Assembly (NCBI GenBank): GCA_016870715.1
Contig: VGAL01000002.1
Span: 34,204 to 98,203, forward strand
Direction of reading: 5' to 3'
DNA length: 64,000 nucleotides
Source of the DNA: Actinomycetota bacterium
GTDB taxonomy: Bacteria; Actinomycetota; Actinomycetes; Nanopelagicales; Nanopelagicaceae
Both the position numbers and the translations under genes were made by a program. The notes under the pieces are model-generated. The model made no database searches. It was not told the origin of the DNA and saw only the letters and a list, made by a program, of their open reading frames with translations. Positions 1-64,000 of this stretch are shown here, piece after piece. Position 1 is the first letter of the stretch. Each line of letters begins with the position of its first letter.

Positions 1-186
1 CGCGCTCTTGACTGCCTTTGCACCAACGTGAATCACACCGTTCGTATTTGAATTCCCACTCTTAGCTGGACACACGAATGTTGAAGCGCTCTCTACGAAT
101 TCCCTTTTTTCAGGTTTATTCGGGATTGCAGTCGTAGCTGCAATGAGCCCGATGAAAGTTGCAAGAATGTAGAGTCGTATTCTCAT
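1..186 (-). CDS. DUF5719-like envelope protein, N-terminal fragment cut by the window edge
   Basis: Sixty-two codons are visible before the window edge. The ATG at 186 overlaps the TGA of the upstream glycosyltransferase by four bases (ATGA), so translation is probably coupled. The protein opens with MRIR, a hydrophobic stretch (about residues 5-20) and a polar region containing FVCP around residue 37. That looks like a signal peptide or signal anchor. In other actinobacteria a DUF5719 protein follows the large glycosyltransferase next to whiB; the name rests on that position and on the N-terminal shape, not on a recognised domain. Function is unknown; an exported partner of the glycosyltransferase is a guess. 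Confidence 0.55.
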   Translation of the reverse strand, partial: MRIRLYILATFIGLIAATTAIPNKPEKREFVESASTFVCPAKSGNSNTNGVIHVGAKAVKSA

Positions 187-3100
187 GCAACTTCCTCATC
201 AGTAAACTCTGACTGCTTACGTCCACGTGGAAGCGCCAAGAAGAGAAGTAGTCCGAGCATGGCAAGTTGTAGTGAAATCCCCGCGCGATGCAGTATTCCA
301 TCATGGAATAACACCGCTCGCCCAGATTCTGGGATTTCAAACTCCATTAGCCCTAACTGCGTCTCCTTTGGCGTGATGATTCGACCAGCATGCAAAATGC
401 GCCATCGCGAATCGAATGCTTCTGCAACATTTACTCTTCCTGCGCTGGGGAGGTCGAATTCCCCACCCACAAGTTCTGATGGCATTTCTATGGCCTCTGT
501 ATCAGACTCAACTTCTTGACCAGTCGGTTGGAAACGAATTCTTGATGTCAATCCTGAAACTTCCCACAAGATTCCATCTGGCGTTGCCGACAGACGAGTA
601 AGCCCGCCAATGCTATCAATCTTTCGCGCTAGCGCTTTGTTTCTTCGACTATCTTCTAAATATAGATATCGAATTCCAAATTGTGCAAGGTTTGCTGCGG
701 GGGCATTACCTGCTCCAGCAGTTATCTCACTTATCGTTCTCGTTAAAATCGGAGACTCGTTGGGTAGTGAACTGATCTCGCCAAAGCGCACATCTCGCTC
801 GCGTAGAACTACATAGGAAAAACTTTGAGCACCAATCGAATTCACGCTACTGCTCGTGCGTAAAATCAGAGTCTTAGGTCGATCCGCATTCTCTGTCACA
901 GTGGCAATGAACGGAGGCAACACTGAAGAATAATTGGCTTTCACCGGAGCGCTTGGTGCACTTGAAATAAACCAGAGCGTATTTGCTACCATGCAATATC
1001 CAGTGAAAATGACTACAGCCACGGTGGCAACGTGACTACGACCAAATGATGAGTTCCGAAGGCGTTCTAAACGACCTTCACTGAGAATTGCCAGGGACCT
1101 TGATGCAAAGAAGATTGCCAAGACCAAGAAGCCGCCTGGCCAAATTCTCTGTGAAAGCGAATTTCCAACTGATGTCACAGCTATAGAACTCACTAGTGCT
1201 GCTAAGAAAATTGAAGAAAGTATCGCAAGAGAATCTATGAACGCCTTGCGAGAAAATAGAGCAACAACGCCTATCAATAGCGTGGCGCTCATAACATAAG
1301 AAGGCGCATGTCCGAATGGTTGAAGATTTCCAAGCAGGGCGCGCAGACCAGACCCGATAGGGGCAGGTGCTCCTTGATCCACGAGAAATTGGCTTGGGTT
1401 GAGAATGTTGGAGAGGTTCCAAGGAGCAAGCATGATGAATGAACCACACACAGTTGCCGCATATATCAGGGCTCGTTTAGTCAGAACATGAGAATCAAAT
1501 CCTTGAACTCGCAAATAGATGAGATGGATAAGAGCAAAGAGAAGAGCGGAAATAAGAATTTGAAAGGAAATCGCAGAGGTCAATCCAAGTGCGATGGTGA
1601 TCACAGATATTCTCCGCCAACTAACCGCGGTTTCAGGCTGAGTAAAAATTGGGAGTGCAACAAGTGCAATCAACGGAAGAAAAATAATCAGAATCACCGT
1701 GCTCACAAAACCCGAATCAAGGGAGGTAAAGAGCAGGGCGGAGGTGGCGTACATCAACCCAGAGAGTGCGGCATTCCACTTTCCCACTCCTGTGCGCCGA
1801 AGGAAGAGATACATGGTTAAGAGCGCAAAAAATGGGGCAGTTGCAAAGGCAATCGCGATAGAGAGCGCAGGATTTCCACCTGTACTCGCCGCAAGTAGGG
1901 CAAGGAGTGCGGTAAACGGATGGCTGCTGCGACCAGACCCAATTCCTAGCGAGTGCCAGGACTGACCATAGAACTCCAAATAATCAAAGGCGCTTGGCCC
2001 AACTTGTGCAAGCGCTCCACCAGATAACGAACCAAAACGTGATCTGCTTGCTACCAATGAAAGAAGGAGGAGGGGTAGGGCTGTAATGACAAGAGGTTTA
2101 GTCAGGCTCTGACGCCAGAATCCTGAATGCACAGGAGCCAGAAGCTCGCCGTCATCCGAATCATCAGTGTCACTAAATACATTGCCGACTACCGGCTCTG
2201 GCACCCGTTCAACTCTCCGCAAGAGCAAATCTCGGATACGAAGTGCTCCCAGTTTGATTTGCTCACTCCAAGGCGCCAGCAATGGTCGAATTACTCTGGC
2301 TGGCAATAGACGATTTTTTCTTCGCATTTGACGAGCTGAACGAAGTCGATCTAACCGCGTAAATAAAAGTGCGACCGCTGCTAATTCATCGAGAGCATAG
2401 CCTGGCAACTTCGCCAACAAATATCCAGCGGCACGCATGATTGCTGAGACAAATATTCGTAGCGTGATCCAAGGCAAAGTCCAGAGCGGCAAATTGGCAA
2501 GAAGCACGAATGCTGCATGTCGCCGATCGAGAAGATGAGGGCGATGAAAGGCGCCACCTGCAACATCGATTGCGCGACGTTCTGTTGCTGCGGCCTCTGC
2601 ATGAAAAAGTTTCGCGCTTGTAACGCAGATTATTGAATACCCCGCCATATGTGCGCGCATTCCAAAATCCACGTCATCACGAAATAGCGGGAGATTTTCG
2701 TCAAAGCCACCAATCTCTTCAAAGAGATCTCGTCTGATGAGCGCGCCGGCTGTGCTCACTGCCAAGACCGGTAAGGCCCCATCACCATCATGTTGACCTT
2801 GATCGCGTTCGTTACGTTCTAATCCAGTCCATCGTGCCCCGTTATGCGCAATCGTCACCCCAATCTCCAATAAATGGGAGCGATCATGCCAACCTAATAT
2901 TTTCGGCCCCGCTACTCCGACATTAGGTCGCGCCGCTACCGCTTCAAGAAGAGCTGCGAGCGCCTCGGGTGCAGGAGCGCAGTCATCATGGAGAAGCCAG
3001 AGCCACTCGACCTCCACCTCTGGCTCAATCGGAGGCAATTGCGAGAGCGCAGCTGAGATTGCGCCTCCAAATCCGCTATCGCCGGCGATCTCCAGAACAT

Positions 3101-3284
3101 CAATTCGAGAGTTTCGAAGTAACTCAACGGAGCCATCGTGAGATCCGGTGTCGACCGCGCAGAGATAGTCAGGAGGACGAACTTGGCTAGAGATCGCTGC
3201 AACTACCTCGGGGAGCCAACGCGCGCCATTGTGGCTCACCACGATGGCGCTCACCCGTGCGGCGGGAGAACTCTCGACAGACAC
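183..3284 (-). CDS. Large membrane-bound family 2 glycosyltransferase
   Basis: The protein has 1033 residues. The N-terminal third (about 10-270) is a GT-A family 2 domain: a nucleotide-sugar fold start (VSAIVVSHNG), an acidic HDD at 99-101 in the DxD position, and a later ED/RDD-type region. The rest is a long multi-pass membrane region (about 390-770) followed by a soluble, probably extracytoplasmic stretch and a last hydrophobic segment near the C-terminus. This two-part build is typical of actinobacterial envelope glycosyltransferases encoded beside whiB and manB. The GTG start at 3284 is supported by a TAGGGT hexamer seven bases upstream. It likely transfers a sugar from a nucleotide or polyprenyl donor to a wall polymer; donor and acceptor cannot be read from sequence. 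The downstream DUF5719-like gene overlaps by four bases. Confidence 0.85.
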   Translation of the reverse strand: MSVESSPAARVSAIVVSHNGARWLPEVVAAISSQVRPPDYLCAVDTGSHDGSVELLRNSRIDVLEIAGDSGFGGAISAALSQLPPIEPEVEVEWLWLLHDDCAPAPEALAALLEAVAARPNVGVAGPKILGWHDRSHLLEIGVTIAHNGARWTGLERNERDQGQHDGDGALPVLAVSTAGALIRRDLFEEIGGFDENLPLFRDDVDFGMRAHMAGYSIICVTSAKLFHAEAAATERRAIDVAGGAFHRPHLLDRRHAAFVLLANLPLWTLPWITLRIFVSAIMRAAGYLLAKLPGYALDELAAVALLFTRLDRLRSARQMRRKNRLLPARVIRPLLAPWSEQIKLGALRIRDLLLRRVERVPEPVVGNVFSDTDDSDDGELLAPVHSGFWRQSLTKPLVITALPLLLLSLVASRSRFGSLSGGALAQVGPSAFDYLEFYGQSWHSLGIGSGRSSHPFTALLALLAASTGGNPALSIAIAFATAPFFALLTMYLFLRRTGVGKWNAALSGLMYATSALLFTSLDSGFVSTVILIIFLPLIALVALPIFTQPETAVSWRRISVITIALGLTSAISFQILISALLFALIHLIYLRVQGFDSHVLTKRALIYAATVCGSFIMLAPWNLSNILNPSQFLVDQGAPAPIGSGLRALLGNLQPFGHAPSYVMSATLLIGVVALFSRKAFIDSLAILSSIFLAALVSSIAVTSVGNSLSQRIWPGGFLVLAIFFASRSLAILSEGRLERLRNSSFGRSHVATVAVVIFTGYCMVANTLWFISSAPSAPVKANYSSVLPPFIATVTENADRPKTLILRTSSSVNSIGAQSFSYVVLRERDVRFGEISSLPNESPILTRTISEITAGAGNAPAANLAQFGIRYLYLEDSRRNKALARKIDSIGGLTRLSATPDGILWEVSGLTSRIRFQPTGQEVESDTEAIEMPSELVGGEFDLPSAGRVNVAEAFDSRWRILHAGRIITPKETQLGLMEFEIPESGRAVLFHDGILHRAGISLQLAMLGLLLFLALPRGRKQSEFTDEEVA

Positions 3285-3291
3285 GGCTCTA

Positions 3292-3297
3292 ACCCTA
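3292..3297 (-). promoter_or_regulatory. Leaderless-type -10 element for the glycosyltransferase
   Basis: TAGGGT lies on the minus strand with seven bases between it and the GTG at 3284. There is no room for a Shine-Dalgarno site, so transcription would begin at or next to the start codon. Inferred from spacing. Confidence 0.45.
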
Positions 3298-3344
3298 AGG
3301 TCAGTGGGGTAATTGTGGACGGTGGGCCTGGAATTTAGCGGGCT

Positions 3345-3617
3345 TTAGGCGGGGCGACGCTTGAGGCGACGGCGCTCTCGCTCCGAGAGCCCTCCCCAAA
3401 TTCCAAAGCGCTCATCATGAGCCAGCGCATATTCCAAACACTCGCTCCGGACCTCACAGGAGAGGCAGACTCGTTTCGCCTCGCGAGTAGAACCACCTTT
3501 TTCAGGGAAGAAGGCTTCGGGATCTGTTTCGGCACAGAGCGCGCGCTCTTGCCATGAAAGTTCTGCAGGATTTCCACTTGCAAACGGCGCCTCAAATGGC
3601 GTGAGCGGTGCGCTCAT
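3345..3617 (-). CDS. whiB: WhiB-family iron-sulfur transcription regulator
   Basis: A 90-residue protein with the complete Wbl signature. Four cysteines at 28, 51, 54 and 60 (C-x22-C-x2-C-x5-C) should hold a [4Fe-4S] cluster. The GIWGG turn follows at 72-76, and a basic tail rich in Arg and Lys (80-88) should contact DNA. Wbl proteins usually act by binding region 4 of the main sigma factor. Length and position between manB and the envelope glycosyltransferase match the WhiB2/WhmD group, which is tied to cell division and septation; the subgroup is inference. The ATG at 3617 is preceded by AGGGG six bases upstream. A separate -35/-10 pair lies further upstream, so this gene probably has a 5' leader, unlike many neighbours. 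Confidence 0.93.
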   Translation of the reverse strand: MSAPLTPFEAPFASGNPAELSWQERALCAETDPEAFFPEKGGSTREAKRVCLSCEVRSECLEYALAHDERFGIWGGLSERERRRLKRRPA

Positions 3618-3654
3618 TTATTGCCCCTAACGTCTCGAGTAGGACCTAGGGATA

Positions 3655-3683
3655 ATTACACGCTTGTAACTTAATTTCGTCAA
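3655..3683 (-). promoter_or_regulatory. Candidate sigma-70 type promoter of whiB
   Basis: On the minus strand TTGACG (3678-3683) and TGTAAT (3655-3660) are separated by exactly 17 bases. Transcription would start near 3648, giving a leader of about 30 bases that contains the AGGGG ribosome-binding site. It occupies the 100-base gap between manB and whiB. Confidence 0.5.
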
Positions 3684-3717
3684 GTTAGGTTAGGAAGAAA
3701 TCTCGAGAAATTGTCGA

Positions 3718-4725
3718 CTATTCGAGTGACTGAGGCGCTCTCTGCAGAGCGCTGCCACCAAGAACGCTCTGGCGAAGAATTGCTCCAGCCCCTACGGTCA
3801 CGCCATCGCCAATGATGGATGCGCGGATCTGCGCACCCACCCCAATCACCACCCCATCCCCAACCATGCTCTCTTCAATGATGGCATCTGCTCCAACGAT
3901 GCTTGCACCAATTGCGCAGCCCATGCCTATCTGCGCGCTTGGATCGATCTTCGCCTGCTCATCCACAAATTTTTTTCTGACGAGCGCTTCTGGTGAGAGC
4001 GCTGGCGAATGAAAAACTCCGTGGAGCAAATCGTGAGATGCCTTCAAAAGCGCCTTTGGGGTGCCAATATCAATCCAATACTCACTGCTCTTGAAACTCC
4101 ATAACTTTCTACCTTCTGAGAGTAATTCCGGAAAAGTTTCGCGCTCCACACTGACCACTTTTCCCTTTGGAATTTCATCGATAACGCTCCGAGTGAATAT
4201 GTAACAGCCAGCATTGATGAAATTAGTCGGTGGGGCATCCGACTTCTCGATGAACTCCAGGATGCGTCCTTCGTTATCGGTAGGGACAGAACCAAAGGCA
4301 CGAGCATCATCTACCTCGATTAGATGCAAAGTCACATCTGCCCCACGCTCTTTGTGCAAGCCAATCTGAGCGCTTATGTTATGGGCGCTTAAGATGTCGC
4401 CATTGAGTATCGCCACTGGTTCGCTGTCACCGCTGGTTAGGTGGGCAGATGCATTGGAAATCGCTCCTCCAGTACCCAGCGGTTCCTCCTCGATTGCATA
4501 AACAATCTCAATTCCGAAAGCGCTTCCATCCCCCAAGTAGTCGAGAAATTGCTCGGTCTTATAAGAGGTTGCCACGACTATTCTGGTAATTCCATGGGCA
4601 GTCGCGTAGCCGATTTGATGGGCGATAAAGGGAACTCCGGCCACTTTGAGCATGGGTTTGGGTCTTTCTAACGTAAGCGGGTGCAGGCGTGTGCCCTTAC
4701 CGCCGACGAGAAAAATTGCTTCCAT
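3718..4725 (-). CDS. manB: Mannose-1-phosphate guanylyltransferase (NDP-sugar pyrophosphorylase)
   Basis: It makes an NDP-sugar, most likely GDP-mannose from GTP and mannose-1-phosphate, for mannosylated lipids and wall glycans. The 335-residue protein begins with the nucleotidyltransferase signature GGKGTRLHPLT and PKPM, has the LGTGG and NGD motifs of the catalytic domain, then an INAGCY segment. It ends in left-handed beta-helix hexapeptide repeats (about 255-330). The ATG at 4725 is chosen because GAGG lies eight bases upstream. A longer reading to 4779 would overlap dapC and add residues without homologues I recognise. It resembles the mycobacterial protein usually called ManB and sits near whiB2 as there. 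Glucose- or mannose-specific activity cannot be separated by eye. Confidence 0.82.
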   Translation of the reverse strand: MEAIFLVGGKGTRLHPLTLERPKPMLKVAGVPFIAHQIGYATAHGITRIVVATSYKTEQFLDYLGDGSAFGIEIVYAIEEEPLGTGGAISNASAHLTSGDSEPVAILNGDILSAHNISAQIGLHKERGADVTLHLIEVDDARAFGSVPTDNEGRILEFIEKSDAPPTNFINAGCYIFTRSVIDEIPKGKVVSVERETFPELLSEGRKLWSFKSSEYWIDIGTPKALLKASHDLLHGVFHSPALSPEALVRKKFVDEQAKIDPSAQIGMGCAIGASIVGADAIIEESMVGDGVVIGVGAQIRASIIGDGVTVGAGAILRQSVLGGSALQRAPQSLE

Positions 4726-4760
4726 AGTTAACCTCGTGAACCTCTCGAACCTAGCCGAAC

Positions 4761-5819
4761 CTACGCGAGTCGTTCGCACGCGCGTCTGATGTCATCGTCG
4801 GTTGCAGTCAATGCGACTCTGATATGCGATGCGCCTTTGGTTCCGTAAAAGATTCCTGGTGTGACCAAGATCCCGCGCTCTGCCGCCCACGCCACCGTCT
4901 TCCAGCACTCTTCACCACGTGTGGACCAGAGATAAAGACCAGCCTCTGAATCTGTTATCTCAAAGCCGGCAGAGTCCAATGCGCTTCGGAGCATGGTGCG
5001 GCGAGCGCGATAACGCTCCTTTTGTTGGCCAATCTCACTTGGTGAATCGAGAGCAGCTGCCAGTGCGCGTTGAATGGGAGCAGGCATGATTAATCCAAGA
5101 TGTTTCCGGACCTCGCGAATTGTTCCGATTATCTCGGGATCACCGGCGATAAATGCGCTGCGATATCCAGCAGCATTAAAACTCTTCGAAAGCGAGTGCG
5201 CGACAAGTAATCCTCTGCAATCTCCATCGGCCATCTGCAAAAGTGAGACTGGATCGCGCTCCCAACCCAACTCAAAGTAACACTCATCACTGACCACTAC
5301 CGTCTCTGTTGCGCGCGCCCACGTGATGATGGCGCGAAGCTGATCGGCGTCGAGTACCCGGCCATGCGGGTTTGCCGGAGAATTAATCCAGACCAGATCG
5401 CCATCTGTTGGCCAACTTTCACAATCATCATTGACGCCAACCCATTGCGCACCCGCCACCAAAGCTCCCACTTGATAGGTGGGATAGGCGACCTCGGGGA
5501 TGAGCACTTTTTTCGCCTGAAGAATGGTCGGGAGTAATCCGACAATCTCCTTTGACCCTATGGTGGGGAGGAAATCGATATCTCCCGTTGGAAAAAACTT
5601 GGTGCGAATCCACCTCGACAAAGATTCGCGCAACTGCGTGCTCCCGATAGTGAGGGGATACCCCGGCGCATTTCCACTCGCTGCAAGCGCCGCCTGCATT
5701 ACCTCAGGAGATGGATCCACCGGTGTACCAATGGAGAGATCAACCAGACCATCAGGGTGAGCGCTGGCTATCTTTTTATAGGGCGCGAGAAGGTCCCACG
5801 GGAAATCTGGGAGTCTCAC
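4761..5819 (-). CDS. dapC: Succinyldiaminopimelate transaminase
   Basis: A fold-type I PLP aminotransferase of 352 residues. The Schiff-base lysine is K212 in HSLSKSFNAAGYR; the NSPANPHG motif (about 147-154) and the SDECY motif (177-181) bind the cofactor. It probably converts N-succinyl-2-amino-6-ketopimelate to N-succinyl-LL-diaminopimelate, the step after DapD, which is also in this window (31.3 kb). The specific name rests on the actinobacterial pattern of dapC next to fdxA; the sequence alone supports class I/II aminotransferase. The start is GTG at 5819, with AGAG just upstream. The gene lies 17 bases after fdxA and 35 before manB, so the three probably form one operon. Confidence 0.8.
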   Translation of the reverse strand: MRLPDFPWDLLAPYKKIASAHPDGLVDLSIGTPVDPSPEVMQAALAASGNAPGYPLTIGSTQLRESLSRWIRTKFFPTGDIDFLPTIGSKEIVGLLPTILQAKKVLIPEVAYPTYQVGALVAGAQWVGVNDDCESWPTDGDLVWINSPANPHGRVLDADQLRAIITWARATETVVVSDECYFELGWERDPVSLLQMADGDCRGLLVAHSLSKSFNAAGYRSAFIAGDPEIIGTIREVRKHLGLIMPAPIQRALAAALDSPSEIGQQKERYRARRTMLRSALDSAGFEITDSEAGLYLWSTRGEECWKTVAWAAERGILVTPGIFYGTKGASHIRVALTATDDDIRRACERLA

Positions 5820-5836
5820 CTCTAGCTCTGCCGTAA

Positions 5837-6151
5837 CTACCCTTTCGGGTGTGCCGCAACTACTGGATGGTCGTTCTCTTGTGCTCCGACCTTGCTTGCC
5901 CCGCCAGGAGATCCAATCTCTGCAAAGAACTCTTCATTGATGGATTTGTATTCAGTAAATTCACCAGGGACATCATCTTCGTAGTAAATCGCTTCCACGG
6001 GGCAGACTGGCTCACAGGCGCCACAATCCACACACTCATCAGGTTGGATGTAGAGCATTCGGCCACCTTCGTAAATGCAATCCACCGGGCACTCCTCGAT
6101 ACATGACTTATCCTTCACATCGATACATGGCCCCGCGATGATGTACGTCAC
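5837..6151 (-). CDS. fdxA: 7Fe-8S ferredoxin
   Basis: A 104-residue ferredoxin with cysteines at 9, 17, 21 and 25 and a second set C40-x2-C43-x2-C46-x3-C50-P. This is the arrangement of actinobacterial FdxA, with one [3Fe-4S] and one [4Fe-4S] cluster, and the acidic C-terminal extension is typical. It carries electrons in the cytosol to unidentified partners such as oxidoreductases or P450-like enzymes. The start is GTG at 6151 with a strong GAGGAG six bases upstream. It is the first gene of the fdxA-dapC-manB run and diverges from the small gene at 6226. Confidence 0.95.
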   Translation of the reverse strand: MTYIIAGPCIDVKDKSCIEECPVDCIYEGGRMLYIQPDECVDCGACEPVCPVEAIYYEDDVPGEFTEYKSINEEFFAEIGSPGGASKVGAQENDHPVVAAHPKG

Positions 6152-6212
6152 CGTCTACTCCTCACTTTTTGCTCATTACCGTTTCAGCCCCCAATTATGC
6201 TGCCTCTCTGGT

Positions 6213-6218
6213 TAATTT
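6213..6218 (+). promoter_or_regulatory. Leaderless-type -10 element before the small SH3-like gene
   Basis: TAATTT sits seven bases before the ATG at 6226. No Shine-Dalgarno sequence is present. It supports 6226 over the nearby ATG at 6238. Confidence 0.4.
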
Positions 6219-6225
6219 CCACTCT

Positions 6226-6453
6226 ATGCTGGTGAGCATGGCTGACCACAAGGGAAAATCTGCGCCTGACTCAGGTGATATCGGTACGCGAGTGAGTATC
6301 CGCATCCACGATGAAGAGCCGGGCAAGTTTCGTGACCTCTTGGGGTATTTAGTCGAACCCACCGTAGTTCGAGATAAGAATGGCATTCTCAAGACTTTCG
6401 AGCCAGATCACATCGTGGCATGGAAAAGGTTGCCGGGAGAGATGACGGAATAA
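6226..6453 (+). CDS. Small stand-alone SH3-like domain protein upstream of cysS
   Basis: Seventy-five residues. After a short polar start, the region GTRVSIRI...GKFRDLLGYL...VVRDKNG...FEPDHIVAWKRLP has the alternating strands of a small beta-barrel. It strongly recalls the N-terminal SH3-like domain of actinobacterial GNAT acetyltransferases (Rv0428c type), which are often encoded next to fdxA and dapC. Here the acetyltransferase part is absent: the frame ends in TAA at 6451 and cysS starts at the next base. Start alternatives are 6226 and 6238 (ATG); the upstream TAATTT favours 6226. It could be a reduced remnant or a functional RNA- or protein-binding module. Function unknown. Confidence 0.6.
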   Translation: MLVSMADHKGKSAPDSGDIGTRVSIRIHDEEPGKFRDLLGYLVEPTVVRDKNGILKTFEPDHIVAWKRLPGEMTE

Positions 6454-7839
6454 ATGCGCCTTTATGACACCAAAGCGAAAGAACTTATTGAGGTACTTCC
6501 CGCAGAAAGTGGAAGTGTCGATATCTATTGCTGCGGACCAACTGTCTATCGCTTTGCGCATGTGGGAAACATGCGCACCTTCCTCTTGGGGGATTTAGTC
6601 AGACGAACGTTAAAGGCGGAAGGTGCCAGCTACCGATATATCCAGAACATAACAGATGTGGGACATCTCAATGATGATGTGAACATCGAAATCGAAGAAG
6701 ACAAGATCTTGGCGCAGGCAAAACTCGAGCGAAAAGACCCTTTCGAGATTGCACGTTTCTACGAGCAGACATTTCACGAAGATTTAGAAGCGCTAAACAT
6801 CGAGCCTGCTGATGCATATCCCAAAGCGAGCGATTCAATCGGACTAATCACTGATTTAATCGCGCAATTGATTTATATCGGCGCTGCTTATCAGGGTAAA
6901 GATGGCTCGCTTTACTTCGCTGCGCGAAGCTTTACAGATTACGGCGCAATTAGCCACAACTCGCTCGACCAGTTACAGGCTGGCTATCGATTTGATGCCA
7001 TGAGCGCTGACGTTGAGTCAGGAAAAAGATTCCATGCCGATTGGGCGCTTTGGAAGAGCGCATCGGTCAATCGAGAGATGACCTGGCAAACGCCATGGGG
7101 CGTGGGTTTTCCCGGTTGGCATATCGAATGTTCGGCCATGTCCATTCATTACTTTCCCCATGGAGTCTCGCTTCATCTGGGAGGGATCGACCTGCGATTC
7201 CCTCATCATGAGAATGAACGCGCACAGAGCAATACCGCGACTAACTCAGAATTTGTCCGGCAATGGGTCCATGGCGAGCATCTTCTCTTTGATGGAAAGA
7301 AGATGGCAAAAAGTTCAGGTAATGTCCTGCACGTTGCAGATTTACGTGCACGAGGAATCGATCCGCTCGCACTCAGACTGCTTTTTTTAGAGAACCACTA
7401 TCGCACTCAGATGAACCTCACCTGGGAGAGCATCGAAGCGGCGCACACCACTTTGAAAAGATGGCGGAAGAAAATTGCTTCCTGGCCACAAGAGGGTGTA
7501 GTTGATCCCGAAATACACCGAGAAATCATCAGTCACTTCAGCGATGACTTAGATACCGCTGGAGCAATACTTTTGATTCGAAAAATTGAACGTGATGAAT
7601 CGATACCGGAAGCTAAAAAACGCACAACGCTCCTTGCTGCCGACGCGCTCCTTGGGCTGGAATTAGATCTCAAAGGTGAATTGACAATTACTCCTGAAGT
7701 TCAAAAGCTCCTCGATCAGCGCAAGGTTGCGCGGCAAGAGCGCAATTGGGCTCGAAGCGACCAACTTCGCGATGCCCTCTTGGCGCATGGAATCCGCGTT
7801 ACCGATGGGCCAGAAGGGCAGAGCTGGGAAGCGCTCTAA
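6454..7839 (+). CDS. cysS: Cysteine--tRNA ligase
   Basis: Class I aminoacyl-tRNA synthetase of 461 residues that charges tRNA-Cys in the cytosol. The HIGH-type signature is AHVGN at 35-39 directly after CCGPTVY, whose cysteine binds the catalytic zinc. Further zinc ligands lie in HIECS and HHENE. The KMSKS loop reads KMAKS at 283-287. The C-terminal part carries an anticodon-binding region and ends in the CysS-type RSDQLRDAL...GIRVTDGPEG...W element. MshC, the related cysteine ligase of mycothiol synthesis, lacks this C-terminal part and is shorter, so CysS is preferred. The start codon directly follows the stop of the upstream small gene. The 3' end overlaps the convergent VanW gene by four bases. 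Confidence 0.92.
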   Translation: MRLYDTKAKELIEVLPAESGSVDIYCCGPTVYRFAHVGNMRTFLLGDLVRRTLKAEGASYRYIQNITDVGHLNDDVNIEIEEDKILAQAKLERKDPFEIARFYEQTFHEDLEALNIEPADAYPKASDSIGLITDLIAQLIYIGAAYQGKDGSLYFAARSFTDYGAISHNSLDQLQAGYRFDAMSADVESGKRFHADWALWKSASVNREMTWQTPWGVGFPGWHIECSAMSIHYFPHGVSLHLGGIDLRFPHHENERAQSNTATNSEFVRQWVHGEHLLFDGKKMAKSSGNVLHVADLRARGIDPLALRLLFLENHYRTQMNLTWESIEAAHTTLKRWRKKIASWPQEGVVDPEIHREIISHFSDDLDTAGAILLIRKIERDESIPEAKKRTTLLAADALLGLELDLKGELTITPEVQKLLDQRKVARQERNWARSDQLRDALLAHGIRVTDGPEGQSWEAL

Positions 7840-9569
7840 CTACTTTTGGCTAGACCCCTTTGTACTTCGATTGGTGGATTCATCCAGCGAGCTTCTGGGT
7901 TTGTGCAGATTATTCGATCCTCGGGGCGATAGCGTGTTCGAAATTTCTCCCGTTTGATCTCCACGCCCTCGCGTTTAAGTATTCGCCACACATCGATGGT
8001 GAAGCCCCCGACTCCCTCTTGGAAAATGCAATCCTTAGAGTCACTCTCTAACACTTTGAACTTCTGAGGATTGGTCCGCGGACCACTTTCGGTCTCCACA
8101 TCTATGAACTTTGTTCCATAAATAGTCACAGTCACTGATTTGTTGGTAAACGAGGTATCGACGAAGATGGGCTTTCCTGAGTTATTTCGAAATTTAACAT
8201 CGACGCTCGGCCATGCAACCGTGGATTCCCGCCCTGCTGGATATCGAGAGATATAGAAACTATGTGGTTTATGTTGGACCAGTTCTAGACCACTAAACCA
8301 CGCTGCATTCCATGTGGTCGTGGCAACTTGAGATACGCCGCCACCCCAATCCTTCTTGAACACTCCTCGGTCAATCATGATTCCTGGCACGAAACCTCGA
8401 GCTTCTGTCCGTTCTCCAACTACCTTGTTATAGCTAAACACTTCGCCAGGCTGGATGATCACGCCATCCATCCAACGCGCAGCTCGTTCGATGTTGATAA
8501 TTCGATACTCCGCATAGGGGAAGAAGGTGGTGAAGGTGCCGATCACCTCTTTGATTCCTAATCCGCCAGCCATCTCTGTGGTGATTTTGGCAGCAACTGG
8601 CTCAGGGGTCAGCGATACCTTTCGCTCCATGCCGCTCTTTCCCAGGGCCTCTATGAGGGCATTGCTTAATTTATCTTCCGGGACATCGAGACCATCACGT
8701 GAAGGTTGCACCCGAGGTTCTCCCTGGCTCATCGTGAATGAGGCATTCACTGGCTCAACGACATGCGCACTCCACTTCTTACCCACCTCGTTGATAAAAG
8801 TTGCTTTGAGCCATTTGGCCTCTAATTTCTCCCCTCGACCAGGTATGAAGGTCAAAGCTTCTGCAATAACTTTAGGAGTCAGCGAAAAAGTTACGGGCTT
8901 ATCGATATCGAGCATCACTTCAACCGGAGCAGAAACTGCGATCTGTGCGAACTCCAGTAACTCGCTCGCTTCTTCATCAGAAATTCGAGCTTGACGCACT
9001 TTAGTGTCAAGGGTGATGGAGTCGATGCGAAGCCAATTCTTTGCCACTTTATTTAGTGCACTATCGCGATCGAGGGCTTTTCCTGCTCGAGCGCTCACCA
9101 ATTTGGGAACTATCCCGTCGAAGACGATATCCGCATTCTTGGGTGCGATATTTACCTCTTGTTCAACCATGCGAATCGCTCTTCCAAAATTCTCTTTATC
9201 TGTCAGAACTACTGGTGCTATCAATTTTTCTCGCAATAACAGAGAAAAGAGTTGGATTGGATTACCGGTACGACTAGGTACAGCGGCCAAACTCGCCGCA
9301 ATATCGAGTTCGACCCCAGAATCTTTCACTGGGAGCGAGAACTTCTTCGAATCCACAACTACATGTAATTCACCTTGAAGTTCGGCGGCTCTTACGCTGG
9401 AGATTTTCTTGGAAGCCTCTGCAATTGAGAGTCGAGAGATGTCAACATCCAGGATTTTAGTCTTAGGTGGAATTGCAGAACCTACAGCCAACCACATTCC
9501 GAGCCAAACAAATGCCAGCGCGGAGAGTGCCAGGCCTGCGATTGCCAGATATTTTCTCCCGTTTTTCAT
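7836..9569 (-). CDS. VanW family protein with an N-terminal membrane anchor
   Basis: The 577-residue protein has one transmembrane segment near the N-terminus (about 9-30). A long extracytoplasmic region follows with two repeats of a domain resembling the putative peptidoglycan-binding module that precedes VanW in many Gram-positive proteins. The VanW domain (about 350-480) is recognised by FSYNKVVGERTEARGF, GGGVSQVATT and HKPHSFYISRYPAG. The VanW name comes from vancomycin-resistance clusters but its biochemical role is unknown; this copy lies in no resistance cluster. It follows mshB and a small membrane gene on the same strand, 21 bases downstream of the latter. No good Shine-Dalgarno site is close to the ATG at 9569. 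Confidence 0.85.
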   Translation of the reverse strand: MKNGRKYLAIAGLALSALAFVWLGMWLAVGSAIPPKTKILDVDISRLSIAEASKKISSVRAAELQGELHVVVDSKKFSLPVKDSGVELDIAASLAAVPSRTGNPIQLFSLLLREKLIAPVVLTDKENFGRAIRMVEQEVNIAPKNADIVFDGIVPKLVSARAGKALDRDSALNKVAKNWLRIDSITLDTKVRQARISDEEASELLEFAQIAVSAPVEVMLDIDKPVTFSLTPKVIAEALTFIPGRGEKLEAKWLKATFINEVGKKWSAHVVEPVNASFTMSQGEPRVQPSRDGLDVPEDKLSNALIEALGKSGMERKVSLTPEPVAAKITTEMAGGLGIKEVIGTFTTFFPYAEYRIINIERAARWMDGVIIQPGEVFSYNKVVGERTEARGFVPGIMIDRGVFKKDWGGGVSQVATTTWNAAWFSGLELVQHKPHSFYISRYPAGRESTVAWPSVDVKFRNNSGKPIFVDTSFTNKSVTVTIYGTKFIDVETESGPRTNPQKFKVLESDSKDCIFQEGVGGFTIDVWRILKREGVEIKREKFRTRYRPEDRIICTNPEARWMNPPIEVQRGLAKSS

Positions 9570-9590
9570 ATCTGTTTTTGAAAACCCTCG

Positions 9591-9923
9591 CTAACTTCGT
9601 GTCCAGATACTTACTAGGACAAGTAAGAACCCTAGCCCTAAATATGCATCTCCTGCTCCATTAGCCATGATGAGCAATTCATCGCTGTTGCCGAAGACTC
9701 CTCCGCGAAGTGCGATGAGGGTCCACCCAAGGAGAAACCAGAACCGAACTCCACGCCTTCCCCAGTAGATGCCCAGTGCGCTATTCGCAGCAGCGCTACC
9801 TAATAGAGCAATTATCAGTCCAAGTGGAAACCATCCAACAGAAAAATTATGAATCACCACGCCGAAAGTGCCAATTACCACTCCACTTACAAGGCCAGTG
9901 AGATTTTCTAGTACACGCCTCAT
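9591..9923 (-). CDS. Small multi-pass membrane protein next to mshB (DUF6113-like)
   Basis: 110 residues, almost wholly hydrophobic, with four predicted transmembrane stretches (about 7-25, 31-50, 58-75, 88-107) joined by short basic loops. The ATG at 9923 overlaps the mshB stop by four bases (ATGA), so it is translationally coupled to mshB. Actinobacteria commonly encode a small DUF6113 membrane protein beside mshB, and the size fits. The family call rests mainly on context. Function unknown; no catalytic motif is visible. Confidence 0.6.
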   Translation of the reverse strand: MRRVLENLTGLVSGVVIGTFGVVIHNFSVGWFPLGLIIALLGSAAANSALGIYWGRRGVRFWFLLGWTLIALRGGVFGNSDELLIMANGAGDAYLGLGFLLVLVSIWTRS

Positions 9924-10792
9924 AGATCGATCCCAGAGAAAAGATCTCTCTCCCTGCCTTGCTCATCGACATCGGGTCCGGCGGCGCCTTTTACTCGGGT
10001 GTAATACTCAAAACCAAATACCTGCATACCCAAAGAATTCGATAGCGCAAAAAAAGGTCCATCTACTGCGATTTGTGTTCGATGTGCCCGCATCGCCTCT
10101 TGCTTGCTCTCCACATAGTTATTTCCATCGATCACTGCACTTACCAATGAGTCATCTTTCACAAATGGCAAATCATCGATTGATCCAACACCAAAGAAAT
10201 CTGACCCAATCTCTTTCATTGCATCCATTCCTTGCTGTACGACAGATCGCGGCATAATGTTCCAATAGATCTTTTGAATTTCCCAACCACGTGCTGCACT
10301 GATTTCAGATGCCTTCATCGCCACTCGATGGGCTTGAATATGATCGGGGTGGCCATATCCACCAAATTCATCGTAGGTAATCAAAACCTGCGGCTTGAAA
10401 TCCACGATGTAGTCGGCGAGCGCATCAGTTGCTTCGAGCAGGTCGGCGCTCCAAAAGACATCAGCACGCGAATTCTGTGGCATTCCCATCATGCCGCTAT
10501 CTCGATATCGAGTTTTTGGTGCGCCTAAGAACCAATGTTTTTCAACTCCCAGCGCAGAAAGCGCGCCAGCTAACTCTTGCTCACGAATCTCCGCCAATCG
10601 ATCCTCTTTATCGCTTGCTGCTTCTGCCAGGTCGGGCACGAGTATCTCGCCCTCTTCGCCACGAGTGCAGGTTACGAGCGCTACTTCAACTCCCTCATCT
10701 GCATATTTCGCCATTGTCGCACCATTATTGATGGTCTCATCGTCAGGATGTGCATGGACCAGCAAAAGGCGTCTAGGTCTCGCCGATTTCAT
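9920..10792 (-). CDS. mshB: N-acetyl-1-D-myo-inositol-2-amino-2-deoxy-alpha-D-glucopyranoside deacetylase (mycothiol synthesis)
   Basis: A 290-residue PIG-L/LmbE-family zinc deacetylase. The first metal site is AHPDDE near the N-terminus (about 13-18); the second is the HPDH motif in GGYGHPDHIQAHR. It removes acetate from GlcNAc-inositol to give GlcN-inositol, the acceptor to which cysteine is added in mycothiol biosynthesis. MshB is preferred over Mca because of length and the MshB-like region after GxxxTR. The ATG at 10792 is chosen over one at 10828 because TACCCT lies seven bases upstream and because the longer form would run into the divergent peptidase gene. It leads the mshB-membrane protein-VanW unit. 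Confidence 0.85.
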   Translation of the reverse strand: MKSARPRRLLLVHAHPDDETINNGATMAKYADEGVEVALVTCTRGEEGEILVPDLAEAASDKEDRLAEIREQELAGALSALGVEKHWFLGAPKTRYRDSGMMGMPQNSRADVFWSADLLEATDALADYIVDFKPQVLITYDEFGGYGHPDHIQAHRVAMKASEISAARGWEIQKIYWNIMPRSVVQQGMDAMKEIGSDFFGVGSIDDLPFVKDDSLVSAVIDGNNYVESKQEAMRAHRTQIAVDGPFFALSNSLGMQVFGFEYYTRVKGAAGPDVDEQGRERDLFSGIDL

Positions 10793-10799
10793 GGAGGAA

Positions 10800-10809
10800 A
10801 GGGTACGGT
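10800..10809. promoter_or_regulatory. Overlapping divergent -10 elements of mshB and the S9 peptidase
   Basis: On the minus strand TACCCT (10800-10805) is seven bases from the mshB ATG at 10792. On the plus strand TACGGT (10804-10809) is eight bases from the peptidase ATG at 10818. The hexamers share two base pairs, so two polymerases cannot occupy both at once. The whole divergent spacer is 25 bases. Confidence 0.5.
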
Positions 10810-10817
10810 GATTTCCT

Positions 10818-12908
10818 ATGGTCGCCATGTCGCAACTCTCATTCCCACGTCACTCTGCAAAGACACAACGCTTCTCACTTGGAGCGCCGCGAACTTTCAC
10901 CCTCTCCCCAGATGGCCAACGGGTACTTTTTGTGCGAAGCCTGTCAGGCAGTGACCGAATTGGGCGCCTCTATCAATATGACATTCGCACCGATATCGAA
11001 GAGCTTCTTGTGGATCCACTCCACCTCCTGCTTGACGGTGAAGAACATCTCTCTGCGCAGGAACGCGCCCGTCGGGAACGGACTCGAGAGGCTGCCGGAG
11101 GTATCACTTCGTACTCCACAGACCAGAAGTGCCAGACAGTTGCTTTCGTCCTATCGGGAAAACTTTATTCATTTGAGATTTCCATTAAAAAATTAACCGA
11201 ACAGCCGAGTGCGGGAGTGGTAATCGACCCACAACTCTCCCCCGATGGCAAAGCAATCGCGTATATCACTCCGGAAGGGGAACTCCACCTTTCACGTGGT
11301 AGTAAGGTCGAAGTTCTCTGCACGCCAGAGAATGAAGATATCTTTTACGGTACTGCAGAGTTCGTTGCTAGTGAAGAGATGAATCGTCATCATGGTTTCT
11401 GGTGGAGCGCAGATAGCACATCATTATTTGTAGAACGTTTTGATCAATCTCCAGTCACCAAAATTTGGATAAGCGATCCTGCCAATCCAGAGAGCGCTCC
11501 ACGACAGGTGAGGTACCCATTTGTGGGCACGCCAAATGTCAAAACGTCGCTATTTATCCTCGACTTATCTGACCACTCTCGAAAAGAGATTATCTGGAAC
11601 CCCGAGCATGAATATCTCTGCTCGGTTTCACCGGGAGATGGCAAGGTTCCACCGCTGATGCTGACAATGTCTCGAAATCAACGTCACGCCGAGATTCTTG
11701 CAATCGACAACGAGTCAGGCCAGGTGCGAGTAATCGCAGAATTAAAAGATCCAGCATGGATTGACTTGGTAGGAGGTGTTCCTGCTTGGAGTCCGTCAGG
11801 TGAATTAGTTACTCATGTGATCCATGAAAATACTCACGCGATTGCAATAAATGGTGAGGTGGTCACCCCTGTCAATCTGCAAGTTGACGGCATCATTTCA
11901 ATCGATAGAGATGGCATCACCTTCTCGGGAAGTTTCGAGCCAACGCAATCTCATATCTATTGGCGCGGCTGGGGCGGTGAATTCGAAGCTATGACTTCAA
12001 AACCTGGCGTCCACATGGCGCGCACAAGTGGTGGCACTCTGCTCCTAATCTCACGAGATCTTGAAAGCTATGAAATCTCAGTTGTCATCAAGCGTGATGG
12101 AATTACTAAAAGAATTGCAGCCCTCAATGAAAAACCAGAGGTTGATGCGGAACCAGAATTTCTCGTTCTTGGTGAACGTCAACTTAATGCAGCGCTTTTA
12201 CTTCCGCAAAATCGTGCGGCAAAGAACCTGCCGCTATTAGTTGATCCCTATGGTGGACCTGGACATTCCCGCGTGCTCCATGCAAAAAGCGCTTATGCGG
12301 AGGCGCAGTGGATTGCAAACCAAGGTTTTGCCGTACTCATCGCAGATGGTCGTGGCACACCGAACCGAAATCCAGAGTGGGAACGGGCAATTCTCAACGA
12401 TCTTTCATCTGCGCCCGTAACCGATCAAGCAGATGCAGTTCTTGCTTTAATTAAATCTCGCCCTGGTTTAATCGATTCTTCGCGAGTTGCCATTCGCGGT
12501 TGGTCCTTTGGCGGTTATCTTGCTGGGCTTGCCGCCATGCGTCGACCAGAGATCTTCAAGGCGGCGATTATTGGTGCACCAGTCACTGATTTTCGACTTT
12601 ACGATACTTTCTATACCGAGCGGTTCATGGGGCCAGACGATAAACATCCAAACTACGAGAATTCATCGATGCTCAATGATGCTAAGAATCTCTCAGTTCC
12701 TGTGATGATCATTCACGGTATGGTCGATGACAATGTACTGGTCTCGAACTCACTCAAACTCTCTTCGGCCCTCCTTGAAGCCGGTAAGGCGCATGAGGTA
12801 CTTCCTCTTACTGGAGTTACTCATATGACACCACAGGAAGTTGTCGCGGAGAACTTGATGTTGCTCGAGTTAGATTTCTTGACTCGCGCGCTACAAATTA
12901 ATAAGTAG
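10818..12908 (+). CDS. S9 family peptidase (dipeptidyl-peptidase IV / acylaminoacyl-peptidase type)
   Basis: 696 residues. The first two thirds form a beta-propeller of the DPP IV N-terminal type (TLSPDGQRVLFV, QLSPDGKAIAYI). The C-terminal alpha/beta hydrolase holds the catalytic triad: Ser563 in GWSFGGY, Asp637 in HGMVDDNV and His669 in GVTHMT. An EE pair in ASEEMNRHHGFWW resembles the DPP IV glutamates that grip the substrate N-terminus, which favours an X-Pro dipeptidyl-peptidase. There is no signal peptide, so it is probably cytosolic and recycles peptides. The ATG at 10818 has both GGTGA six bases upstream and a TACGGT hexamer; the two readings of the same bases cannot both apply. The 3' end overlaps convergent moeZ by 11 bases. 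Confidence 0.88.
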   Translation: MVAMSQLSFPRHSAKTQRFSLGAPRTFTLSPDGQRVLFVRSLSGSDRIGRLYQYDIRTDIEELLVDPLHLLLDGEEHLSAQERARRERTREAAGGITSYSTDQKCQTVAFVLSGKLYSFEISIKKLTEQPSAGVVIDPQLSPDGKAIAYITPEGELHLSRGSKVEVLCTPENEDIFYGTAEFVASEEMNRHHGFWWSADSTSLFVERFDQSPVTKIWISDPANPESAPRQVRYPFVGTPNVKTSLFILDLSDHSRKEIIWNPEHEYLCSVSPGDGKVPPLMLTMSRNQRHAEILAIDNESGQVRVIAELKDPAWIDLVGGVPAWSPSGELVTHVIHENTHAIAINGEVVTPVNLQVDGIISIDRDGITFSGSFEPTQSHIYWRGWGGEFEAMTSKPGVHMARTSGGTLLLISRDLESYEISVVIKRDGITKRIAALNEKPEVDAEPEFLVLGERQLNAALLLPQNRAAKNLPLLVDPYGGPGHSRVLHAKSAYAEAQWIANQGFAVLIADGRGTPNRNPEWERAILNDLSSAPVTDQADAVLALIKSRPGLIDSSRVAIRGWSFGGYLAGLAAMRRPEIFKAAIIGAPVTDFRLYDTFYTERFMGPDDKHPNYENSSMLNDAKNLSVPVMIIHGMVDDNVLVSNSLKLSSALLEAGKAHEVLPLTGVTHMTPQEVVAENLMLLELDFLTRALQINK

Positions 12909-14085
12909 GTAGTGAGGTATCAATCTGTTTGGCCCAGGCAAGCACGCCACCGCTGACATGTGTTGCATCAGAGAATCCCGCACCTTTGAGTACCGCTAGA
13001 CATTCAGCAGAGCGAACCCCGCTCTTGCAATGCAAGATGATGGGCTTATCTTGCGGAAGTTTGGCAAGGACTGAACCGTCGAGAAATTCCTGCTTAGGAA
13101 TGAGAACCGACCCAGGAATCCGCACAATCTCAAACTCTGCAGGCTCACGAACATCGATGAGTAGGAAGTTGTCGTGGTGATCCATCTTGCTCTTGAGTTG
13201 GTCAACAGTGATAGTTGACCCTGCAACTGCTTCAGTTGCAGCGGTAGATATCGCACCGCAGAAACCTTCATAATCTTCAAGCAGTTCTCGCTGCGTTGCA
13301 TTGGATCCACATAGGACGCAGTTAGGGTCTTTGCGAATCTTGACCTTCCGATAACTCATCTCAAGTGCGTCATAGATCATCAATTCACCAATGAGGCTCT
13401 TACCAATCCCGGTCAACAACTTGATGGCTTCAGTAACTTGAATGGATCCGATTGATGCGCAGAGAACTCCGAGCACGCCACCTTCGGCGCAACTGGGTAC
13501 CATTCCCGGCGGAGGTGGCTCGGGGTAAAGGCAGCGATAGCAGGGGCCATGCTCTGCCCAGAAGACGCTGGCCTGTCCATCGAAACGATAGATAGAACCC
13601 CAGACATAGGGCTTACCCAAAAGTACTGCTGCATCGTTAACCATGTAGCGGGTCGCAAAGTTATCGGTGCCATCGATGATTAAGTCATATTGTGAGAACA
13701 ACTCCATAACATTGGAGTTATCAAGTCGAGTCTCATGAATGATTACTTTTGTGTAAGGGTTGATTTCGGCGATACTTTCAGCAGCGCTCTGCGCTTTGCT
13801 CTTACCAATATCGCTCTGGCCATGAATAATCTGTCGTTGCAAATTTGATTCGTCAACGACATCAAACTCGACAATTCCCAAAGTACCAACGCCGGCTGCT
13901 GCCAGATACATCAAGGCCGGCGATCCCAATCCCCCAGCGCCAACACAGAGCACCTTCGCCGCCATCAGTCGACGCTGACCGTCCATCGCTACATCGGGGA
14001 TAATCAAATGGCGGCTATACCTACGTACCTGATCGACTGTGAGGGAAGGGCCAGGTTCAACTAGCGCTTTATGGGGCGGATTCAT
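12898..14085 (-). CDS. moeZ: Adenylyltransferase/sulfurtransferase MoeZ (ThiF-rhodanese fusion)
   Basis: E1-like ThiF domain (about 15-250) with the nucleotide loop GAGGLGSPALMYLAAAG, followed by a rhodanese domain (about 290-390) with the active cysteine in ILHCKSGVRSAE. Two CxxC pairs (CYRC and CVLC) should bind structural zinc. It adenylates and thiocarboxylates the C-terminal glycine of ubiquitin-like sulfur carriers such as MoaD or ThiS/CysO, feeding molybdopterin, thiazole or cysteine synthesis. An ATG at 14085 and a GTG at 14097 are both possible; neither has a clear ribosome site and I list the ATG. Its order with the TetR and DUF3107 genes matches a block I recall from mycobacteria. 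Confidence 0.9.
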   Translation of the reverse strand: MNPPHKALVEPGPSLTVDQVRRYSRHLIIPDVAMDGQRRLMAAKVLCVGAGGLGSPALMYLAAAGVGTLGIVEFDVVDESNLQRQIIHGQSDIGKSKAQSAAESIAEINPYTKVIIHETRLDNSNVMELFSQYDLIIDGTDNFATRYMVNDAAVLLGKPYVWGSIYRFDGQASVFWAEHGPCYRCLYPEPPPPGMVPSCAEGGVLGVLCASIGSIQVTEAIKLLTGIGKSLIGELMIYDALEMSYRKVKIRKDPNCVLCGSNATQRELLEDYEGFCGAISTAATEAVAGSTITVDQLKSKMDHHDNFLLIDVREPAEFEIVRIPGSVLIPKQEFLDGSVLAKLPQDKPIILHCKSGVRSAECLAVLKGAGFSDATHVSGGVLAWAKQIDTSLPTY

Positions 14086-14143
14086 GGGCAGGCTCACACC
14101 CCTACTCTGCCATGTTTATTTACCCTCGCTCCACTTGAAGGCC

Positions 14144-14149
14144 TACCAT
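14144..14149 (+). promoter_or_regulatory. Leaderless-type -10 element of the TetR gene
   Basis: TACCAT is followed by seven bases and the ATG at 14157. There is no Shine-Dalgarno sequence in between. Confidence 0.45.
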
Positions 14150-14156
14150 CAACCCC

Positions 14157-14777
14157 ATGAGCGATGCCAAAGCGCGGTTACCTCGCGATGAACGGCGAGC
14201 GCAACTTCTCACCGCCGCCCTTGAAGTCTTCACCGCAGCTGGATATCACGCAGCAGCGATGGATGAGATTGCCGATCGCGCCGGAGTGAGTAAGCCGGTG
14301 CTCTACCAACACTTTCCGAGCAAGCTCGATCTCTATCTAGCAGTCCTTGATCTCCATGTCGATCAATTGGTCTATTCGATTCAGCGGGCCATTGCTTCGA
14401 CTCAAGATAATGCCGATCGCGTCCGCGCCACCGTGGATGCCTACTTCAACTTTATCGAGGAAGAGGGTGAGGCATATCGCCTACTCTTCGAAAGCGATAT
14501 GAGCGTCGAGCCTGCAGTGCGGCAACGACTCACGCGTATGACATATGACTGTGCTGCTGCCGTGAGCGCTGTCATTGCTGCCGATACCGGAATCCCTGAT
14601 GAAGCAGCGATGCTCCTTGGAATCGGCTTAGTGGGAACCGCGCAATTTACTGCGCGCTATTGGTTAGAGCGCGATGGTCGTGTACCCCGTGAGGAAGCTG
14701 CGCGACTAGTTGCCAATCTCCAATGGCGCGGCATCTCTGGATATCCGCGCACCCTTGACGAGCGTGGCAAGCGATAA
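14157..14777 (+). CDS. TetR family transcription regulator
   Basis: 206 residues. The N-terminal TetR DNA-binding domain reads RRAQLLTAALEVFTAAGYHAAAMDEIADRAGVSKPVLYQHFPSK in overlapping short motifs: the helix-turn-helix is around residues 33-55, ending in the family's LYxHF element. The C-terminal helices (about 65-195) resemble the ligand-binding domain of actinobacterial regulators encoded next to DUF3107. No ligand can be deduced. TetR proteins usually repress themselves and neighbours; candidate targets are moeZ (divergent, about 70 bases away) and the DUF3107 gene that follows in the same direction. I found no convincing palindromic operator in the spacer. Confidence 0.88.
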   Translation: MSDAKARLPRDERRAQLLTAALEVFTAAGYHAAAMDEIADRAGVSKPVLYQHFPSKLDLYLAVLDLHVDQLVYSIQRAIASTQDNADRVRATVDAYFNFIEEEGEAYRLLFESDMSVEPAVRQRLTRMTYDCAAAVSAVIAADTGIPDEAAMLLGIGLVGTAQFTARYWLERDGRVPREEAARLVANLQWRGISGYPRTLDERGKR

Positions 14778-14782
14778 CTCGA

Positions 14783-14788
14783 TACAGT
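14783..14788 (+). promoter_or_regulatory. Leaderless-type -10 element of the DUF3107 gene
   Basis: TACAGT is six bases before the ATG at 14795. It suggests the DUF3107 gene has its own promoter although it follows the TetR gene by only 17 bases. Confidence 0.45.
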
Positions 14789-14794
14789 GGGAAT

Positions 14795-15073
14795 ATGAGT
14801 ACAAAGAAGAGCGCGCCATCAACATCTGCATCAACTTCCAGCAGCAAAGTCGAGGTACGAATCGGAATCACCGACTCTCCTCGCGAGCTCACTATCGAGT
14901 TAAGTAATACTGCAGATGAGATCGAGGCAACGGTTGAGCGTGCGCTCCACGAGGGATCTCATGTCGCGTTCACCGATGAACGTGGTCGACGATTGATTGT
15001 GCCGGCGGCCAAAGTTGGCTTTGTCGAGGTTAGCGCGCGATCAGAGCGAAAAGTTGGCTTCGGAACTAACTAG
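14795..15073 (+). CDS. DUF3107 family protein
   Basis: 92 residues. A Ser/Thr/Lys-rich start (to about residue 20) precedes the compact DUF3107 domain: VRIGITDSPREL, SNTADEIEATVERAL, TDERGRRLIVPAAKVGFVEV. The family is small, cytosolic, actinobacteria-specific and functionally uncharacterised; it is usually encoded beside a TetR regulator and moeZ, as here. The low-complexity N-terminus is longer than I recall for the family, which usually starts close to the conserved VRIG. The stop codon lies inside a 10-base tandem repeat. Confidence 0.85.
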   Translation: MSTKKSAPSTSASTSSSKVEVRIGITDSPRELTIELSNTADEIEATVERALHEGSHVAFTDERGRRLIVPAAKVGFVEVSARSERKVGFGTN

Positions 15074-15093
15074 AACTAACTAGAACTAACTAG
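15064..15093. repeat. Three perfect tandem copies of a 10-base unit between convergent genes
   Basis: AACTAACTAG is repeated exactly at 15064-15073, 15074-15083 and 15084-15093. The first copy contains the TAG stop of the DUF3107 gene; the last contains the complementary CTA that is the stop of the convergent ParA-like gene. Every unit supplies TAG on one strand and a CTAG palindrome. Confidence 0.9.
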
Positions 15094-15794
15094 AGTAAAT
15101 CGTAGGTTATCTCGCGAAAACGCCCCGCTAGTTCGCTCGACTTCTTGAAGTTAAGTAGCGAAGTACCCGCAACCACCGCCTCGGGAATCAAAGGGCTTCG
15201 TGGAATCCCCGGGTCAATGACCTGTTTACCAAACTTTCTCATGAGTTCGCTCATCATCTCAACGCCGCGTTTAGCACGCGGATCAACCATCGTTGGCAAG
15301 ATTGCACGGACCTTTGCCCGAAACTTCTTACTCGCTTCAGCTACGTGAATCGCTCCTCTGACCGACAGAAAATCTAAACGGGTAGGAATGATCAGCTCAT
15401 CGGCGGCAGCGAGCACGCTCTGATTAATGTCGCCCAATCCTGGAGCTGCGTCGATGATGATGATGTCGTATTCAAAATCTTTGAGAGCATGAAAGAGCAC
15501 TTCGCTCCTCTTTAACCGCGAGAGTTCATACAACTTGGGTGAAGATGGGATGAGATCAACTCGCTCGTTTGTCTGATGGATCATGCCAAGGGCACGCTCT
15601 CGCCCAGAGAAGATGTCATGAACGCTCCGATGTGATCTCTCCTTTCCGAGAATGAAAGTGAGCGCGCCTTGCGGGTCGCAATCGACCAGTAATACCCGTC
15701 TGCCATATTCAGAGAAGGCAACTGCGATGGAGAGCGCGCTTGTCGTCCTGCCCGCGCCACCTGCACTGTTCATAAATCCAAGGATGCGACTCAT
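15090..15794 (-). CDS. ParA/MinD-like protein with a degenerate deviant Walker A motif
   Basis: 234 residues with the overall ParA fold: RRVLLVDCDPQG (D38 and D40 of switch I type), IIIIDAAPGLGD (Walker B) and a late SPLIPEAVVAGTS. The deviant Walker A, normally KGGxGKT, reads AGGAGRT at 11-17, so both the signature lysine and the phosphate-binding lysine are missing (Ala and Arg). The DNA sequence confirms the arginine codon AGG. It may bind nucleotide weakly or act without hydrolysis. No ParB gene or parS-like site is visible here. The ATG at 15794 overlaps the stop of the MpaB-like gene by four bases; a frame extending to 15995 lies wholly inside that gene and is rejected. Confidence 0.75.
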   Translation of the reverse strand: MSRILGFMNSAGGAGRTTSALSIAVAFSEYGRRVLLVDCDPQGALTFILGKERSHRSVHDIFSGRERALGMIHQTNERVDLIPSSPKLYELSRLKRSEVLFHALKDFEYDIIIIDAAPGLGDINQSVLAAADELIIPTRLDFLSVRGAIHVAEASKKFRAKVRAILPTMVDPRAKRGVEMMSELMRKFGKQVIDPGIPRSPLIPEAVVAGTSLLNFKKSSELAGRFREITYDLL

Positions 15795-16573
15795 GAATTG
15801 CCAATCATCTGAGTGCGCTGCTCTCGAGCGTACGGACTCATCCGCATAACCTCTGGTAGGCGAAGAGCGTTGTTGCGAAAAGCCACCAAGGCGCGATTGG
15901 TCACGCTCTCTTGCCCCGGAAAACTCGGCCAGCCGTACACATCGCGAGCCCAACGCGGTAACGAGGCAGCGGCGAGCGTGGCTACCGATGCCCAAAGTCC
16001 TGTCGCGGGGGTGGCGAAGCGAAGAACCGGTGACATCGGAGGGAAGGTGAGAAAGACGCTGGTGCGCTTGGCTTCTTCCGTTGCCTTAAGTTTTGGTTGT
16101 ATCTCTTCCATATACCGATGCAGTTGCTCATATGAACTCGGCACACTCTCTCGATCTATCCCAACGAGCTCTGCAAAGATCACCATCTGCTCCAAATAAT
16201 CGTCGATATCCATATCTGATAAGGGCATCCCTGACCTCTTTGCGACATCGATAAAGGCATCGACCATCGAGGTATGAACCCAGAGCAACTCCTCTTGAGT
16301 ATCCAAACCCAATCGGCGATGTATCATTCGTACTCGTTCAGCGGCGGGATCGACCTCTTCACGTGAGCCGTACGTCACCAGCGAGACGTACTCTCCGGTG
16401 CGGCGCAATCTGCCCCACGCATCGTCGCGAAAATCTGAGTACTTTGCGACCCCCGCCATCGCTCCAGGGTGTAGAGCTTGTTCCATAAGTGCACGTATTC
16501 CACCAACGATTAACGCTGGATCAGAATGTAGTCGCGCGACAATCGAATCGGGCGCGAAATAACCTCTCTGCAC
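15791..16573 (-). CDS. MpaB/rubber-oxygenase family protein (DUF2236)
   Basis: 260 residues with the family pattern: ALMEQALHPGAMAGV near 27-41, RVRMIHRRLG around 80 and ELLWVHTSMVDA around 95. The conserved histidines are candidate haem or metal ligands. Members include latex-clearing oxygenase and fungal MpaB; most bacterial copies, including this one, have unknown substrates. The start is GTG at 16573 with a strong AGGGGAG four to five bases upstream. It follows the RecB-like gene by 24 bases and overlaps the ParA-like gene, so it sits mid-operon. A hydrophobic stretch near 190-205 may touch the membrane. Confidence 0.8.
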   Translation of the reverse strand: MQRGYFAPDSIVARLHSDPALIVGGIRALMEQALHPGAMAGVAKYSDFRDDAWGRLRRTGEYVSLVTYGSREEVDPAAERVRMIHRRLGLDTQEELLWVHTSMVDAFIDVAKRSGMPLSDMDIDDYLEQMVIFAELVGIDRESVPSSYEQLHRYMEEIQPKLKATEEAKRTSVFLTFPPMSPVLRFATPATGLWASVATLAAASLPRWARDVYGWPSFPGQESVTNRALVAFRNNALRLPEVMRMSPYAREQRTQMIGNS

Positions 16574-16597
16574 AAGACTCCCCTAAGAAATACTCTT

Positions 16598-17404
16598 TTA
16601 CTGTTCATCAAGGCCCGCCCACGGTTGCGCAGGTGCTCGATCGGCATCGGTACATATCCGAGCGTAATCGCAATATGCGCAAAGCGCTCCCGGAGTAGCT
16701 GGGAAGCGCATTTCGGCAGTGGCTTCTAACGCCTCGACGGCGATACGTTCGGCGCGATTTATATGGCGGGCCAGCGAAGCATCGTCGTGACGGAAAGCAA
16801 CTTTGGTATCAGATGGAAGGTGATGAAGTTCTACCGTGCGACATGGCTTCCGTAACGTGCGCTCGGCCGCGAGCGCATAAATCGCTAGCGCTAACGAACC
16901 ACCAGTCTCCGCCTCATCAGGGGGGCGCTTTCCAGTCTTGTAATCAACAATTACTAATTCACCATCGCGTTCATCGATTCGATCGACACGACCAGAGAGC
17001 GATAGTCGCCCAGTTGTCGTACTCACAGTTCGCTCTATACCTCTAGGCTCTAGATGTGGATCAACATTGGCCAGATATTGTCGTACCCAATTCTCAGCGC
17101 GAAATCGATAGCGATCTGATTGCTCTTCATCACGAAATCCTTCGTTACGCCAATGCTTAATTACTAGCTCTGCTCCTTTTTCCATAGTGCGCTCCTCAAG
17201 CGCAAGTGTGAACCATTCGCGGAGCGCGTTATGAACTGCGCTTCCCATGCTGTTGTGGCCCCACGGTCCGCCTCGTGGAGGTTTTGGGGTATCTATATAT
17301 GTGTAGCGATACTTCTTTGGACAATCCAGCCACGTCTCTAAACGATAAGGCGTACAGGCGAAAAGCCTCTCTGGCATTCCATCAAAAGTTTGTTGATCGC
17401 TCAT
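16598..17404 (-). CDS. RecB family exonuclease (PD-(D/E)XK nuclease, Cas4/AddB-like)
   Basis: 268 residues. The nuclease core is LVIVDYKTGKRPP (about 150-163), preceded by the RVDRIDE segment that supplies the first acidic residue. One cysteine in DCPKKYRY near the N-terminus plus CAYC and a later cysteine (CAYCDYARIC) near the C-terminus match the split four-cysteine iron-sulfur site of AddB and Cas4 nucleases. No helicase is attached; pcrA is 44 kb away. The role is probably DNA end processing in repair, in the cytosol. The ATG at 17404 overlaps the MarC stop by four bases. Confidence 0.87.
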   Translation of the reverse strand: MSDQQTFDGMPERLFACTPYRLETWLDCPKKYRYTYIDTPKPPRGGPWGHNSMGSAVHNALREWFTLALEERTMEKGAELVIKHWRNEGFRDEEQSDRYRFRAENWVRQYLANVDPHLEPRGIERTVSTTTGRLSLSGRVDRIDERDGELVIVDYKTGKRPPDEAETGGSLALAIYALAAERTLRKPCRTVELHHLPSDTKVAFRHDDASLARHINRAERIAVEALEATAEMRFPATPGALCAYCDYARICTDADRAPAQPWAGLDEQ

Positions 17405-18039
17405 GCGTTGATAAAGGCGCGTACAGAATCAGCAATCATCTGGACCGCGATTGCCGCTAGTAAGAGACCTGCGATTCGAGCAATCAATGTCACCCCAGAT
17501 TTCTTGATGATCTTGATAATCCCAGTGGAATAGGCGAGTACCAAACCAAGAAATAAGTGCAAAATAACAATCGCGACCAGAAGCGCGGCCATCATCGCAA
17601 CTGAACTCGTCGATGAAGATGTTGCCTGTTTAACGAAGATGATCGTGGCAACGATTGCTCCTGGCCCTGCCAGTAATGGAGTTCCTAAAGGAACAAGTGC
17701 AACATTGACATCGCTCTCGTCCGCTGGTTTCCGTTCATTTCCGATGAGGAGGTCGAGCGCCACTAGCAAGAGGAGTAAGCCGCCTGCTCCCTGTAGCGCT
17801 GGAAGGGAAATCTTCAGATAGTCGAGGATCAACTGACCAAAGAGTGCAAAGACAATTATGACTAATAAAGAGACGCTCGCCGTTTTCCATGCCAATCTCC
17901 GTTGCTCTTCCACGGAGTATTTCGAGACTAGAGAGAGAAAAATTGGCATCACTCCTGGCGGGTCGATAATCACAATCAAGGTGACAAAGACCTGAATGCC
18001 AAAGGTGAGCGCGCTGATGGTGCTCATACTCGCGTTCAA
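17401..18039 (-). CDS. MarC family integral membrane protein
   Basis: 212 residues with six hydrophobic segments and MarC/UPF0056 signatures: IVIIDPPGVMPIF near 20-32 and VPLGTPLLAGPGAI near 115-128. The family was named after the mar locus but is not an established drug exporter; function unknown. The start may be TTG at 18039, which overlaps the PHP gene stop (TTGA) and has GAGGTG eight bases upstream, or ATG at 18027 without such a site. I prefer the TTG for its ribosome site and coupling. Confidence 0.87.
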   Translation of the reverse strand: MNASMSTISALTFGIQVFVTLIVIIDPPGVMPIFLSLVSKYSVEEQRRLAWKTASVSLLVIIVFALFGQLILDYLKISLPALQGAGGLLLLLVALDLLIGNERKPADESDVNVALVPLGTPLLAGPGAIVATIIFVKQATSSSTSSVAMMAALLVAIVILHLFLGLVLAYSTGIIKIIKKSGVTLIARIAGLLLAAIAVQMIADSVRAFINA

Positions 18040-18896
18040 ATCGTAAACACCTCACATCCTTTACCTCGGTCGAGGATACCCTCCCAAACTTCCGGCGCAG
18101 TGACTTCCATCGCAAGTCGTTGGCCAACACTGATACCGTGATAATCACTGGAACCGGTTGCGAAGAGTCCGCGAGCATCGGCCAATTCGCGCAAACTCGC
18201 ACGTGCGCTCTCATCATGATCACGATGATCAACTTCGAGGCCATCTAGTCCGCATCTTGCAAGCGATTCAATCTCATCGAGTGAGTAAATGGCCCCGCGC
18301 GAGCCAGCCAAGCCATGAGCAAGGATGCTGACACCACCGGCATTCTTTATCGCAGCGATTGCCTCTTCCGGGCTCGGAGCGAAATGTCCGACATAAAATG
18401 GAGAATCATTATGTAAATACTGAGCAAAGGCTTCGTTACGACTTTCGACTACACCTCTTGCCACCAACGCATCAGCCAGATGCGGCCTCCCAAACGTGAC
18501 CGCGCTACCAGAGTGCGCAACTACATCATCGAAAGAGATATCGATGCCTGCACCATTGAGCAACTCAATGATTTTTCGCATACGAGGAATCCGATCATCA
18601 CGAGTCAGAGACATTATTTCCGCAAGTGCGCTATTGCCTGGATCGAAGAGATATCCGAGCATATGAACGCTCATCCCGGATGGGGTACGACAGGAAATCT
18701 CTGCACCGGGAACAATTGTTAATTTGGATGAGCTATCGAGATTTCGTTGATTCTGTAAACCTTGCCAACCAAGCACCGTGTCATGATCGGTAATAGCAAT
18801 CACGGCTAACTCTGCCAATCGGGCTTGTTGAATTAACTCCTCTGGTGAATCTTGGCCATCACTGATGTTGGTATGAGTATGAAGATCAATCAACAT
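18036..18896 (-). CDS. PHP domain phosphoesterase (RNase AM / YciV-like)
   Basis: 286 residues. The four PHP metal motifs are visible: DLHTHTNISDG at 4-14, AITDHDT near 35-41, PGAEIS near 64-69 and the late GSSDYHG. Members hydrolyse 3',5'-nucleoside bisphosphates such as pAp or trim 5' ends of small RNAs; another class are histidinol phosphatases. Length and the ISDGxxSPEEL start favour the nucleotidase/5'-3' exonuclease group. It is cytosolic. Its start overlaps the EamA gene end by 11 bases, so the two are co-transcribed. Confidence 0.85.
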   Translation of the reverse strand: MLIDLHTHTNISDGQDSPEELIQQARLAELAVIAITDHDTVLGWQGLQNQRNLDSSSKLTIVPGAEISCRTPSGMSVHMLGYLFDPGNSALAEIMSLTRDDRIPRMRKIIELLNGAGIDISFDDVVAHSGSAVTFGRPHLADALVARGVVESRNEAFAQYLHNDSPFYVGHFAPSPEEAIAAIKNAGGVSILAHGLAGSRGAIYSLDEIESLARCGLDGLEVDHRDHDESARASLRELADARGLFATGSSDYHGISVGQRLAMEVTAPEVWEGILDRGKGCEVFTI

Positions 18897-19821
18897 GTGG
18901 ATGCTCGCCCTCTAGCTCGCCCTGTAGTTGCGAGGTTCGGGTTGCTACTAACCCGCTACCAAAAATTAATAACGCAATCCCAGGAATGATTCCTGCTGGG
19001 GGGACTTGATTTAACCACCATGCAGCTAGTAGCGCGCCGACTGGAACCTCGAAGAAGACAATAAGCGAGACTACAGCAGGATTTACTCGCACCAGCACTT
19101 GATTGAACATCGTGTGGCCAAGTAGTTGGGCGCCCACAATCAAGCCAATAATTAATAGCCACTCCGATTGCGGATAATCTGTAAGCGATGCTCCAGAAGG
19201 AATCACAAATATCAAACATGTGAGGGCGCAGACTAAGTAACAAATTGCAGTGTACGTAGTTGTCGAGACTACCTTTTGAACGTGAGAACCTGCAGTCACA
19301 TACGCTGCCGCAAGTGCGCCACCCAGGAGTGCAATCAAGTCACCGAGAAGCGAGCGGGTTGATAACGACCAATCCACGCCGGTGATAATGAGAACGCCAA
19401 TCATTGAGATTCCCATACCTACCCAGACTCGGTAATCGACTTTTCTTCCCTTATAACGGAGCCAGAGCGCAGCAAAAATTGGTTGCATCGCAGTTAAAGC
19501 AGTGCCGCTTGCCACGCTTGTCATTCGCATCGAGTAGAAGAAGCAGATGAAATGAAGAGCGAGGAATACTCCAGCAAGAATCGACCAGCCCCAGGAAATC
19601 TTCGATAGTCGACGCCACTCTCCCTTTGCAATTGCAAAGGGCAAGGTAATCAAAGAACCGCCGAGATTTCGCCAAAATATTGCTACGGGAACCGCCATGG
19701 TGCCCCATGCGATGAGTGGACCTGAGGTGCCGATGCCGAAGACTCCAATGGTTAAACGAAGTAAATCAGCGCCGGAAATAGGAGATCGCATCCGTGCTGC
19801 GGGACCCTGATGCGAAGTCAT
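18886..19821 (-). CDS. EamA/DMT-family transporter
   Basis: 311 residues with ten hydrophobic segments arranged as two EamA repeats (about 18-145 and 160-295), the usual drug/metabolite transporter topology. A frame extends upstream to 20079 but it is antisense to the CBS-domain gene; the ATG at 19821 is chosen because TAGGGT lies seven bases upstream. Substrate unknown; relatives export amino acids or metabolites. First gene of the six-gene chain that runs to the ParA-like protein. Confidence 0.87.
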   Translation of the reverse strand: MTSHQGPAARMRSPISGADLLRLTIGVFGIGTSGPLIAWGTMAVPVAIFWRNLGGSLITLPFAIAKGEWRRLSKISWGWSILAGVFLALHFICFFYSMRMTSVASGTALTAMQPIFAALWLRYKGRKVDYRVWVGMGISMIGVLIITGVDWSLSTRSLLGDLIALLGGALAAAYVTAGSHVQKVVSTTTYTAICYLVCALTCLIFVIPSGASLTDYPQSEWLLIIGLIVGAQLLGHTMFNQVLVRVNPAVVSLIVFFEVPVGALLAAWWLNQVPPAGIIPGIALLIFGSGLVATRTSQLQGELEGEHPHVD

Positions 19822-19828
19822 GAGGAAG

Positions 19829-19845
19829 ACCCTAACCGGTACCCT
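19829..19845. promoter_or_regulatory. Back-to-back leaderless-type -10 elements, EamA and MgtE-N/CBS genes
   Basis: Minus strand: TAGGGT at 19829-19834, seven bases from the ATG at 19821. Plus strand: TACCCT at 19840-19845, seven bases from the ATG at 19853. The full divergent spacer is 31 bases. Confidence 0.5.
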
Positions 19846-19852
19846 TAGGCTT

Positions 19853-21115
19853 ATGAGCGCTACATTGAATCGAGTCTTTATAGCGCGCCTAGCGGGAACT
19901 GCAGTTTTCGACCCAGCTGGTGACCAAGTGGGCAAGGTGCGCGATGCTCTCGCAACCCTGCAAGCAGGACCATTGGCACCGCGAGTATTAGGTCTGATTG
20001 TTGAGGTACCACCTCGACGAAGGATATTCATACCAATTACTCGAATCACTTCCATCGAACCAGGGACTGTCGTGATCACTGGTTTATTGAATGTACGGCG
20101 CTTTCAACCACGCCCTGGTGAATTTCTCGTCCTCGGTGAATTTCTAGATCGCACAACTACTCTGATTGGAAAGACCGAGCGTGTTGTCATTGAGGATATT
20201 GCGATGGAGCAGAGTCGTCGTGGTGATTGGTTATTAAGCAAAATCCATGTTGCTCCGAAAGGAACTGGTCTGCGTCGTCGCGGCCCAGGTAAGACAGTCG
20301 AATTCTCAGAACTCACTGAATTCATTACAGGTGAAACTGATGATGGTGCGCGGAGTTTGATGGCCACCTTGGCAACTCTCAAAGCAGCCGACCTTGCTGG
20401 AGCTCTTCATGAACTATCTATGGCACGTCGGGTCGAAATCGCACGGTCGCTTGATGATGAGCGCCTTGCTGATGTGTTAGAAGAGATGGAAGAGGGAGAG
20501 CGCGTTGCACTCCTTGCGCAATTAGAAGGTGAGCGCGCCGCAGATGTACTTGGTGAAATGGATCCCGACGATGCTGCTGACTTGCTCCGCGAAGTAGGTA
20601 GCGAAAAGGCCGAATCACTTCTTAACTTGATGGAGCCAGAGGATGCTGAGGATGTCCGTCGGTTGATGGTGTACGAAGATTATTCCGCTGGTGGAATGAT
20701 GACGACTGAGCCAGTAATACTTGCCGCCGATAACACAGTCGCTGAAGCGTTAGCAGCCCTTCGTGCCAGTGAGATTACGCCCGCTCTTGCCGCTCAAGTC
20801 TTTGTGACCAGAGCGCCACATGAGACTCCCACCGGGAAATTCTTGGGAATCGCACATTTCCAACGGCTATTGCGGGAGCCTCCTGCAACTTTGCTCGGTT
20901 CAATCATTGATACCGAATCAGAATCTCTCACCCCCGATAAGAACCTCACGACGATTTCTTCCTACTTTGCCGCGTATAACTTGGTAGCAGTTCCAATCGT
21001 CGATGAGAATGATCGATTACTTGGGGTTGTGACCGTTGACGATGTTCTTGACCACTTGCTACCTGAAAACTGGCGTGCGCGCCATGATGATGACGGCCGG
21101 GAGGTGTTGAAATGA
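19853..21115 (+). CDS. MgtE N-domain and CBS-pair protein without a transport domain
   Basis: 420 residues. An N-terminal PRC-barrel-like region (about 1-155) is followed by an MgtE intracellular N domain (about 165-275, repeats such as RRVEIARSLDDERLADVLEEM and LLNLMEPEDAEDV). A CBS pair (about 280-410, ending GVVTVDDVLDHLLP) closes it. In MgtE channels these two domains sense Mg2+, but the membrane pore is absent. The following DUF1003 membrane gene overlaps by four bases, so the pair may form a two-part metal-sensing membrane complex; that is inference. The same gene pair occurs in many actinobacteria. The start at 19853 is preferred to an in-frame ATG at 19820 because of the TACCCT element. 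Confidence 0.87.
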   Translation: MSATLNRVFIARLAGTAVFDPAGDQVGKVRDALATLQAGPLAPRVLGLIVEVPPRRRIFIPITRITSIEPGTVVITGLLNVRRFQPRPGEFLVLGEFLDRTTTLIGKTERVVIEDIAMEQSRRGDWLLSKIHVAPKGTGLRRRGPGKTVEFSELTEFITGETDDGARSLMATLATLKAADLAGALHELSMARRVEIARSLDDERLADVLEEMEEGERVALLAQLEGERAADVLGEMDPDDAADLLREVGSEKAESLLNLMEPEDAEDVRRLMVYEDYSAGGMMTTEPVILAADNTVAEALAALRASEITPALAAQVFVTRAPHETPTGKFLGIAHFQRLLREPPATLLGSIIDTESESLTPDKNLTTISSYFAAYNLVAVPIVDENDRLLGVVTVDDVLDHLLPENWRARHDDDGREVLK

Positions 21116-21591
21116 GCAATCGTCTTGATCTTCCACGTCGTGGAAAGCGATCACTGCGACCAACTTACAACTCAGAAGCATTTGGTCGGCTCTCGGAGCG
21201 TTTTGCACGTTTCTTAGGGACCGCTAATTTCTTGGTGTACATGTCGGTATTCGTGCTGACATGGGTGTTATGGAATGCCCTCGCACCGAGCGATCTACGC
21301 TTTGATTCGTTCCCCTTCATCTTCCTAACGCTGATCTTGTCTCTACAAGCCTCTTATGCTGCCCCTCTAATTTTGCTTGCACAGAATCGACAAGCAGACC
21401 GGGACCGAATTCAATCTGCCGAAGACCGATCTCGTGATGAGCGCAATCTTGCCGCGACCGAATATCTGACACGAGAGATTGCAGCGCTCCGTGAGGGACT
21501 TGGCGATGCCGCTACTCGCGATTTCATTCGTGGTGAGCTCCGGGAATTACTTGAAGAGTTGCGAAGCAAAGTGGAGTCGGACTCGGAGTAA
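21112..21591 (+). CDS. DUF1003 membrane protein
   Basis: 159 residues. Two transmembrane segments (about 40-60 and 68-92) carry the DUF1003 pattern FLGTANFLVYMSVFVLTWVLWN and DSFPFIFLTLILSLQASYAAPLIL (read in parts). A charged cytoplasmic tail follows, with heptad-like spacing (about 95-159) that may be a coiled coil. The ATG overlaps the stop of the CBS gene (ATGA), which points to coupled translation and a physical partnership. Function unknown. It ends four bases before the convergent orphan gene. Confidence 0.88.
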   Translation: MSNRLDLPRRGKRSLRPTYNSEAFGRLSERFARFLGTANFLVYMSVFVLTWVLWNALAPSDLRFDSFPFIFLTLILSLQASYAAPLILLAQNRQADRDRIQSAEDRSRDERNLAATEYLTREIAALREGLGDAATRDFIRGELRELLEELRSKVESDSE

Positions 21592-21595
21592 GCCC

Positions 21596-22033
21596 TTACT
21601 TTCTCCACTCTTCTCTAAATGTCCACCCAAGTCGCTCACACTTATGAGCAATTTGTTCAATCTCGCGCTCCAATATGTCTGAAGCTCTGTTAAGTTGTGC
21701 GACATCACCCACGTGCTTGTCAACGTGTTGACTCCACGCGCACATTGCAGCCGTAAATTCCCTAAAAATATATGCAGCCTCATGTTCGGCCGGGGAATCT
21801 TGAGGGGCTTGGGCAAGAATTTTTTTGATATATGTCTCAGCACCCGTTCCATCTGATGCCGCCTTCTGCGCTGCAGATTTGTAGTAGCGATATGACTCAA
21901 TAAAGGGGAAGAAGAGTTTCGTGGAGTCACTCCTGCCACCCGGAGAACCTGGCTCATACTCTCTAAAGTGCAACCAGTACCAGCCACTCAAAAGTATTGG
22001 AATGATCAGAAGGACTAAGAATTGAAGTTCCAT
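21596..22033 (-). CDS. Unrecognised membrane-anchored protein
   Basis: 145 residues that I cannot assign to a family. One N-terminal hydrophobic segment (about 4-22) is followed by a basic/aromatic turn and a soluble, largely helical domain (about 40-145) with charged residues and a single CAW cysteine. The gene has codon use like its neighbours and AGAGGGGT about eight bases before the ATG at 22033. It lies between PsiE (49 bases upstream, same strand) and the convergent DUF1003 gene. The alternative frame at 21547-21987 lacks the membrane segment and a ribosome site and is rejected. Confidence 0.6.
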   Translation of the reverse strand: MELQFLVLLIIPILLSGWYWLHFREYEPGSPGGRSDSTKLFFPFIESYRYYKSAAQKAASDGTGAETYIKKILAQAPQDSPAEHEAAYIFREFTAAMCAWSQHVDKHVGDVAQLNRASDILEREIEQIAHKCERLGWTFREEWRK

Positions 22034-22082
22034 CGATAAGCACCCCTCTGCTCCGCTTCATAGCTTCTGGAAGGAAGAGCTA

Positions 22083-22547
22083 TCACCCTTGCTCCATGGG
22101 ATCGAAACTTCTTCGTGAGAATTTTGCAATTGCAAGCGCTACTACTAAGAGTAAGCTGATTATGGCGCTTATTCCGAGTTCATAGAGAAGGCGTGTGAAT
22201 TTCTCTTGACTAATGTCACTTCCCAGTGTCAACGTGGCACCAACAGTCAAGATACTTCGAACAGACGCAATCACGCCAATTATCAAGAAGCTCTCTAATT
22301 GATAAGAGCCGTTGGTAAAACGTCCAATAACGGTTCGAAGAATCTCCAGCAAAATAATGACAAAGAGAAGGTCGTTTATTCCGCGAATCGCTCCTTCAGG
22401 GTAAATCCGCTCGGCTTCAATAAGTCGAATAACTCCCTGATAGGTTGAAATAAGCGCAACAATAAAAACGCCTACTCCAAGGAGGGCGTGCATCAAGTCC
22501 TCGGCTATATCGACAATTTTGGGAGGTAACACAGTGCGCTGAGCCAA
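22083..22547 (-). CDS. PsiE-like phosphate-starvation-inducible membrane protein
   Basis: 154 residues with four transmembrane segments (about 17-38, 56-77, 84-108, 122-144) and the PsiE-like centre LLFVIILLEILRTV followed by a cytoplasmic RF turn. The family is linked to phosphate starvation in E. coli but has no known activity. The start is TTG at 22547: AAGGAG stands five bases upstream, and no better ATG fits. It follows mrp in the opposite order with a 68-base gap, so it probably has its own promoter; I saw only a weak candidate. Confidence 0.8.
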   Translation of the reverse strand: MAQRTVLPPKIVDIAEDLMHALLGVGVFIVALISTYQGVIRLIEAERIYPEGAIRGINDLLFVIILLEILRTVIGRFTNGSYQLESFLIIGVIASVRSILTVGATLTLGSDISQEKFTRLLYELGISAIISLLLVVALAIAKFSRRSFDPMEQG

Positions 22548-22615
22548 CGCTGCTCCTTAAATTACTTTGGTAACTAAAGTGTAGGTACTACTTGCTCAAT
22601 CAGCCAGCCCAAAGG

Positions 22616-23737
22616 TCATGAACGCGGTGAAATTGGCAAGTGTCGCCCAGCCAGCGAGACGCTCCGTTTCAACAGTTGATCGGCAATCTCTTCAAGAGCC
22701 TTTGTGGAGCCCCGACCTTCTGCCATAGGGGCTCCAATATCTCCAGCCTCACGTAGCTCAGGATCAAATGGGATTCGCCCCAATAACGGCACTGGAGCAC
22801 CGGTGAGTTTCTCTAAGCGTGCCACGGTCTCTTCCCCACCACCTGAACCAAAGAGCGAGATCATCTCGCCGCAATGTGGGCAGGCGAATGCAGACATATT
22901 CTCAATGACGCCGGTGAGTTGTTGCTTCAATTGATGGGCAAGGCGTCCAGCGCGCTCAGCCACTTCTGCCGCAGCCACTTGTGGCGTTGTGACAACGATT
23001 AATTCTGACGATGGAATCAATTGACCAAGTGAGATAGCGATATCTCCGGTACCAGGTGGCAGATCGAGTAAGAGGAAATCTAATTCACCCCAGAATGCAT
23101 CGGCTAAGAGCTGTTCTAACACCTTATGAAGAATCGGTCCTCGATAGGCAACTGGGTCTTCACGTTGTGGTTTGAACATCTCCATCGAAGCGACTCTGAT
23201 TCCACGAGTATCCTCAGGAGGAATGAATGTGGTGTTATCAATCGCCGTAGGACGTGCTCCGAGCATGCCAAGAATTCGCGGAATGGAGTGGCCGTAAACA
23301 TCGGCATCCAAGATTCCCACTCGCTGACCTCTAGCAGCCAAAGCGACTGCGAGATTGGCAGTAACTGAGGACTTTCCAACGCCCCCTTTCCCGGATGCGA
23401 TTGCAAAAACACGCGTTAACGAATCTGGACGAGCAAATGGAATCGTTTTTTCATTTCCACCCCGAATGATCCGTTTAATTTCATTTCGCTGTTCATCACT
23501 CATTACATCAAAATCTATTTGCACGCTCTTGATATTTGAAATACCAATTACCGCCTTAGAAATATCTTCTTGCAAGCGATCTTTCATCGGACAACCTGCG
23601 ATGGTTAGGTAGATACCGATTCTGGCGACATCCCCAGAAATATCGATGCTCTTTACCATGCCTAATTCAGTCAGTGGTCGCCGAAGTTCTGGATCGATTA
23701 CTTTAGTAAGAGCCTCTCGAATTAATTCACTGCTCAT
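22616..23737 (-). CDS. mrp: Mrp/ApbC iron-sulfur cluster carrier ATPase
   Basis: 373 residues. A MIP18 (DUF59) domain occupies about 1-85, and the P-loop ATPase begins at 110 with the intact deviant Walker A GKGGVGKS at 116-123. The CPHC pair in the C-terminal half should bridge an iron-sulfur cluster between two subunits. It loads Fe-S clusters onto apo-proteins; clients in this window could include WhiB, FdxA and the RecB-like nuclease. Start at 23737 overlaps the TatB stop by four bases, giving a tatB-mrp unit. Confidence 0.93.
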   Translation of the reverse strand: MSSELIREALTKVIDPELRRPLTELGMVKSIDISGDVARIGIYLTIAGCPMKDRLQEDISKAVIGISNIKSVQIDFDVMSDEQRNEIKRIIRGGNEKTIPFARPDSLTRVFAIASGKGGVGKSSVTANLAVALAARGQRVGILDADVYGHSIPRILGMLGARPTAIDNTTFIPPEDTRGIRVASMEMFKPQREDPVAYRGPILHKVLEQLLADAFWGELDFLLLDLPPGTGDIAISLGQLIPSSELIVVTTPQVAAAEVAERAGRLAHQLKQQLTGVIENMSAFACPHCGEMISLFGSGGGEETVARLEKLTGAPVPLLGRIPFDPELREAGDIGAPMAEGRGSTKALEEIADQLLKRSVSLAGRHLPISPRS

Positions 23738-24030
23738 GGAAGTTGTGGATCCTGTCGGACCGAGTTCTTATCGAGAGCAGGTTCATCCTCAAGGGCCTGA
23801 CGCATTTGCTTTCTGATGAAACTCTTAGGATTGAGATCACTCACGCTCAAGTCTTCAAAACCTGGACCTAAGTTCTCGCGTAGATCGCTCGTGGCAGATT
23901 GTGTAAAGCCACGGACTTTACGGAGGAAGCGCGCGGCGTCTGCTGCGAAGGTAGGAAGTTTAGATGGACCAACTAAGACCAAGGCAACAAGGGCCAAACC
24001 AAGGAGTTCGCCGGCACCAATATCGAGCAT
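23734..24030 (-). CDS. tatB: Sec-independent translocase protein TatB
   Basis: 98 residues: a short N-terminal membrane helix (about 7-20), the hinge GPSKLP (family consensus GPxxLP) and an amphipathic helix with KVRGFTQSATSDLRENLG, then a polar tail. This fits TatB better than the shorter TatA. It acts with TatC as the receptor for twin-arginine signal peptides; tatA and tatC are not in the window. The ATG at 24030 has TACGAT six bases upstream and starts 15 bases after the htrA stop. Confidence 0.85.
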   Translation of the reverse strand: MLDIGAGELLGLALVALVLVGPSKLPTFAADAARFLRKVRGFTQSATSDLRENLGPGFEDLSVSDLNPKSFIRKQMRQALEDEPALDKNSVRQDPQLP

Positions 24031-24036
24031 CTAACT

Positions 24037-24042
24037 ATCGTA
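24037..24042 (-). promoter_or_regulatory. Leaderless-type -10 element of tatB
   Basis: TACGAT on the minus strand, six bases before the ATG at 24030. It lies just after the htrA stop, so tatB-mrp may be transcribed apart from htrA. Confidence 0.4.
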
Positions 24043-24045
24043 ACG

Positions 24046-25242
24046 CTACTGCTGCGCAGCGACCAAAGTTGCCTTAACTACCTTCGTTACCTCCTCGCGC
24101 TTGACGGTAATGGAAACTCGGTCTCCTGGGGCTCGATTTCGGATTGCAACGATTAATTCATCTGGGTTGGTGATCACGCGTCCATCGAGGTTAATGATGA
24201 TGTCCCCTTCTTGAATACCCGCTGCATCTGCGGGACCTCCTGGTGAGACCGAAGTGATGAGCGCACCACTCTCGCCATAATTGGTATCAACCGAGACCCC
24301 CAAGATTGGATAAGAAGATTTTCCGGTTTTGATTAACTCTTCAGCTGTCCGTCGCGCCTGATTGATAGGGATAGCAAAACCAAGACCTATCGATCCAGTC
24401 TGTCCACTAAAAGATCCCAAAGTTGCGATTGCAGTGTTTACTCCGACTACCGCGCCAGTTCGATCCACGAGCGGACCACCCGAATTACCTGGATTGATCG
24501 CGGCATCGGTCTGTAGCGCATTGATGAAAGAACTCTCCCCTCGATTTGCGCCTGCAGTGACGGCACGATTTTTCGCGCTAATGATTCCCGATGTGACTGT
24601 TCCTGATAAACCAAGAGGCGATCCAATTGCGATTACCGAATCTCCAACTTGGACCGAATCGCTATTGCCAAATTGAAGCGCGGGCACTCCAGTTCGGGTC
24701 ACCTTGATTACTGCAAGATCGTATGCGGGATTTACGCCGACAATCTTTCCTCGTACAACTTTGCCATCATTGAACGAAACGTTAAGTGAGCCACCGCGTG
24801 CCACATTCTCCACCACGTGGTTATTGGTGAGTATGTATCCATCAGAACGAATCACAAATCCCGTACCGGTACCGGCGCCACTACGAGAGCGGGTCGAAAT
24901 GGAGACCACTGATGGCAGAACACGCGAAGCAATGGCTGCAACCGATTCTGGCGCACGTTCAACAGCGTTATTGGTCGCAACTAGATTGACCCGTGAATCA
25001 AAGAGTGCGGAACCATTTGCAAGATTCCCTGCGATGCCACCAATCGCCCCTGCAATCAACGCCATTCCCACCGCAAGACCAACGCTTACCCGCCCACCAT
25101 GTACCCCCCGGTGTCGCTGCGCTGATGCACCTCGATCAGGAAATGGCTGCGCGCTCTGCGGAAGGTAAAAATTTGCAGGCACGTTTGGACGTTGATTATG
25201 GGCATACTGCGCCGCCGGTGACCACCACTCTGGTTGACTCAT
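24046..25242 (-). CDS. htrA: HtrA-like S1C serine protease with PDZ domain
   Basis: 398 residues. A proline-rich cytoplasmic N-terminus (1-50) leads to one membrane segment (about 51-73), a trypsin-like domain with triad His142 (TNNHVV), Asp175 (YDLAV) and Ser254 (GNSGGP), and one C-terminal PDZ domain (about 300-395). It is an extracytoplasmic quality-control protease of the DegP/DegS type. AAGGAGAG lies nine bases before the ATG at 25242. In many actinobacteria sigE and its anti-sigma gene stand immediately upstream; here the O-methyltransferase is the next gene. Confidence 0.93.
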   Translation of the reverse strand: MSQPEWWSPAAQYAHNQRPNVPANFYLPQSAQPFPDRGASAQRHRGVHGGRVSVGLAVGMALIAGAIGGIAGNLANGSALFDSRVNLVATNNAVERAPESVAAIASRVLPSVVSISTRSRSGAGTGTGFVIRSDGYILTNNHVVENVARGGSLNVSFNDGKVVRGKIVGVNPAYDLAVIKVTRTGVPALQFGNSDSVQVGDSVIAIGSPLGLSGTVTSGIISAKNRAVTAGANRGESSFINALQTDAAINPGNSGGPLVDRTGAVVGVNTAIATLGSFSGQTGSIGLGFAIPINQARRTAEELIKTGKSSYPILGVSVDTNYGESGALITSVSPGGPADAAGIQEGDIIINLDGRVITNPDELIVAIRNRAPGDRVSITVKREEVTKVVKATLVAAQQ

Positions 25243-25356
25243 AGTGAGTAACTCTCCTTGGTTGGTAAGTTGAACTATGGCTCCAGAATTCCAAAGAAAC
25301 CTGAGAGCGCGCTGAAATTCCCCCTAAACCTAAGACAGAAACCGGCCTATCGCCAG

Positions 25357-25992
25357 TTATCGCTTGACCGCCATAAAAAGGCCATCTCCCACACCAACAA
25401 GCGAACAGGTCCACCGCTCGCGATCTGCGCGCAAATTACGGAGCAACTCACGTCGAGCGACGGTGACCTCATCTCGTTGAGCTAAATCTGCGACTTTGTC
25501 ACCATGCAAGGCATGTACCAGGAGACAGACACCACCGCTCCGTAATACACGATGAGCTTGCTCAATAAGATCACCGCTCTCATCTGAATATTCTCGAACA
25601 ACAATCATGTCGTAACCCGAATCGGTGAGTTTTCGCAAGATCTCATATGGCGCGCCATGGATCAATCGAACCCGCTGTGGCGAGATTCCCATCTCATCAC
25701 ATGCTTGTCGAGCTAGATGCACATGCTCTGCCTCTGCATCAATAGATGTAAGCGTGCCACTCTCTTTTATTCCATCTGCGAGCCATAACGTACCTACGCC
25801 CGTTCCAGTCCCTAATTCAACTGCACTGTGAACCTGAATTGCACGTGCAAGCATCTGCAAGAAGGCGCCAGTTCCTTGAGATGGTTCATCGCTTCCTAAT
25901 TCAGAACCTCGACTTCGAGCGCTCTGTATTTCGAGCTCTTCAACAATGAAACTCTCAATGAATTCCCTGACCTTCTCGAGTTGCTCACTCAT
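25357..25992 (-). CDS. SAM-dependent O-methyltransferase
   Basis: 211 residues with the class I methyltransferase fold. The SAM-binding glycine loop is VELGTGTGVGTLWLA (about 66-80), followed by the acidic SIDAEAEH and the YDMIVVRE strand. It resembles the caffeoyl-CoA/catechol O-methyltransferase-like group encoded near sigE-htrA in actinobacteria; substrate unknown. The ATG at 25992 overlaps the pepA stop by four bases (ATGA) and is preferred over one five codons upstream. The 114-base gap to htrA contains no gene. Confidence 0.87.
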   Translation of the reverse strand: MSEQLEKVREFIESFIVEELEIQSARSRGSELGSDEPSQGTGAFLQMLARAIQVHSAVELGTGTGVGTLWLADGIKESGTLTSIDAEAEHVHLARQACDEMGISPQRVRLIHGAPYEILRKLTDSGYDMIVVREYSDESGDLIEQAHRVLRSGGVCLLVHALHGDKVADLAQRDEVTVARRELLRNLRADRERWTCSLVGVGDGLFMAVKR

Positions 25993-27494
25993 AAGGTCTG
26001 TAACCATTCGGTGAGCAAGCGAACTCCAAATCCTGTCCCGCCTTTCGGGTTCTCCCCTGAATCCGAATCACTCCTACCCACCCCTGCAATATCGAAATGG
26101 ACCCATTTGGTTTTCTTAGTACCACCAACAAATTTCTCAAGGAAGAGCGCTGCGGTGATGGAACCAGCGCCGACGCTTGGCTTTTCGGCAATATTTTTGA
26201 AATCAGCAACATGAGATCGAAGGCTCGTTGCATACTCGTCGACTAAGGGCATGTGCCAGACACGATCTCCCGAACTCTCACCTGCTTTAGAGAACTTGGC
26301 AGCTAAAGTGAAATCTCGGGTGTACATCGCCGCATAATGTCTACTCAATCCAAGAGTCGCTGCCCCAGTTAATGTAGCAAGATCAATGAGATAATCAGGG
26401 TCTAACTTTTCCATCGCATAACCTATGCCGTCCGCGAGCACTAATCGCCCTTCTGCATCAGTATCGATAACCTCGACAGTCTGCCCGTCGTAATGGGTAA
26501 TCACATCAGATGGTCGCTGTGAAGTGGCCGAGAGTAAATTCTCAGCACACATCAATAATCCCGTGATTCGGCAATCTATTCCAAGCTCTGCTGCTGCCTT
26601 GATTGCTCCGAGAATTGCAGCCGCTCCTGCCATATCGCTCTTCATGGCCACCATGTTCTCGTAGGGACGTTTGAGTGAGACCCCTCCGGTGTCGAACATT
26701 ATGCCTTTTCCAACGAGTACTACATGGGGACCCTTACGCTTTCGCGAATTGTAAGAAATCTCAATCATCGCAGGTGGTCGCTTGGGTGAAGAATTTCCCA
26801 CTGCAGTTAAACCGCCAAAGCGCGCCAGCGCCTTTGCACCCTGATGCACGGTGATTTCTACTGGTGACTTGCCTAGCGCTTTGCGCGCTTGGGTTGCCAT
26901 CCACTGTGGACTCTTCATATTTGAAGGCGTATGAATGAGATCTCGCGTTAACAGCGCTCCCTCTAACATCGCCTCTGCTTCTTTCACGTCGTACTCTCGT
27001 AATACAGTAAATGATGGGGCTTGTTTGTTCGAGATAATTTCCTTACTCCCGCTTATCTTGAATTGATACGCCGCCAATGCAAGCGCTAACGCATGGGAGC
27101 GAGTCAACTCGCCTTTGCCGCCACAGAGCGAAGCGCAACTCTGGGAGCTCCCTCGGAGTTTTCTCCCGATAGCGCTCCCGGCTTTCACGAGATCGCTGCG
27201 CGTGCCATCGCCAACTCCCACCAGATAGATGCTCTTTAATGAGGATGCGTTGCCAGAAGTGACAGGGATGTCAAGAAGTTCTCCTGCTTTGCCAGTCAGT
27301 GAATGTCGAACCACCAAGTCATTGAGATTTACATCAAAAGACTTAAGGAAAGTTCGAACCTCGGCACCTGCCTCAAGAAATACTTTGGCAGGCTCACCTT
27401 TTTTTACAGGTATCGCAAGCACATCACTTTTTCGTAAAGTGGAGGAGGTGTACGGAAGAATCCGAGGGTGCTGCTGAGCGGTAGGTCGAGGCAC
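25989..27494 (-). CDS. pepA: Leucyl aminopeptidase (M17)
   Basis: 501 residues. The N-terminal macro-like domain (about 1-170) precedes the catalytic domain with GKGIMFDTGG, MKSDMAGAAA and NTDAEGRLVLADG, which hold the two zinc ions and the bicarbonate site. It removes N-terminal residues from cytosolic peptides. The GTG start at 27494 is backed by TACGGT six bases upstream. Coupled to the downstream O-methyltransferase by a four-base overlap. Confidence 0.95.
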   Translation of the reverse strand: MPRPTAQQHPRILPYTSSTLRKSDVLAIPVKKGEPAKVFLEAGAEVRTFLKSFDVNLNDLVVRHSLTGKAGELLDIPVTSGNASSLKSIYLVGVGDGTRSDLVKAGSAIGRKLRGSSQSCASLCGGKGELTRSHALALALAAYQFKISGSKEIISNKQAPSFTVLREYDVKEAEAMLEGALLTRDLIHTPSNMKSPQWMATQARKALGKSPVEITVHQGAKALARFGGLTAVGNSSPKRPPAMIEISYNSRKRKGPHVVLVGKGIMFDTGGVSLKRPYENMVAMKSDMAGAAAILGAIKAAAELGIDCRITGLLMCAENLLSATSQRPSDVITHYDGQTVEVIDTDAEGRLVLADGIGYAMEKLDPDYLIDLATLTGAATLGLSRHYAAMYTRDFTLAAKFSKAGESSGDRVWHMPLVDEYATSLRSHVADFKNIAEKPSVGAGSITAALFLEKFVGGTKKTKWVHFDIAGVGRSDSDSGENPKGGTGFGVRLLTEWLQTL

Positions 27495-27500
27495 TTGCTA

Positions 27501-27506
27501 ACCGTA
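27501..27506 (-). promoter_or_regulatory. Leaderless-type -10 element of pepA
   Basis: TACGGT on the minus strand, six bases before the GTG at 27494. The same hexamer with the same spacing precedes dapD and accD. Confidence 0.5.
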
Positions 27507-27513
27507 GCGCCTG

Positions 27514-28704
27514 TCAATGGCGGAGCAAGCGAAAGAACGCTACTCCGATCACGCCACTTATGAGCGAACCGGCCATCACTGCGGTAACCGCGAGATCCTG
27601 AAGCTCCGGCTCGGTAAATGCCAACTTAGCGATAAAAATGGCAACAGTGAATCCGATCCCCGCGGTGCTGCCGACCGCAACAAGAGCGCTATTGGCCGTT
27701 TCTGGTGGAAGTTGCGCCACCCGCGCAGCAACGGCTGCCTTTGCGGTGAGAAAAATACCGAGTGGCTTACCCACCACTAAGCCCAAGACGATTCCCCAAG
27801 CGATGGGTGATGTACGTGCTGCATCTATCGCAGAGGCAGAGATCGCTACGCCAGAGTTTGCGAGTGCAAAAAGTGGCACAACCACAAATGCCGAAAATCC
27901 ATGAAAGTTGCCTTGTAATTTCTCGACAAGTGTCAGTCTGCCATCTTCAATATCTTCAAGTCTTTTATCGGTAATCGTTGTTGCTGGAGTGAGTAAACCC
28001 ATGATTACACCGGCAAGGGTTGGGTGCACTCCTGCCTTATATAGGCTAAACCAGAGTAACAATCCCACAATTGCGTAGACATAACTCTTGATCACTCCGA
28101 TCTTCTGTAAAACCAGAACTGCAAGCGTTGCACCGAGAGCGGCAAGTAACCATGAGAAGAGAGCGCCCGCTGAAAAAACGAAAGCGATGATGATAATCGC
28201 ACCGATATCGTCGATGACTGCCAGAGCTAAAAGAAAAGATTTCAAACCATCTGTAGCCCGCGAACCCATCAATGCAAGAATTCCTACCGCTAATGCAATA
28301 TCTGTTGCTACCGGAATCGCCCATCCTTCCGGAGCGGTTGATCCTGCGATGGCTAGATAAATCAGAGCCGGTATCGCCATGCCACCTATCGCAGCAAAAA
28401 AAGGCGCGGCAGCCGAGCGAATTTCAGATAGGTGTCCAGAGGTAAGTTCCCGTTTGATCTCAAGACCAACGACAAAGAAAAAGATGGTCATCAACCCATA
28501 GTTAATCAATTTGAGAATTGTGAGCTCTAGATCTATCCCAAGGGGTTTGAGCGAGAATGAAAAATCTAAGGTCTTGAAATAAGCATCAGCAAAGGGTGAG
28601 TTTGCAATGAGCAAACCAAGAGTTGCTGCAAAGAGTAAGAGGATTCCAGAGGAGCTCTCTTTTTCGAGGAAATCTCGAAACGGAGCAAATCTATTTTTTG
28701 ACAA
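27514..28704 (-). CDS. nhaA: Na+/H+ antiporter NhaA
   Basis: 396 residues, about 12 transmembrane helices. The paired aspartates of the ion site are in LALAVIDDIGAI (about 160-170), and FLEKESSSGILLLFAA opens the first helix as in NhaA. It exchanges internal sodium for external protons across the cytoplasmic membrane. The only start upstream of the conserved N-terminus is TTG at 28704, which overlaps the DUF3117 gene by 14 bases; no clear ribosome site precedes it, so translation may depend on coupling. Confidence 0.94.
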   Translation of the reverse strand: MSKNRFAPFRDFLEKESSSGILLLFAATLGLLIANSPFADAYFKTLDFSFSLKPLGIDLELTILKLINYGLMTIFFFVVGLEIKRELTSGHLSEIRSAAAPFFAAIGGMAIPALIYLAIAGSTAPEGWAIPVATDIALAVGILALMGSRATDGLKSFLLALAVIDDIGAIIIIAFVFSAGALFSWLLAALGATLAVLVLQKIGVIKSYVYAIVGLLLWFSLYKAGVHPTLAGVIMGLLTPATTITDKRLEDIEDGRLTLVEKLQGNFHGFSAFVVVPLFALANSGVAISASAIDAARTSPIAWGIVLGLVVGKPLGIFLTAKAAVAARVAQLPPETANSALVAVGSTAGIGFTVAIFIAKLAFTEPELQDLAVTAVMAGSLISGVIGVAFFRLLRH

Positions 28705-28870
28705 GCGCTACGGCAGCAGAGAGGCACTCGGAGAGTCGGTTCGCTTCATCTGCATTGAGTTCAACTACCAAACGTCCGCCACCCTCGAGCGGTACACGCA
28801 TCACCAGGCTCCGGTTCTCTTTAGTGACCTCCATAGGACCATCACCGGTTCGGGGTTTCATAGCTGCCAT
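28691..28870 (-). CDS. DUF3117 family protein
   Basis: 59 residues with the highly conserved family start MAAMKPRTGDGP, then MEVTKENR, VMRVPLEGGGRLVVELNADEA. The family is found across actinobacteria and has no known function; strict conservation of a tiny cytosolic protein suggests a general role. ATG at 28870 matches the family start; GATAAT lies six bases upstream, possibly a leaderless-type promoter. The gene follows the sigma-like gene by seven bases. Confidence 0.9.
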   Translation of the reverse strand: MAAMKPRTGDGPMEVTKENRSLVMRVPLEGGGRLVVELNADEANRLSECLSAAVALVKK

Positions 28871-28877
28871 TCCCGAA

Positions 28878-29078
28878 TTATCTCGCACTCTCGCCAGCCT
28901 GGGAAATTAGGGCCGCAATCCGAGCCCGCCCCCGCTCCAACACCACCAATACTGCCCGTTCCGGGACAGAGAGGAGCCGGGCAATCTCAGGTATCGAGCG
29001 GCGCTGCAGGTAGACCAGGGTGAGGATTGTTCTCTCCTCCTCCGGCAGGCGCTCGAGCAAGTCGAGAAAGGGGCTCAT
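28878..29078 (-). CDS. Sigma-70 region 4-like helix-turn-helix protein
   Basis: 66 residues. LDLLERLPEEERTILTLVYLQRRS followed by IPEIARLLSVPERAVLVVLERGRARI is the layout of sigma factor region 4.2, the part that reads the -35 element, but regions 2 and 3 are missing. It may be an anti-sigma-like or coactivator protein, or a relic of an ECF sigma factor. The ATG at 29078 has GGAGG thirteen bases upstream, a long spacing. A frame extending to 29186 overlaps the SRPBCC gene and adds no sigma-like residues. Read in parts, no part exceeds the usual region 4 length. Confidence 0.6.
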   Translation of the reverse strand: MSPFLDLLERLPEEERTILTLVYLQRRSIPEIARLLSVPERAVLVVLERGRARIAALISQAGESAR

Positions 29079-29143
29079 ATTGGTGAGATTACCTCCAAAC
29101 CTTGGTAAATCCTTAAGGCGTGATCTTCCAGATGCTGACCAAA

Positions 29144-29542
29144 TCAGCTCCGTATCTGGCGGGCAAAGCGGTGCAAGCTGAGCCAAACCCCCAGAGCAAG
29201 TCCAGGTTTTAACAGGGTTGCTAGCGCTCCAGTTAACTCTTCATTCCATGTAAAACGGGTGTGAGCAGGATCGAGCACTTCTAACTCAAAGTAGCCCGTT
29301 CCTCGAAGCCACCTGCCGTAATGGAGCACATCACAGCGATGTGGCGGCTCCCATCTGCGAACCTCCATGTGATCCCAGATTCCCAACAGAGCGCGACTTG
29401 GAACTACTCCGGTAAATGCCGCAATTTTCGTGCCCACTCCACCGTGATCCTCAAGCACATCCACGCGGGTTGCCAACATCCACTCCCCTTGAGAGGTCCA
29501 ATCGGCAATCGCATCCCAGATTTTTTGGATTGGAGCCTTCAT
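29144..29542 (-). CDS. SRPBCC (START-like) family protein
   Basis: 132 residues matching the polyketide cyclase/dehydrase branch of the START superfamily: KAPIQKIWDAIADW near the start, a GVGTKI strand and the C-terminal long helix LGVWLSLHRFARQI. Such proteins hold hydrophobic ligands in a helix-grip fold; substrate unknown. The ATG at 29542 is the only ordinary start, yet the codons just upstream read LEFTLT, which looks like the missing first beta strand. It starts 13 bases after the MFS gene ends. Confidence 0.72.
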   Translation of the reverse strand: MKAPIQKIWDAIADWTSQGEWMLATRVDVLEDHGGVGTKIAAFTGVVPSRALLGIWDHMEVRRWEPPHRCDVLHYGRWLRGTGYFELEVLDPAHTRFTWNEELTGALATLLKPGLALGVWLSLHRFARQIRS

Positions 29543-29555
29543 CGTGAGAGTGAAT

Positions 29556-30785
29556 TCAAGTTTTATTTCGCACCATCCGAACTTCCCGTACCGAGAGAGC
29601 GGTTACTGTTGCAACAAATACTAATGCAGCGAGTATGAAGATCGCATTTTTTGTACCAATCTGCTCAGCTAGTGGGCCGATGAAAATTAGCCCGATTGGC
29701 GCCAATGCATAGGAGCCCAGAGCATCATATGAAACAACGCGTGAATAGGATTCTTCAGGAATGTTATGTTGCATCGAGGTGCTCCATGCGACATAGAAAA
29801 TCTCGATTGCCACACCAGCAAAAAAAGATATCACTATCGGAATCCAGATATTGCTTGCAAATGTTATGGAGAAAATCCAAGCGCTCATGAAGAGCATGGG
29901 AGTGATTCCGTAGATCATCGGCTTACTCAAAGTGAAGCGGAGTAAGGCAAGTCCAGTAACAATCATTCCTGCCGTCGAAACAGCCAAAATCAAAGACCAT
30001 TCCCGGGGTCCATACCCGCTCTCCTTGATTGCCAGCGGTCCTAGAACTCCGAGTGTTGATTCATAGGCGAGATTGATGAAGGTGAAAGAGACGACAACAG
30101 AAACCACCCACTTACGGGCGATGAACTCGCGCCAACCAGCGCGGAGTTGGTGAAACATCGTCCCACTGTCATCTCGAGAGATCCGCAGTAAATCGATTGT
30201 CCATACCAAGACGCCTGCAGTGAAGAAACTAAGCGCATCAACGGCAAGCGCCCACCCTGAACCTGCAACTGCTACAAGCACTCCTCCAAGTAGCGCGCCG
30301 CTGGTATATCCAAAGTTTGTCAGTAATCCGATAACGCTATTTCCCCGTTGAAGCTCCTCTTTGGGGAGAATCTCCGGCAATACTCCTGAAAATGCTGGCC
30401 ACCAGAGAGCATTGAGGATGCCAAAGAGCGCTCCCATCACGCAAAGGAGAGGAATTGAGACGAAACCAAAGATGAAACTCGTTGCGCTCACCATCACGAA
30501 GGCGCTACCCAGAATGTCGGTGCCGCCAACAATCTTATTTCGTTTATAGCGATCGCCTACAACCCCACCAAAAAGCATAAAAAGTAGGAGCGGGATCATT
30601 TGCGAACCTAGGACCAAACTTAGTTGTGAGGCAGTGCCATTTGGCAGACCAAGTACTCCAAAAGATAATGCGATAGGCGTGATTCCATTGCCAAGATTAG
30701 AGATAAATCGCGCGGACGCTAACTTTGTGAACCCGTTATACCGTGTCAGTGCACGGACATCGCTAAGAATTTCGGATGCAGGCAT
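29556..30785 (-). CDS. MFS transporter (MFS_3 / enterobactin-exporter-like)
   Basis: 409 residues with twelve hydrophobic segments and the loop motif GGVVGDRYKRNK between helices 2 and 3. Overall pattern (LASARFISNLGNGI, FSGVLPEILPKEELQRGN) fits the MFS_3 group with macrolide or siderophore exporters; no substrate can be assigned. The ATG at 30785 with GAAGAG upstream overlaps the LOG gene end by 23 bases; a longer reading to 30818 is less likely. Probably co-transcribed with the LOG gene. Confidence 0.85.
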   Translation of the reverse strand: MPASEILSDVRALTRYNGFTKLASARFISNLGNGITPIALSFGVLGLPNGTASQLSLVLGSQMIPLLLFMLFGGVVGDRYKRNKIVGGTDILGSAFVMVSATSFIFGFVSIPLLCVMGALFGILNALWWPAFSGVLPEILPKEELQRGNSVIGLLTNFGYTSGALLGGVLVAVAGSGWALAVDALSFFTAGVLVWTIDLLRISRDDSGTMFHQLRAGWREFIARKWVVSVVVSFTFINLAYESTLGVLGPLAIKESGYGPREWSLILAVSTAGMIVTGLALLRFTLSKPMIYGITPMLFMSAWIFSITFASNIWIPIVISFFAGVAIEIFYVAWSTSMQHNIPEESYSRVVSYDALGSYALAPIGLIFIGPLAEQIGTKNAIFILAALVFVATVTALSVREVRMVRNKT

Positions 30786-31302
30786 CGAGCGACTCTTCGA
30801 TAGTGGTAGTCCACACAATATGATCGAGTTGATGTGGCTTGAGGAATCTCTGATTCGCTAAGTGCTCAATAAAGTCACGGAGTGGCGTATAGAATCCAGT
30901 TGGATCGAGAATAATAACTGGCTTCTCATGAAATCCAAGAGAGCGCCCGACCCAAATTTCGAAGAACTCTTCCATCGTTCCGGCGCCGCCAGGTAACGTG
31001 ATGAAGGCATCTGAAAATTGATCGAGTAGCGCCTTTCGTACTCTCATATCATCGACTACATGTAATTCGGTTGCTTGATGATCAGCAAATTCATATTCGG
31101 CTAAGCGCTGCGGAATGACACCGATAGTCTCGCCTCCCAGTTCGCGACATGCTTTCGAGACTGCCCCCATCATCGAAATCTGGCCACCACCCCAGACCAG
31201 GGACCATTGTCTACGTGCGATGGCAGCGCCGAGTTCTCCAGCTAACTCAATATGCTCCGGAGCAATATTTTCTGAAGCCGAACAGTAAACCGCGATATGC
31301 AC
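30763..31302 (-). CDS. LOG family protein (TIGR00730), nucleotide 5'-monophosphate phosphoribohydrolase
   Basis: 179 residues with the nucleotide-binding GGGQISMMGAV and the catalytic PGGAGTMEEFFE motif of LOG proteins. These release free bases, for example cytokinins, from riboside monophosphates; in bacteria many clear damaged or regulatory nucleotides. Cytosolic dimer by family. The start is GTG at 31302, with TATCCT six bases upstream. It diverges from dapD, a neighbourhood I recall from mycobacteria. Confidence 0.9.
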   Translation of the reverse strand: MHIAVYCSASENIAPEHIELAGELGAAIARRQWSLVWGGGQISMMGAVSKACRELGGETIGVIPQRLAEYEFADHQATELHVVDDMRVRKALLDQFSDAFITLPGGAGTMEEFFEIWVGRSLGFHEKPVIILDPTGFYTPLRDFIEHLANQRFLKPHQLDHIVWTTTIEESLDACIRNS

Positions 31303-31308
31303 CCGCTC

Positions 31309-31332
31309 AGGATACGGGTAAAGCGGTACGGT
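31309..31332. promoter_or_regulatory. Divergent leaderless-type -10 elements of the LOG gene and dapD
   Basis: Minus strand: TATCCT at 31309-31314, six bases before the GTG at 31302. Plus strand: TACGGT at 31327-31332, six bases before the ATG at 31339. The two hexamers are 12 bases apart. Confidence 0.5.
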
Positions 31333-31338
31333 GTACTC

Positions 31339-32253
31339 ATGACGAGCGCCTCCGGTATTGGATTAGTAACAGTGGCATCCAATGGCACAGTCCTGGATGT
31401 CTGGTTCCCGCAGCCACATCTTGGCCCACTGTCCAATGCGGCTAGACCTGAGTTGGCACACCTTTGTGGCGATGAGAGCGAGAGAAAAGTCAGTAAAAAA
31501 GTTATCGAACTTGAAATCGATATCACCAAGGCGCCAACTTCGACAGAGGATGTCTACCTCCGCTTACATTTACTCTCCCATCGACTAGTCAAACCACACG
31601 GGCAATCTTTAGATGGAATATTCGCTTTACTGCCCAATGTTGTATGGACAAATCGAGGGCCGTGCCTTAACGAAAATTTTGAGATGACTCGAGCAGCGCT
31701 CATGAAGCAGGGACATGTGAGCGTTTTTGGCGTGGATAAATTCCCTCGCATGGTCGATTACGTCATCCCCTCAGGGGTAAGAATTGCCGATGCTGATCGG
31801 GTTCGGTTGGGCGCACATTTGGCAAGCGGAACGACAGTGATGCATGAAGGTTTCGTCAATTTCAATGCTGGAACATTGGGTGCATCAATGGTCGAAGGGC
31901 GAATCTCTGCTGGAGTAGTTGTAGGCGATGGTTCAGATATCGGCGGTGGCGCTTCAATCATGGGCACTCTCTCTGGCGGCGGCAAAGAGGTGATTTCAAT
32001 CGGAGAGAAAACGTTGCTTGGCGCTAACTCTGGCTTAGGAATCTCACTCGGTGATAATTGTGTAGTCGAGGCAGGGCTTTATTTAACTGCAGCATCTAAA
32101 GTCGTTCTCCCTGATGGTGAGGTCGTTAAGGCGCGCGCACTTTCCGGAGCGCACAATCTATTGTTCCGCCGGAATTCTCAAAGCGGCGCTATTGAGGCTC
32201 TTCCGAAAGGGGGAGATTGGGGCGGGCTCAATTCCGTTCTGCACGCTAACTAA
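31339..32253 (+). CDS. dapD: 2,3,4,5-tetrahydropyridine-2,6-dicarboxylate N-succinyltransferase
   Basis: 304 residues of the actinobacterial DapD type: an N-terminal alpha/beta domain (to about 120) and a left-handed beta-helix (about 140-270) with hexapeptide repeats such as GASMVEGRISAGVVVGDGSDIGGG (in parts). It transfers succinyl from succinyl-CoA to tetrahydrodipicolinate in lysine and diaminopimelate synthesis; DapC (4.8 kb) acts next and SucCD (59-61 kb) make the donor. The ATG at 31339 is set by the TACGGT six bases upstream; an in-frame ATG at 31297 lies inside the divergent LOG gene. The end overlaps the convergent SpoIID gene by eight bases. Confidence 0.93.
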   Translation: MTSASGIGLVTVASNGTVLDVWFPQPHLGPLSNAARPELAHLCGDESERKVSKKVIELEIDITKAPTSTEDVYLRLHLLSHRLVKPHGQSLDGIFALLPNVVWTNRGPCLNENFEMTRAALMKQGHVSVFGVDKFPRMVDYVIPSGVRIADADRVRLGAHLASGTTVMHEGFVNFNAGTLGASMVEGRISAGVVVGDGSDIGGGASIMGTLSGGGKEVISIGEKTLLGANSGLGISLGDNCVVEAGLYLTAASKVVLPDGEVVKARALSGAHNLLFRRNSQSGAIEALPKGGDWGGLNSVLHAN

Positions 32254-34267
32254 AGTTCTGAAAAGGTTCCAAAGTCAGATCTTTATCCATCACGGTAATT
32301 GCCGCGATATTGGGAAATTCTCTGATGATTTCCAGAGTGCGCTCAATCTCCGTTCCATCTGCAATGACAATTGGTGATTGCCAGGTGGAGGCAATGAATG
32401 CCGAAGTTGCAGAACGAGTGATGACGACCCGGGAGGGAAATCTGTACGAGGGAATATCACCGTAAAAGATCCCTGGAACATTACGTTCAACAAGAAGCGC
32501 CTCGACTTTTGATGAGGGCTCATAATCCTTACTCCACAGAATTGGCCGATCTGATGCAATGATCCTGCTGGCATCGGCAAGCATGACATTTCGTTCGCTT
32601 GCGATGAGAATTATTGGCTCGCCAGAGAGTCGTTCAAGCACATTTTCGCTCAATTCAATCTCATTGCGCCCTTCAAATCTCACCTCTTTTAACTTCCGCT
32701 TTGCTAGCGCTGTCCGACTGGGAAGAGCGCTGGTCCTGCCAATAAGCACAACTGATGAGATTTTCCTCCGTGTTAATTCTTTTACCGTTTCCGAACTCAA
32801 ATCCTTAGCGCTGACGTTGAGAACCGGCAGTTGCAACTTATTCCCATATGCCATTCCGACAAGTGCGCCAGAAGGATCTTTATCGAAGTTAACTAAGACG
32901 GCACTTCTTGCGGTTGGAAACATGTTCCTCGCTACTGCAATCGCAATCGAATCCGAGCTCTCTCCGATGACACGATTTACAGAGCGGGATATCCAGGTAG
33001 AGGGTAGTTGTAATCTCGAACGGAACTTTTCTCCGTTTAATTCTGCGCTCTTGCCATTTGAACTATAGGCAACCACCGCCTTTACCCCACCTGCCTTGGT
33101 ACGAGCGGCGACTTCATACCTGAGGACATCGGGTAAAGCGAATGCTTTTGCCATATCTGCTTGTTTGACCTGTCGTACCCACGAACTAAACGTGGGGTTA
33201 ATCAAGGGGTCCAGACTCCATGGATCGGGGACCGGAACGAGATAGGGAATAGGAGTTCCCCATACCTCGGCAACATCTTGAGTGACTCCACCAGTTGAAG
33301 ATGCGTAGTAGGTCGTGACTACTTTTCCGTTGTAGGTGATTGCAAGTCCCCTGCCTGGTTCAGGTTCGGTTGCAGTTATCGCATCAACCCATTTTTGTCC
33401 GTAAATCGGCTCGCTCTCCTTGGAATATCCGACAAAGTTCTGATCTTGCACTGTGGAATAAAGGTTACAGTCGCAACTTTTACGATAAATGCTCGCCTTC
33501 GACAAGGCAAAGGAGCGGGCGGTGATCACCTGCGCCTCCAATGCAGCGCTCGGCCACGAAGATGGAACTTCACCAATTCCTCGTAGGTACTCGCTATGAA
33601 TCCGAAGCGTGGTGGTGGCGATGATTGAACCTTGGATTGCTGGCGAGACTGGTGGAATAAATTTAATTTGAACTTGCCCATACTTATATCTATGAATTAC
33701 TGATCCCTGCCTCATCTTGATGATGTTTTGATCCCCCGGATAAGCGTTGGTACCTGACCACCGCAGAGTCCATATGGTTCCGGATGGAAGAGTTGTCGCT
33801 TCTTTAGTGATTGGATCGAGAATGGAGATAATCATTGTCCCGCTAAGTGCTGAGAAAATTACCTCTCCCCCAATTGGCACTTCTACAAAAGTTTGTTCAT
33901 CAGTGGCGAGCTCAGGTGGTAAATCGCCGCCGTAGATTCTCATCGGTTGTGCGCTACCGCTGGCGGCTTCAACGCTAAATCCTACTGTTGCAACTTTGTC
34001 TGCAATATTGACTCGTACAAAAGATGAATCATCGACTGTCTCAACACTCGTTCCCGGGTAGTAATAGGTGGCAATCTCTGGACCGCTCTTGCCTTCACGT
34101 GCCTGTCCGTATGCCCCAAACTGACTCATGCCCACCCCGTGGCCATACCCAGAGCCACGAAATTCGAAGCGACTGGGAACTTCTGCAGCCTTCGCTTGAA
34201 GAGCTGTGGCTGAAAGAGCAAGCGTTATTGTGATCAGCGACGAAAGTCGCCTCTTATACATCTTCAT
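32246..34267 (-). CDS. SpoIID/LytB-domain protein with C-terminal wall-binding-like repeats
   Basis: 673 residues. A signal peptide (about 1-27, ending QAKAA) is followed by GSGYGHGVGMSQFGAYGQA (39-57), the SpoIID start, then EVPSSWPSAALEAQVITARSFAL and TYYASSTGGVTQDVAEVWG. In SpoIID such residues belong to a lytic transglycosylase acting on denuded glycan strands. The last third (about 420-670) has repeats resembling cell wall-binding repeat 2. It should be exported and act on peptidoglycan. Starts at 34267 and 34261 (two ATGs) are both possible. It overlaps the exporter ATPase by 14 bases, tying it to envelope polymer export. Nothing here suggests sporulation. Confidence 0.83.
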   Translation of the reverse strand: MKMYKRRLSSLITITLALSATALQAKAAEVPSRFEFRGSGYGHGVGMSQFGAYGQAREGKSGPEIATYYYPGTSVETVDDSSFVRVNIADKVATVGFSVEAASGSAQPMRIYGGDLPPELATDEQTFVEVPIGGEVIFSALSGTMIISILDPITKEATTLPSGTIWTLRWSGTNAYPGDQNIIKMRQGSVIHRYKYGQVQIKFIPPVSPAIQGSIIATTTLRIHSEYLRGIGEVPSSWPSAALEAQVITARSFALSKASIYRKSCDCNLYSTVQDQNFVGYSKESEPIYGQKWVDAITATEPEPGRGLAITYNGKVVTTYYASSTGGVTQDVAEVWGTPIPYLVPVPDPWSLDPLINPTFSSWVRQVKQADMAKAFALPDVLRYEVAARTKAGGVKAVVAYSSNGKSAELNGEKFRSRLQLPSTWISRSVNRVIGESSDSIAIAVARNMFPTARSAVLVNFDKDPSGALVGMAYGNKLQLPVLNVSAKDLSSETVKELTRRKISSVVLIGRTSALPSRTALAKRKLKEVRFEGRNEIELSENVLERLSGEPIILIASERNVMLADASRIIASDRPILWSKDYEPSSKVEALLVERNVPGIFYGDIPSYRFPSRVVITRSATSAFIASTWQSPIVIADGTEIERTLEIIREFPNIAAITVMDKDLTLEPFQNFS

Positions 34268-35048
34268 CTGCAGCTGGTGATGCCGCTACTTGCAACGATT
34301 CTTTGTATGCGGTTATGACCTGCCCAGGCGCGCCGCGCATCATCAACTCTCCTTGATTTAACCAGACCACATCGTTGCAGATTTCTTTAACAGTCGCGAG
34401 AGCATGGCTCACGAGAATGATTGCCCGATTATGACTACGTAAAGATTTGATTCGTTCCAGACATTTCTTTTTGAATTTTGCATCACCGGTACTTAAGGCT
34501 TCGTCAATGATAAGAATGTCAGGCTCTACAACTACCGAGACTGCAAATGCCAACCTTGAATACATTCCAGATGAATAAGTTTTCATTGGCGAATCAATTG
34601 CATCACCGATTTCGGCAAATGCCGCTATCTCATCAAATTGCGATTGGATCTCTTCCCGGGTCAAACCAGCTGCCAAACCTCCGAGAATGACATTTTCGCG
34701 ACCGGTCAGACGCGGATTAAATCCGACGCCAAGAGCCAGTAACGTGCTGATCTTTCCCTCCACTTCAACTCTTCCCGAAGTGGGAGGGATGATTCCAGAA
34801 ATTACTCGCATCAATGAGGATTTGCCGGCGCCATTTGCACCGATTACTCCCAAGACGCTCCCATAGGGAATCTCTAGATTGATCCCGCGTAACGCTTTTA
34901 CCTCACGAGTCTTTCGACCGGTCTGAGTAAGGGCTTGCCGGAAAGTGGGTTTACGTTCGACTGTCGTCAGATACGTGAGCGAGAGATCATGAATCGATAT
35001 CGCGCGATCTCCAGAATTATGTTGATCAGATACGGAGAGCAAATTCAC
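34254..35048 (-). CDS. ABC transporter ATPase for polysaccharide export (Wzt/TagH type)
   Basis: 264 residues: Walker A GANGAGKSS (about 73-81), signature YSSGMYSRL instead of LSGGQ, and Walker B ILIIDEALSTGD. The altered signature and the N-terminal extension that overlaps a connecting segment are typical of O-antigen and teichoic acid exporters. No C-terminal carbohydrate-binding domain is present. GTG start at 35048; it overlaps the permease gene by 23 bases, so the two form one exporter with the downstream SpoIID-like protein coupled. Confidence 0.9.
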   Translation of the reverse strand: MNLLSVSDQHNSGDRAISIHDLSLTYLTTVERKPTFRQALTQTGRKTREVKALRGINLEIPYGSVLGVIGANGAGKSSLMRVISGIIPPTSGRVEVEGKISTLLALGVGFNPRLTGRENVILGGLAAGLTREEIQSQFDEIAAFAEIGDAIDSPMKTYSSGMYSRLAFAVSVVVEPDILIIDEALSTGDAKFKKKCLERIKSLRSHNRAIILVSHALATVKEICNDVVWLNQGELMMRGAPGQVITAYKESLQVAASPAADEDV

Positions 35049-35850
35049 GCTCCCTACTTAGGAAGAGATAGCTTGCCAACAGAAATAGTCCGATACTCCA
35101 CGCGAACATAAGAGCCCATGCCGTTAGCGAAGGTGCATTCCCTTCAATAAAGATTCCACTCCAGGAATCGATAAACGGTGATAGTGGATTGAGGTATTTC
35201 AAAGGTGTCAGCGCAGGCTTTAGAGAAGAAGTCTCATAGAGTACTGGCGAAAGATAGAGCCAGGCACGGGTTAGATATGGCAGGAAATTCTTGGTATCTC
35301 GAAAATACACATTAAGCGTGGCAAAAAGGAGCGCGAAGGCAAGCGAAAGTAGGAGCGCCAGAATAAGTATCGCGGGAATGAAGAGCAAAGCTGGACTTAA
35401 CGGCGAGGCGAGCAGTGCGGTGATTATGCCGAGTACCACGAGGGTAGGTATGAATTTGAAGAGTGAAATTACCGTTGCAGATATAGGTAATACAAAACGA
35501 GGGAAGGCAGAGTTGAGAATCAACTTGCCACCGCTAGTAATGGATTTAGCCCCCATCGTTAGAGAGTTTGTCACTAAATAAAAGAGGAATAGCCCGGCAG
35601 TTAAGTGGGCAAAACGCCGGCCATCAGCGCTTCCACCAATCACCATGATCAATAGGAAATAAACCAGTGCGAGTAGAAGCGGATTGATGATGAGCCACAG
35701 TTGGCCAAAGAGCGAGCCAAAATTCTGCGCCCTTAGCTCCGAACGTGAAAACTCCGCGATGAAGGAGCGTCGTCTCCAAACCTGTTTGAAATACTCACCA
35801 AGCTTGGGCATTCCTCGATGAAAAGGTTGATAAACCTGGACTGATGCCAC
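35026..35850 (-). CDS. ABC-2 type polysaccharide export permease (Wzm/TagG type)
   Basis: 274 residues with six transmembrane segments and the ABC-2 membrane pattern; SELRAQNFGSLFGQLWLIINPLL near 40-62 and YLSPVLYETS near 200 are typical of lipid-linked polysaccharide exporters. It pairs with the ATPase encoded next. The start is GTG at 35850 with AGAGG five bases upstream. The cargo is probably the polymer built by the neighbouring glycosyltransferase; chemical nature unknown. Confidence 0.9.
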   Translation of the reverse strand: MASVQVYQPFHRGMPKLGEYFKQVWRRRSFIAEFSRSELRAQNFGSLFGQLWLIINPLLLALVYFLLIMVIGGSADGRRFAHLTAGLFLFYLVTNSLTMGAKSITSGGKLILNSAFPRFVLPISATVISLFKFIPTLVVLGIITALLASPLSPALLFIPAILILALLLSLAFALLFATLNVYFRDTKNFLPYLTRAWLYLSPVLYETSSLKPALTPLKYLNPLSPFIDSWSGIFIEGNAPSLTAWALMFAWSIGLFLLASYLFLSREREFALRI

Positions 35851-35909
35851 GTCTACCTCTCCCTCATCTCACATGTGAATATGCGCTCACGAATGAGCAA
35901 ATAGTACCG

Positions 35910-36896
35910 CTATCGGTTGGCTGTAACGCGCTTTGTCGAAGTGATGAAGCCCCATGCCCATGAAAAATGCATAGTCGCCAGGATTATTGGCAGCAACATC
36001 ATCTCCCGAGACGGATTTCTCAGTAATAACGAAAATGAACCTAGAAGATTAAAAAGCAGATACATCGTCGGAAGCGCCAAAAACAATGGCGAAATGAATG
36101 CACCAATCAATCCGACCAAGGTTCCGAGTAATGTGATGGGTGGAGCAAGGTACCGCGCATTGATGGTTCCTTTGTGACTGCGCGCCACTTCGCGTCGCCA
36201 TCTTCCATATTCAAAATACTGTTTTGCTAAGGCGCCAATGTTTGGACGCGGTCGGTACGTCACTTCAAGACGAGGGTTGAAATAAACCAGTCCGCCACGC
36301 TCACGAAGGCGAAAGTTGAGTTCCCAATCTTGTGCCCGAATAAATCGTGGATCGAATCCATTGATTGCAGTCACTGCACTTCGCAGAAAAACACCGAGGT
36401 ACACAGTGTCAGCACGTCCTTCCTCTCCACCAACATGGAAACTTGCACCACCTACACCAAACTTGCTGCGCATAGCAGCAGCAACTGCACGTTCGAAGAG
36501 AGTTTCTCCCCGCGCCGCCATGATTCCGCCAACATTTACCGCTCCGGTGCGAGCGAGGGTTGCTACAGCCTCTCGAATGTATCCACTGGGAAGGATGGAG
36601 TGGCCATCAACCCTAACTATGACGGGATATTTGGAGGCAGCAATTGCACGATTAAGTGCGTCAGCTGTCTTGCCGGTCGGATTATCAACCAGAGTGATTC
36701 GCGAATCTTTCTCAGCAATCCTCTCAGCTATGCGATTGGTGTTATCACGTGAAGGTCCGAGCGCCAGAACTATTTCGAGTGGGCCATCATGATTCTGTGA
36801 AGTGATTGCGCTCACCGTCGCCTCGAGATAACGCTCTTCATTCAAGACCGGTAGAATTACGGATACCGGAGTTAGGTTGGTAATTGGCGTGGTCAT
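35910..36896 (-). CDS. Family 2 glycosyltransferase with C-terminal membrane helices
   Basis: 328 residues. GT-A core with VSVILPVLNEERYLEATVSAI (in parts), a DGHS motif near 98-101 as the metal-binding acidic site, and QDWELNFRLRERGG, the ED/QDW-type acceptor motif. Two or three membrane helices follow (about 240-320). Resembles succinoglycan-type glycosyltransferases. The ATG at 36896 starts the conserved fold; a longer frame to 37064 runs through the divergent LCP gene and is rejected. Divergent spacer 30 bases. Confidence 0.87.
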   Translation of the reverse strand: MTTPITNLTPVSVILPVLNEERYLEATVSAITSQNHDGPLEIVLALGPSRDNTNRIAERIAEKDSRITLVDNPTGKTADALNRAIAASKYPVIVRVDGHSILPSGYIREAVATLARTGAVNVGGIMAARGETLFERAVAAAMRSKFGVGGASFHVGGEEGRADTVYLGVFLRSAVTAINGFDPRFIRAQDWELNFRLRERGGLVYFNPRLEVTYRPRPNIGALAKQYFEYGRWRREVARSHKGTINARYLAPPITLLGTLVGLIGAFISPLFLALPTMYLLFNLLGSFSLLLRNPSREMMLLPIILATMHFSWAWGFITSTKRVTANR

Positions 36897-36926
36897 TAAG
36901 GACAGAAGGTACTCTCCACTTAGGCT

Positions 36927-38123
36927 ATGGGCGTGATACATCAGTGCTTGGCGCGAATTCTCCCCCGTCAAAACCAAGGACAACGGCGAATTGCCCTCTT
37001 CTCGGTTGGTGTGGTGCTGGTTTCGGGCATCATTTGGGGCGGATTCGGTGCGGCAACTTCGCAAATCAAACGGGTGGATGTCTTTAAAGATCGAACTGAG
37101 CGACCGAAAGTAGTGGCCAGGACAGCGGTCACTTACCTCATCGTTGGTTCAGATACCCGCGAAGGTCTCACGAAAGCGGAGATCAAAGCGCTCAAAGTCG
37201 GCTCTACCAAGGTGGCCGCCGGCAAGAGAGCGGACACAATGTTGTTAGTTCATATAAGTAAGTCTCGAGATCATGCGACTATCGTCTCGATACCTCGCGA
37301 TACCTTCGTATTAATTCCGGAGTGGACAGATAGCAAAGGCAAGGTCCACTCGCCTTCGTATTCAAAAATCAATACAACTTTTGGTCGTGGAGATGCGCCC
37401 CTGCTCGTACAAACTCTTGAAAGCATGACAGACCTTCGGATTGACCATTACATAGAAGTTAGCTTCCTTGGTTTTAAAGAGATGGTGGATGCTCTCGGCG
37501 GAGTGGAGATCTGCACGAGGAAGAAAATCAATGACCCTAAGAGCCACCTTGTATTGCCAGCAGGTACACATCGACTCGATGGAATTACTGCGCTTAAATA
37601 TGTGAGAACTCGATATTTCGATGGCATGGGTGATCTAGGTCGAATGCAACGTCAACAGCAATTCATTGGGGCGATGATTCGGGAGGCAACCAGTGCGGGA
37701 GTTCTACTCAATCCTGTCAAACTCGTGAAATTCATCAATGCTTCACTTGGTTCGGTCACAACCGATCCAGGCTTAAAGCAAGATGATTTAATCACGCTCG
37801 CAGAACAGTTGCGAGGAATTTCTACTAAGAAAGTTCGAACCTTAACTGTCCCGCTCTCGGATGAGAATTACTATGCCAAAGGAGTTACTGCGGCAGTTTT
37901 GTGGGATGAAGAACGAGCGCCAATACTCTGGGATAAATTACGTAATGACCAAGAGGTCTTTGTTGAGCCAACTCCACAGCCCACTACGACCGATAAAAAT
38001 GGCGCAGATGTGCCTGACAAGAAATCACAGAAGGTAAAGGCCTCGCCAACACCGACACCAACTCCGACTGACATCTTCAAGTCAAGAACGGCGGAGGTCG
38101 ATAGCTGCGGAGCCCTCCGCTAG
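36927..38123 (+). CDS. LytR-CpsA-Psr family wall glycopolymer ligase
   Basis: 398 residues. A membrane anchor (about 23-44) is followed by the LCP domain (about 70-290): RADTMLLVHIS, SIPRDTFV, the KINTTFGRGD region and VRTRYFDGMGDLGRMQRQQ, whose arginines and aspartates bind the polyprenyl pyrophosphate. A proline/threonine-rich tail ends the protein. These enzymes attach secondary polymers (arabinogalactan, teichoic acids, capsule) to peptidoglycan outside the membrane, which fits the exporter and glycosyltransferases around it. The last codons contain the -10 box of the next gene. Confidence 0.93.
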   Translation: MGVIHQCLARILPRQNQGQRRIALFSVGVVLVSGIIWGGFGAATSQIKRVDVFKDRTERPKVVARTAVTYLIVGSDTREGLTKAEIKALKVGSTKVAAGKRADTMLLVHISKSRDHATIVSIPRDTFVLIPEWTDSKGKVHSPSYSKINTTFGRGDAPLLVQTLESMTDLRIDHYIEVSFLGFKEMVDALGGVEICTRKKINDPKSHLVLPAGTHRLDGITALKYVRTRYFDGMGDLGRMQRQQQFIGAMIREATSAGVLLNPVKLVKFINASLGSVTTDPGLKQDDLITLAEQLRGISTKKVRTLTVPLSDENYYAKGVTAAVLWDEERAPILWDKLRNDQEVFVEPTPQPTTTDKNGADVPDKKSQKVKASPTPTPTPTDIFKSRTAEVDSCGALR

Positions 38124-38126
38124 CCT
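38121..38126 (+). promoter_or_regulatory. Leaderless-type -10 element of the UDP-glucose dehydrogenase gene
   Basis: TAGCCT, whose TAG is also the stop codon of the LCP gene, lies six bases before the ATG at 38133. Confidence 0.45.
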
Positions 38127-38132
38127 GACGCT

Positions 38133-39431
38133 ATGAAAATCTCGGTCATCGGAGCCGGCTACCTCGGAGCCACCCATGCTCTTTGCATGGCATCTCTTGG
38201 CCATGAGGTAGTCGTTGTAGATGTCGATAGCGAGAAAATAGCGCTACTAAAAAGTGGGATTCTCCCCCTCTTCGAACCAGGTTTGTCGGAGCTCTTTGAC
38301 TCGGTTCGTAATACTAAGAAAATCACCTTCACTACAGATATCTCTTCAATTTCTGAGTGCGAGATCAACTTTCTTTGTATTGGCACCCCGCAGAATCGCG
38401 AGGGAATTGCTGCGGATTTGAGCGCGCTTGAAAGCGCTTTCGATTCGGTTCTCTCGGTTGCGAAATCTGGTTCGATCATTGCCGGAAAATCAACAGTGCC
38501 GGTCGGTACAGCACAACGATTTGCTCGAGAGTTAACCACTACTAGACCAGAGATCACTCTCAATTGGAACCCCGAATTCTTGCGTGAAGGTCATGCCGTC
38601 GCTGATACATTGGAGCCAAATCGGATTGTTATTGGTGCATCTACACCCTCTGATGCAAGAGTGCTCGCAGATTTCTATCGCTCCGTCTCGCCAAACGCAC
38701 CACAATTCATAACTGATTTTCCAACTGCCGAGTTAGTCAAAGTTGCTGCGAACGCTTTTCTGGCAACGAAAATCTCATTCATCAATGCAATGTCTGAAAT
38801 TGCAGATGTAACTGGCGCAGATGTCACAGTGTTGGCCGATGCAATCGGAATCGATGATCGCATAGGGAGAAAATTTCTCGGTGCTGGAATTGGGTTTGGT
38901 GGTGGTTGTCTACCGAAAGATATCCGTGCCTTCTTAGCGCGCGCAGATGAACTTGGGCTTGGAGAGTCACTTGCATTCTTACAAGAATTCGATCTGATCA
39001 ATCAACGAGCCCGCTCGCGTGCGGTTGCAGTTGCAGTAAAAGAGCTAGGAAATCCCAAGGGGAAAAAGGTTGCGATTCTCGGTGCAGCCTTCAAACCAGA
39101 GAGCGATGATGTACGAGATTCTCCTGCGCTTGAGATTGCGCAAACTCTCGCTGCCTTGGGGGCAGATGTCGTGGTCACTGATCCACGCGCTCTGGGTAGC
39201 GCCGGAGAAAAAGTTCCCGATTTGACCTACGAAAAATCAGTTGCCCAGACACTTCAGGGGGCTGAATTGACAATGCTCTTGACTGAGTGGAGTGAGTATC
39301 GCTCACTTGATCCAGAGAGGGTCATCGGTTTAGTCAACACTCCAACGCTCTTTGATGGCCGCAACGTGCTTGATGTAAAGAAATGGCAAAAGGCCGGGTG
39401 GAAATTACTCGCTCTGGGTCGCTCGCTTTAG
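38133..39431 (+). CDS. ugd: UDP-glucose 6-dehydrogenase
   Basis: 432 residues. NAD-binding [11 protein letters not shown] at the N-terminus, the FLREG and [15 protein letters not shown] central segments, and the catalytic cysteine in [10 protein letters not shown] (about 250-259). It oxidises UDP-glucose twice to UDP-glucuronate, a precursor of acidic polysaccharides, and lies in the envelope cluster. GDP-mannose dehydrogenase shares the fold; the UDP-glucose call is by overall similarity. The 3' end overlaps convergent purE by 27 bases. Confidence 0.92.
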
Positions 39432-39902
39432 GTTTTCGGCGCGACCGAGAACTTCGGTGTGCATCTGCTCCATCTGATTCTTAATTGCAGCGAGAGCTGA
39501 AAGGTCATGTGCTCCCAGAATTCGTGCGGCGAGCAAACCGGCATTCTTTGCATTTCCTATTCCCACTGTAGCCACGGGAATTCCTGCGGGCATTTGGGCA
39601 ATCGATAGCAATGAATCCATCCCCTCGAGCGCCTTTAACATGATGGGAACTCCAATCACAGGTAGCGGCGTAATCGATGCCAACATTCCTGGTAAGTGTG
39701 CTGCGCCACCGGCACCTGCGATGATTACTTTAAAACCCCTTGCAACCGCGCTTTTCCCAAATTCCATCATCTCTTCGGGCATCCGATGCGCAGAGAGCAG
39801 TGATACTTCATAGGTAATGTTCAACCCTTTGAGAGTGGTGGCAGCGCTCTCCATCGTGGGCCAATCCGAATCTGACCCCATCACTATTGCTACATCTGCC
39901 AT
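39405..39902 (-). CDS. purE: N5-carboxyaminoimidazole ribonucleotide mutase
   Basis: 165 residues, class I Pur[15 protein letters not shown] at the N-terminus, SAHRMPEEM (the catalytic His) and [14 protein letters not shown]. Converts N5-CAIR, made by PurK encoded just upstream, to CAIR in purine synthesis. AAGGGGA lies about eight bases before the ATG at 39902; 24 bases separate it from purK, so the two form an operon. Confidence 0.96.
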
Positions 39903-39926
39903 TACTTCATCCCCTTGTATGAGCCT

Positions 39927-41045
39927 CTACTCGCTGATTTTGCCACTAATGTAATCAACTGCATGCGCTACCCGAGCACGCAACGCATCTAAATTTTCTC
40001 CAATCGCAGACACATGTCCAATTTTCCGCCCTGGTCGCACCTCTTTCCCATAGTTGTGGATCTTCAACTCGGGATCTCGTGCAAAAAGGTGGAGGTATGG
40101 CCGGTAAAGATCGCTCTTTTCGCCACCTAGCACATTACCCATCACCGCCCATTTCGCATTTAATGCGGTGCTACCTAATGGCAGGTCTAGCACCGCGCGA
40201 ATGTGCTGTTCAAATTGCGAGGTAACCGAACCTTCGATTGTCCAATGCCCTGAATTATGCGGACGCAACGCAATCTCATTGATGAAGAGCTCTCCGCCAA
40301 CATCAAATAACTCGACAGCCATCACGCCGATCAATTGAATATGCTCGGCGATAGCAAGTGCAATCTGTTGGGCTAATAAAGCAGTTCTTTCATCAAGGTC
40401 TGGCGCTGGTGAAATCGTCTCAATACATATGCCATCTCGTTGTACTGTTTCAGTTGGCGCCCACGTCGAAATCTGATTATGAGGAGAGCGCGCAACCATA
40501 ATCGCCAGTTCTCGATCGAATGGGATCACCTCCTCGCACAATGCACGTCCCCAGTCGGCAAGTACAGCCTGCGCCTCTGAGATTCCACTTACTAATCGAA
40601 CGCCTCTGCCGTCGTAGCCTCCCGAGACTGCTTTGAGAATCACGGGGAAGTTCTCGATCTCTGATGCATTGAGGATTGATTTCCACGCTGGCTGCGGTAG
40701 CCCCGCATCGCTAAAGCTCGTTCGCATATGTAACTTATCTTGAGCGTGCAGCAAAGCTTTCGATGATGGCCGAACTGCCTTCCCCAACTCCTCGAGGCGA
40801 CGAATGTGGCCATTGGGAACTAATTCATGTTCAAAGGTAATCACATCACATTGATCCGCAAAATGTTGGAGCACTTCAAAATCACGAAAGTCACCAATGG
40901 TTACCGGGAAGAATTGAGCGGCGCTGTCGGTAGCGCTCGTTGCAAGAATTCGTAGATCGATACCAAGGGCCGTTGCTGGCGCCAGCGACATTTGGGCAAG
41001 CTGCCCCGCGCCGATGATTCCCAATCTCGGTGAACCATTAACCAT
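39927..41045 (-). CDS. purK: N5-carboxyaminoimidazole ribonucleotide synthetase
   Basis: 372 residues with ATP-grasp fold: GIIGAGQLAQM near 10-20, FEHELVP, KAVSGGYDGRGV and FINEIALRPHNSGH, as in PurK. It joins bicarbonate to AIR using ATP. The ATG at 41045 is backed by TAGGCT seven bases upstream. It precedes purE and follows birA on the same strand by 14 bases, with its own promoter. Confidence 0.95.
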   Translation of the reverse strand: MVNGSPRLGIIGAGQLAQMSLAPATALGIDLRILATSATDSAAQFFPVTIGDFRDFEVLQHFADQCDVITFEHELVPNGHIRRLEELGKAVRPSSKALLHAQDKLHMRTSFSDAGLPQPAWKSILNASEIENFPVILKAVSGGYDGRGVRLVSGISEAQAVLADWGRALCEEVIPFDRELAIMVARSPHNQISTWAPTETVQRDGICIETISPAPDLDERTALLAQQIALAIAEHIQLIGVMAVELFDVGGELFINEIALRPHNSGHWTIEGSVTSQFEQHIRAVLDLPLGSTALNAKWAVMGNVLGGEKSDLYRPYLHLFARDPELKIHNYGKEVRPGRKIGHVSAIGENLDALRARVAHAVDYISGKISE

Positions 41046-41052
41046 GGAGGAG

Positions 41053-41058
41053 AGCCTA
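41053..41058 (-). promoter_or_regulatory. Leaderless-type -10 element of purK
   Basis: TAGGCT on the minus strand, seven bases before the ATG at 41045, in the 14-base gap after birA. Confidence 0.45.
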
Positions 41059-41059
41059 C

Positions 41060-41821
41060 TTACTTCGCGCGAAGATGGGTGACATCAGCTGCGACGAACT
41101 CTTGCCCATCAGCAAGGACCAAAGAGCCACTTCCAGAGATCGCAGCTGCGCGTCCAAAAACCTCGCTCCCATCAGGAAGGGTGAGTCTGACTTCTTCTTC
41201 GAGAGTGGAACTGAGTTGTCGATACTTATTCTCGATGGGAAATGGTTTGACTTGCCATTCCATGATGGCTCGTGCCAAATCCGTTAGAAAATTAATAACA
41301 AGAAGTTCTCGACTTACTTTTTCACTAGAGTGAATGGTAAGTGAAGTGGAATTCTCGGCCGGCAGATTCGATTGATCCTGAAGGCAGTTTATCCCGATCC
41401 CAATGACGACATTATGATTGACTTTTTCAGCGATAATTCCGCCCACTTTCTTATCATCGATCATTACATCATTAGGCCACTTAAGGCTTGTATTGACCCC
41501 CGTCGTTTTTACAATCGCAGAACATGCTGCAACGCCAACAATCAACGGAATCCAACCCCAGCGGTTCTCGGGTTGGCCAACAGGTGAGAGCGCGGCAGAT
41601 AGCAGCACGCCTTGGCCAGCTTCCGATTCGAAACTCCTGCCTGCGCGCCCACGTCCTGCGCTTTGGAATTCGGTGAGATAGACCTCACCCTCGCTTGCGC
41701 TCCCAGCAGCTAACTCGGATACCAAAGCGCGCTGAGTAGAATCTATTAAATTAAAATGCTGTACTCGCCAGTAACCCGAGTCAAGTGCTGAGATGATTTC
41801 TGCTACATCCAGAGGTTCCAC
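41060..41821 (-). CDS. birA: Biotin--[acetyl-CoA-carboxylase] ligase (monofunctional BirA)
   Basis: 253 residues. The catalytic core has [11 protein letters not shown] (biotinyl-AMP loop) and [19 protein letters not shown], with a small C-terminal domain (about 200-250). The N-terminal helix-turn-helix of E. coli BirA is missing, so it should not repress biotin genes. The likely substrate is the AccA biotin domain encoded divergently at 44-46 kb. The GTG start at 41821 is chosen because TACCGT stands seven bases upstream; an ATG at 41857 would lie inside accD. Confidence 0.92.
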
Positions 41822-41827
41822 GAGGGG

Positions 41828-41834
41828 TACGGTA
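41828..41834. promoter_or_regulatory. Near-palindromic bidirectional -10 element between birA and accD
   Basis: Plus strand: TACGGT at 41828-41833, six bases before the accD ATG. Minus strand: TACCGT at 41829-41834, seven bases before the birA GTG. The two hexamers overlap by five bases in the core TACGGTA, flanked by GTAC on both sides. The whole spacer is 18 bases. Confidence 0.55.
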
Positions 41835-41839
41835 CGGCT

Positions 41840-43411
41840 ATGAGCGGTGATATTCATACCACTGCAGGCAAGATCGATGATTTGCGTTCTCGCCTTGACG
41901 AAGCAACCCATGCAGGTTCGCAACGCGCAATTGAAAAACAGCATGCAAAAGGGAAAATGACCGCGCGCGAGCGGATTGCTGCGCTCGTTGATCCTGGTTC
42001 ATTCACCGAGTTCGATGAACTTGCTCGCCATCGCTCTACCGCCTTCGGGATGGAAAAAGAACGCCCCTACGGCGATGGCGTTGTCACAGGCTATGGGAGC
42101 GTTGATGGCAGACAAATTGCGCTCTTCTCTCAAGATTTCACGGTGATGGGCGGCAGTCTGGGCGAAGTGTTCGGCGAAAAAATTCTCAAAGTCATGGACT
42201 TCGCACTCAAAGCGGGAATTCCCCTCGTAGGCATCAATGATTCTGGTGGAGCGCGAATTCAAGAAGGTGTGGTCTCACTCGGGCTTTATGGAGAGATTTT
42301 TCGCCGTAATGCGCGAATGTCTGGAGTCATCCCGCAGATTTCACTCATTCTTGGTCCATGCGCAGGCGGTGCGGTCTACTCACCTGCAATGACGGATTTC
42401 ACCATCATGGTCGAAGGCACTTCGCATATGTTCATCACCGGACCTGAGGTAATCAAGGCAGTCACTGGCGCTGATGTTGAAATGGAGGAACTTGGTGGTG
42501 CTCGTACTCACAACACCAAAACAGGAAACTCGCACTATCACGCAGCAAATGAATTAGATGCAATCGATTACGTAAAGAACCTCTTGGCATTCTTACCAAG
42601 CAACAATCGAGATCGAGCACCAATTTTTCCCGTTGCCCACAGGAATGAAATTCACAGTGCAGATTTAGCGCTCAACTCCATCATCCCTGATAGCCCTAAC
42701 CAGCCATATGACATGAAGAACGTAATTAAGACGATCATGGACGAGGGTGAATTCTTGGAGATTCAAGAGTCTTTCGCGCCAAATATTGTCATTGGATTCG
42801 GACGAATTGAAGGACATGCAATTGGCGTAGTTGCGAATCAACCTCTACAACTGGCGGGAACCCTAGATATCGATGCGAGCGAGAAGGCAGCTCGTTTTGT
42901 CAGAACGTGCGATGCCTTTAACGTTCCCATTCTCACTCTCGTAGATGTGCCTGGATTCTTGCCAGGCACTGATCAGGAGTGGAATGGAATTATTCGTAGA
43001 GGTGCCAAACTTCTTTACGCCTATGGTGAAGCAACTGTTCCGTTGGTTACCCTCATCACTCGCAAGGCTTACGGTGGTGCTTACGATGTTATGGGCTCAA
43101 AGCATCTTGGCGCCGACATTAATTTTGCATGGCCTACTGCACAAATCGCAGTCATGGGAGCGCAAGGTGCGGTCAATCTCTTATACCGCCGAGAACTTGC
43201 CGCAGCAGAGGATGTAGAAACGCTCCGAAAGAATTTGATGACCGAATACGACGATACCCTCGCTAACCCATACCTAGCTGCTGAGCGTGGCTTCATCGAT
43301 GCAGTCATCGAGCCCGCCCAAACTCGCGTGAATATCGCTCGAGCCTTTCGGGCCCTTCGCAACAAACGGGTAGAACTCCCTCCGCGTAAACATGGGAACA
43401 TTCCACTGTGA
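41840..43411 (+). CDS. accD: Acyl-CoA (propionyl-CoA) carboxylase beta subunit, carboxyltransferase
   Basis: 523 residues with two crotonase-like carboxyltransferase halves: [41 protein letters not shown] in the first; [15 protein letters not shown] and [12 protein letters not shown] in the second. It moves carboxyl from biotin to acyl-CoA. The pathway partner mutase encoded convergently suggests propionyl-CoA as substrate; acetyl-CoA cannot be excluded. Four bases overlap the tiny accE gene (GTGA), followed by maf and accA in one operon. Confidence 0.92.
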
Positions 43412-43575
43412 TCAAAATCCTCAAAGGTGCTGGTAACGATTTAGAGATTAAAGCGATTGAGCAAGCGCTCGTGATGCGCACCGCACAATGCGCTACATCT
43501 GATAAAACTCATGGTGAGTACGGCAAACCCATTTTGCGTACCTCCATAGAGCCAGAAAGCGCCGAGCGCTCTTGA
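43408..43575 (+). CDS. accE: Acyl-CoA carboxylase epsilon subunit (AccE-like)
   Basis: A 55-residue protein starting with GTG at 43408, overlapping the accD stop by four bases. Its N-terminus [20 protein letters not shown] matches the small helical epsilon subunits of actinobacterial carboxylases, which follow accD and tether subunits or raise activity. The body is short and the C-terminus polar, without the usual proline-rich or tryptophan end. Identification is from position, size and N-terminus. Confidence 0.75.
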
Positions 43576-43577
43576 TC

Positions 43578-44177
43578 ATGGAAATAATTCTTGCCTCAGC
43601 CTCTAGCGCACGGACCAAGTTGCTGCGCGATGCGAAGATTCCGCACTCTGTTGTAGTGAGTGGAATAGATGAAGAAGCAGGGGTGTTTACCACCCTTTCG
43701 CCGAGTGAAATGGTTCTTGCACTTGCCACTGCAAAAGCGCGAGCTGTTGCTTCCATGAATACTGGAAGGAATGTTCTCGTTATTGGAGCGGACTCGACCT
43801 TGGAATTTGATGGTCGTGCGATGGCTAAACCGGGCAAGGCTGAAGTAGCGATCTCTTGGTGGCAAAATTATCGCGGTCTATCTGGGAAGTTACATACTGG
43901 GCAGAGCGTTATCGATGTGGCTAAAGGAGAGAGTGCGAGCGCGCTTTCGACTACGGAAATTTCTTTCGCCCAACTCACCGATGAAGAGATTCGCTCTTAC
44001 GTCGCCACAGAAGAGCCCTTGTCTCTGGCAGGTGGTGCATCTCTTGATGGAATTGGCTCACCATATATTTCGCATATATCTGGTGATGCCTCAGGAGTTC
44101 TAGGATTAAGCATGAATCACTTACGAGAATTGTTTAGCCAACTTGGTTATCCCTGGCACTCCTTAAGGGCGAAATAA
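43578..44177 (+). CDS. maf: Maf-like nucleoside triphosphate pyrophosphatase
   Basis: 199 residues. [14 protein letters not shown] at the N-terminus is the Maf signature; [10 protein letters not shown] carries the catalytic aspartate and KPGKAEVA follows. Maf enzymes hydrolyse non-canonical nucleotides such as dTTP/UTP or modified forms and are tied to septum control. Starts at TTG 43572 (overlapping the accE stop) or ATG 43578; the ATG is chosen. In many actinobacteria maf lies inside the acyl-CoA carboxylase operon, as here. Confidence 0.92.
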
Positions 44178-44179
44178 GC

Positions 44180-45895
44180 ATGCCAGACATCTCACGAGTC
44201 TTAATCGCCAATCGTGGTGAGATTGCAATTCGGATTGCTCGCGCCGCGCGCGATCATGGAATTACCCCTATTGCTGTCTACGCGGATGGCGATCGAAATG
44301 CCCAACATGTTCTCGCATGTGATGAGGCCTACGCACTTAATGGCGCTACTGCAGGCGAGAGTTACCTCAATATTGAGAAGATAATTTCAGTTGCGCGCAC
44401 TGCACAAGCTGACGCTATTCATCCGGGGTATGGATTTCTCTCCGAGAATGCAACTTTCGCTCAAGCGGTATTCGATGCTGGCTTGATCTGGATTGGCCCG
44501 CCACCTCAGGCGATAGCCGCTCTGGGCGACAAGGTCTCGGCGCGGAAGATTGCCGCGAAAGTTGGTGCTCCGCTCGTTGCCGGAACTGCTGATCCTGTCG
44601 AAAGTTCAGCCGAAGTAATTACCTTCGCTCAACAGCGCGGTCTGCCTGTTGCTATCAAAGCAGCGCATGGTGGCGGTGGCCGAGGCCTGAAAGTTGCTCG
44701 AACTCTGGCGGAGATCCCTGAGCTATTTGATTCAGCTGTCCGCGAAGCCGTTGCCGCATTTGGCAGAGGTGAATGTTTCGTCGAACGATATCTCGATCGC
44801 CCCCGCCACGTTGAGACTCAAGTTCTTGCTGATTCCCATGGAAATGTCGTAGTCGTTTCTACTCGCGATTGCTCATTGCAACGACGTCATCAGAAACTAG
44901 TTGAAGAGGCGCCAGCGCCATTTCTGAGTAAGGCTCAGATTGATCAACTCTATTCGGCTAGTAAAGCAATTATCAAAGAGGCGGGTTATGTTGGTGCGGG
45001 TACCTGTGAATTCCTTGTTGGTCTCGATGGAACTATCTCTTTCCTTGAGGTGAATACGCGATTACAAGTGGAGCATCCTGTGAGTGAGGAGGTGACAGGA
45101 CTTGATTTGGTTCGAGAACAGTTCCGAATTGCCGCGGGAGAGAGATTGTCCTTTTCCGATCCAGAGATTCGGGGTCACTCCATAGAGTTTCGAATTAACG
45201 GTGAAGATCCTGGAAAGAATTTCCTTCCTACACCGGGGGTAATTACCGCGTGGAAAACTCCATCAGGACCTGGGGTGCGCGTTGATTCAGGATTTACAAC
45301 TGGAGATGTGATCAGCGGGAATTTCGATTCACTATTAGCGAAATTGATTGTGACAGGTTCAACTCGCGCTCAAGCGCTCGAGCGAGCTCGTCGCGCGCTT
45401 GATGAATTCGTAGTAGATGGAATCGCCACCGCTCTGCCCTTTCATAGAGCAGTTGTCCGTGATGGCGCTTTTACATCAGATCCATTTCGAGTATTCACTG
45501 GCTGGATTGAGAGCGAATTTGATAATCAGATTCCACCATTTACCGGAACGGCTGAAGCTCACGATGATCAAGTGATTGAACGCCTTGTGGTTGAGGTGGA
45601 TGGACATCGATTGGAAGTGGGTTTGGTCAGCGAGCAACCGAAACGTCGCCGCTCACACTCTGTTCAATCTTTCAAAAATCGAGGGGATGCTCTTACCAGT
45701 CCCATGCAGGGCACAGTGGTCAAGATTGCAGTGCATGATGGTGATGAGGTCGCTGAAGGTGATTTGATCGTGGTGTTGGAGGCTATGAAAATGGAGCAAC
45801 CGCTCATCGCTCATAAGTCGGGACGAATCCATGGATTAGTAATGGCGGTCGGTAGCAATATCGCTAGTGGCGCCACCATCTGTGAGATTAAGTAG
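44180..45895 (+). CDS. accA: Acyl-CoA carboxylase alpha subunit (biotin carboxylase plus biotin carrier)
   Basis: 571 residues, AccA3 type. Biotin carboxylase domain (about 1-445): [13 protein letters not shown], the glycine loop [27 protein letters not shown]. The C-terminal biotinyl domain has EAMKMEQP, whose lysine (about 536) is biotinylated by BirA. It makes carboxybiotin with ATP and bicarbonate for AccD. Starts two bases after maf. It meets the convergent mutase gene with no bases between the two stop codons. Confidence 0.94.
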
Positions 45896-47443
45896 TTACC
45901 AACTCTCTGGAGCGCGGTAACTCCCCCAAGCGCTTCGCAACGCATCTGAAATCTCGCCCACTGTTGCATCTGCAAGTAAAGCCGCTTTGAGTGCAGGAAG
46001 CAGATTCTGATCACTTTGAGCGGTTGCTACTACCGATTTTAGGGAGTTATCAACGCGATCACGATCGCGATTCTTTCGCAACGTAGCCAACTTGGCGCTC
46101 TGTTCATGCGCAACCGATTCATCAACTCGTAAAGGTTTGTAAGGTTCCGCTGGCGATATGTACTCATTAACACCAACAATAAGTCGAGTCTTTGCCTCAA
46201 TTTCTTGCGCAATTCGATAGGAATTCTTTTCAATCTCACTCTTTTGGAATCCTGCTTCCACTCCAGCAACGGCGCCACCCATTTCATCAACTTTATACAT
46301 TAGCGCCTGAATCTCATCAACCAATTCGGTAGTCATACTCTCGACCGCGGCTGATCCAGCAAGCGCATCGACAGTTCGTGCTAAGTCACTCTCATGAGCG
46401 ATCACTTGTTGAGTGCGAAGGGCAAGTAGCGCAGCCTTTTCGGTCGGCAAACCCAGCGCCTCATCAAAAGAGTTGGTATGAAGGGATTGGGTACCACCCA
46501 AAACCGCTGCAACCGCCTGCAGAGTCACGCGTACGAGGTTTAATTCTGGTTGTGCAGCAGTAAGTTGTACACCCGCAGTCTGCGTATGAAATCGAAGGTG
46601 CATTGCACGTTCATTAGTGATGCCATAGCGCTCTTTGATGATTCGAGCCCACACTTGGCGCGCAGCCCGGAATTTTGCAATCTCCTCCAATACAGTTGTT
46701 CGCGCGACGAAGAAAAAACTCATACGCGAGGCGACCTGCTCCACACTCAATCCTCGACTCTGAGCTGCATCGAGATAGGCAATCGCATTGCTGAGTGTAA
46801 ATGCAATCTCTTGAACTGGATTAGCTCCAGCCTCTGCCATGTGATACCCCGAAACTGAAATCGTGTTCCACTTTGGCAATTCACGCGCGCAATAATCAAA
46901 AGTGTCACAAATCAAACGCATCGAAGGCTTTGGTGGATAAATATATGTGCCCCGAGAGATGTATTCCTTCAAAATATCATTTTGAATTGTTCCGCTGATC
47001 TCTGCACCAGGCACACCTTGTTCAGCTGCCACGATCTCATACATCAGTAACAGAATCGCTGCGGGAGCATTGATTGTCATAGACGTTGAAACTTTATCTA
47101 GTGGTATTCCTTTGAAGAGTTGGCGCATATCATCGAGGGAGTCGATTGCCACTCCCACTCGACCTACTTCGCCTAGGGATTGAGGAGCATCAGAGTCAAA
47201 GCCCATCTGTGTTGGCAAATCAAAGGCAACCGAAAGTCCACCAGTTCCAGCGCTTACCAACTGGTGGTAGCGCTCATTCGATTCTTCTGCCGAACCAAAT
47301 CCTGCATATTGGCGCATCGTCCATGGCTTACGTAAATACATCTCTTGATAAATACCGCGAGTGAAGGGAAATTCACCTGGCCGTTCGCCATCTGTGACGT
47401 AATCAGGTTTGATGGGAAGACCCGATTCCGAATTCCAACTCAT
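45896..47443 (-). CDS. mutB: Methylmalonyl-CoA mutase, catalytic subunit without B12 domain
   Basis: 515 residues: the TIM-barrel catalytic part only. The B12-binding domain is a separate gene at 60783-61175. Two residues that decide the substrate are readable: Tyr46 in RQYAGF and Arg164 in ISRGTYIYPP, equivalent by gapless count to Tyr89 and Arg207 of Propionibacterium methylmalonyl-CoA mutase; isobutyryl-CoA mutases have Phe and Gln there. His201 in SGYHMAEAG matches the catalytic His244. It should convert methylmalonyl-CoA to succinyl-CoA after the carboxylase. TAAGAT six bases before the ATG at 47443 indicates a leaderless mRNA, so no cobalamin riboswitch is present. Confidence 0.88.
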   Translation of the reverse strand: MSWNSESGLPIKPDYVTDGERPGEFPFTRGIYQEMYLRKPWTMRQYAGFGSAEESNERYHQLVSAGTGGLSVAFDLPTQMGFDSDAPQSLGEVGRVGVAIDSLDDMRQLFKGIPLDKVSTSMTINAPAAILLLMYEIVAAEQGVPGAEISGTIQNDILKEYISRGTYIYPPKPSMRLICDTFDYCARELPKWNTISVSGYHMAEAGANPVQEIAFTLSNAIAYLDAAQSRGLSVEQVASRMSFFFVARTTVLEEIAKFRAARQVWARIIKERYGITNERAMHLRFHTQTAGVQLTAAQPELNLVRVTLQAVAAVLGGTQSLHTNSFDEALGLPTEKAALLALRTQQVIAHESDLARTVDALAGSAAVESMTTELVDEIQALMYKVDEMGGAVAGVEAGFQKSEIEKNSYRIAQEIEAKTRLIVGVNEYISPAEPYKPLRVDESVAHEQSAKLATLRKNRDRDRVDNSLKSVVATAQSDQNLLPALKAALLADATVGEISDALRSAWGSYRAPESW

Positions 47444-47449
47444 CTGTGA

Positions 47450-47455
47450 ATCTTA
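47450..47455 (-). promoter_or_regulatory. Leaderless-type -10 element of the mutase catalytic gene
   Basis: TAAGAT on the minus strand, six bases before the ATG at 47443. The spacer to the divergent carboxypeptidase gene is 69 bases. Confidence 0.45.
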
Positions 47456-47512
47456 TCTCTCTCGGAGTGGCAAAGGGAAAAAATCTATTATCAATCAATA
47501 CTCTCACTCACT

Positions 47513-48460
47513 ATGGCTCGCATTACCTCTGTCAACATGAGAGGCACCCGACGTACCACTCTGGTAGTTGCACTCGCCTCTGCAATGTTTTTAAGCGCGA
47601 TGGCCGGTAGCGCCGATGGCAAGCAGGTGATTGGCGGTGGAAGGTTGGGTGAGAGCGGAGTCATCGTCAATTCAGTCGAAGGTGATGGGGTATCTGCTCC
47701 GCCAAGCACCTCTGCACTCTCCTACGTGATCGCAGACTTCGAAACTGGTGAAGTTCTTGCTGCCAAAAATCCACATAAGAAATTGCCACCAGCTAGTACC
47801 TTAAAAACTTTGACAGCACTTACTTTGATGTCTCGAATAAACATGGATAAGCGCTATAAAGCCTCATGGCGTGAAGCTAGCATAATTGGTAACAAGGTAG
47901 GCATGTGGAAGAACCGCACCTACACCGTGCGAGATATTTGGTACGGATTGATGTTGGGGTCAGGCAATGATGCGGGGGTCGCTTTAGCAACAATGAGTGG
48001 AGGAATTAAGAAAACTTCCGCTCTCATGCTCGCCAAAGCGCGTTCAATTCAAGCATATGACACCATCCCAAAAAGCCCTCATGGTCTAGATACGCCTGGT
48101 CAAGTCTCGAGCGCATACGACCTTGCCTTGATTGCTCGCGCGGCCATGAAAGAGAAGAATTTTAGAAAGATTGTTGCAACTAAGACCTACGTATTCCCGA
48201 AATCTGGTCCACGAAATGTCGATCGTAAGATTAGAAATTTGAATAAATTAATCTTTACTTATCCCGGTGTCATAGGGGTAAAGACTGGTTACACCACTAA
48301 GGGGCGAAATACTTATATTGGAATCGCCGAACATGATGGGCGGACAATCATCATTACCTTTATGCACCTTAGATATGGCCGAGATGCATTGGCGAAAAAG
48401 TTATTTGACTGGGGATTTGAGGCTGTTGGAAAGGTCGAACCAGTCGGTGAATTGGTCTGA
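47513..48460 (+). CDS. Serine-type D-Ala-D-Ala carboxypeptidase (S11, PBP5-like)
   Basis: 315 residues. Signal peptide (about 1-36, cut after AGSADG-like region). Penicillin-binding motifs in order: PASTLK (SxxK, about 95-100), SGND (SxN, about 151-154) and VKTGYT (KTG, about 260). It trims the terminal D-Ala of peptidoglycan pentapeptides outside the membrane. No C-terminal anchor is evident, so it may be soluble or held by the signal peptide. TACTCT lies eight bases before the ATG at 47513; a second ATG is at 47537. Confidence 0.9.
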   Translation: MARITSVNMRGTRRTTLVVALASAMFLSAMAGSADGKQVIGGGRLGESGVIVNSVEGDGVSAPPSTSALSYVIADFETGEVLAAKNPHKKLPPASTLKTLTALTLMSRINMDKRYKASWREASIIGNKVGMWKNRTYTVRDIWYGLMLGSGNDAGVALATMSGGIKKTSALMLAKARSIQAYDTIPKSPHGLDTPGQVSSAYDLALIARAAMKEKNFRKIVATKTYVFPKSGPRNVDRKIRNLNKLIFTYPGVIGVKTGYTTKGRNTYIGIAEHDGRTIIITFMHLRYGRDALAKKLFDWGFEAVGKVEPVGELV

Positions 48461-48463
48461 TTC

Positions 48464-49465
48464 CTACGATCGGGGAAGTAATCCCAGGGATTTATAAACA
48501 ATTGAAAGCGTCTTCGAGGCCACCGCTTCTGCACGCTGCGCACCTTCGCTCAAAATATCCAGAAGCGCTTGCTCATCGTGGAGGTAGCCAAGCGCAGCCT
48601 CTCGTATTGGCCTGAGAGTCTCTGTCACGATTTCAGCAACATCTTTCTTGAAATCACCGTAACCCTTGCCTACATAGTCGGCTTCAATACTTGCCACAGT
48701 GCGACCAGAGATTGCGCTGCAGATTGAGAGTAAATTGCTAATTCCCGGCTTATTTGCCTCGTCGAAAGTGACATCTCGACCGGTATCAGTGACCGCGCTC
48801 TTGATTTTCTTCACATTTGCCTCGGGGGTATCAAGAAGCTCGATCACTCCAGCCAAACTCGTTGCAGACTTACTCATTTTTGATGTTGGCTCTTGCAAGT
48901 CCATGATTTTTGCAGTGCTTTTAAGAATGTGCGCCCCGGGAACTGTAAAGACCTCGCCAAAACGAGAGTTAAATCGCTGGGCCAAATCCCGCGTAAGTTC
49001 GATATGTTGACGTTGATCTTCTCCAACTGGGACCAATTCAGGTTGATAAAGCAAGATGTCTGCGGCCTGGAGCATGGGATATGTAAATAGTCCCACCACC
49101 GTTCTATCCGTACCACTCTTCTGTGATTTATCTTTAAATTGGGTCATCCGGTTAGCCTCACCAAATCCCGTGATGCACTCAAAAACCCAACCGAGTTGGT
49201 TATGAGCCGGAACGTGAGATTGAATGAAAAGCGTTGATTTTTTCGGGTCTATTCCGATTGCCAGTAATTGGGCCGCTGATGCAAGAATCCGTTTTCGCAA
49301 CAGCGCAGGATCCACTTCGACAGTTAGAGCATGAAGGTCGACGATGCAGTAGTAGGTATCATGAGTGCTTTGCAACTCCACCCACTGGCGGAGCGCACCA
49401 AGATAATTTCCTAAATGAAATGAATCATGTGTTGGTTGAATGCCAGAGAGAACGCGTTCTGTCAT
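48464..49465 (-). CDS. trpS: Tryptophan--tRNA ligase
   Basis: 333 residues, class I synthetase. [18 protein letters not shown] holds the HIGH-type motif (FHLGN) and TSKMSKSA the KMSKS loop. Charges tRNA-Trp. The ATG at 49465 lies seven bases after the stop of the CBS/CorC gene, so the pair is probably co-transcribed; no strong ribosome site is seen at normal spacing. Three bases separate its end from the convergent carboxypeptidase gene. Confidence 0.95.
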
Positions 49466-49472
49466 CGTCTAC

Positions 49473-50795
49473 TTATCTACTCTCTCCAGAAACATTTCCT
49501 GGCGTCTGTGATAAAAGTACCCGAAGCATCGCTGGTCGCTTACCTTCGACGCTCTCAACCAACAACTGACAACCTTCCAATTCAATAGCATCCCCCACTT
49601 CGGCGATTCGCCCCAGTTTATGGGTCACCAATCCACCGATACTTTCATACGGTCCTTCAGGGAATTGATAATTGATTTCATTGCTGGCTTCTGAGAGATT
49701 CGTTAAACCATCAATATGGAACTCGCCAACGTTTCCCTCGCGCACTTCGTCAATTTCATGATGGTCATATTCATCCCTGATATCACCGACAAATTGTTCA
49801 ACTAGATCCTCGAGCGTGATAATGCCATCTGTCCCACCATATTCATCGACCACAATCGCGATATGTGAGCCATCCGCGCGCATTTTTGAGAGCACCGGTA
49901 AGAGTTCACGAGTGCCCGGGATAAATTCAATTGTTCGAACGAGGTCTCCTATTCGAGTTTGGCGCTCATAAAGTTCTGGGTCGAGAAGATCGCGTACGTT
50001 GATAAATCCAATAATGTCATCAAAGGATCCTTTGACTACTGGATACCGTGAATGCCCAGTTTCAATGATAATTTTCACCGCTTGTCCGACAGTCAATTCA
50101 CTATCAAGAAAATCTACTTCTGTGCGAGGAACCATGATCGAATGGATCTGGCGATCGCTTGCTTCAAAGACTTCCTCGACAATCTCCTTCTCGGCGTGTG
50201 TGAATGCATGATGTCCACTAAGCAGGTCAATTAACTCTTCCTCGCTCATTTGTTCTCGGGCAGCTTTAGGATCAACGCCAGCGGCGCGAACGAGAAGGTC
50301 GGTTGATTTTGAGAGTAACCAGATAATTGGTCGGAACAATCTGGCAATAACTTCGACAACCCCTGCACTTGCTAACGAGATTGGCACTGCGCGAACAATC
50401 GCAATTCGTTTCGGAGTCAACTCTCCGATAATCAAAGAGATATACGCGATGATTAACGTCAATCCAATAAGGGAAACCAATTCGGCAGCGCTCGTGCGTA
50501 GCCCTAGATCTTCAAGGAATGGAATGAGGTATCGCCCTAAACGCTCCGCGCCAATGGCGGCAGAGAGAAAACCAAAGACGGTAATTCCCACCTGAATCGC
50601 CGCGAGAAAGCGGTTCGGGCTCGCGGTGAGCGCAGCCACCCGCGCCCCACGCTTACCTGTTCCCGCCATCTGTTTGATCTGAGACTCCCGAAGGGAGATC
50701 AGGGCTATCTCAGCGGCTACCAGGAAGGATGAGAGGGCTATTAAGGCAAGGACGATGGCGATATCGCCAACCAGTTCCCCTACAGAGCCCGCCAC
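49473..50795 (-). CDS. CNNM/HlyC-CorC family membrane protein
   Basis: 440 residues: DUF21/CNNM membrane domain (about 1-200, four helices, AEIALISL and SLIIGELTPKRIAI), a CBS pair (about 215-340, MVPRTEVDFLD) and a C-terminal CorC/HlyC domain (about 350-430, DGLTNLSEASNEIN). Family members are linked to magnesium or cobalt efflux; the haemolysin name is historical. Start is GTG at 50795, with TACCCT six bases upstream. Confidence 0.92.
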   Translation of the reverse strand: MAGSVGELVGDIAIVLALIALSSFLVAAEIALISLRESQIKQMAGTGKRGARVAALTASPNRFLAAIQVGITVFGFLSAAIGAERLGRYLIPFLEDLGLRTSAAELVSLIGLTLIIAYISLIIGELTPKRIAIVRAVPISLASAGVVEVIARLFRPIIWLLSKSTDLLVRAAGVDPKAAREQMSEEELIDLLSGHHAFTHAEKEIVEEVFEASDRQIHSIMVPRTEVDFLDSELTVGQAVKIIIETGHSRYPVVKGSFDDIIGFINVRDLLDPELYERQTRIGDLVRTIEFIPGTRELLPVLSKMRADGSHIAIVVDEYGGTDGIITLEDLVEQFVGDIRDEYDHHEIDEVREGNVGEFHIDGLTNLSEASNEINYQFPEGPYESIGGLVTHKLGRIAEVGDAIELEGCQLLVESVEGKRPAMLRVLLSQTPGNVSGESR

Positions 50796-50801
50796 CGCTC
50801 A

Positions 50802-50807
50802 AGGGTA
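50802..50807 (-). promoter_or_regulatory. Leaderless-type -10 element of the CNNM gene
   Basis: TACCCT on the minus strand, six bases before the GTG at 50795. Confidence 0.45.
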
Positions 50808-50909
50808 GCGAAATGGAGGCGGACGCGCTCTGGAGACTTCCGCAGAGCCCCTATTTCAGGTACTTTCTCCCCGTCCTCATCCGAGGATGACCTATCTCCA
50901 ACGGATCGT

Positions 50910-50927
50910 CCGGCACGTACCTGCCGG
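50910..50927 (+). promoter_or_regulatory. Hairpin in the leader of the sugar-ABC ATPase gene
   Basis: CCGGCA (50910-50915) and TGCCGG (50922-50927) form a perfect six-base stem with a six-base loop. It ends just before the purine-rich ribosome site GGGAGAGGGAG. A second short inverted repeat, GAGCG-AA-CGCTC, follows directly up to the ATG. The role could be mRNA stability or a repressor site; the sequence does not decide. Confidence 0.5.
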
Positions 50928-50945
50928 GAGAGGGAGCGAACGCTC

Positions 50946-52034
50946 ATGGCAATTGTTGTATTCGATAAAGCAAGTCGTACCTATCCAGGTACCACCCGTC
51001 CTGCAGTAGACCAACTTGATCTCGTCGTCAATGACGGAGAGTTCCTCGTGCTTGTTGGCCCATCAGGTTGCGGAAAGTCAACATCCCTTCGAATGCTCGC
51101 AGGACTTGAAGATGTTGATACCGGTTCTATCCGTATCGGCGATCGTGATGTCACTCATGTGGCGCCAAAAGATCGCGATATTGCGATGGTCTTCCAGTCT
51201 TATGCGCTTTACCCACACATGACTGTGGCAGAGAACATGGGCTTTGCATTGAAGATCGCCGGAGTAAATAAAGATGAGCGCGCACGTCGCGTTCAAGATG
51301 CGGCAAAGTTGCTCGATCTCGAGCCTTACCTCGCGCGTAAACCAAAGGCGCTCTCTGGTGGACAACGCCAGCGCGTGGCTATGGGTCGCGCAATCGTTCG
51401 CGAACCACAGGTCTTCCTCATGGATGAGCCGCTATCAAACCTCGATGCGAAACTTCGCGTCGCTACCCGTACCCAGATTGCAGCGCTACAGCGCCGCCTC
51501 GGAATCACCACTGTCTATGTGACTCACGATCAAGTCGAAGCTATGACCATGGGTGATCGTGTAGCAGTTCTCAAGGATGGTCTCCTCCAGCAAGTAGATT
51601 CCCCACGTAACCTCTATGACAAGCCAGCAAATGCATTCGTCGCTGGATTCATCGGCTCTCCTGCGATGAACTTGATCACTGCGCCTGTATCCGGTGGCCA
51701 AGCTTCACTTGGTAACTTCAAAGTTAGCGTTCCTGCATCCGCTGGCGCATCGGCAATCGTCGGTGTTCGCCCAGAAGGCTTCAAGCCAACCGGAGCTGGA
51801 CAAGGCTTTGATATCAAGGTCGATGTTGTTGAAGAGCTCGGTTCTGATGCGTTCGTCTATGGAAAGCCTGTCGCATCGGGTATCTCCCTTACCAATGCCA
51901 GTGCAGAAGAGGGTGCTCAAGTCATCGTTCGTTGGGATCCAAAGAATCCACCGAAGGCTGGCGACACTGTCTCGGTCACTGCAGATACATCTGCAGTACA
52001 CGTCTTCGATGCAGCATCAGGCAAGCGCCTCTAA
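50946..52034 (+). CDS. ugpC: Sugar ABC transporter ATPase (UgpC/MsmK/MalK type)
   Basis: 362 residues. Walker A GPSGCGKST at 38-46, Q-loop FQSYALYPH near 83-91, signature LSGGQ at 136-140, Walker B FLMDEPLSNLDAK near 157-169, H-loop VTHDQ near 192, then a C-terminal OB/TOBE domain (about 240-360). No permease or binding-protein gene is adjacent, so it probably serves several carbohydrate importers, as the shared MsmK ATPases do. Regular codon use with many C-ending codons looks like a highly expressed gene. It has its own leader and ends in the clearest terminator of the window. Confidence 0.92.
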   Translation: MAIVVFDKASRTYPGTTRPAVDQLDLVVNDGEFLVLVGPSGCGKSTSLRMLAGLEDVDTGSIRIGDRDVTHVAPKDRDIAMVFQSYALYPHMTVAENMGFALKIAGVNKDERARRVQDAAKLLDLEPYLARKPKALSGGQRQRVAMGRAIVREPQVFLMDEPLSNLDAKLRVATRTQIAALQRRLGITTVYVTHDQVEAMTMGDRVAVLKDGLLQQVDSPRNLYDKPANAFVAGFIGSPAMNLITAPVSGGQASLGNFKVSVPASAGASAIVGVRPEGFKPTGAGQGFDIKVDVVEELGSDAFVYGKPVASGISLTNASAEEGAQVIVRWDPKNPPKAGDTVSVTADTSAVHVFDAASGKRL

Positions 52035-52042
52035 GTCATCAT

Positions 52043-52080
52043 AAAAAACCCGCCTCTAGTTCACTAGGGGCGGGTTTTTT
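52043..52080. terminator. Bidirectional intrinsic terminator between ugpC and idh
   Basis: A run of A, the arm CCCGCC (52049-52054), a short imperfect extension TCTAG/CTAG around a TTCA loop, the complementary arm GGCGGG (52069-52074) and a run of six T. Read on either strand it gives a GC-rich hairpin followed by U residues, so it serves both convergent units. Confidence 0.93.
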
Positions 52081-52110
52081 CTTGCAACAATCGGGTTATT
52101 AAGCCCCAAG

Positions 52111-53325
52111 TTAAGCCATAGCCTTCTTAAGATTCTCATCAATTGCAGCGAGGAACTCTTGGGTATTGAGCCACGGAGCATCTTTGCTGATCAGTAACGC
52201 TAGATCCTTGGTCATCTTCCCTTGCTCGACGGTCTGCACACATACCTTCTCGAGCGTGTCAGCAAATTGCGCAAGCTCTGGATTGTTATCAAGTTTTGCG
52301 CGATGAGCCAAACCACGTGTCCATGCAAATATTGATGCGATGGGATTAGTAGATGTTGCCTTACCTGCTTGGTGATCGCGGTAGTGGCGAGTGACCGTGC
52401 CGTGAGCCGCTTCAGATTCAACTGTCTTTCCATCGGGAGTCATCAACACCGATGTCATAAGACCGAGTGATCCATACCCTTGTGCGACAGTATCCGATTG
52501 AACATCTCCATCGTAGTTCTTACATGCCCAGACGTAACCACCCTCCCATCGAAGCGAGGTCGCCACCATGTCATCAATCAATCGATGGTCATATTCGATA
52601 CCTGCTGCTTGGAATTGGCTCTTAAATTCACTCTCGTAGATTTCAGCAAAAATATCTTTGAAGCGTCCATCGTATGCCTTCAAAATGGTGTTCTTCGTAG
52701 ATAGATATACCGGATACTTTCGAGCTAAGCCATAGTTCATAGAGGCGCGTGCGAAATCACGGATTGAATCGTCAAGGTTGTACATCGTCATCGCTACACC
52801 AGAGCCTGGGAAATCAAAGACATTGAATTCCATCGGCTTAGAGCCGTCGGCGGGAGTGAAAGTGACCGTCAACTTTCCTGGACCTGGGACTTTGAAGTCA
52901 GTCGCACGATATTGGTCACCGAAAGCGTGGCGGCCAATAACAATTGGCTTAGTCCAATGTGGGATGAGGCGTGGCACGTTGCTGATGATGATCGGTTCGC
53001 GGAAGATGACGCCACCAAGGATGTTACGAATGGTGCCGTTAGGTGATTTCCACATGCTCTTTAAATTAAATTCTTTGACACGAGCCTCATCTGGCGTAAT
53101 AGTCGCGCACTTCACGCCGACGCCATGCTTTTTAATTGCATGAGCGCTATCTACAGTGACCTGATCGTCAGTAGCGTCGCGATGTTCGATACCAAGATCG
53201 TAGTATTCAAGATTGACATCAAGGTAAGGCAGAATAAGTTGATCTTTGATGAATTGCCAAATAATCCTGGTCATCTCATCACCATCAAGTTCGACTACGG
53301 TTCCCGTCACTTTAATTTTTGACAT
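52111..53325 (-). CDS. icd: NADP-dependent isocitrate dehydrogenase
   Basis: 404 residues of the homodimeric, eukaryote-like subfamily: [12 protein letters not shown] at the N-terminus, [12 protein letters not shown] (substrate serine and arginine) and [10 protein letters not shown] with [12 protein letters not shown], where the latter favours NADP. Oxidises isocitrate to 2-oxoglutarate in the TCA cycle. The ATG at 53325 has AAGGAAGG about nine bases upstream. Twenty bases after mdh, so mdh-icd is an operon. Confidence 0.95.
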
Positions 53326-53344
53326 TATTTGATTACCTTCCTTA

Positions 53345-54295
53345 TTAAAGATTCTTAACATCTGCTTGTTTGGCGCGGACCGCTTCGGCAGCTACTTTCA
53401 ACTCAGCCAATTCACTATCGGTGAGCTTGGTTTCTACCACGCGCTTAATACCGGTTTTGCCGATCTCAGCTTCGACGCCAAGATATACGCCAGAAATGCC
53501 ATATTCGCCGTTGACCCATGCACATACCGGCATGATCGCACCCGAATCTTCGATAACTGCCTTCGCCATTCGAGCAGCTGCAGCCGATGGTGCGTAATAG
53601 GCAGAACCGGTTTTTAGCAGAGCCACAATTTCGGCGCCGCCATTTCGAGTTTTCACGACTAATTCTTCGATATCAGCTGCAGAGAGTAATTCACTTAACG
53701 GTTTCCCATTGACGCGACAACGACTGGGAACAGGAACCATAGTGTCTCCATGCGATCCAAGAGTAAGAGTCTCGACATCGCTTACTTTTACACCGAGTTT
53801 TGTTGCGACAAAGTTTGTAAAGCGCGCGGTGTCAAGCATTCCTGCTTGGCCCATAACGCGGTTGTAAGGAAAAGCAGATGCAATTTGTGCCAACGCTGTC
53901 ATCTCATCGAGTGGATTGGAGACCACGATAATGACCGCACTAGGGCTATGTTTAGCTACATTCTCCGCAACGCCACGAACGATTCCGGCATTGACTCCGA
54001 GTAAGTCCATTCGACTCATGCCTGGCTTGCGCGGTAAACCCGCGGTAATTACTACGACATCAGAGTTCGCAGTCTTTTCATATCCAGCGCCATCTGGAGT
54101 TGTGGTAGCACCAATCATCAGCGTCTCAAATCCTTCGATGGAACGAGATTGATTGATATCAAGGGCTAGACCCTCAGGCTTTCCCTCAACGATGTCGGTA
54201 AGGATTACCTCATCAAAAATGTTGTACTCGGCTAATCGAAGTGCGGTTGTTGAACCATAAAAACCAGCTCCGACCACTGTGACACGACCTGCCAT
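53345..54295 (-). CDS. mdh: Malate dehydrogenase (LDH-like type)
   Basis: 316 residues with NAD loop [25 protein letters not shown] (substrate arginines), VSNPLDEM and the catalytic GSHGDTMVP. The arginine in [10 protein letters not shown], rather than glutamine, marks malate over lactate. The ATG at 54295 gives the typical length; a TTG at 54325 would add residues across the upstream palindromes. Its leader carries two 12-base palindromes. Followed by icd. Confidence 0.93.
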
Positions 54296-54297
54296 GC

Positions 54298-54326
54298 TTG
54301 GGGCCCCAATCTCTCTTGATATCAAG
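54298..54326. promoter_or_regulatory. Two perfect 12-base palindromes in the leader of mdh
   Basis: TTGGGGCCCCAA (54298-54309) and CTTGATATCAAG (54315-54326), five bases apart, with centres 17 bases apart. A TAGAGT hexamer on the minus strand at 54330-54335 could be the -10 box, putting the transcription start inside the second palindrome. They could be operators or an mRNA hairpin covering the ribosome site of mdh. Confidence 0.55.
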
Positions 54327-54352
54327 ATAACTCTACCGCTGGCGCGAAGTTG

Positions 54353-54577
54353 CTACGGCAGTACTAATGCCAGCGCCAGCAGCGCCAATGCGAGCGTTGC
54401 GAGAGAGGCAACGTCGCTCAGATCGCTCCGCCAGGGAGTCCGTTTGCCCCGCTGAAGATGGGCCAGAAGCGCCATGAGAGCCAGGCCGGCAGCGAGAACC
54501 AAGGCGCCTACCCGTACAGAGAGGAGCACGCTCATTGTGGTTGAGAGCGCCACCAGAATGAGGGCAACTGTGCTCAT
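54353..54577 (-). CDS. DUF3017 small membrane protein
   Basis: 74 residues: two or three hydrophobic segments (about 4-20, 24-42, 55-73) joined by a basic loop [11 protein letters not shown]. Size and place directly after folD, with a four-base overlap at the ATG, match the actinobacterial DUF3017 family. Function unknown. It ends 58 bases before the mdh start. Confidence 0.78.
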
Positions 54578-55416
54578 ATGTGGGATCGCTCCGCCGCCTC
54601 AACCACATTGGTCAACAACATCGCGCGGGTCATCGGACCGACTCCACCCGGCATCGGCGCAAAAAAACCCGCACGATTGCGCACATCTGGATGGACATCA
54701 CCGAGTAATCCAGATTCAGTTCGGGTGATTCCCACATCAAGTACTGCAGCGCCAGCTTTGATATTTTCCGCGGTAATGAAGTGTGCTTTACCTAATGCGG
54801 CGATGACAATATCTGCACGTAGCAAATGTGAATGCAAGTCAACAGTTGCCGAATGGGTAACAGTGACTGTCGCGCTCTCCCGCTTGCGCGATAACAGCAA
54901 TCCCAGCGGCCTACCCACTGTAAGTCCGCGTCCGACCACTACAACCTCGGCGCCGTTGAGTCTGACCCGATATCGCGCAAGGAGTTCGACAATTCCACGT
55001 GGCGTACAGGGCAGCGGCGCAGGTTGATCAAGAACTAATTTCCCAAGATTGAGCGGATGTAATCCATCTGCATCCTTGGCAGGATCAATCTCTTCGAGTA
55101 TCGCGTTGGCATCGATCCCTTTGGGTAGCGGTAACTGCACGATGTATCCGGTGCATTCAGGGGCTCCGTTGAGATCTCGTAGCGCAGCGCGAATATCGTT
55201 GAAGGTTGCGCTCGCTGGTAATTCCACTCGAATCGAATGGATACCAACTTCGGCGCAATCCTTATGTTTACCGCCTACATATGCATGTGATCCTGGATCA
55301 TCACCGACAAGTACTGTTCCCAGTCCTGGCTTTGCCTTGAGAGTTTTAACTCGAGCAGCGAGCTCTTCCTTAATTTCGTGGGCAACCTGCTTGCCATCAA
55401 GGATCATCGCGCTCAT
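54574..55416 (-). CDS. folD: Methylenetetrahydrofolate dehydrogenase / cyclohydrolase
   Basis: 280 residues. [20 protein letters not shown] holds the catalytic tyrosine and lysine; [13 protein letters not shown] and [17 protein letters not shown] (NADP site) follow. Interconverts methylene-, methenyl- and formyl-THF; formyl-THF feeds PurH and PurN encoded upstream. The ATG at 55416 has TAGACT six bases before it. Followed by the DUF3017 gene with overlap. Confidence 0.95.
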
Positions 55417-55422
55417 GGCAGA

Positions 55423-55428
55423 AGTCTA
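55423..55428 (-). promoter_or_regulatory. Leaderless-type -10 element of folD
   Basis: TAGACT on the minus strand, six bases before the ATG at 55416, in the 31-base gap after purH. Confidence 0.45.
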
Positions 55429-55447
55429 ACCGGCTTTTACCTCTCAA

Positions 55448-56986
55448 TTAGGCATGGGCAAAGTGGCGAACGCCGGTGAAATACATGGTTACTCCTGCTT
55501 TTTCGACTGCTGCAATCACCTCTTCGTCGCGAACGCTCCCACCTGGTTGCACAATTGCCGTTACGCCGCCATCAATCAAAATTTCTACACCATCAGCAAA
55601 TGGAAAGAATGCATCGCTTGCTGCATAACTGCCCTTCGAACGTTCGCCAGCTCGGGTGATTGCTAACCGCGCTGAATCAACTCGATTGACTTGTCCCATT
55701 CCTATCCCCACAGCCGCGCCATCTTTGGCTAGCAAGATCGCATTACTCTTCACAGAACGAACGCTCCGCCAGGCAAATTCAAGATCGGCAAGCTCTTGTC
55801 CGGAAAGTGCCCTGCCGGCTACCAATTTCCAATTATCTGCCTTATCGCCTTCGCCATTGACGCGATCGAAATTCTGAACAAGAAGACCGCCGTCGATATG
55901 ACGAAGTTCTCGATCGGCATTGACTGGCTCTACTTTAAGAATTCGAATTGAGGGCTTCTGCTTCAATATCTCAAGCGCTGCATCTTCGAAGTCATGCGCG
56001 GCAATCACTTCGGTGAAGACTTCGGATACTCGCTCTGCCATTTCGCGAGTCACGATGCGATTGGCTGCGATGACACCACCGAAAGCTGAGACGGGATCAC
56101 AACTATGGGCCCGTTGATACGCCTCGCTAATTGATTGGCCGATTGCAATTCCACACGGGTTGGTATGTTTGATGATGGCTACAGCTGGCGCCTGATGATC
56201 ATGAGCTGCTCGCCACGCGGCCTCAATATCCACGTAATTGTTATAGGACATTTCTTTTCCGTGGAGGACAACTGCATTCGCTAGCCCTGAAGTATTTCCG
56301 CTCTCTGAATAAAGAGTTGCGCCTTGATGTGGATTTTCGCCGTACCGTAGCGTCCGAATCTTGGTAAAACTCTCTCCTACCCAATCAGGACTCTCTTCTT
56401 GCGATTGTTCGCCTAGCCATCTCGCCACCGCAATGTCATAACTAGCTGTTGCACGGAATGCAGCAAGCGCTAGGCCTTCTCGCTCTGCCAACGTGGTACC
56501 ACCGCTCTTCAGCGCATCGATAATGATTGGATATTGAGAGATGCTCGAGACCACAGCAACGCTCTGATGGTTTTTGGCTGCGCCACGAATCATGCTCGGA
56601 CCGCCAATATCTATCTGCTCGATACATTGATCAACGCTGGCGCCACTGTGCACTGTTTCAGCAAAGGGATAGAGGCTCACCACTACTAAATCAAATGGGG
56701 CAATGCCAAGATCACGCAATTGTTCACCATGACCGGTTAATCGAAGATCAGCCAATATTCCAGCGTGTATCACCGGATGGAGAGTCTTCACTCTCCCATC
56801 GAGTGACTCAGGAAATCCAGTTAACTCCTCTACTCGCACAACGGGAATTCCACTTTTTTCAATAGTTGATGCGGTGCTGCCGGTGGAGACAATCTCTACT
56901 CCGTTTTGATGCAACTCCCGAGCGAATTCAATCAAGCCACCCTTGTCATACACGCTCACTAGAGCTCGCTTAATGGGCTTTCGCAT
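55448..56986 (-). CDS. purH: Bifunctional AICAR transformylase / IMP cyclohydrolase
   Basis: 512 residues. The MGS-like cyclohydrolase domain (about 1-145) starts [11 protein letters not shown] and has STGSTAS; the transformylase domain follows with [15 protein letters not shown] and the DAFFPF element. It makes the last two steps to IMP. The ATG at 56986 shares one base with the purN stop (TGATG); a GTG three bases upstream is the alternative. Coupled to purN. Confidence 0.95.
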
Positions 56987-57597
56987 CACATCCCCTTCTC
57001 GGCCAAGACCAGGCTAAGTATGCCAGCGACAATCATTTCTCTCTCAAGCTCCTTGATTCGATTATGGAGCGCCTCTTCACTCTCTCCCGACATAATCGTC
57101 AATCTTCGTTGTGCAATGATCTCTCCAGTATCCACCCCTGCATCGATGTGGTGGAGTGTGCAGCCACTTTCGTGCACCCCAGCAGTAAGGGCATCGCGCA
57201 CCGCATATGCACCGGGAAATGCTGGCAAGAGCGAGGGATGTGTGTTGATGATACGAAAAGTATTTACAAATGTTGGCGAGAGAATTTTCATGAAGCCAGC
57301 GCTGACCACTAACCAGGGATCTACACTTGTAATCGCCCTCTCTAACTCCTTTTCCCATGCGCCGCGTTGGTCTCCACTTCGAAAAGGTACGAGCTCGGTT
57401 GGCACCTTTGCCGCTCTAGCTCTGCGGAAAATGCCAGCCTCTGGAATTTCGCTAATTACTCGTGCGATTTTTATATGTTCGTAGAGAGCGCCAGTTGGTT
57501 CTGTCGCTGCGTCGATGAGAGCTTGCGCGACACTTCCCTCACCCGATGCGAGGATGACAATGGATTTCTTCCCATTAATACTCAGCGGGGCCCCCAT
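56986..57597 (-). CDS. purN: Phosphoribosylglycinamide formyltransferase
   Basis: 203 residues, GART of the formyl-THF type: [16 protein letters not shown] at the N-terminus, [12 protein letters not shown] (Asn and His of the active site) and [13 protein letters not shown] (the catalytic aspartate). Adds the first formyl group in purine synthesis. It overlaps the upstream membrane gene by 16 bases and is followed by purH. Confidence 0.95.
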
Positions 57598-58691
57598 TTG
57601 TCATATGCAACCTTAAGACCCATTCCAGCCGAGATTTGCAATAAGAAAAGTGCAGGGAATTGCCAGAGTGATGGACCGATAGTGTTTAGCGAACCTCCTA
57701 ATAAGGTGCCATTGCTCAACCAGGTGAGCAAGAAGATGATGAAAGTGAGGATGAGTGGAAAGATAAGGTAACCAAAGCGCATCTGACTTAATGAAGTTCG
57801 TTTGAGAATGGTCATCACGAAGACCCCAGCACCAATTCCAATGAGCGCTCCGAGATATAAGTAGGGGTGGGTCTGCCTTGGAATCGCCCCCAGTAACGGA
57901 AAGACAGGTATCTCATTGAGTTGATGGAAACCAGGGGAAATTAAGGTGCCACTTCCAAGAGCGAAACCGCTTCCCAACAGATAAGAGAGCGCCGAGATCG
58001 CCATATTTGGCAAGGTGAGAATCGAAAGTACGGTGAGCAAGATGCCACCGATAATTCCGGCATCCAGAACCGCGTAGAGATTGCGAACTACCGAGAAATG
58101 AAAGGCCAAGGAAATCGAATAGAAGAGCGAACCTATCCCTAAGAGTCCACCAATGACGATGATAGAAATTCGTGTCAGATCTCGGAGCAGTGAGGGCGTA
58201 CCTGAAGGGACGACTAAGGTGAACTCTGCGACGACAATAAGTGCAATAACAATTAGTGGAGCCCACCACCAGCGCGGTTGCACATCTGGTGAACGTGAGC
58301 CGAGGCTCGCGATGATCATAATCAACGTATAAGTGAAAAATAACCCAATCAAACTCTGTCGTTGTTTTGCATTTAATGCTCGTGCGCTATCGAATTGACG
58401 ATGTAGTCGATTGAGCGCCCCACGAAAGGCGATAAAGGGAAAAATCAGCGCACCAAGGGGAAGGAAACTCAAAACCCCAGGAATACCGCTGGGTGGTAAG
58501 GCGAGCGAAAAGGTGAGGTGATGTGCTCCTAACCAGACCCAGAAAGCCCCACGTAGCGCATCGCTCATCTCGCCACTGAGCGAACCGGCTGTTGCCCATG
58601 CAATGAGCACAACAAGTGCCAGTGGAAGGAAGGTGGAGAGCGCAGCGCGCACTCCTTCTGAAGCGCCAGCAATGAGCGGGCGCGCCATCAT
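57582..58691 (-). CDS. Multi-pass membrane protein between sucD and purN (DUF6350-like)
   Basis: 369 residues with about ten hydrophobic segments and short loops, no recognisable catalytic motif. Actinobacteria commonly encode a DUF6350 protein at exactly this place between sucD and purN, and length and hydrophobicity agree. Function unknown. The ATG at 58691 shares one base with the sucD stop (TAATG), a second ATG follows at once. It links TCA and purine genes into one long unit. Confidence 0.75.
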   Translation of the reverse strand: MMARPLIAGASEGVRAALSTFLPLALVVLIAWATAGSLSGEMSDALRGAFWVWLGAHHLTFSLALPPSGIPGVLSFLPLGALIFPFIAFRGALNRLHRQFDSARALNAKQRQSLIGLFFTYTLIMIIASLGSRSPDVQPRWWWAPLIVIALIVVAEFTLVVPSGTPSLLRDLTRISIIVIGGLLGIGSLFYSISLAFHFSVVRNLYAVLDAGIIGGILLTVLSILTLPNMAISALSYLLGSGFALGSGTLISPGFHQLNEIPVFPLLGAIPRQTHPYLYLGALIGIGAGVFVMTILKRTSLSQMRFGYLIFPLILTFIIFLLTWLSNGTLLGGSLNTIGPSLWQFPALFLLQISAGMGLKVAYDKWGPR

Positions 58692-59572
58692 TAGCGTCCG
58701 AGGATGGAGCGGAGTAGTTGTGCACTCTCCGATGGCGTTACACCAACGCGAACGCCAACTGCCTCAAGCGCATCTCGCTTTGCCGATGCCGTGCCAGAAG
58801 ATCCCGAGACGATTGCACCTGCATGACCCATCGTCTTGCCCTCCGGAGCAGTGAAGCCAGCAACATATCCAACAACGGGCTTGGTTACATACTCTTTAAT
58901 GAAAGCTGCTGCACGTTCTTCGGCATCGCCACCAATTTCACCAATCATGACGATTGCTTCAGTCTTCGGATCATCTTGGAAGGCGCGAAGAGAATCGATA
59001 TGGGTGGTGCCAATCACTGGATCGCCACCAATACCTACTGCGGTGGAGAATCCGATATCGCGAAGTTCGTACATCATCTGATAGGTGAGGGTTCCTGATT
59101 TGGAAACCAATCCAATCGGCCCACTACCCGTGATATCTGCCGGAATGATTCCCACATTCGATTCACCTGGAGTGATTAAGCCGGGGCAATTCGGACCAAT
59201 AATTCGAGTAGTGCCTTTGCTCTGCGCATAGGCGACAAATTGCGTCGAATCGTGAACGGGAATCCCCTCGGTAATCACCACCGCAAGTGGCACCTGTGCA
59301 TCAACTGCATCGATTACTGCTGCTTTGGTGAACTTTGCAGGGACGAAGATAACGGAGACATTTGCTCCAGTAGCTGCGACCGCTTCCTTAGCAGAATTGA
59401 AGACTGGAAGGCTCGTGCCATCCATATCAACGCTCTGGCCACCCTTACCCGGTGTCACACCACCGACAATGTTGGTACCTGACTTGAGCATTCGCTTTGT
59501 ATGTTTCGTTCCTTCAGAACCCGTCATGCCATGGACGATGACGCGACTATCTTTATTGAGGAAGATGCTCAT
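58691..59572 (-). CDS. sucD: Succinyl-CoA synthetase alpha subunit
   Basis: 293 residues: CoA-binding Rossmann domain ([25 protein letters not shown]), [13 protein letters not shown], and the phosphorylated histidine in [10 protein letters not shown]. With SucC it makes ATP or GTP from succinyl-CoA; succinyl-CoA also comes from the mutase here and feeds DapD. Start shares one base with the sucC stop (TAATG). Confidence 0.96.
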
Positions 59573-60735
59573 TATTTAGCCGCCAATTCTGCGGCGCGTG
59601 CAGCTGCGCCATCCATAGTCTCAGCTTGTTCGACAAGAGGGTGATTGGCCTCTTTCAAAATCCGGCGCCCCTCGAGAACATTATTTCCATCGAGGCGAAC
59701 CACAATGGGTTTCGTTGCTTTGTTGCCCAACATCTCGAGCGCCTGGATAATTCCATTGGCAACTGCATCGCATGCAGTGATGCCACCAAAGACGTTGACG
59801 AAAACGCACTTCACATCTTTATCATTCAAAATAATCGAGAGTCCATCAGCCATGACTTGAGCAGATGCGCCCCCACCGATATCGAGGAAGTTGGCAGGCT
59901 TCATGCCACCAAATTTCTCACCTGCGTATGCCACAACATCGAGCGTGCTCATCACAAGACCGGCGCCATTCCCAATAATTCCCACTTGACCATCTAGTTT
60001 TACGTAATTGAGATCTTTCTCTTTCGCGAGGGCCTCGAGTGGATTTGTTGAAGCGTGATCAACGAGCGCCTCATGATCTGGATGACGAAATCCCGCATTG
60101 TCATCGAGTGTGACCTTGCCATCGAGAGCGATAACCCGACCATCCTCAGTCTTCACTAGCGGGTTCACTTCAACCAACGTTGCATCTTCAGCGACAAAAC
60201 ATGCCCAGAGTTTGACCAAAACATCGGCTACCTGTTTCTGCACATCGCTGGGGAATTGCGCCTGCTGTGCAATGGATTGGGCGAGCGCAGCATCGATGCC
60301 CTTTGCTGGGTCGATATGGACTTTCGCTAATTTCTCAGGGGTTTCGTGCGCTACCTGTTCGATATCCATGCCGCCAGCAACTGATGCCATGACAAGAAAG
60401 GAGCGCGCCGCTCGATCTAGGAGAATCGCTAGGTAGTACTCCTCTTTGATAGGTGCAGCTTGGGCAATCATTACTTTATGTACGGTGTGACCTTTGATAT
60501 CCATTCCAAGGATTGCTTCCGCTTTAGCGAATGCATCATCAGGATCAGTAGCAAGTTTCACGCCGCCTGCTTTCCCGCGGCCACCAATCTTCACCTGCGC
60601 CTTGACGACAACCTTGCCACCCATTCCAGCAGCGGCGCGCTTTGCCTCATGAGGTGTCGTTGCGACTTTGCCTGCAAGAACCGGAATTCCATGTGCCTCG
60701 AATAAATCGCGCGCTTGATACTCGAAAAGATCCAC
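59572..60735 (-). CDS. sucC: Succinyl-CoA synthetase beta subunit
   Basis: 387 residues from the GTG at 60735. [18 protein letters not shown] is the standard start; ATP-grasp follows with [12 protein letters not shown], and the C-terminal domain has [13 protein letters not shown] and VFVNVFGGI. The GTG has GAGAGG eight bases upstream and gives the usual length, so the longer frame to 60813, which would overlap the mutase subunit, is rejected. It follows the B12 subunit by 47 bases. Confidence 0.95.
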
Positions 60736-60782
60736 TACTTCTACCTCTCGCTTCAGACACCTCTGGAATTGCTCGTGTAATC

Positions 60783-61175
60783 CTAGCGATGACCAACTGC
60801 CTCTTTGACCCAATCGGCAATCTCGTTGGTGGACGCGCCTGAAGTGAAAATCTTGGCTACGCCTAACGCGCTCAATTCCTTAATGTCATCATCGGGAATA
60901 ACCCCACCACCGAAGACGAGAATCTTCCGATCTCCGAGAAGCTCCATGATTCGTCGGAAGAGAGTGAGGTGGGCCCCGGAAAGAATCGAAAGACCAATTG
61001 CATCGGCATCTTCTTGAATGGCGGTGGTGACTATCTCTTCTGGACTCTGGTGAAGACCGGTGTAGATCACCTCGCACCCTGCATCACGGAGGGTTCGCGC
61101 CACTACCTTCGCGCCGCGATCATGGCCATCAAGGCCAGCCTTCGCGACCACTACTCGGATTGGCCTACTTCCCAT
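60783..61175 (-). CDS. mutA: Methylmalonyl-CoA mutase B12-binding subunit
   Basis: 130 residues, only the flavodoxin-like cobalamin domain. The DxHxxG motif is D16-G17-H18-D19-R20-G21, with His18 as lower cobalt ligand; GLSILSGAH and [10 protein letters not shown] complete the tail-binding site. It must pair with the catalytic subunit at 45.9-47.4 kb. Because it stands just before sucC-sucD, its product succinyl-CoA is handled by the next genes. The ATG at 61175 begins the domain; CACGGT six bases upstream is a near-match to the leaderless signal. ATGs at 61235 and 61277 are possible but overlap pcrA. Confidence 0.87.
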
Positions 61176-61181
61176 AGCGCT

Positions 61182-61187
61182 ACCGTG
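61182..61187 (-). promoter_or_regulatory. Weaker leaderless-type -10 element of the B12 subunit gene
   Basis: CACGGT on the minus strand, one mismatch from TACGGT, six bases before the ATG at 61175. Confidence 0.3.
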
Positions 61188-61212
61188 CCACGCACTCAGC
61201 CTTGGCGCCAAA

Positions 61213-63429
61213 TCATAGTTTTTCCACTGGGGCATAGCGGAGTAAAAGGCGGCGCTCGCCGTAATTCCCGAAGTCAATGGTGGCTTCAGCGCGCTCCCCC
61301 TCGCCTGTGAGGGAACGAACGTGGCCGATTCCGAAGGTCTGATGGAGGACGCGATCGCCTACTGCCAAATCGAGAGAGATGACACGTTTACCAGTTGAAC
61401 GTACTGCAGGTGCGCTTTTGATCTTTGGTGTGAAGGTTGGCGATTTTTGTTCCATGAGATGTTCTGGAATCTCGCCGAAGAAACGTGAAGGTGCGTTGTA
61501 GGTTGGAGTGCCGAACATAAAACGGGTTGACGCGCGCGTGAGATAGAGACGTTCGCGAGCGCGAGTGAGGCCAACATATGCAAGACGTCGCTCCTCTTCG
61601 ATCTCATTGGGATCACCTAATGAACGCGAGTGCGGGAAGACGCCCTCCTCCAGTCCAGTGAGGAAGACGGTAGGAAACTCCAATCCCTTGGCGGTGTGCA
61701 AGGTCATCAAGGTAACGACGCCACCGTGATCTTCACCATCGGGGATTTGATCAGAATCTGCAACGAGCGAGACCCGCTCTAAGAATCCGACAAGTGATAT
61801 CTCGGAAAGCGCATCGTCGTCGCCTTGAGGATTTTCGTCCTCTTCATACTCTTGCGCGACTGCTACCAACTCCTCGATATTTTCTAATCGCCCTTCATCT
61901 TGTGGGTCGGTACTGTCGGAGAGTTCAGCGCCCAAACCGCTCTGTTCGATGACTGCCTCAGCAATGACTGATGGCTTAAAACCCTTCTCGACCATGGTGC
62001 GCAAGGTCGCCATGAGATTTGCAAATTGATCGATTGCGGAGATTGCGCGTGCAGACAGGTCCGAGGCTTGGTCGCACCTAAAGAGCGCATCCCAAAGTGG
62101 AAGATCAAGAGCATCGAGGGAGGCAATCGCTTTATCACCGATTCCGCGTTTGGGAGTATTGATGATTCGTCGGAGTGAGATCTCATCGTAGGGATTTGCT
62201 AACACTCGTAAATAAGCGAGTAAATCTCGGACTTCTTTTCGTTCGTAGAAGCGGACTCCCCCAACAACTTTGTAGGGAATAGCGCTACGCATAAAGACCT
62301 CTTCAAAGGGGCGAGATTGATTATTGGTTCGGTAGAAAATCGCAGTCTCCCCCGGTTGGGAGATTCCCTCGCTCTGCAAGCTGCGAATCTCGTTCACGAC
62401 GAACTCGGCTTCATCGCGCTCGTCATCGGCTTCGTAGGTGATGATTGCCGATCCTGCGCCAGAGTCGCTCCAGAGGTTCTTCGCCTTTCGACTCGCGTTA
62501 TTTGTAATTACTGCATTTGCAGCCGAGAGGATGTTTTGGGTCGAACGATAGTTCTGCTCAAGCAAGATGGTGCGCGCAGATGGGTAATCCTCTTCAAATT
62601 GGAGGATATTGCGGATAGTTGCGCCTCGGAAAGCATAGATTGATTGATCGGCATCACCAACAACGCAAAGTTCGGCAAGTGGGAAGCCATCGCTCTCATT
62701 ACCGACTAATTCACGTACTAATACATATTGGGCATGGTTGGTATCTTGATACTCATCGACGAGAACATGTCGAAACCTAGAGCGGTAACGCGCCTTTACC
62801 TCGGGGTGGCGCTGCAGTAACTCGACGGTCTTCATAATCAGATCATCAAAATCAAAAACATTTCCCTCGTGTAATTTCTTCTGGTAGATGGCGTAAGTTT
62901 CAGCGACTATCTCTTCGAAATGGTTCGTTGTTTGATTGGCATAGTCGGCTGGTCCCATCAATTCATTCTTGGCATTGCTGATGAGCGCGTGGATCTGCCG
63001 TGGGTTATATCTTTTCGGATCGAGATTGAGATCCTTGCCGATGAGCGCGACTAAACGTTGCGCATCACTCTGATCGTAAATGGTGAAGTTCTGCTTGTAA
63101 CCAGCAGCGACCGCCTCTTGGCGCAAGATTCGTACACACGCGGAGTGGAAAGTGGAGACCCACATCGATTTGGCGCGCAGCCCGACGAGGGCTTGAACCC
63201 GCTCACGCATCTCGCCCGCTGCTTTATTGGTGAAGGTAATGGCGAGGATTTCGTAAGGAGCGAATGCACGTGCGGCGAGGAGGTAAGCGATTCGATTGGT
63301 GAGGACTCGGGTTTTTCCCGACCCGGCGCCAGCGACGATCAGAAGTGGTGAACCAGCGTGAATGACCGCTTCGCGCTGTGCTGGGTTTAACCCGTCAAGG
63401 AGTGGGTGATTGGACCCGGTTTCACTCAT
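61213..63429 (-). CDS. pcrA: DNA helicase PcrA/UvrD
   Basis: 738 residues, superfamily 1A helicase: Q-motif LNPAQREAV, Walker A GAGSGKT, motif Ia ITFTNKAAGEM, Walker B VDEYQDTN, motif III VGDADQSIYAFRGA, motif IV EQNYRST and motif V/VI TLHTAKGLEFPTV and VGLTRAR. The C-terminal DRVLHQTFGIGHV domain is the Tudor-like RNA polymerase contact of PcrA. Works in repair and in clearing transcription and recombination intermediates. The ATG at 63429 is preferred to one at 63489, which lies inside the divergent gene. Confidence 0.96.
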   Translation of the reverse strand: MSETGSNHPLLDGLNPAQREAVIHAGSPLLIVAGAGSGKTRVLTNRIAYLLAARAFAPYEILAITFTNKAAGEMRERVQALVGLRAKSMWVSTFHSACVRILRQEAVAAGYKQNFTIYDQSDAQRLVALIGKDLNLDPKRYNPRQIHALISNAKNELMGPADYANQTTNHFEEIVAETYAIYQKKLHEGNVFDFDDLIMKTVELLQRHPEVKARYRSRFRHVLVDEYQDTNHAQYVLVRELVGNESDGFPLAELCVVGDADQSIYAFRGATIRNILQFEEDYPSARTILLEQNYRSTQNILSAANAVITNNASRKAKNLWSDSGAGSAIITYEADDERDEAEFVVNEIRSLQSEGISQPGETAIFYRTNNQSRPFEEVFMRSAIPYKVVGGVRFYERKEVRDLLAYLRVLANPYDEISLRRIINTPKRGIGDKAIASLDALDLPLWDALFRCDQASDLSARAISAIDQFANLMATLRTMVEKGFKPSVIAEAVIEQSGLGAELSDSTDPQDEGRLENIEELVAVAQEYEEDENPQGDDDALSEISLVGFLERVSLVADSDQIPDGEDHGGVVTLMTLHTAKGLEFPTVFLTGLEEGVFPHSRSLGDPNEIEEERRLAYVGLTRARERLYLTRASTRFMFGTPTYNAPSRFFGEIPEHLMEQKSPTFTPKIKSAPAVRSTGKRVISLDLAVGDRVLHQTFGIGHVRSLTGEGERAEATIDFGNYGERRLLLRYAPVEKL

Positions 63430-63437
63430 AATGTACG

Positions 63438-63443
63438 AGCCTA
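63438..63443 (-). promoter_or_regulatory. Possible leaderless-type -10 element of pcrA
   Basis: TAGGCT on the minus strand, eight bases before the ATG at 63429; spacing is slightly longer than the usual 6-7. Confidence 0.3.
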
Positions 63444-63468
63444 ACCTGAGCCACTGATAAGGAGCGCC

Positions 63469-64000
63469 ATGGAGCCGATTGCCGACCATGAGATTTCACG
63501 AATCCTCGCAGTGACCGCGCACCCTGATGACATCGACTTCGGGGCTGGGGGAACTATTGCGCAGTGGACCGCTAAGGGAATCGAGGTTGGCTATTGCATC
63601 GCCACTAATGGTGACCAAGGTGGGGAAGATCCAGATATTCCGCGCGATCAGATGCAAGTAATTAGACAGAAAGAACAACGTGATGCCGGAAAAATTCTTG
63701 GCGTCACGGATATGGAATTCTTGAATTATCGTGATGGCTGGCTCGAACCCACTATTGAATTACGTAAGAAAATCGTCCGCGCAATCCGTCGTTTCCAACC
63801 AGATCGTTTAGTAATCCAAAGTCCAGAGCGAAATTGGGATCGACTCGGTGCAAGCCATCCAGATCACATGGCTGCTGGAGAAGCTGCGATCCAAGCTGTA
63901 TATCCAGATGCGCGTAATCGTTTTGCATTCATGGATTTACTCGATGAAGGTCTCGAACCGTGGCGAGTAAAAGAAGTCTGGGTGATGTCGATGGTTACAC
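63469..64000 (+). CDS. PIG-L family deacetylase, cut by the window end
   Basis: 177 codons are visible and the frame is still open at the edge. Zinc motifs of the family: AHPDDIDFG (about 17-25) and the later SHPDHMAAG (about 138). It is a second LmbE-like protein besides mshB; the DD-I-D pattern and NGDQGG loop differ from MshB, so it may be a mycothiol conjugate amidase-like or sugar deacetylase. AAGGAG lies four bases before the ATG. Divergent from pcrA with a 39-base spacer. Confidence 0.88.
   Translation, partial: MEPIADHEISRILAVTAHPDDIDFGAGGTIAQWTAKGIEVGYCIATNGDQGGEDPDIPRDQMQVIRQKEQRDAGKILGVTDMEFLNYRDGWLEPTIELRKKIVRAIRRFQPDRLVIQSPERNWDRLGASHPDHMAAGEAAIQAVYPDARNRFAFMDLLDEGLEPWRVKEVWVMSMVT

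Follow-up and report, generated by a model that had tools for sequence, protein, structure and literature searches.

A predicted bidirectional, doubly leaderless promoter between birA and accD in a freshwater actinobacterium

Within the stretch of DNA analysed here (64,000 nucleotides in all, hereafter the window), which comes from a small freshwater actinobacterium, the genes birA (minus strand) and accD (plus strand) diverge from start codons separated by only 18 bp. This spacer very probably belongs to the 18-bp class of bidirectional promoters, in which the two directions share a -10 element; it would be leaderless both ways and serve compact constitutive expression, most likely through a single symmetric -10 element used by both genes. 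The reading is carried by the geometry of the spacer, the enrichment of -10 boxes at leaderless positions, the conservation of the symmetry among relatives and the persistence of the element where one of the start codons has moved, all of which are observed directly. As such, the birA/accD element adds a clear new case to a kind of promoter that bacteria are already known to have.

The birA/accD locus and its predicted promoter geometry

A preliminary description of the locus had placed TACGGT for accD and TACCGT for birA in the 18-base spacer, overlapping by five bases in TACGGTA, and direct reading bears this out exactly, the union of the two hexamers occupying positions 41828-41834 (Table 1). 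Its title, which made accD the biotin carboxylase, has to be corrected, as accD encodes the carboxyltransferase (Carboxyl_trans) and the fused biotin carboxylase and carrier is AccA. The genes run in the order accD, small frame, maf, accA and are closely packed, with accA last; AccA, which carries an EAMKM biotin site, is the probable client of BirA. Family searches with the 55-aa small frame returned no match. Convergent to accA lies a methylmalonyl-CoA mutase-like gene (45896-47443, assigned by eye), so that propionyl-CoA may be a substrate of the accD operon's products, besides or instead of acetyl-CoA. The product of birA conserves the catalytic GRGR and KWPND motifs, and the only domains matched are BPL_LplA_LipB and BPL_C, in agreement with the earlier statement that this BirA has no DNA-binding domain. 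With a catalytic and a C-terminal domain and no N-terminal helix-turn-helix, it is a class I biotin protein ligase as defined in PMC3048393.

Table 1. Features of the birA/accD locus in the window, and related features in comparison genomes
Feature	Coordinates	Strand	Basis or remarks
birA/accD intergenic spacer	41822..41839	.	Whole shared promoter core between both predicted start sites; sequence GAGGGGTACGGTACGGCT
-10 box of accD, TACGGT	41828..41833	+	6 nt ahead of ATG 41840; direct reading
-10 box of birA, TACCGT	41829..41834	-	7 nt ahead of GTG 41821; direct reading
birA, biotin protein ligase, 253 aa	41060..41821	-	GTG start, predicted leaderless; PF03099 + PF02237, TIGR00121
accD, acyl-CoA carboxylase carboxyltransferase subunit, 523 aa	41840..43411	+	Predicted leaderless; PF01039 (Carboxyl_trans), E=4e-201
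Small frame, 55 aa	43408..43575	+	Open frame; overlaps accD and maf; placed where an accE-like small subunit would be expected
maf-like gene within the accD operon	43572..44177	+	PF02545
accA, biotin carboxylase fused to biotin carboxyl carrier	44180..45895	+	PF00289/PF02786/PF02785/PF00364; EAMKM tail
Small TB7.3-like biotinyl carrier protein	L162:17367-17552; G000:C48:1548-1733	- (L162)	ESMKME motif (read in G001)
menE/menB two-way element	L184:17644-17661 = G001 457644-457661		TAGGCTA, 18 bp

The known systems that the spacer most resembles are the bacterial bidirectional promoters described by Warman and Grainger, in which start sites lie 7-25 bp and mostly 18 bp apart, -7T and -11A are reciprocal, and a steric clash blocks the simultaneous binding of two polymerases (PMC10268837, PMC12825309). 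The likeness extends to overlapping -10 elements on opposite strands with reciprocal -11A and -7T (TACGGTA here, TANNNTA in 63 of 67 family rows), to start sites predicted, from the -10 positions and the start codons, to be 18-19 bp apart, and to a location between functionally linked divergent genes, where such promoters are often found. The birA/accD element differs in that it is built from an actinobacterial TANNNT without a -35 box, and in that the start codons coincide with the predicted start sites on both sides. A further difference is the absence of T at -18, which is common but not obligatory in the E. coli class; the base at 41822 is G, and the same column in the family rows reads G42/C16/A8/T1. 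As both start codons lie at predicted start sites, the entire gap would be promoter.

In the mechanism that we envisage, polymerase with what is probably the housekeeping sigma factor would read TANNNTA in both orientations, the -11A and -7T of one direction pairing with the -7T and -11A of the other. Transcription would begin at, or no more than 1 nt from, the accD ATG or the birA GTG, and would yield leaderless mRNAs both ways; a -35 box would be dispensable, as is usual for actinobacterial TANNNT promoters. Only one polymerase at a time would fit on the element, which would make the two directions physically exclusive. At ordinary activity the outcome would be simple, compact constitutive expression of two linked transcription units rather than active balancing.

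Leaderless transcription of this type is well documented in Mycobacterium tuberculosis, where TANNNT lies ahead of 73% of primary start sites, there is no -35 consensus and many mRNAs are leaderless (Cortes et al. 2013, PMC3898074). What the birA/accD spacer has in common with these promoters is a TANNNT within a few nucleotides of the start codon, again with no -35 consensus. Divergent promoters set close together are described as common in M. tuberculosis, and the prpD/regulator pair is leaderless on both sides (PMC3898074), but the start sites of that pair are 120 bp apart and hence no -10 is shared. A literature search on leaderless transcription in Planktophila found no paper. The genome-wide comparison covered 800 kb of a complete genome of the same genus (G001) and 400 kb of another genus (G019), with genes called by a simple home-made caller. 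In the first 400 kb of G001, internal start codons lead one to expect TANNNT 3.6, 6.2 and 3.3 times at 6, 7 and 8 nt, whereas before candidate starts it occurs 54, 27 and 14 times at these distances; other distances mostly have no such excess, and none comes near 54. By sequence, then, TANNNT boxes commonly drive leaderless transcription in the genus, and the boxes of accD and birA, at 6 and 7 nt, both fall within the range. A scan for E. coli-like promoters did not call the birA/accD spacer, because it demands a -35 box and none is present. No Shine-Dalgarno sequence precedes the birA GTG. An alternative birA start at the in-frame ATG 41857, within accD, was rejected, there being no -10 box or Shine-Dalgarno sequence at the right distance; this ATG merely follows from a His codon that accD conserves, and relatives likewise have ATG or GTG at -29.

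Conservation of the symmetry

In a single genome the symmetry could be due to chance, as only one extra A is needed beyond the accD TANNNT. An accD TANNNT becomes two-way whenever the next base is A, roughly a one-in-five event: A follows the leaderless TANNNT at 6-nt spacing at 17 of 100 sites in G001 and 12 of 47 in G019 (17-26%). Random start-codon pairs 18 bp apart gave no two-way element in 673 trials, but this count scores one of the two possible placements, whereas both genuine G001 pairs use the other, and the control is for that reason uninformative.

The preliminary description had proposed that relatives be compared for conservation of the palindrome, and the comparison favours it, TANNNTA being kept family-wide. 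The 7-mer remains TANNNTA in 12 family genera while its middle bases vary (CGG, CCG, CCT, ACC, ATC, TCG, AAG, CCC, CTC and GCG); the rows were chosen by the presence of TANNNT at 6 nt, so the conservation of T1, A2 and T6 is in part a product of that choice, which has no bearing on the -6 A or the -13 G. The A at -6 is present in 63 of the 67 distinct family rows, which are kin by descent and not independent observations, and is accounted for by 2 inferred changes on the tree; on the same tree each of the three middle bases requires 5-6 changes and positions -5 to -1 require 7-12. TANNNT lies 6 nt ahead of the accD start at 81 of 85 family loci. Most family members have a spacer of exactly 18 bp, and in many genera this length goes together with a shared TANNNTA. 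The symmetric base has been lost only in one g10 genome (TACCGTT) and in a subset of group g8 (TAAAGTG). Outside the family, the base after the -10 in 45 leaderless accD promoters is G in 29, T in 10, C in 5 and A in 1. The lone A belongs to a Streptomycetales assembly (L062); no other of these promoters shares a TANNNTA with a birA start at 18 bp, and the two-way element of L062 is apparently an independent case. An A kept in nearly all family rows, against about 20% of other leaderless sites and a single one of 45 outside the family, indicates that the symmetry goes beyond chance. On the accD side, a CTAG ahead of the box is well conserved in many genera and the G at -13 is invariant; these are tighter than two -10 boxes require, and may strengthen the accD direction.

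Lineages in which one of the two start codons has moved serve as natural experiments. In groups g7, g9 and g10, and in most of g8 and g15, the birA start lies at least 19 nt from its box, and nearly all of these genomes keep TANNNTA 6 nt from the accD start. In g6 it is the accD start that has moved, by about 40 nt downstream, and TACCGTA is retained together with a birA ATG at 7 nt. Retention of TANNNTA when either start moves implies that the selected feature is most likely the two-way -10 and not the length of the spacer itself. Upstream of accD, the g6 relatives (L104, L105, L108, L027) have a predicted leaderless frame of 14 codons, MNREKSR..EIEGA, whose terminal TGA overlaps the accD ATG, an arrangement that suggests a leader peptide coupled to accD.

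Alternative readings and the balance of ligase and client

One would have to consider that the box is used by accD only, with the birA promoter inside accD and the symmetry, a -10 that happens to be followed by A, coincidental. Such an arrangement would cost just one base beyond the accD -10, with the 17-26% chance given above, and an in-frame birA ATG does occur inside accD in many relatives. It is nevertheless very unlikely, in view of the A at -6, kept in 63 of 67 family rows with two changes as against 1 of 45 promoters outside the family, the lack of a Shine-Dalgarno sequence before the birA GTG, and the fate of the minus-strand boxes: TANNNT at the birA box position is found in 69 of 73 family rows, whereas at no further minus-strand position up to 110 nt from accD is a TANNNT kept in more than 20 of 73. 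The palindrome might instead be an operator for a repressor of both genes, for example a BioQ- or FasR-like TetR protein. Other actinobacteria control biotin and lipid genes by TetR proteins, the core is palindromic, and some genera conserve its flanks well (CTAGTACCGTA), but flanks and centre vary between genera, where only the -10 positions persist, and the full motif is matched once in each of the sequences examined (the window, the 800 kb of G001 and the 400 kb of G019), with no regulon visible. The operator reading is thus highly improbable. In the divergent bioA/bioB region of E. coli, BirA itself is the repressor. The present locus differs, since its BirA is without a DNA-binding domain and the analysis found no operator; the likeness is that both regions hold biotin-related divergent genes, bioA/bioB being among the bidirectional promoters tested in PMC12825309.

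A separate question is whether the bidirectional promoter has an added function, in that exclusive binding of polymerase would fix the BirA:AccA ratio and lower noise. The preliminary description had suggested that a shared promoter balances ligase and substrate, and for this the comparisons offer no support. In its favour, BirA and AccA form an enzyme-client pair, birA, accD and accA are jointly absent from accD-less family genomes, and interference at an E. coli bidirectional promoter cut cell-to-cell noise (PMC12825309). Against it, mutual exclusion yields anticorrelation and not proportional supply, and the E. coli bidirectional promoters tested had little polymerase competition at basal activity (PMC12825309). 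The same architecture is found at menE/menB, which is not an enzyme-client pair, and BirA probably has at least one further client, encoded elsewhere, in the TB7.3-like protein with its MKM motif. Relatives with non-overlapping promoters in longer spacers, to which the preliminary description had pointed as evidence against its proposal, do exist: outside the family, most actinobacterial accD/birA pairs are further apart and have a -10 box for each gene. The family itself keeps the shared TANNNTA. An added balancing function is accordingly unlikely, and it is quite unlikely that a family-wide, doubly leaderless promoter sets the enzyme/client ratio and lowers noise through the polymerase's choice of direction, with no regulator protein.

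The three genes do occur together: all five accD-bearing family genomes tested have birA and a true accA, and both are missing from all ten tested that have no accD. Nearly complete family genomes without a match to accD, birA or true accA include G005, G021, G032, G020, G031, G016 and others (g2, g17, g13); such genomes may lack an accD-type biotin-dependent carboxylase.

The same design at other divergent genes

A shared TANNNTA with 18-bp spacing is found at 2 of the 92 divergent gene pairs in 800 kb of G001, birA/accD and menE/menB. Of 17 family genomes, at least 15 show the menE/menB element, TAGG(C/G)TA; menB has acquired a leader with a Shine-Dalgarno sequence in several, and in some of these the element is still visible. 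Pairs of -10 boxes that overlap by TA (offset 4, 23-25 bp) also occur, among them one at positions 10793-10817 of the window, where a LmbE/MshB-like deacetylase gene and a prolyl oligopeptidase-like gene (both assigned by eye) diverge 25 bp apart (AGGGTACGGT); an arrangement with overlapping boxes is present too at the G001 ortholog of this pair. At 31303-31338 a divergent LOG-family/TIGR00730-like and DapD-like pair (by eye) has a 36-bp gap with two separate leaderless-type -10 boxes.

For the family, this comparative, sequence-only evidence points to a promoter symmetry that selection has long maintained at one fixed locus, with the outer T, A, T and A constant. Streamlined actinobacteria may commonly economise by the doubly leaderless form, of which menE/menB is a second case, and the simplicity of the pattern makes two-way promoters findable in uncultured genomes.
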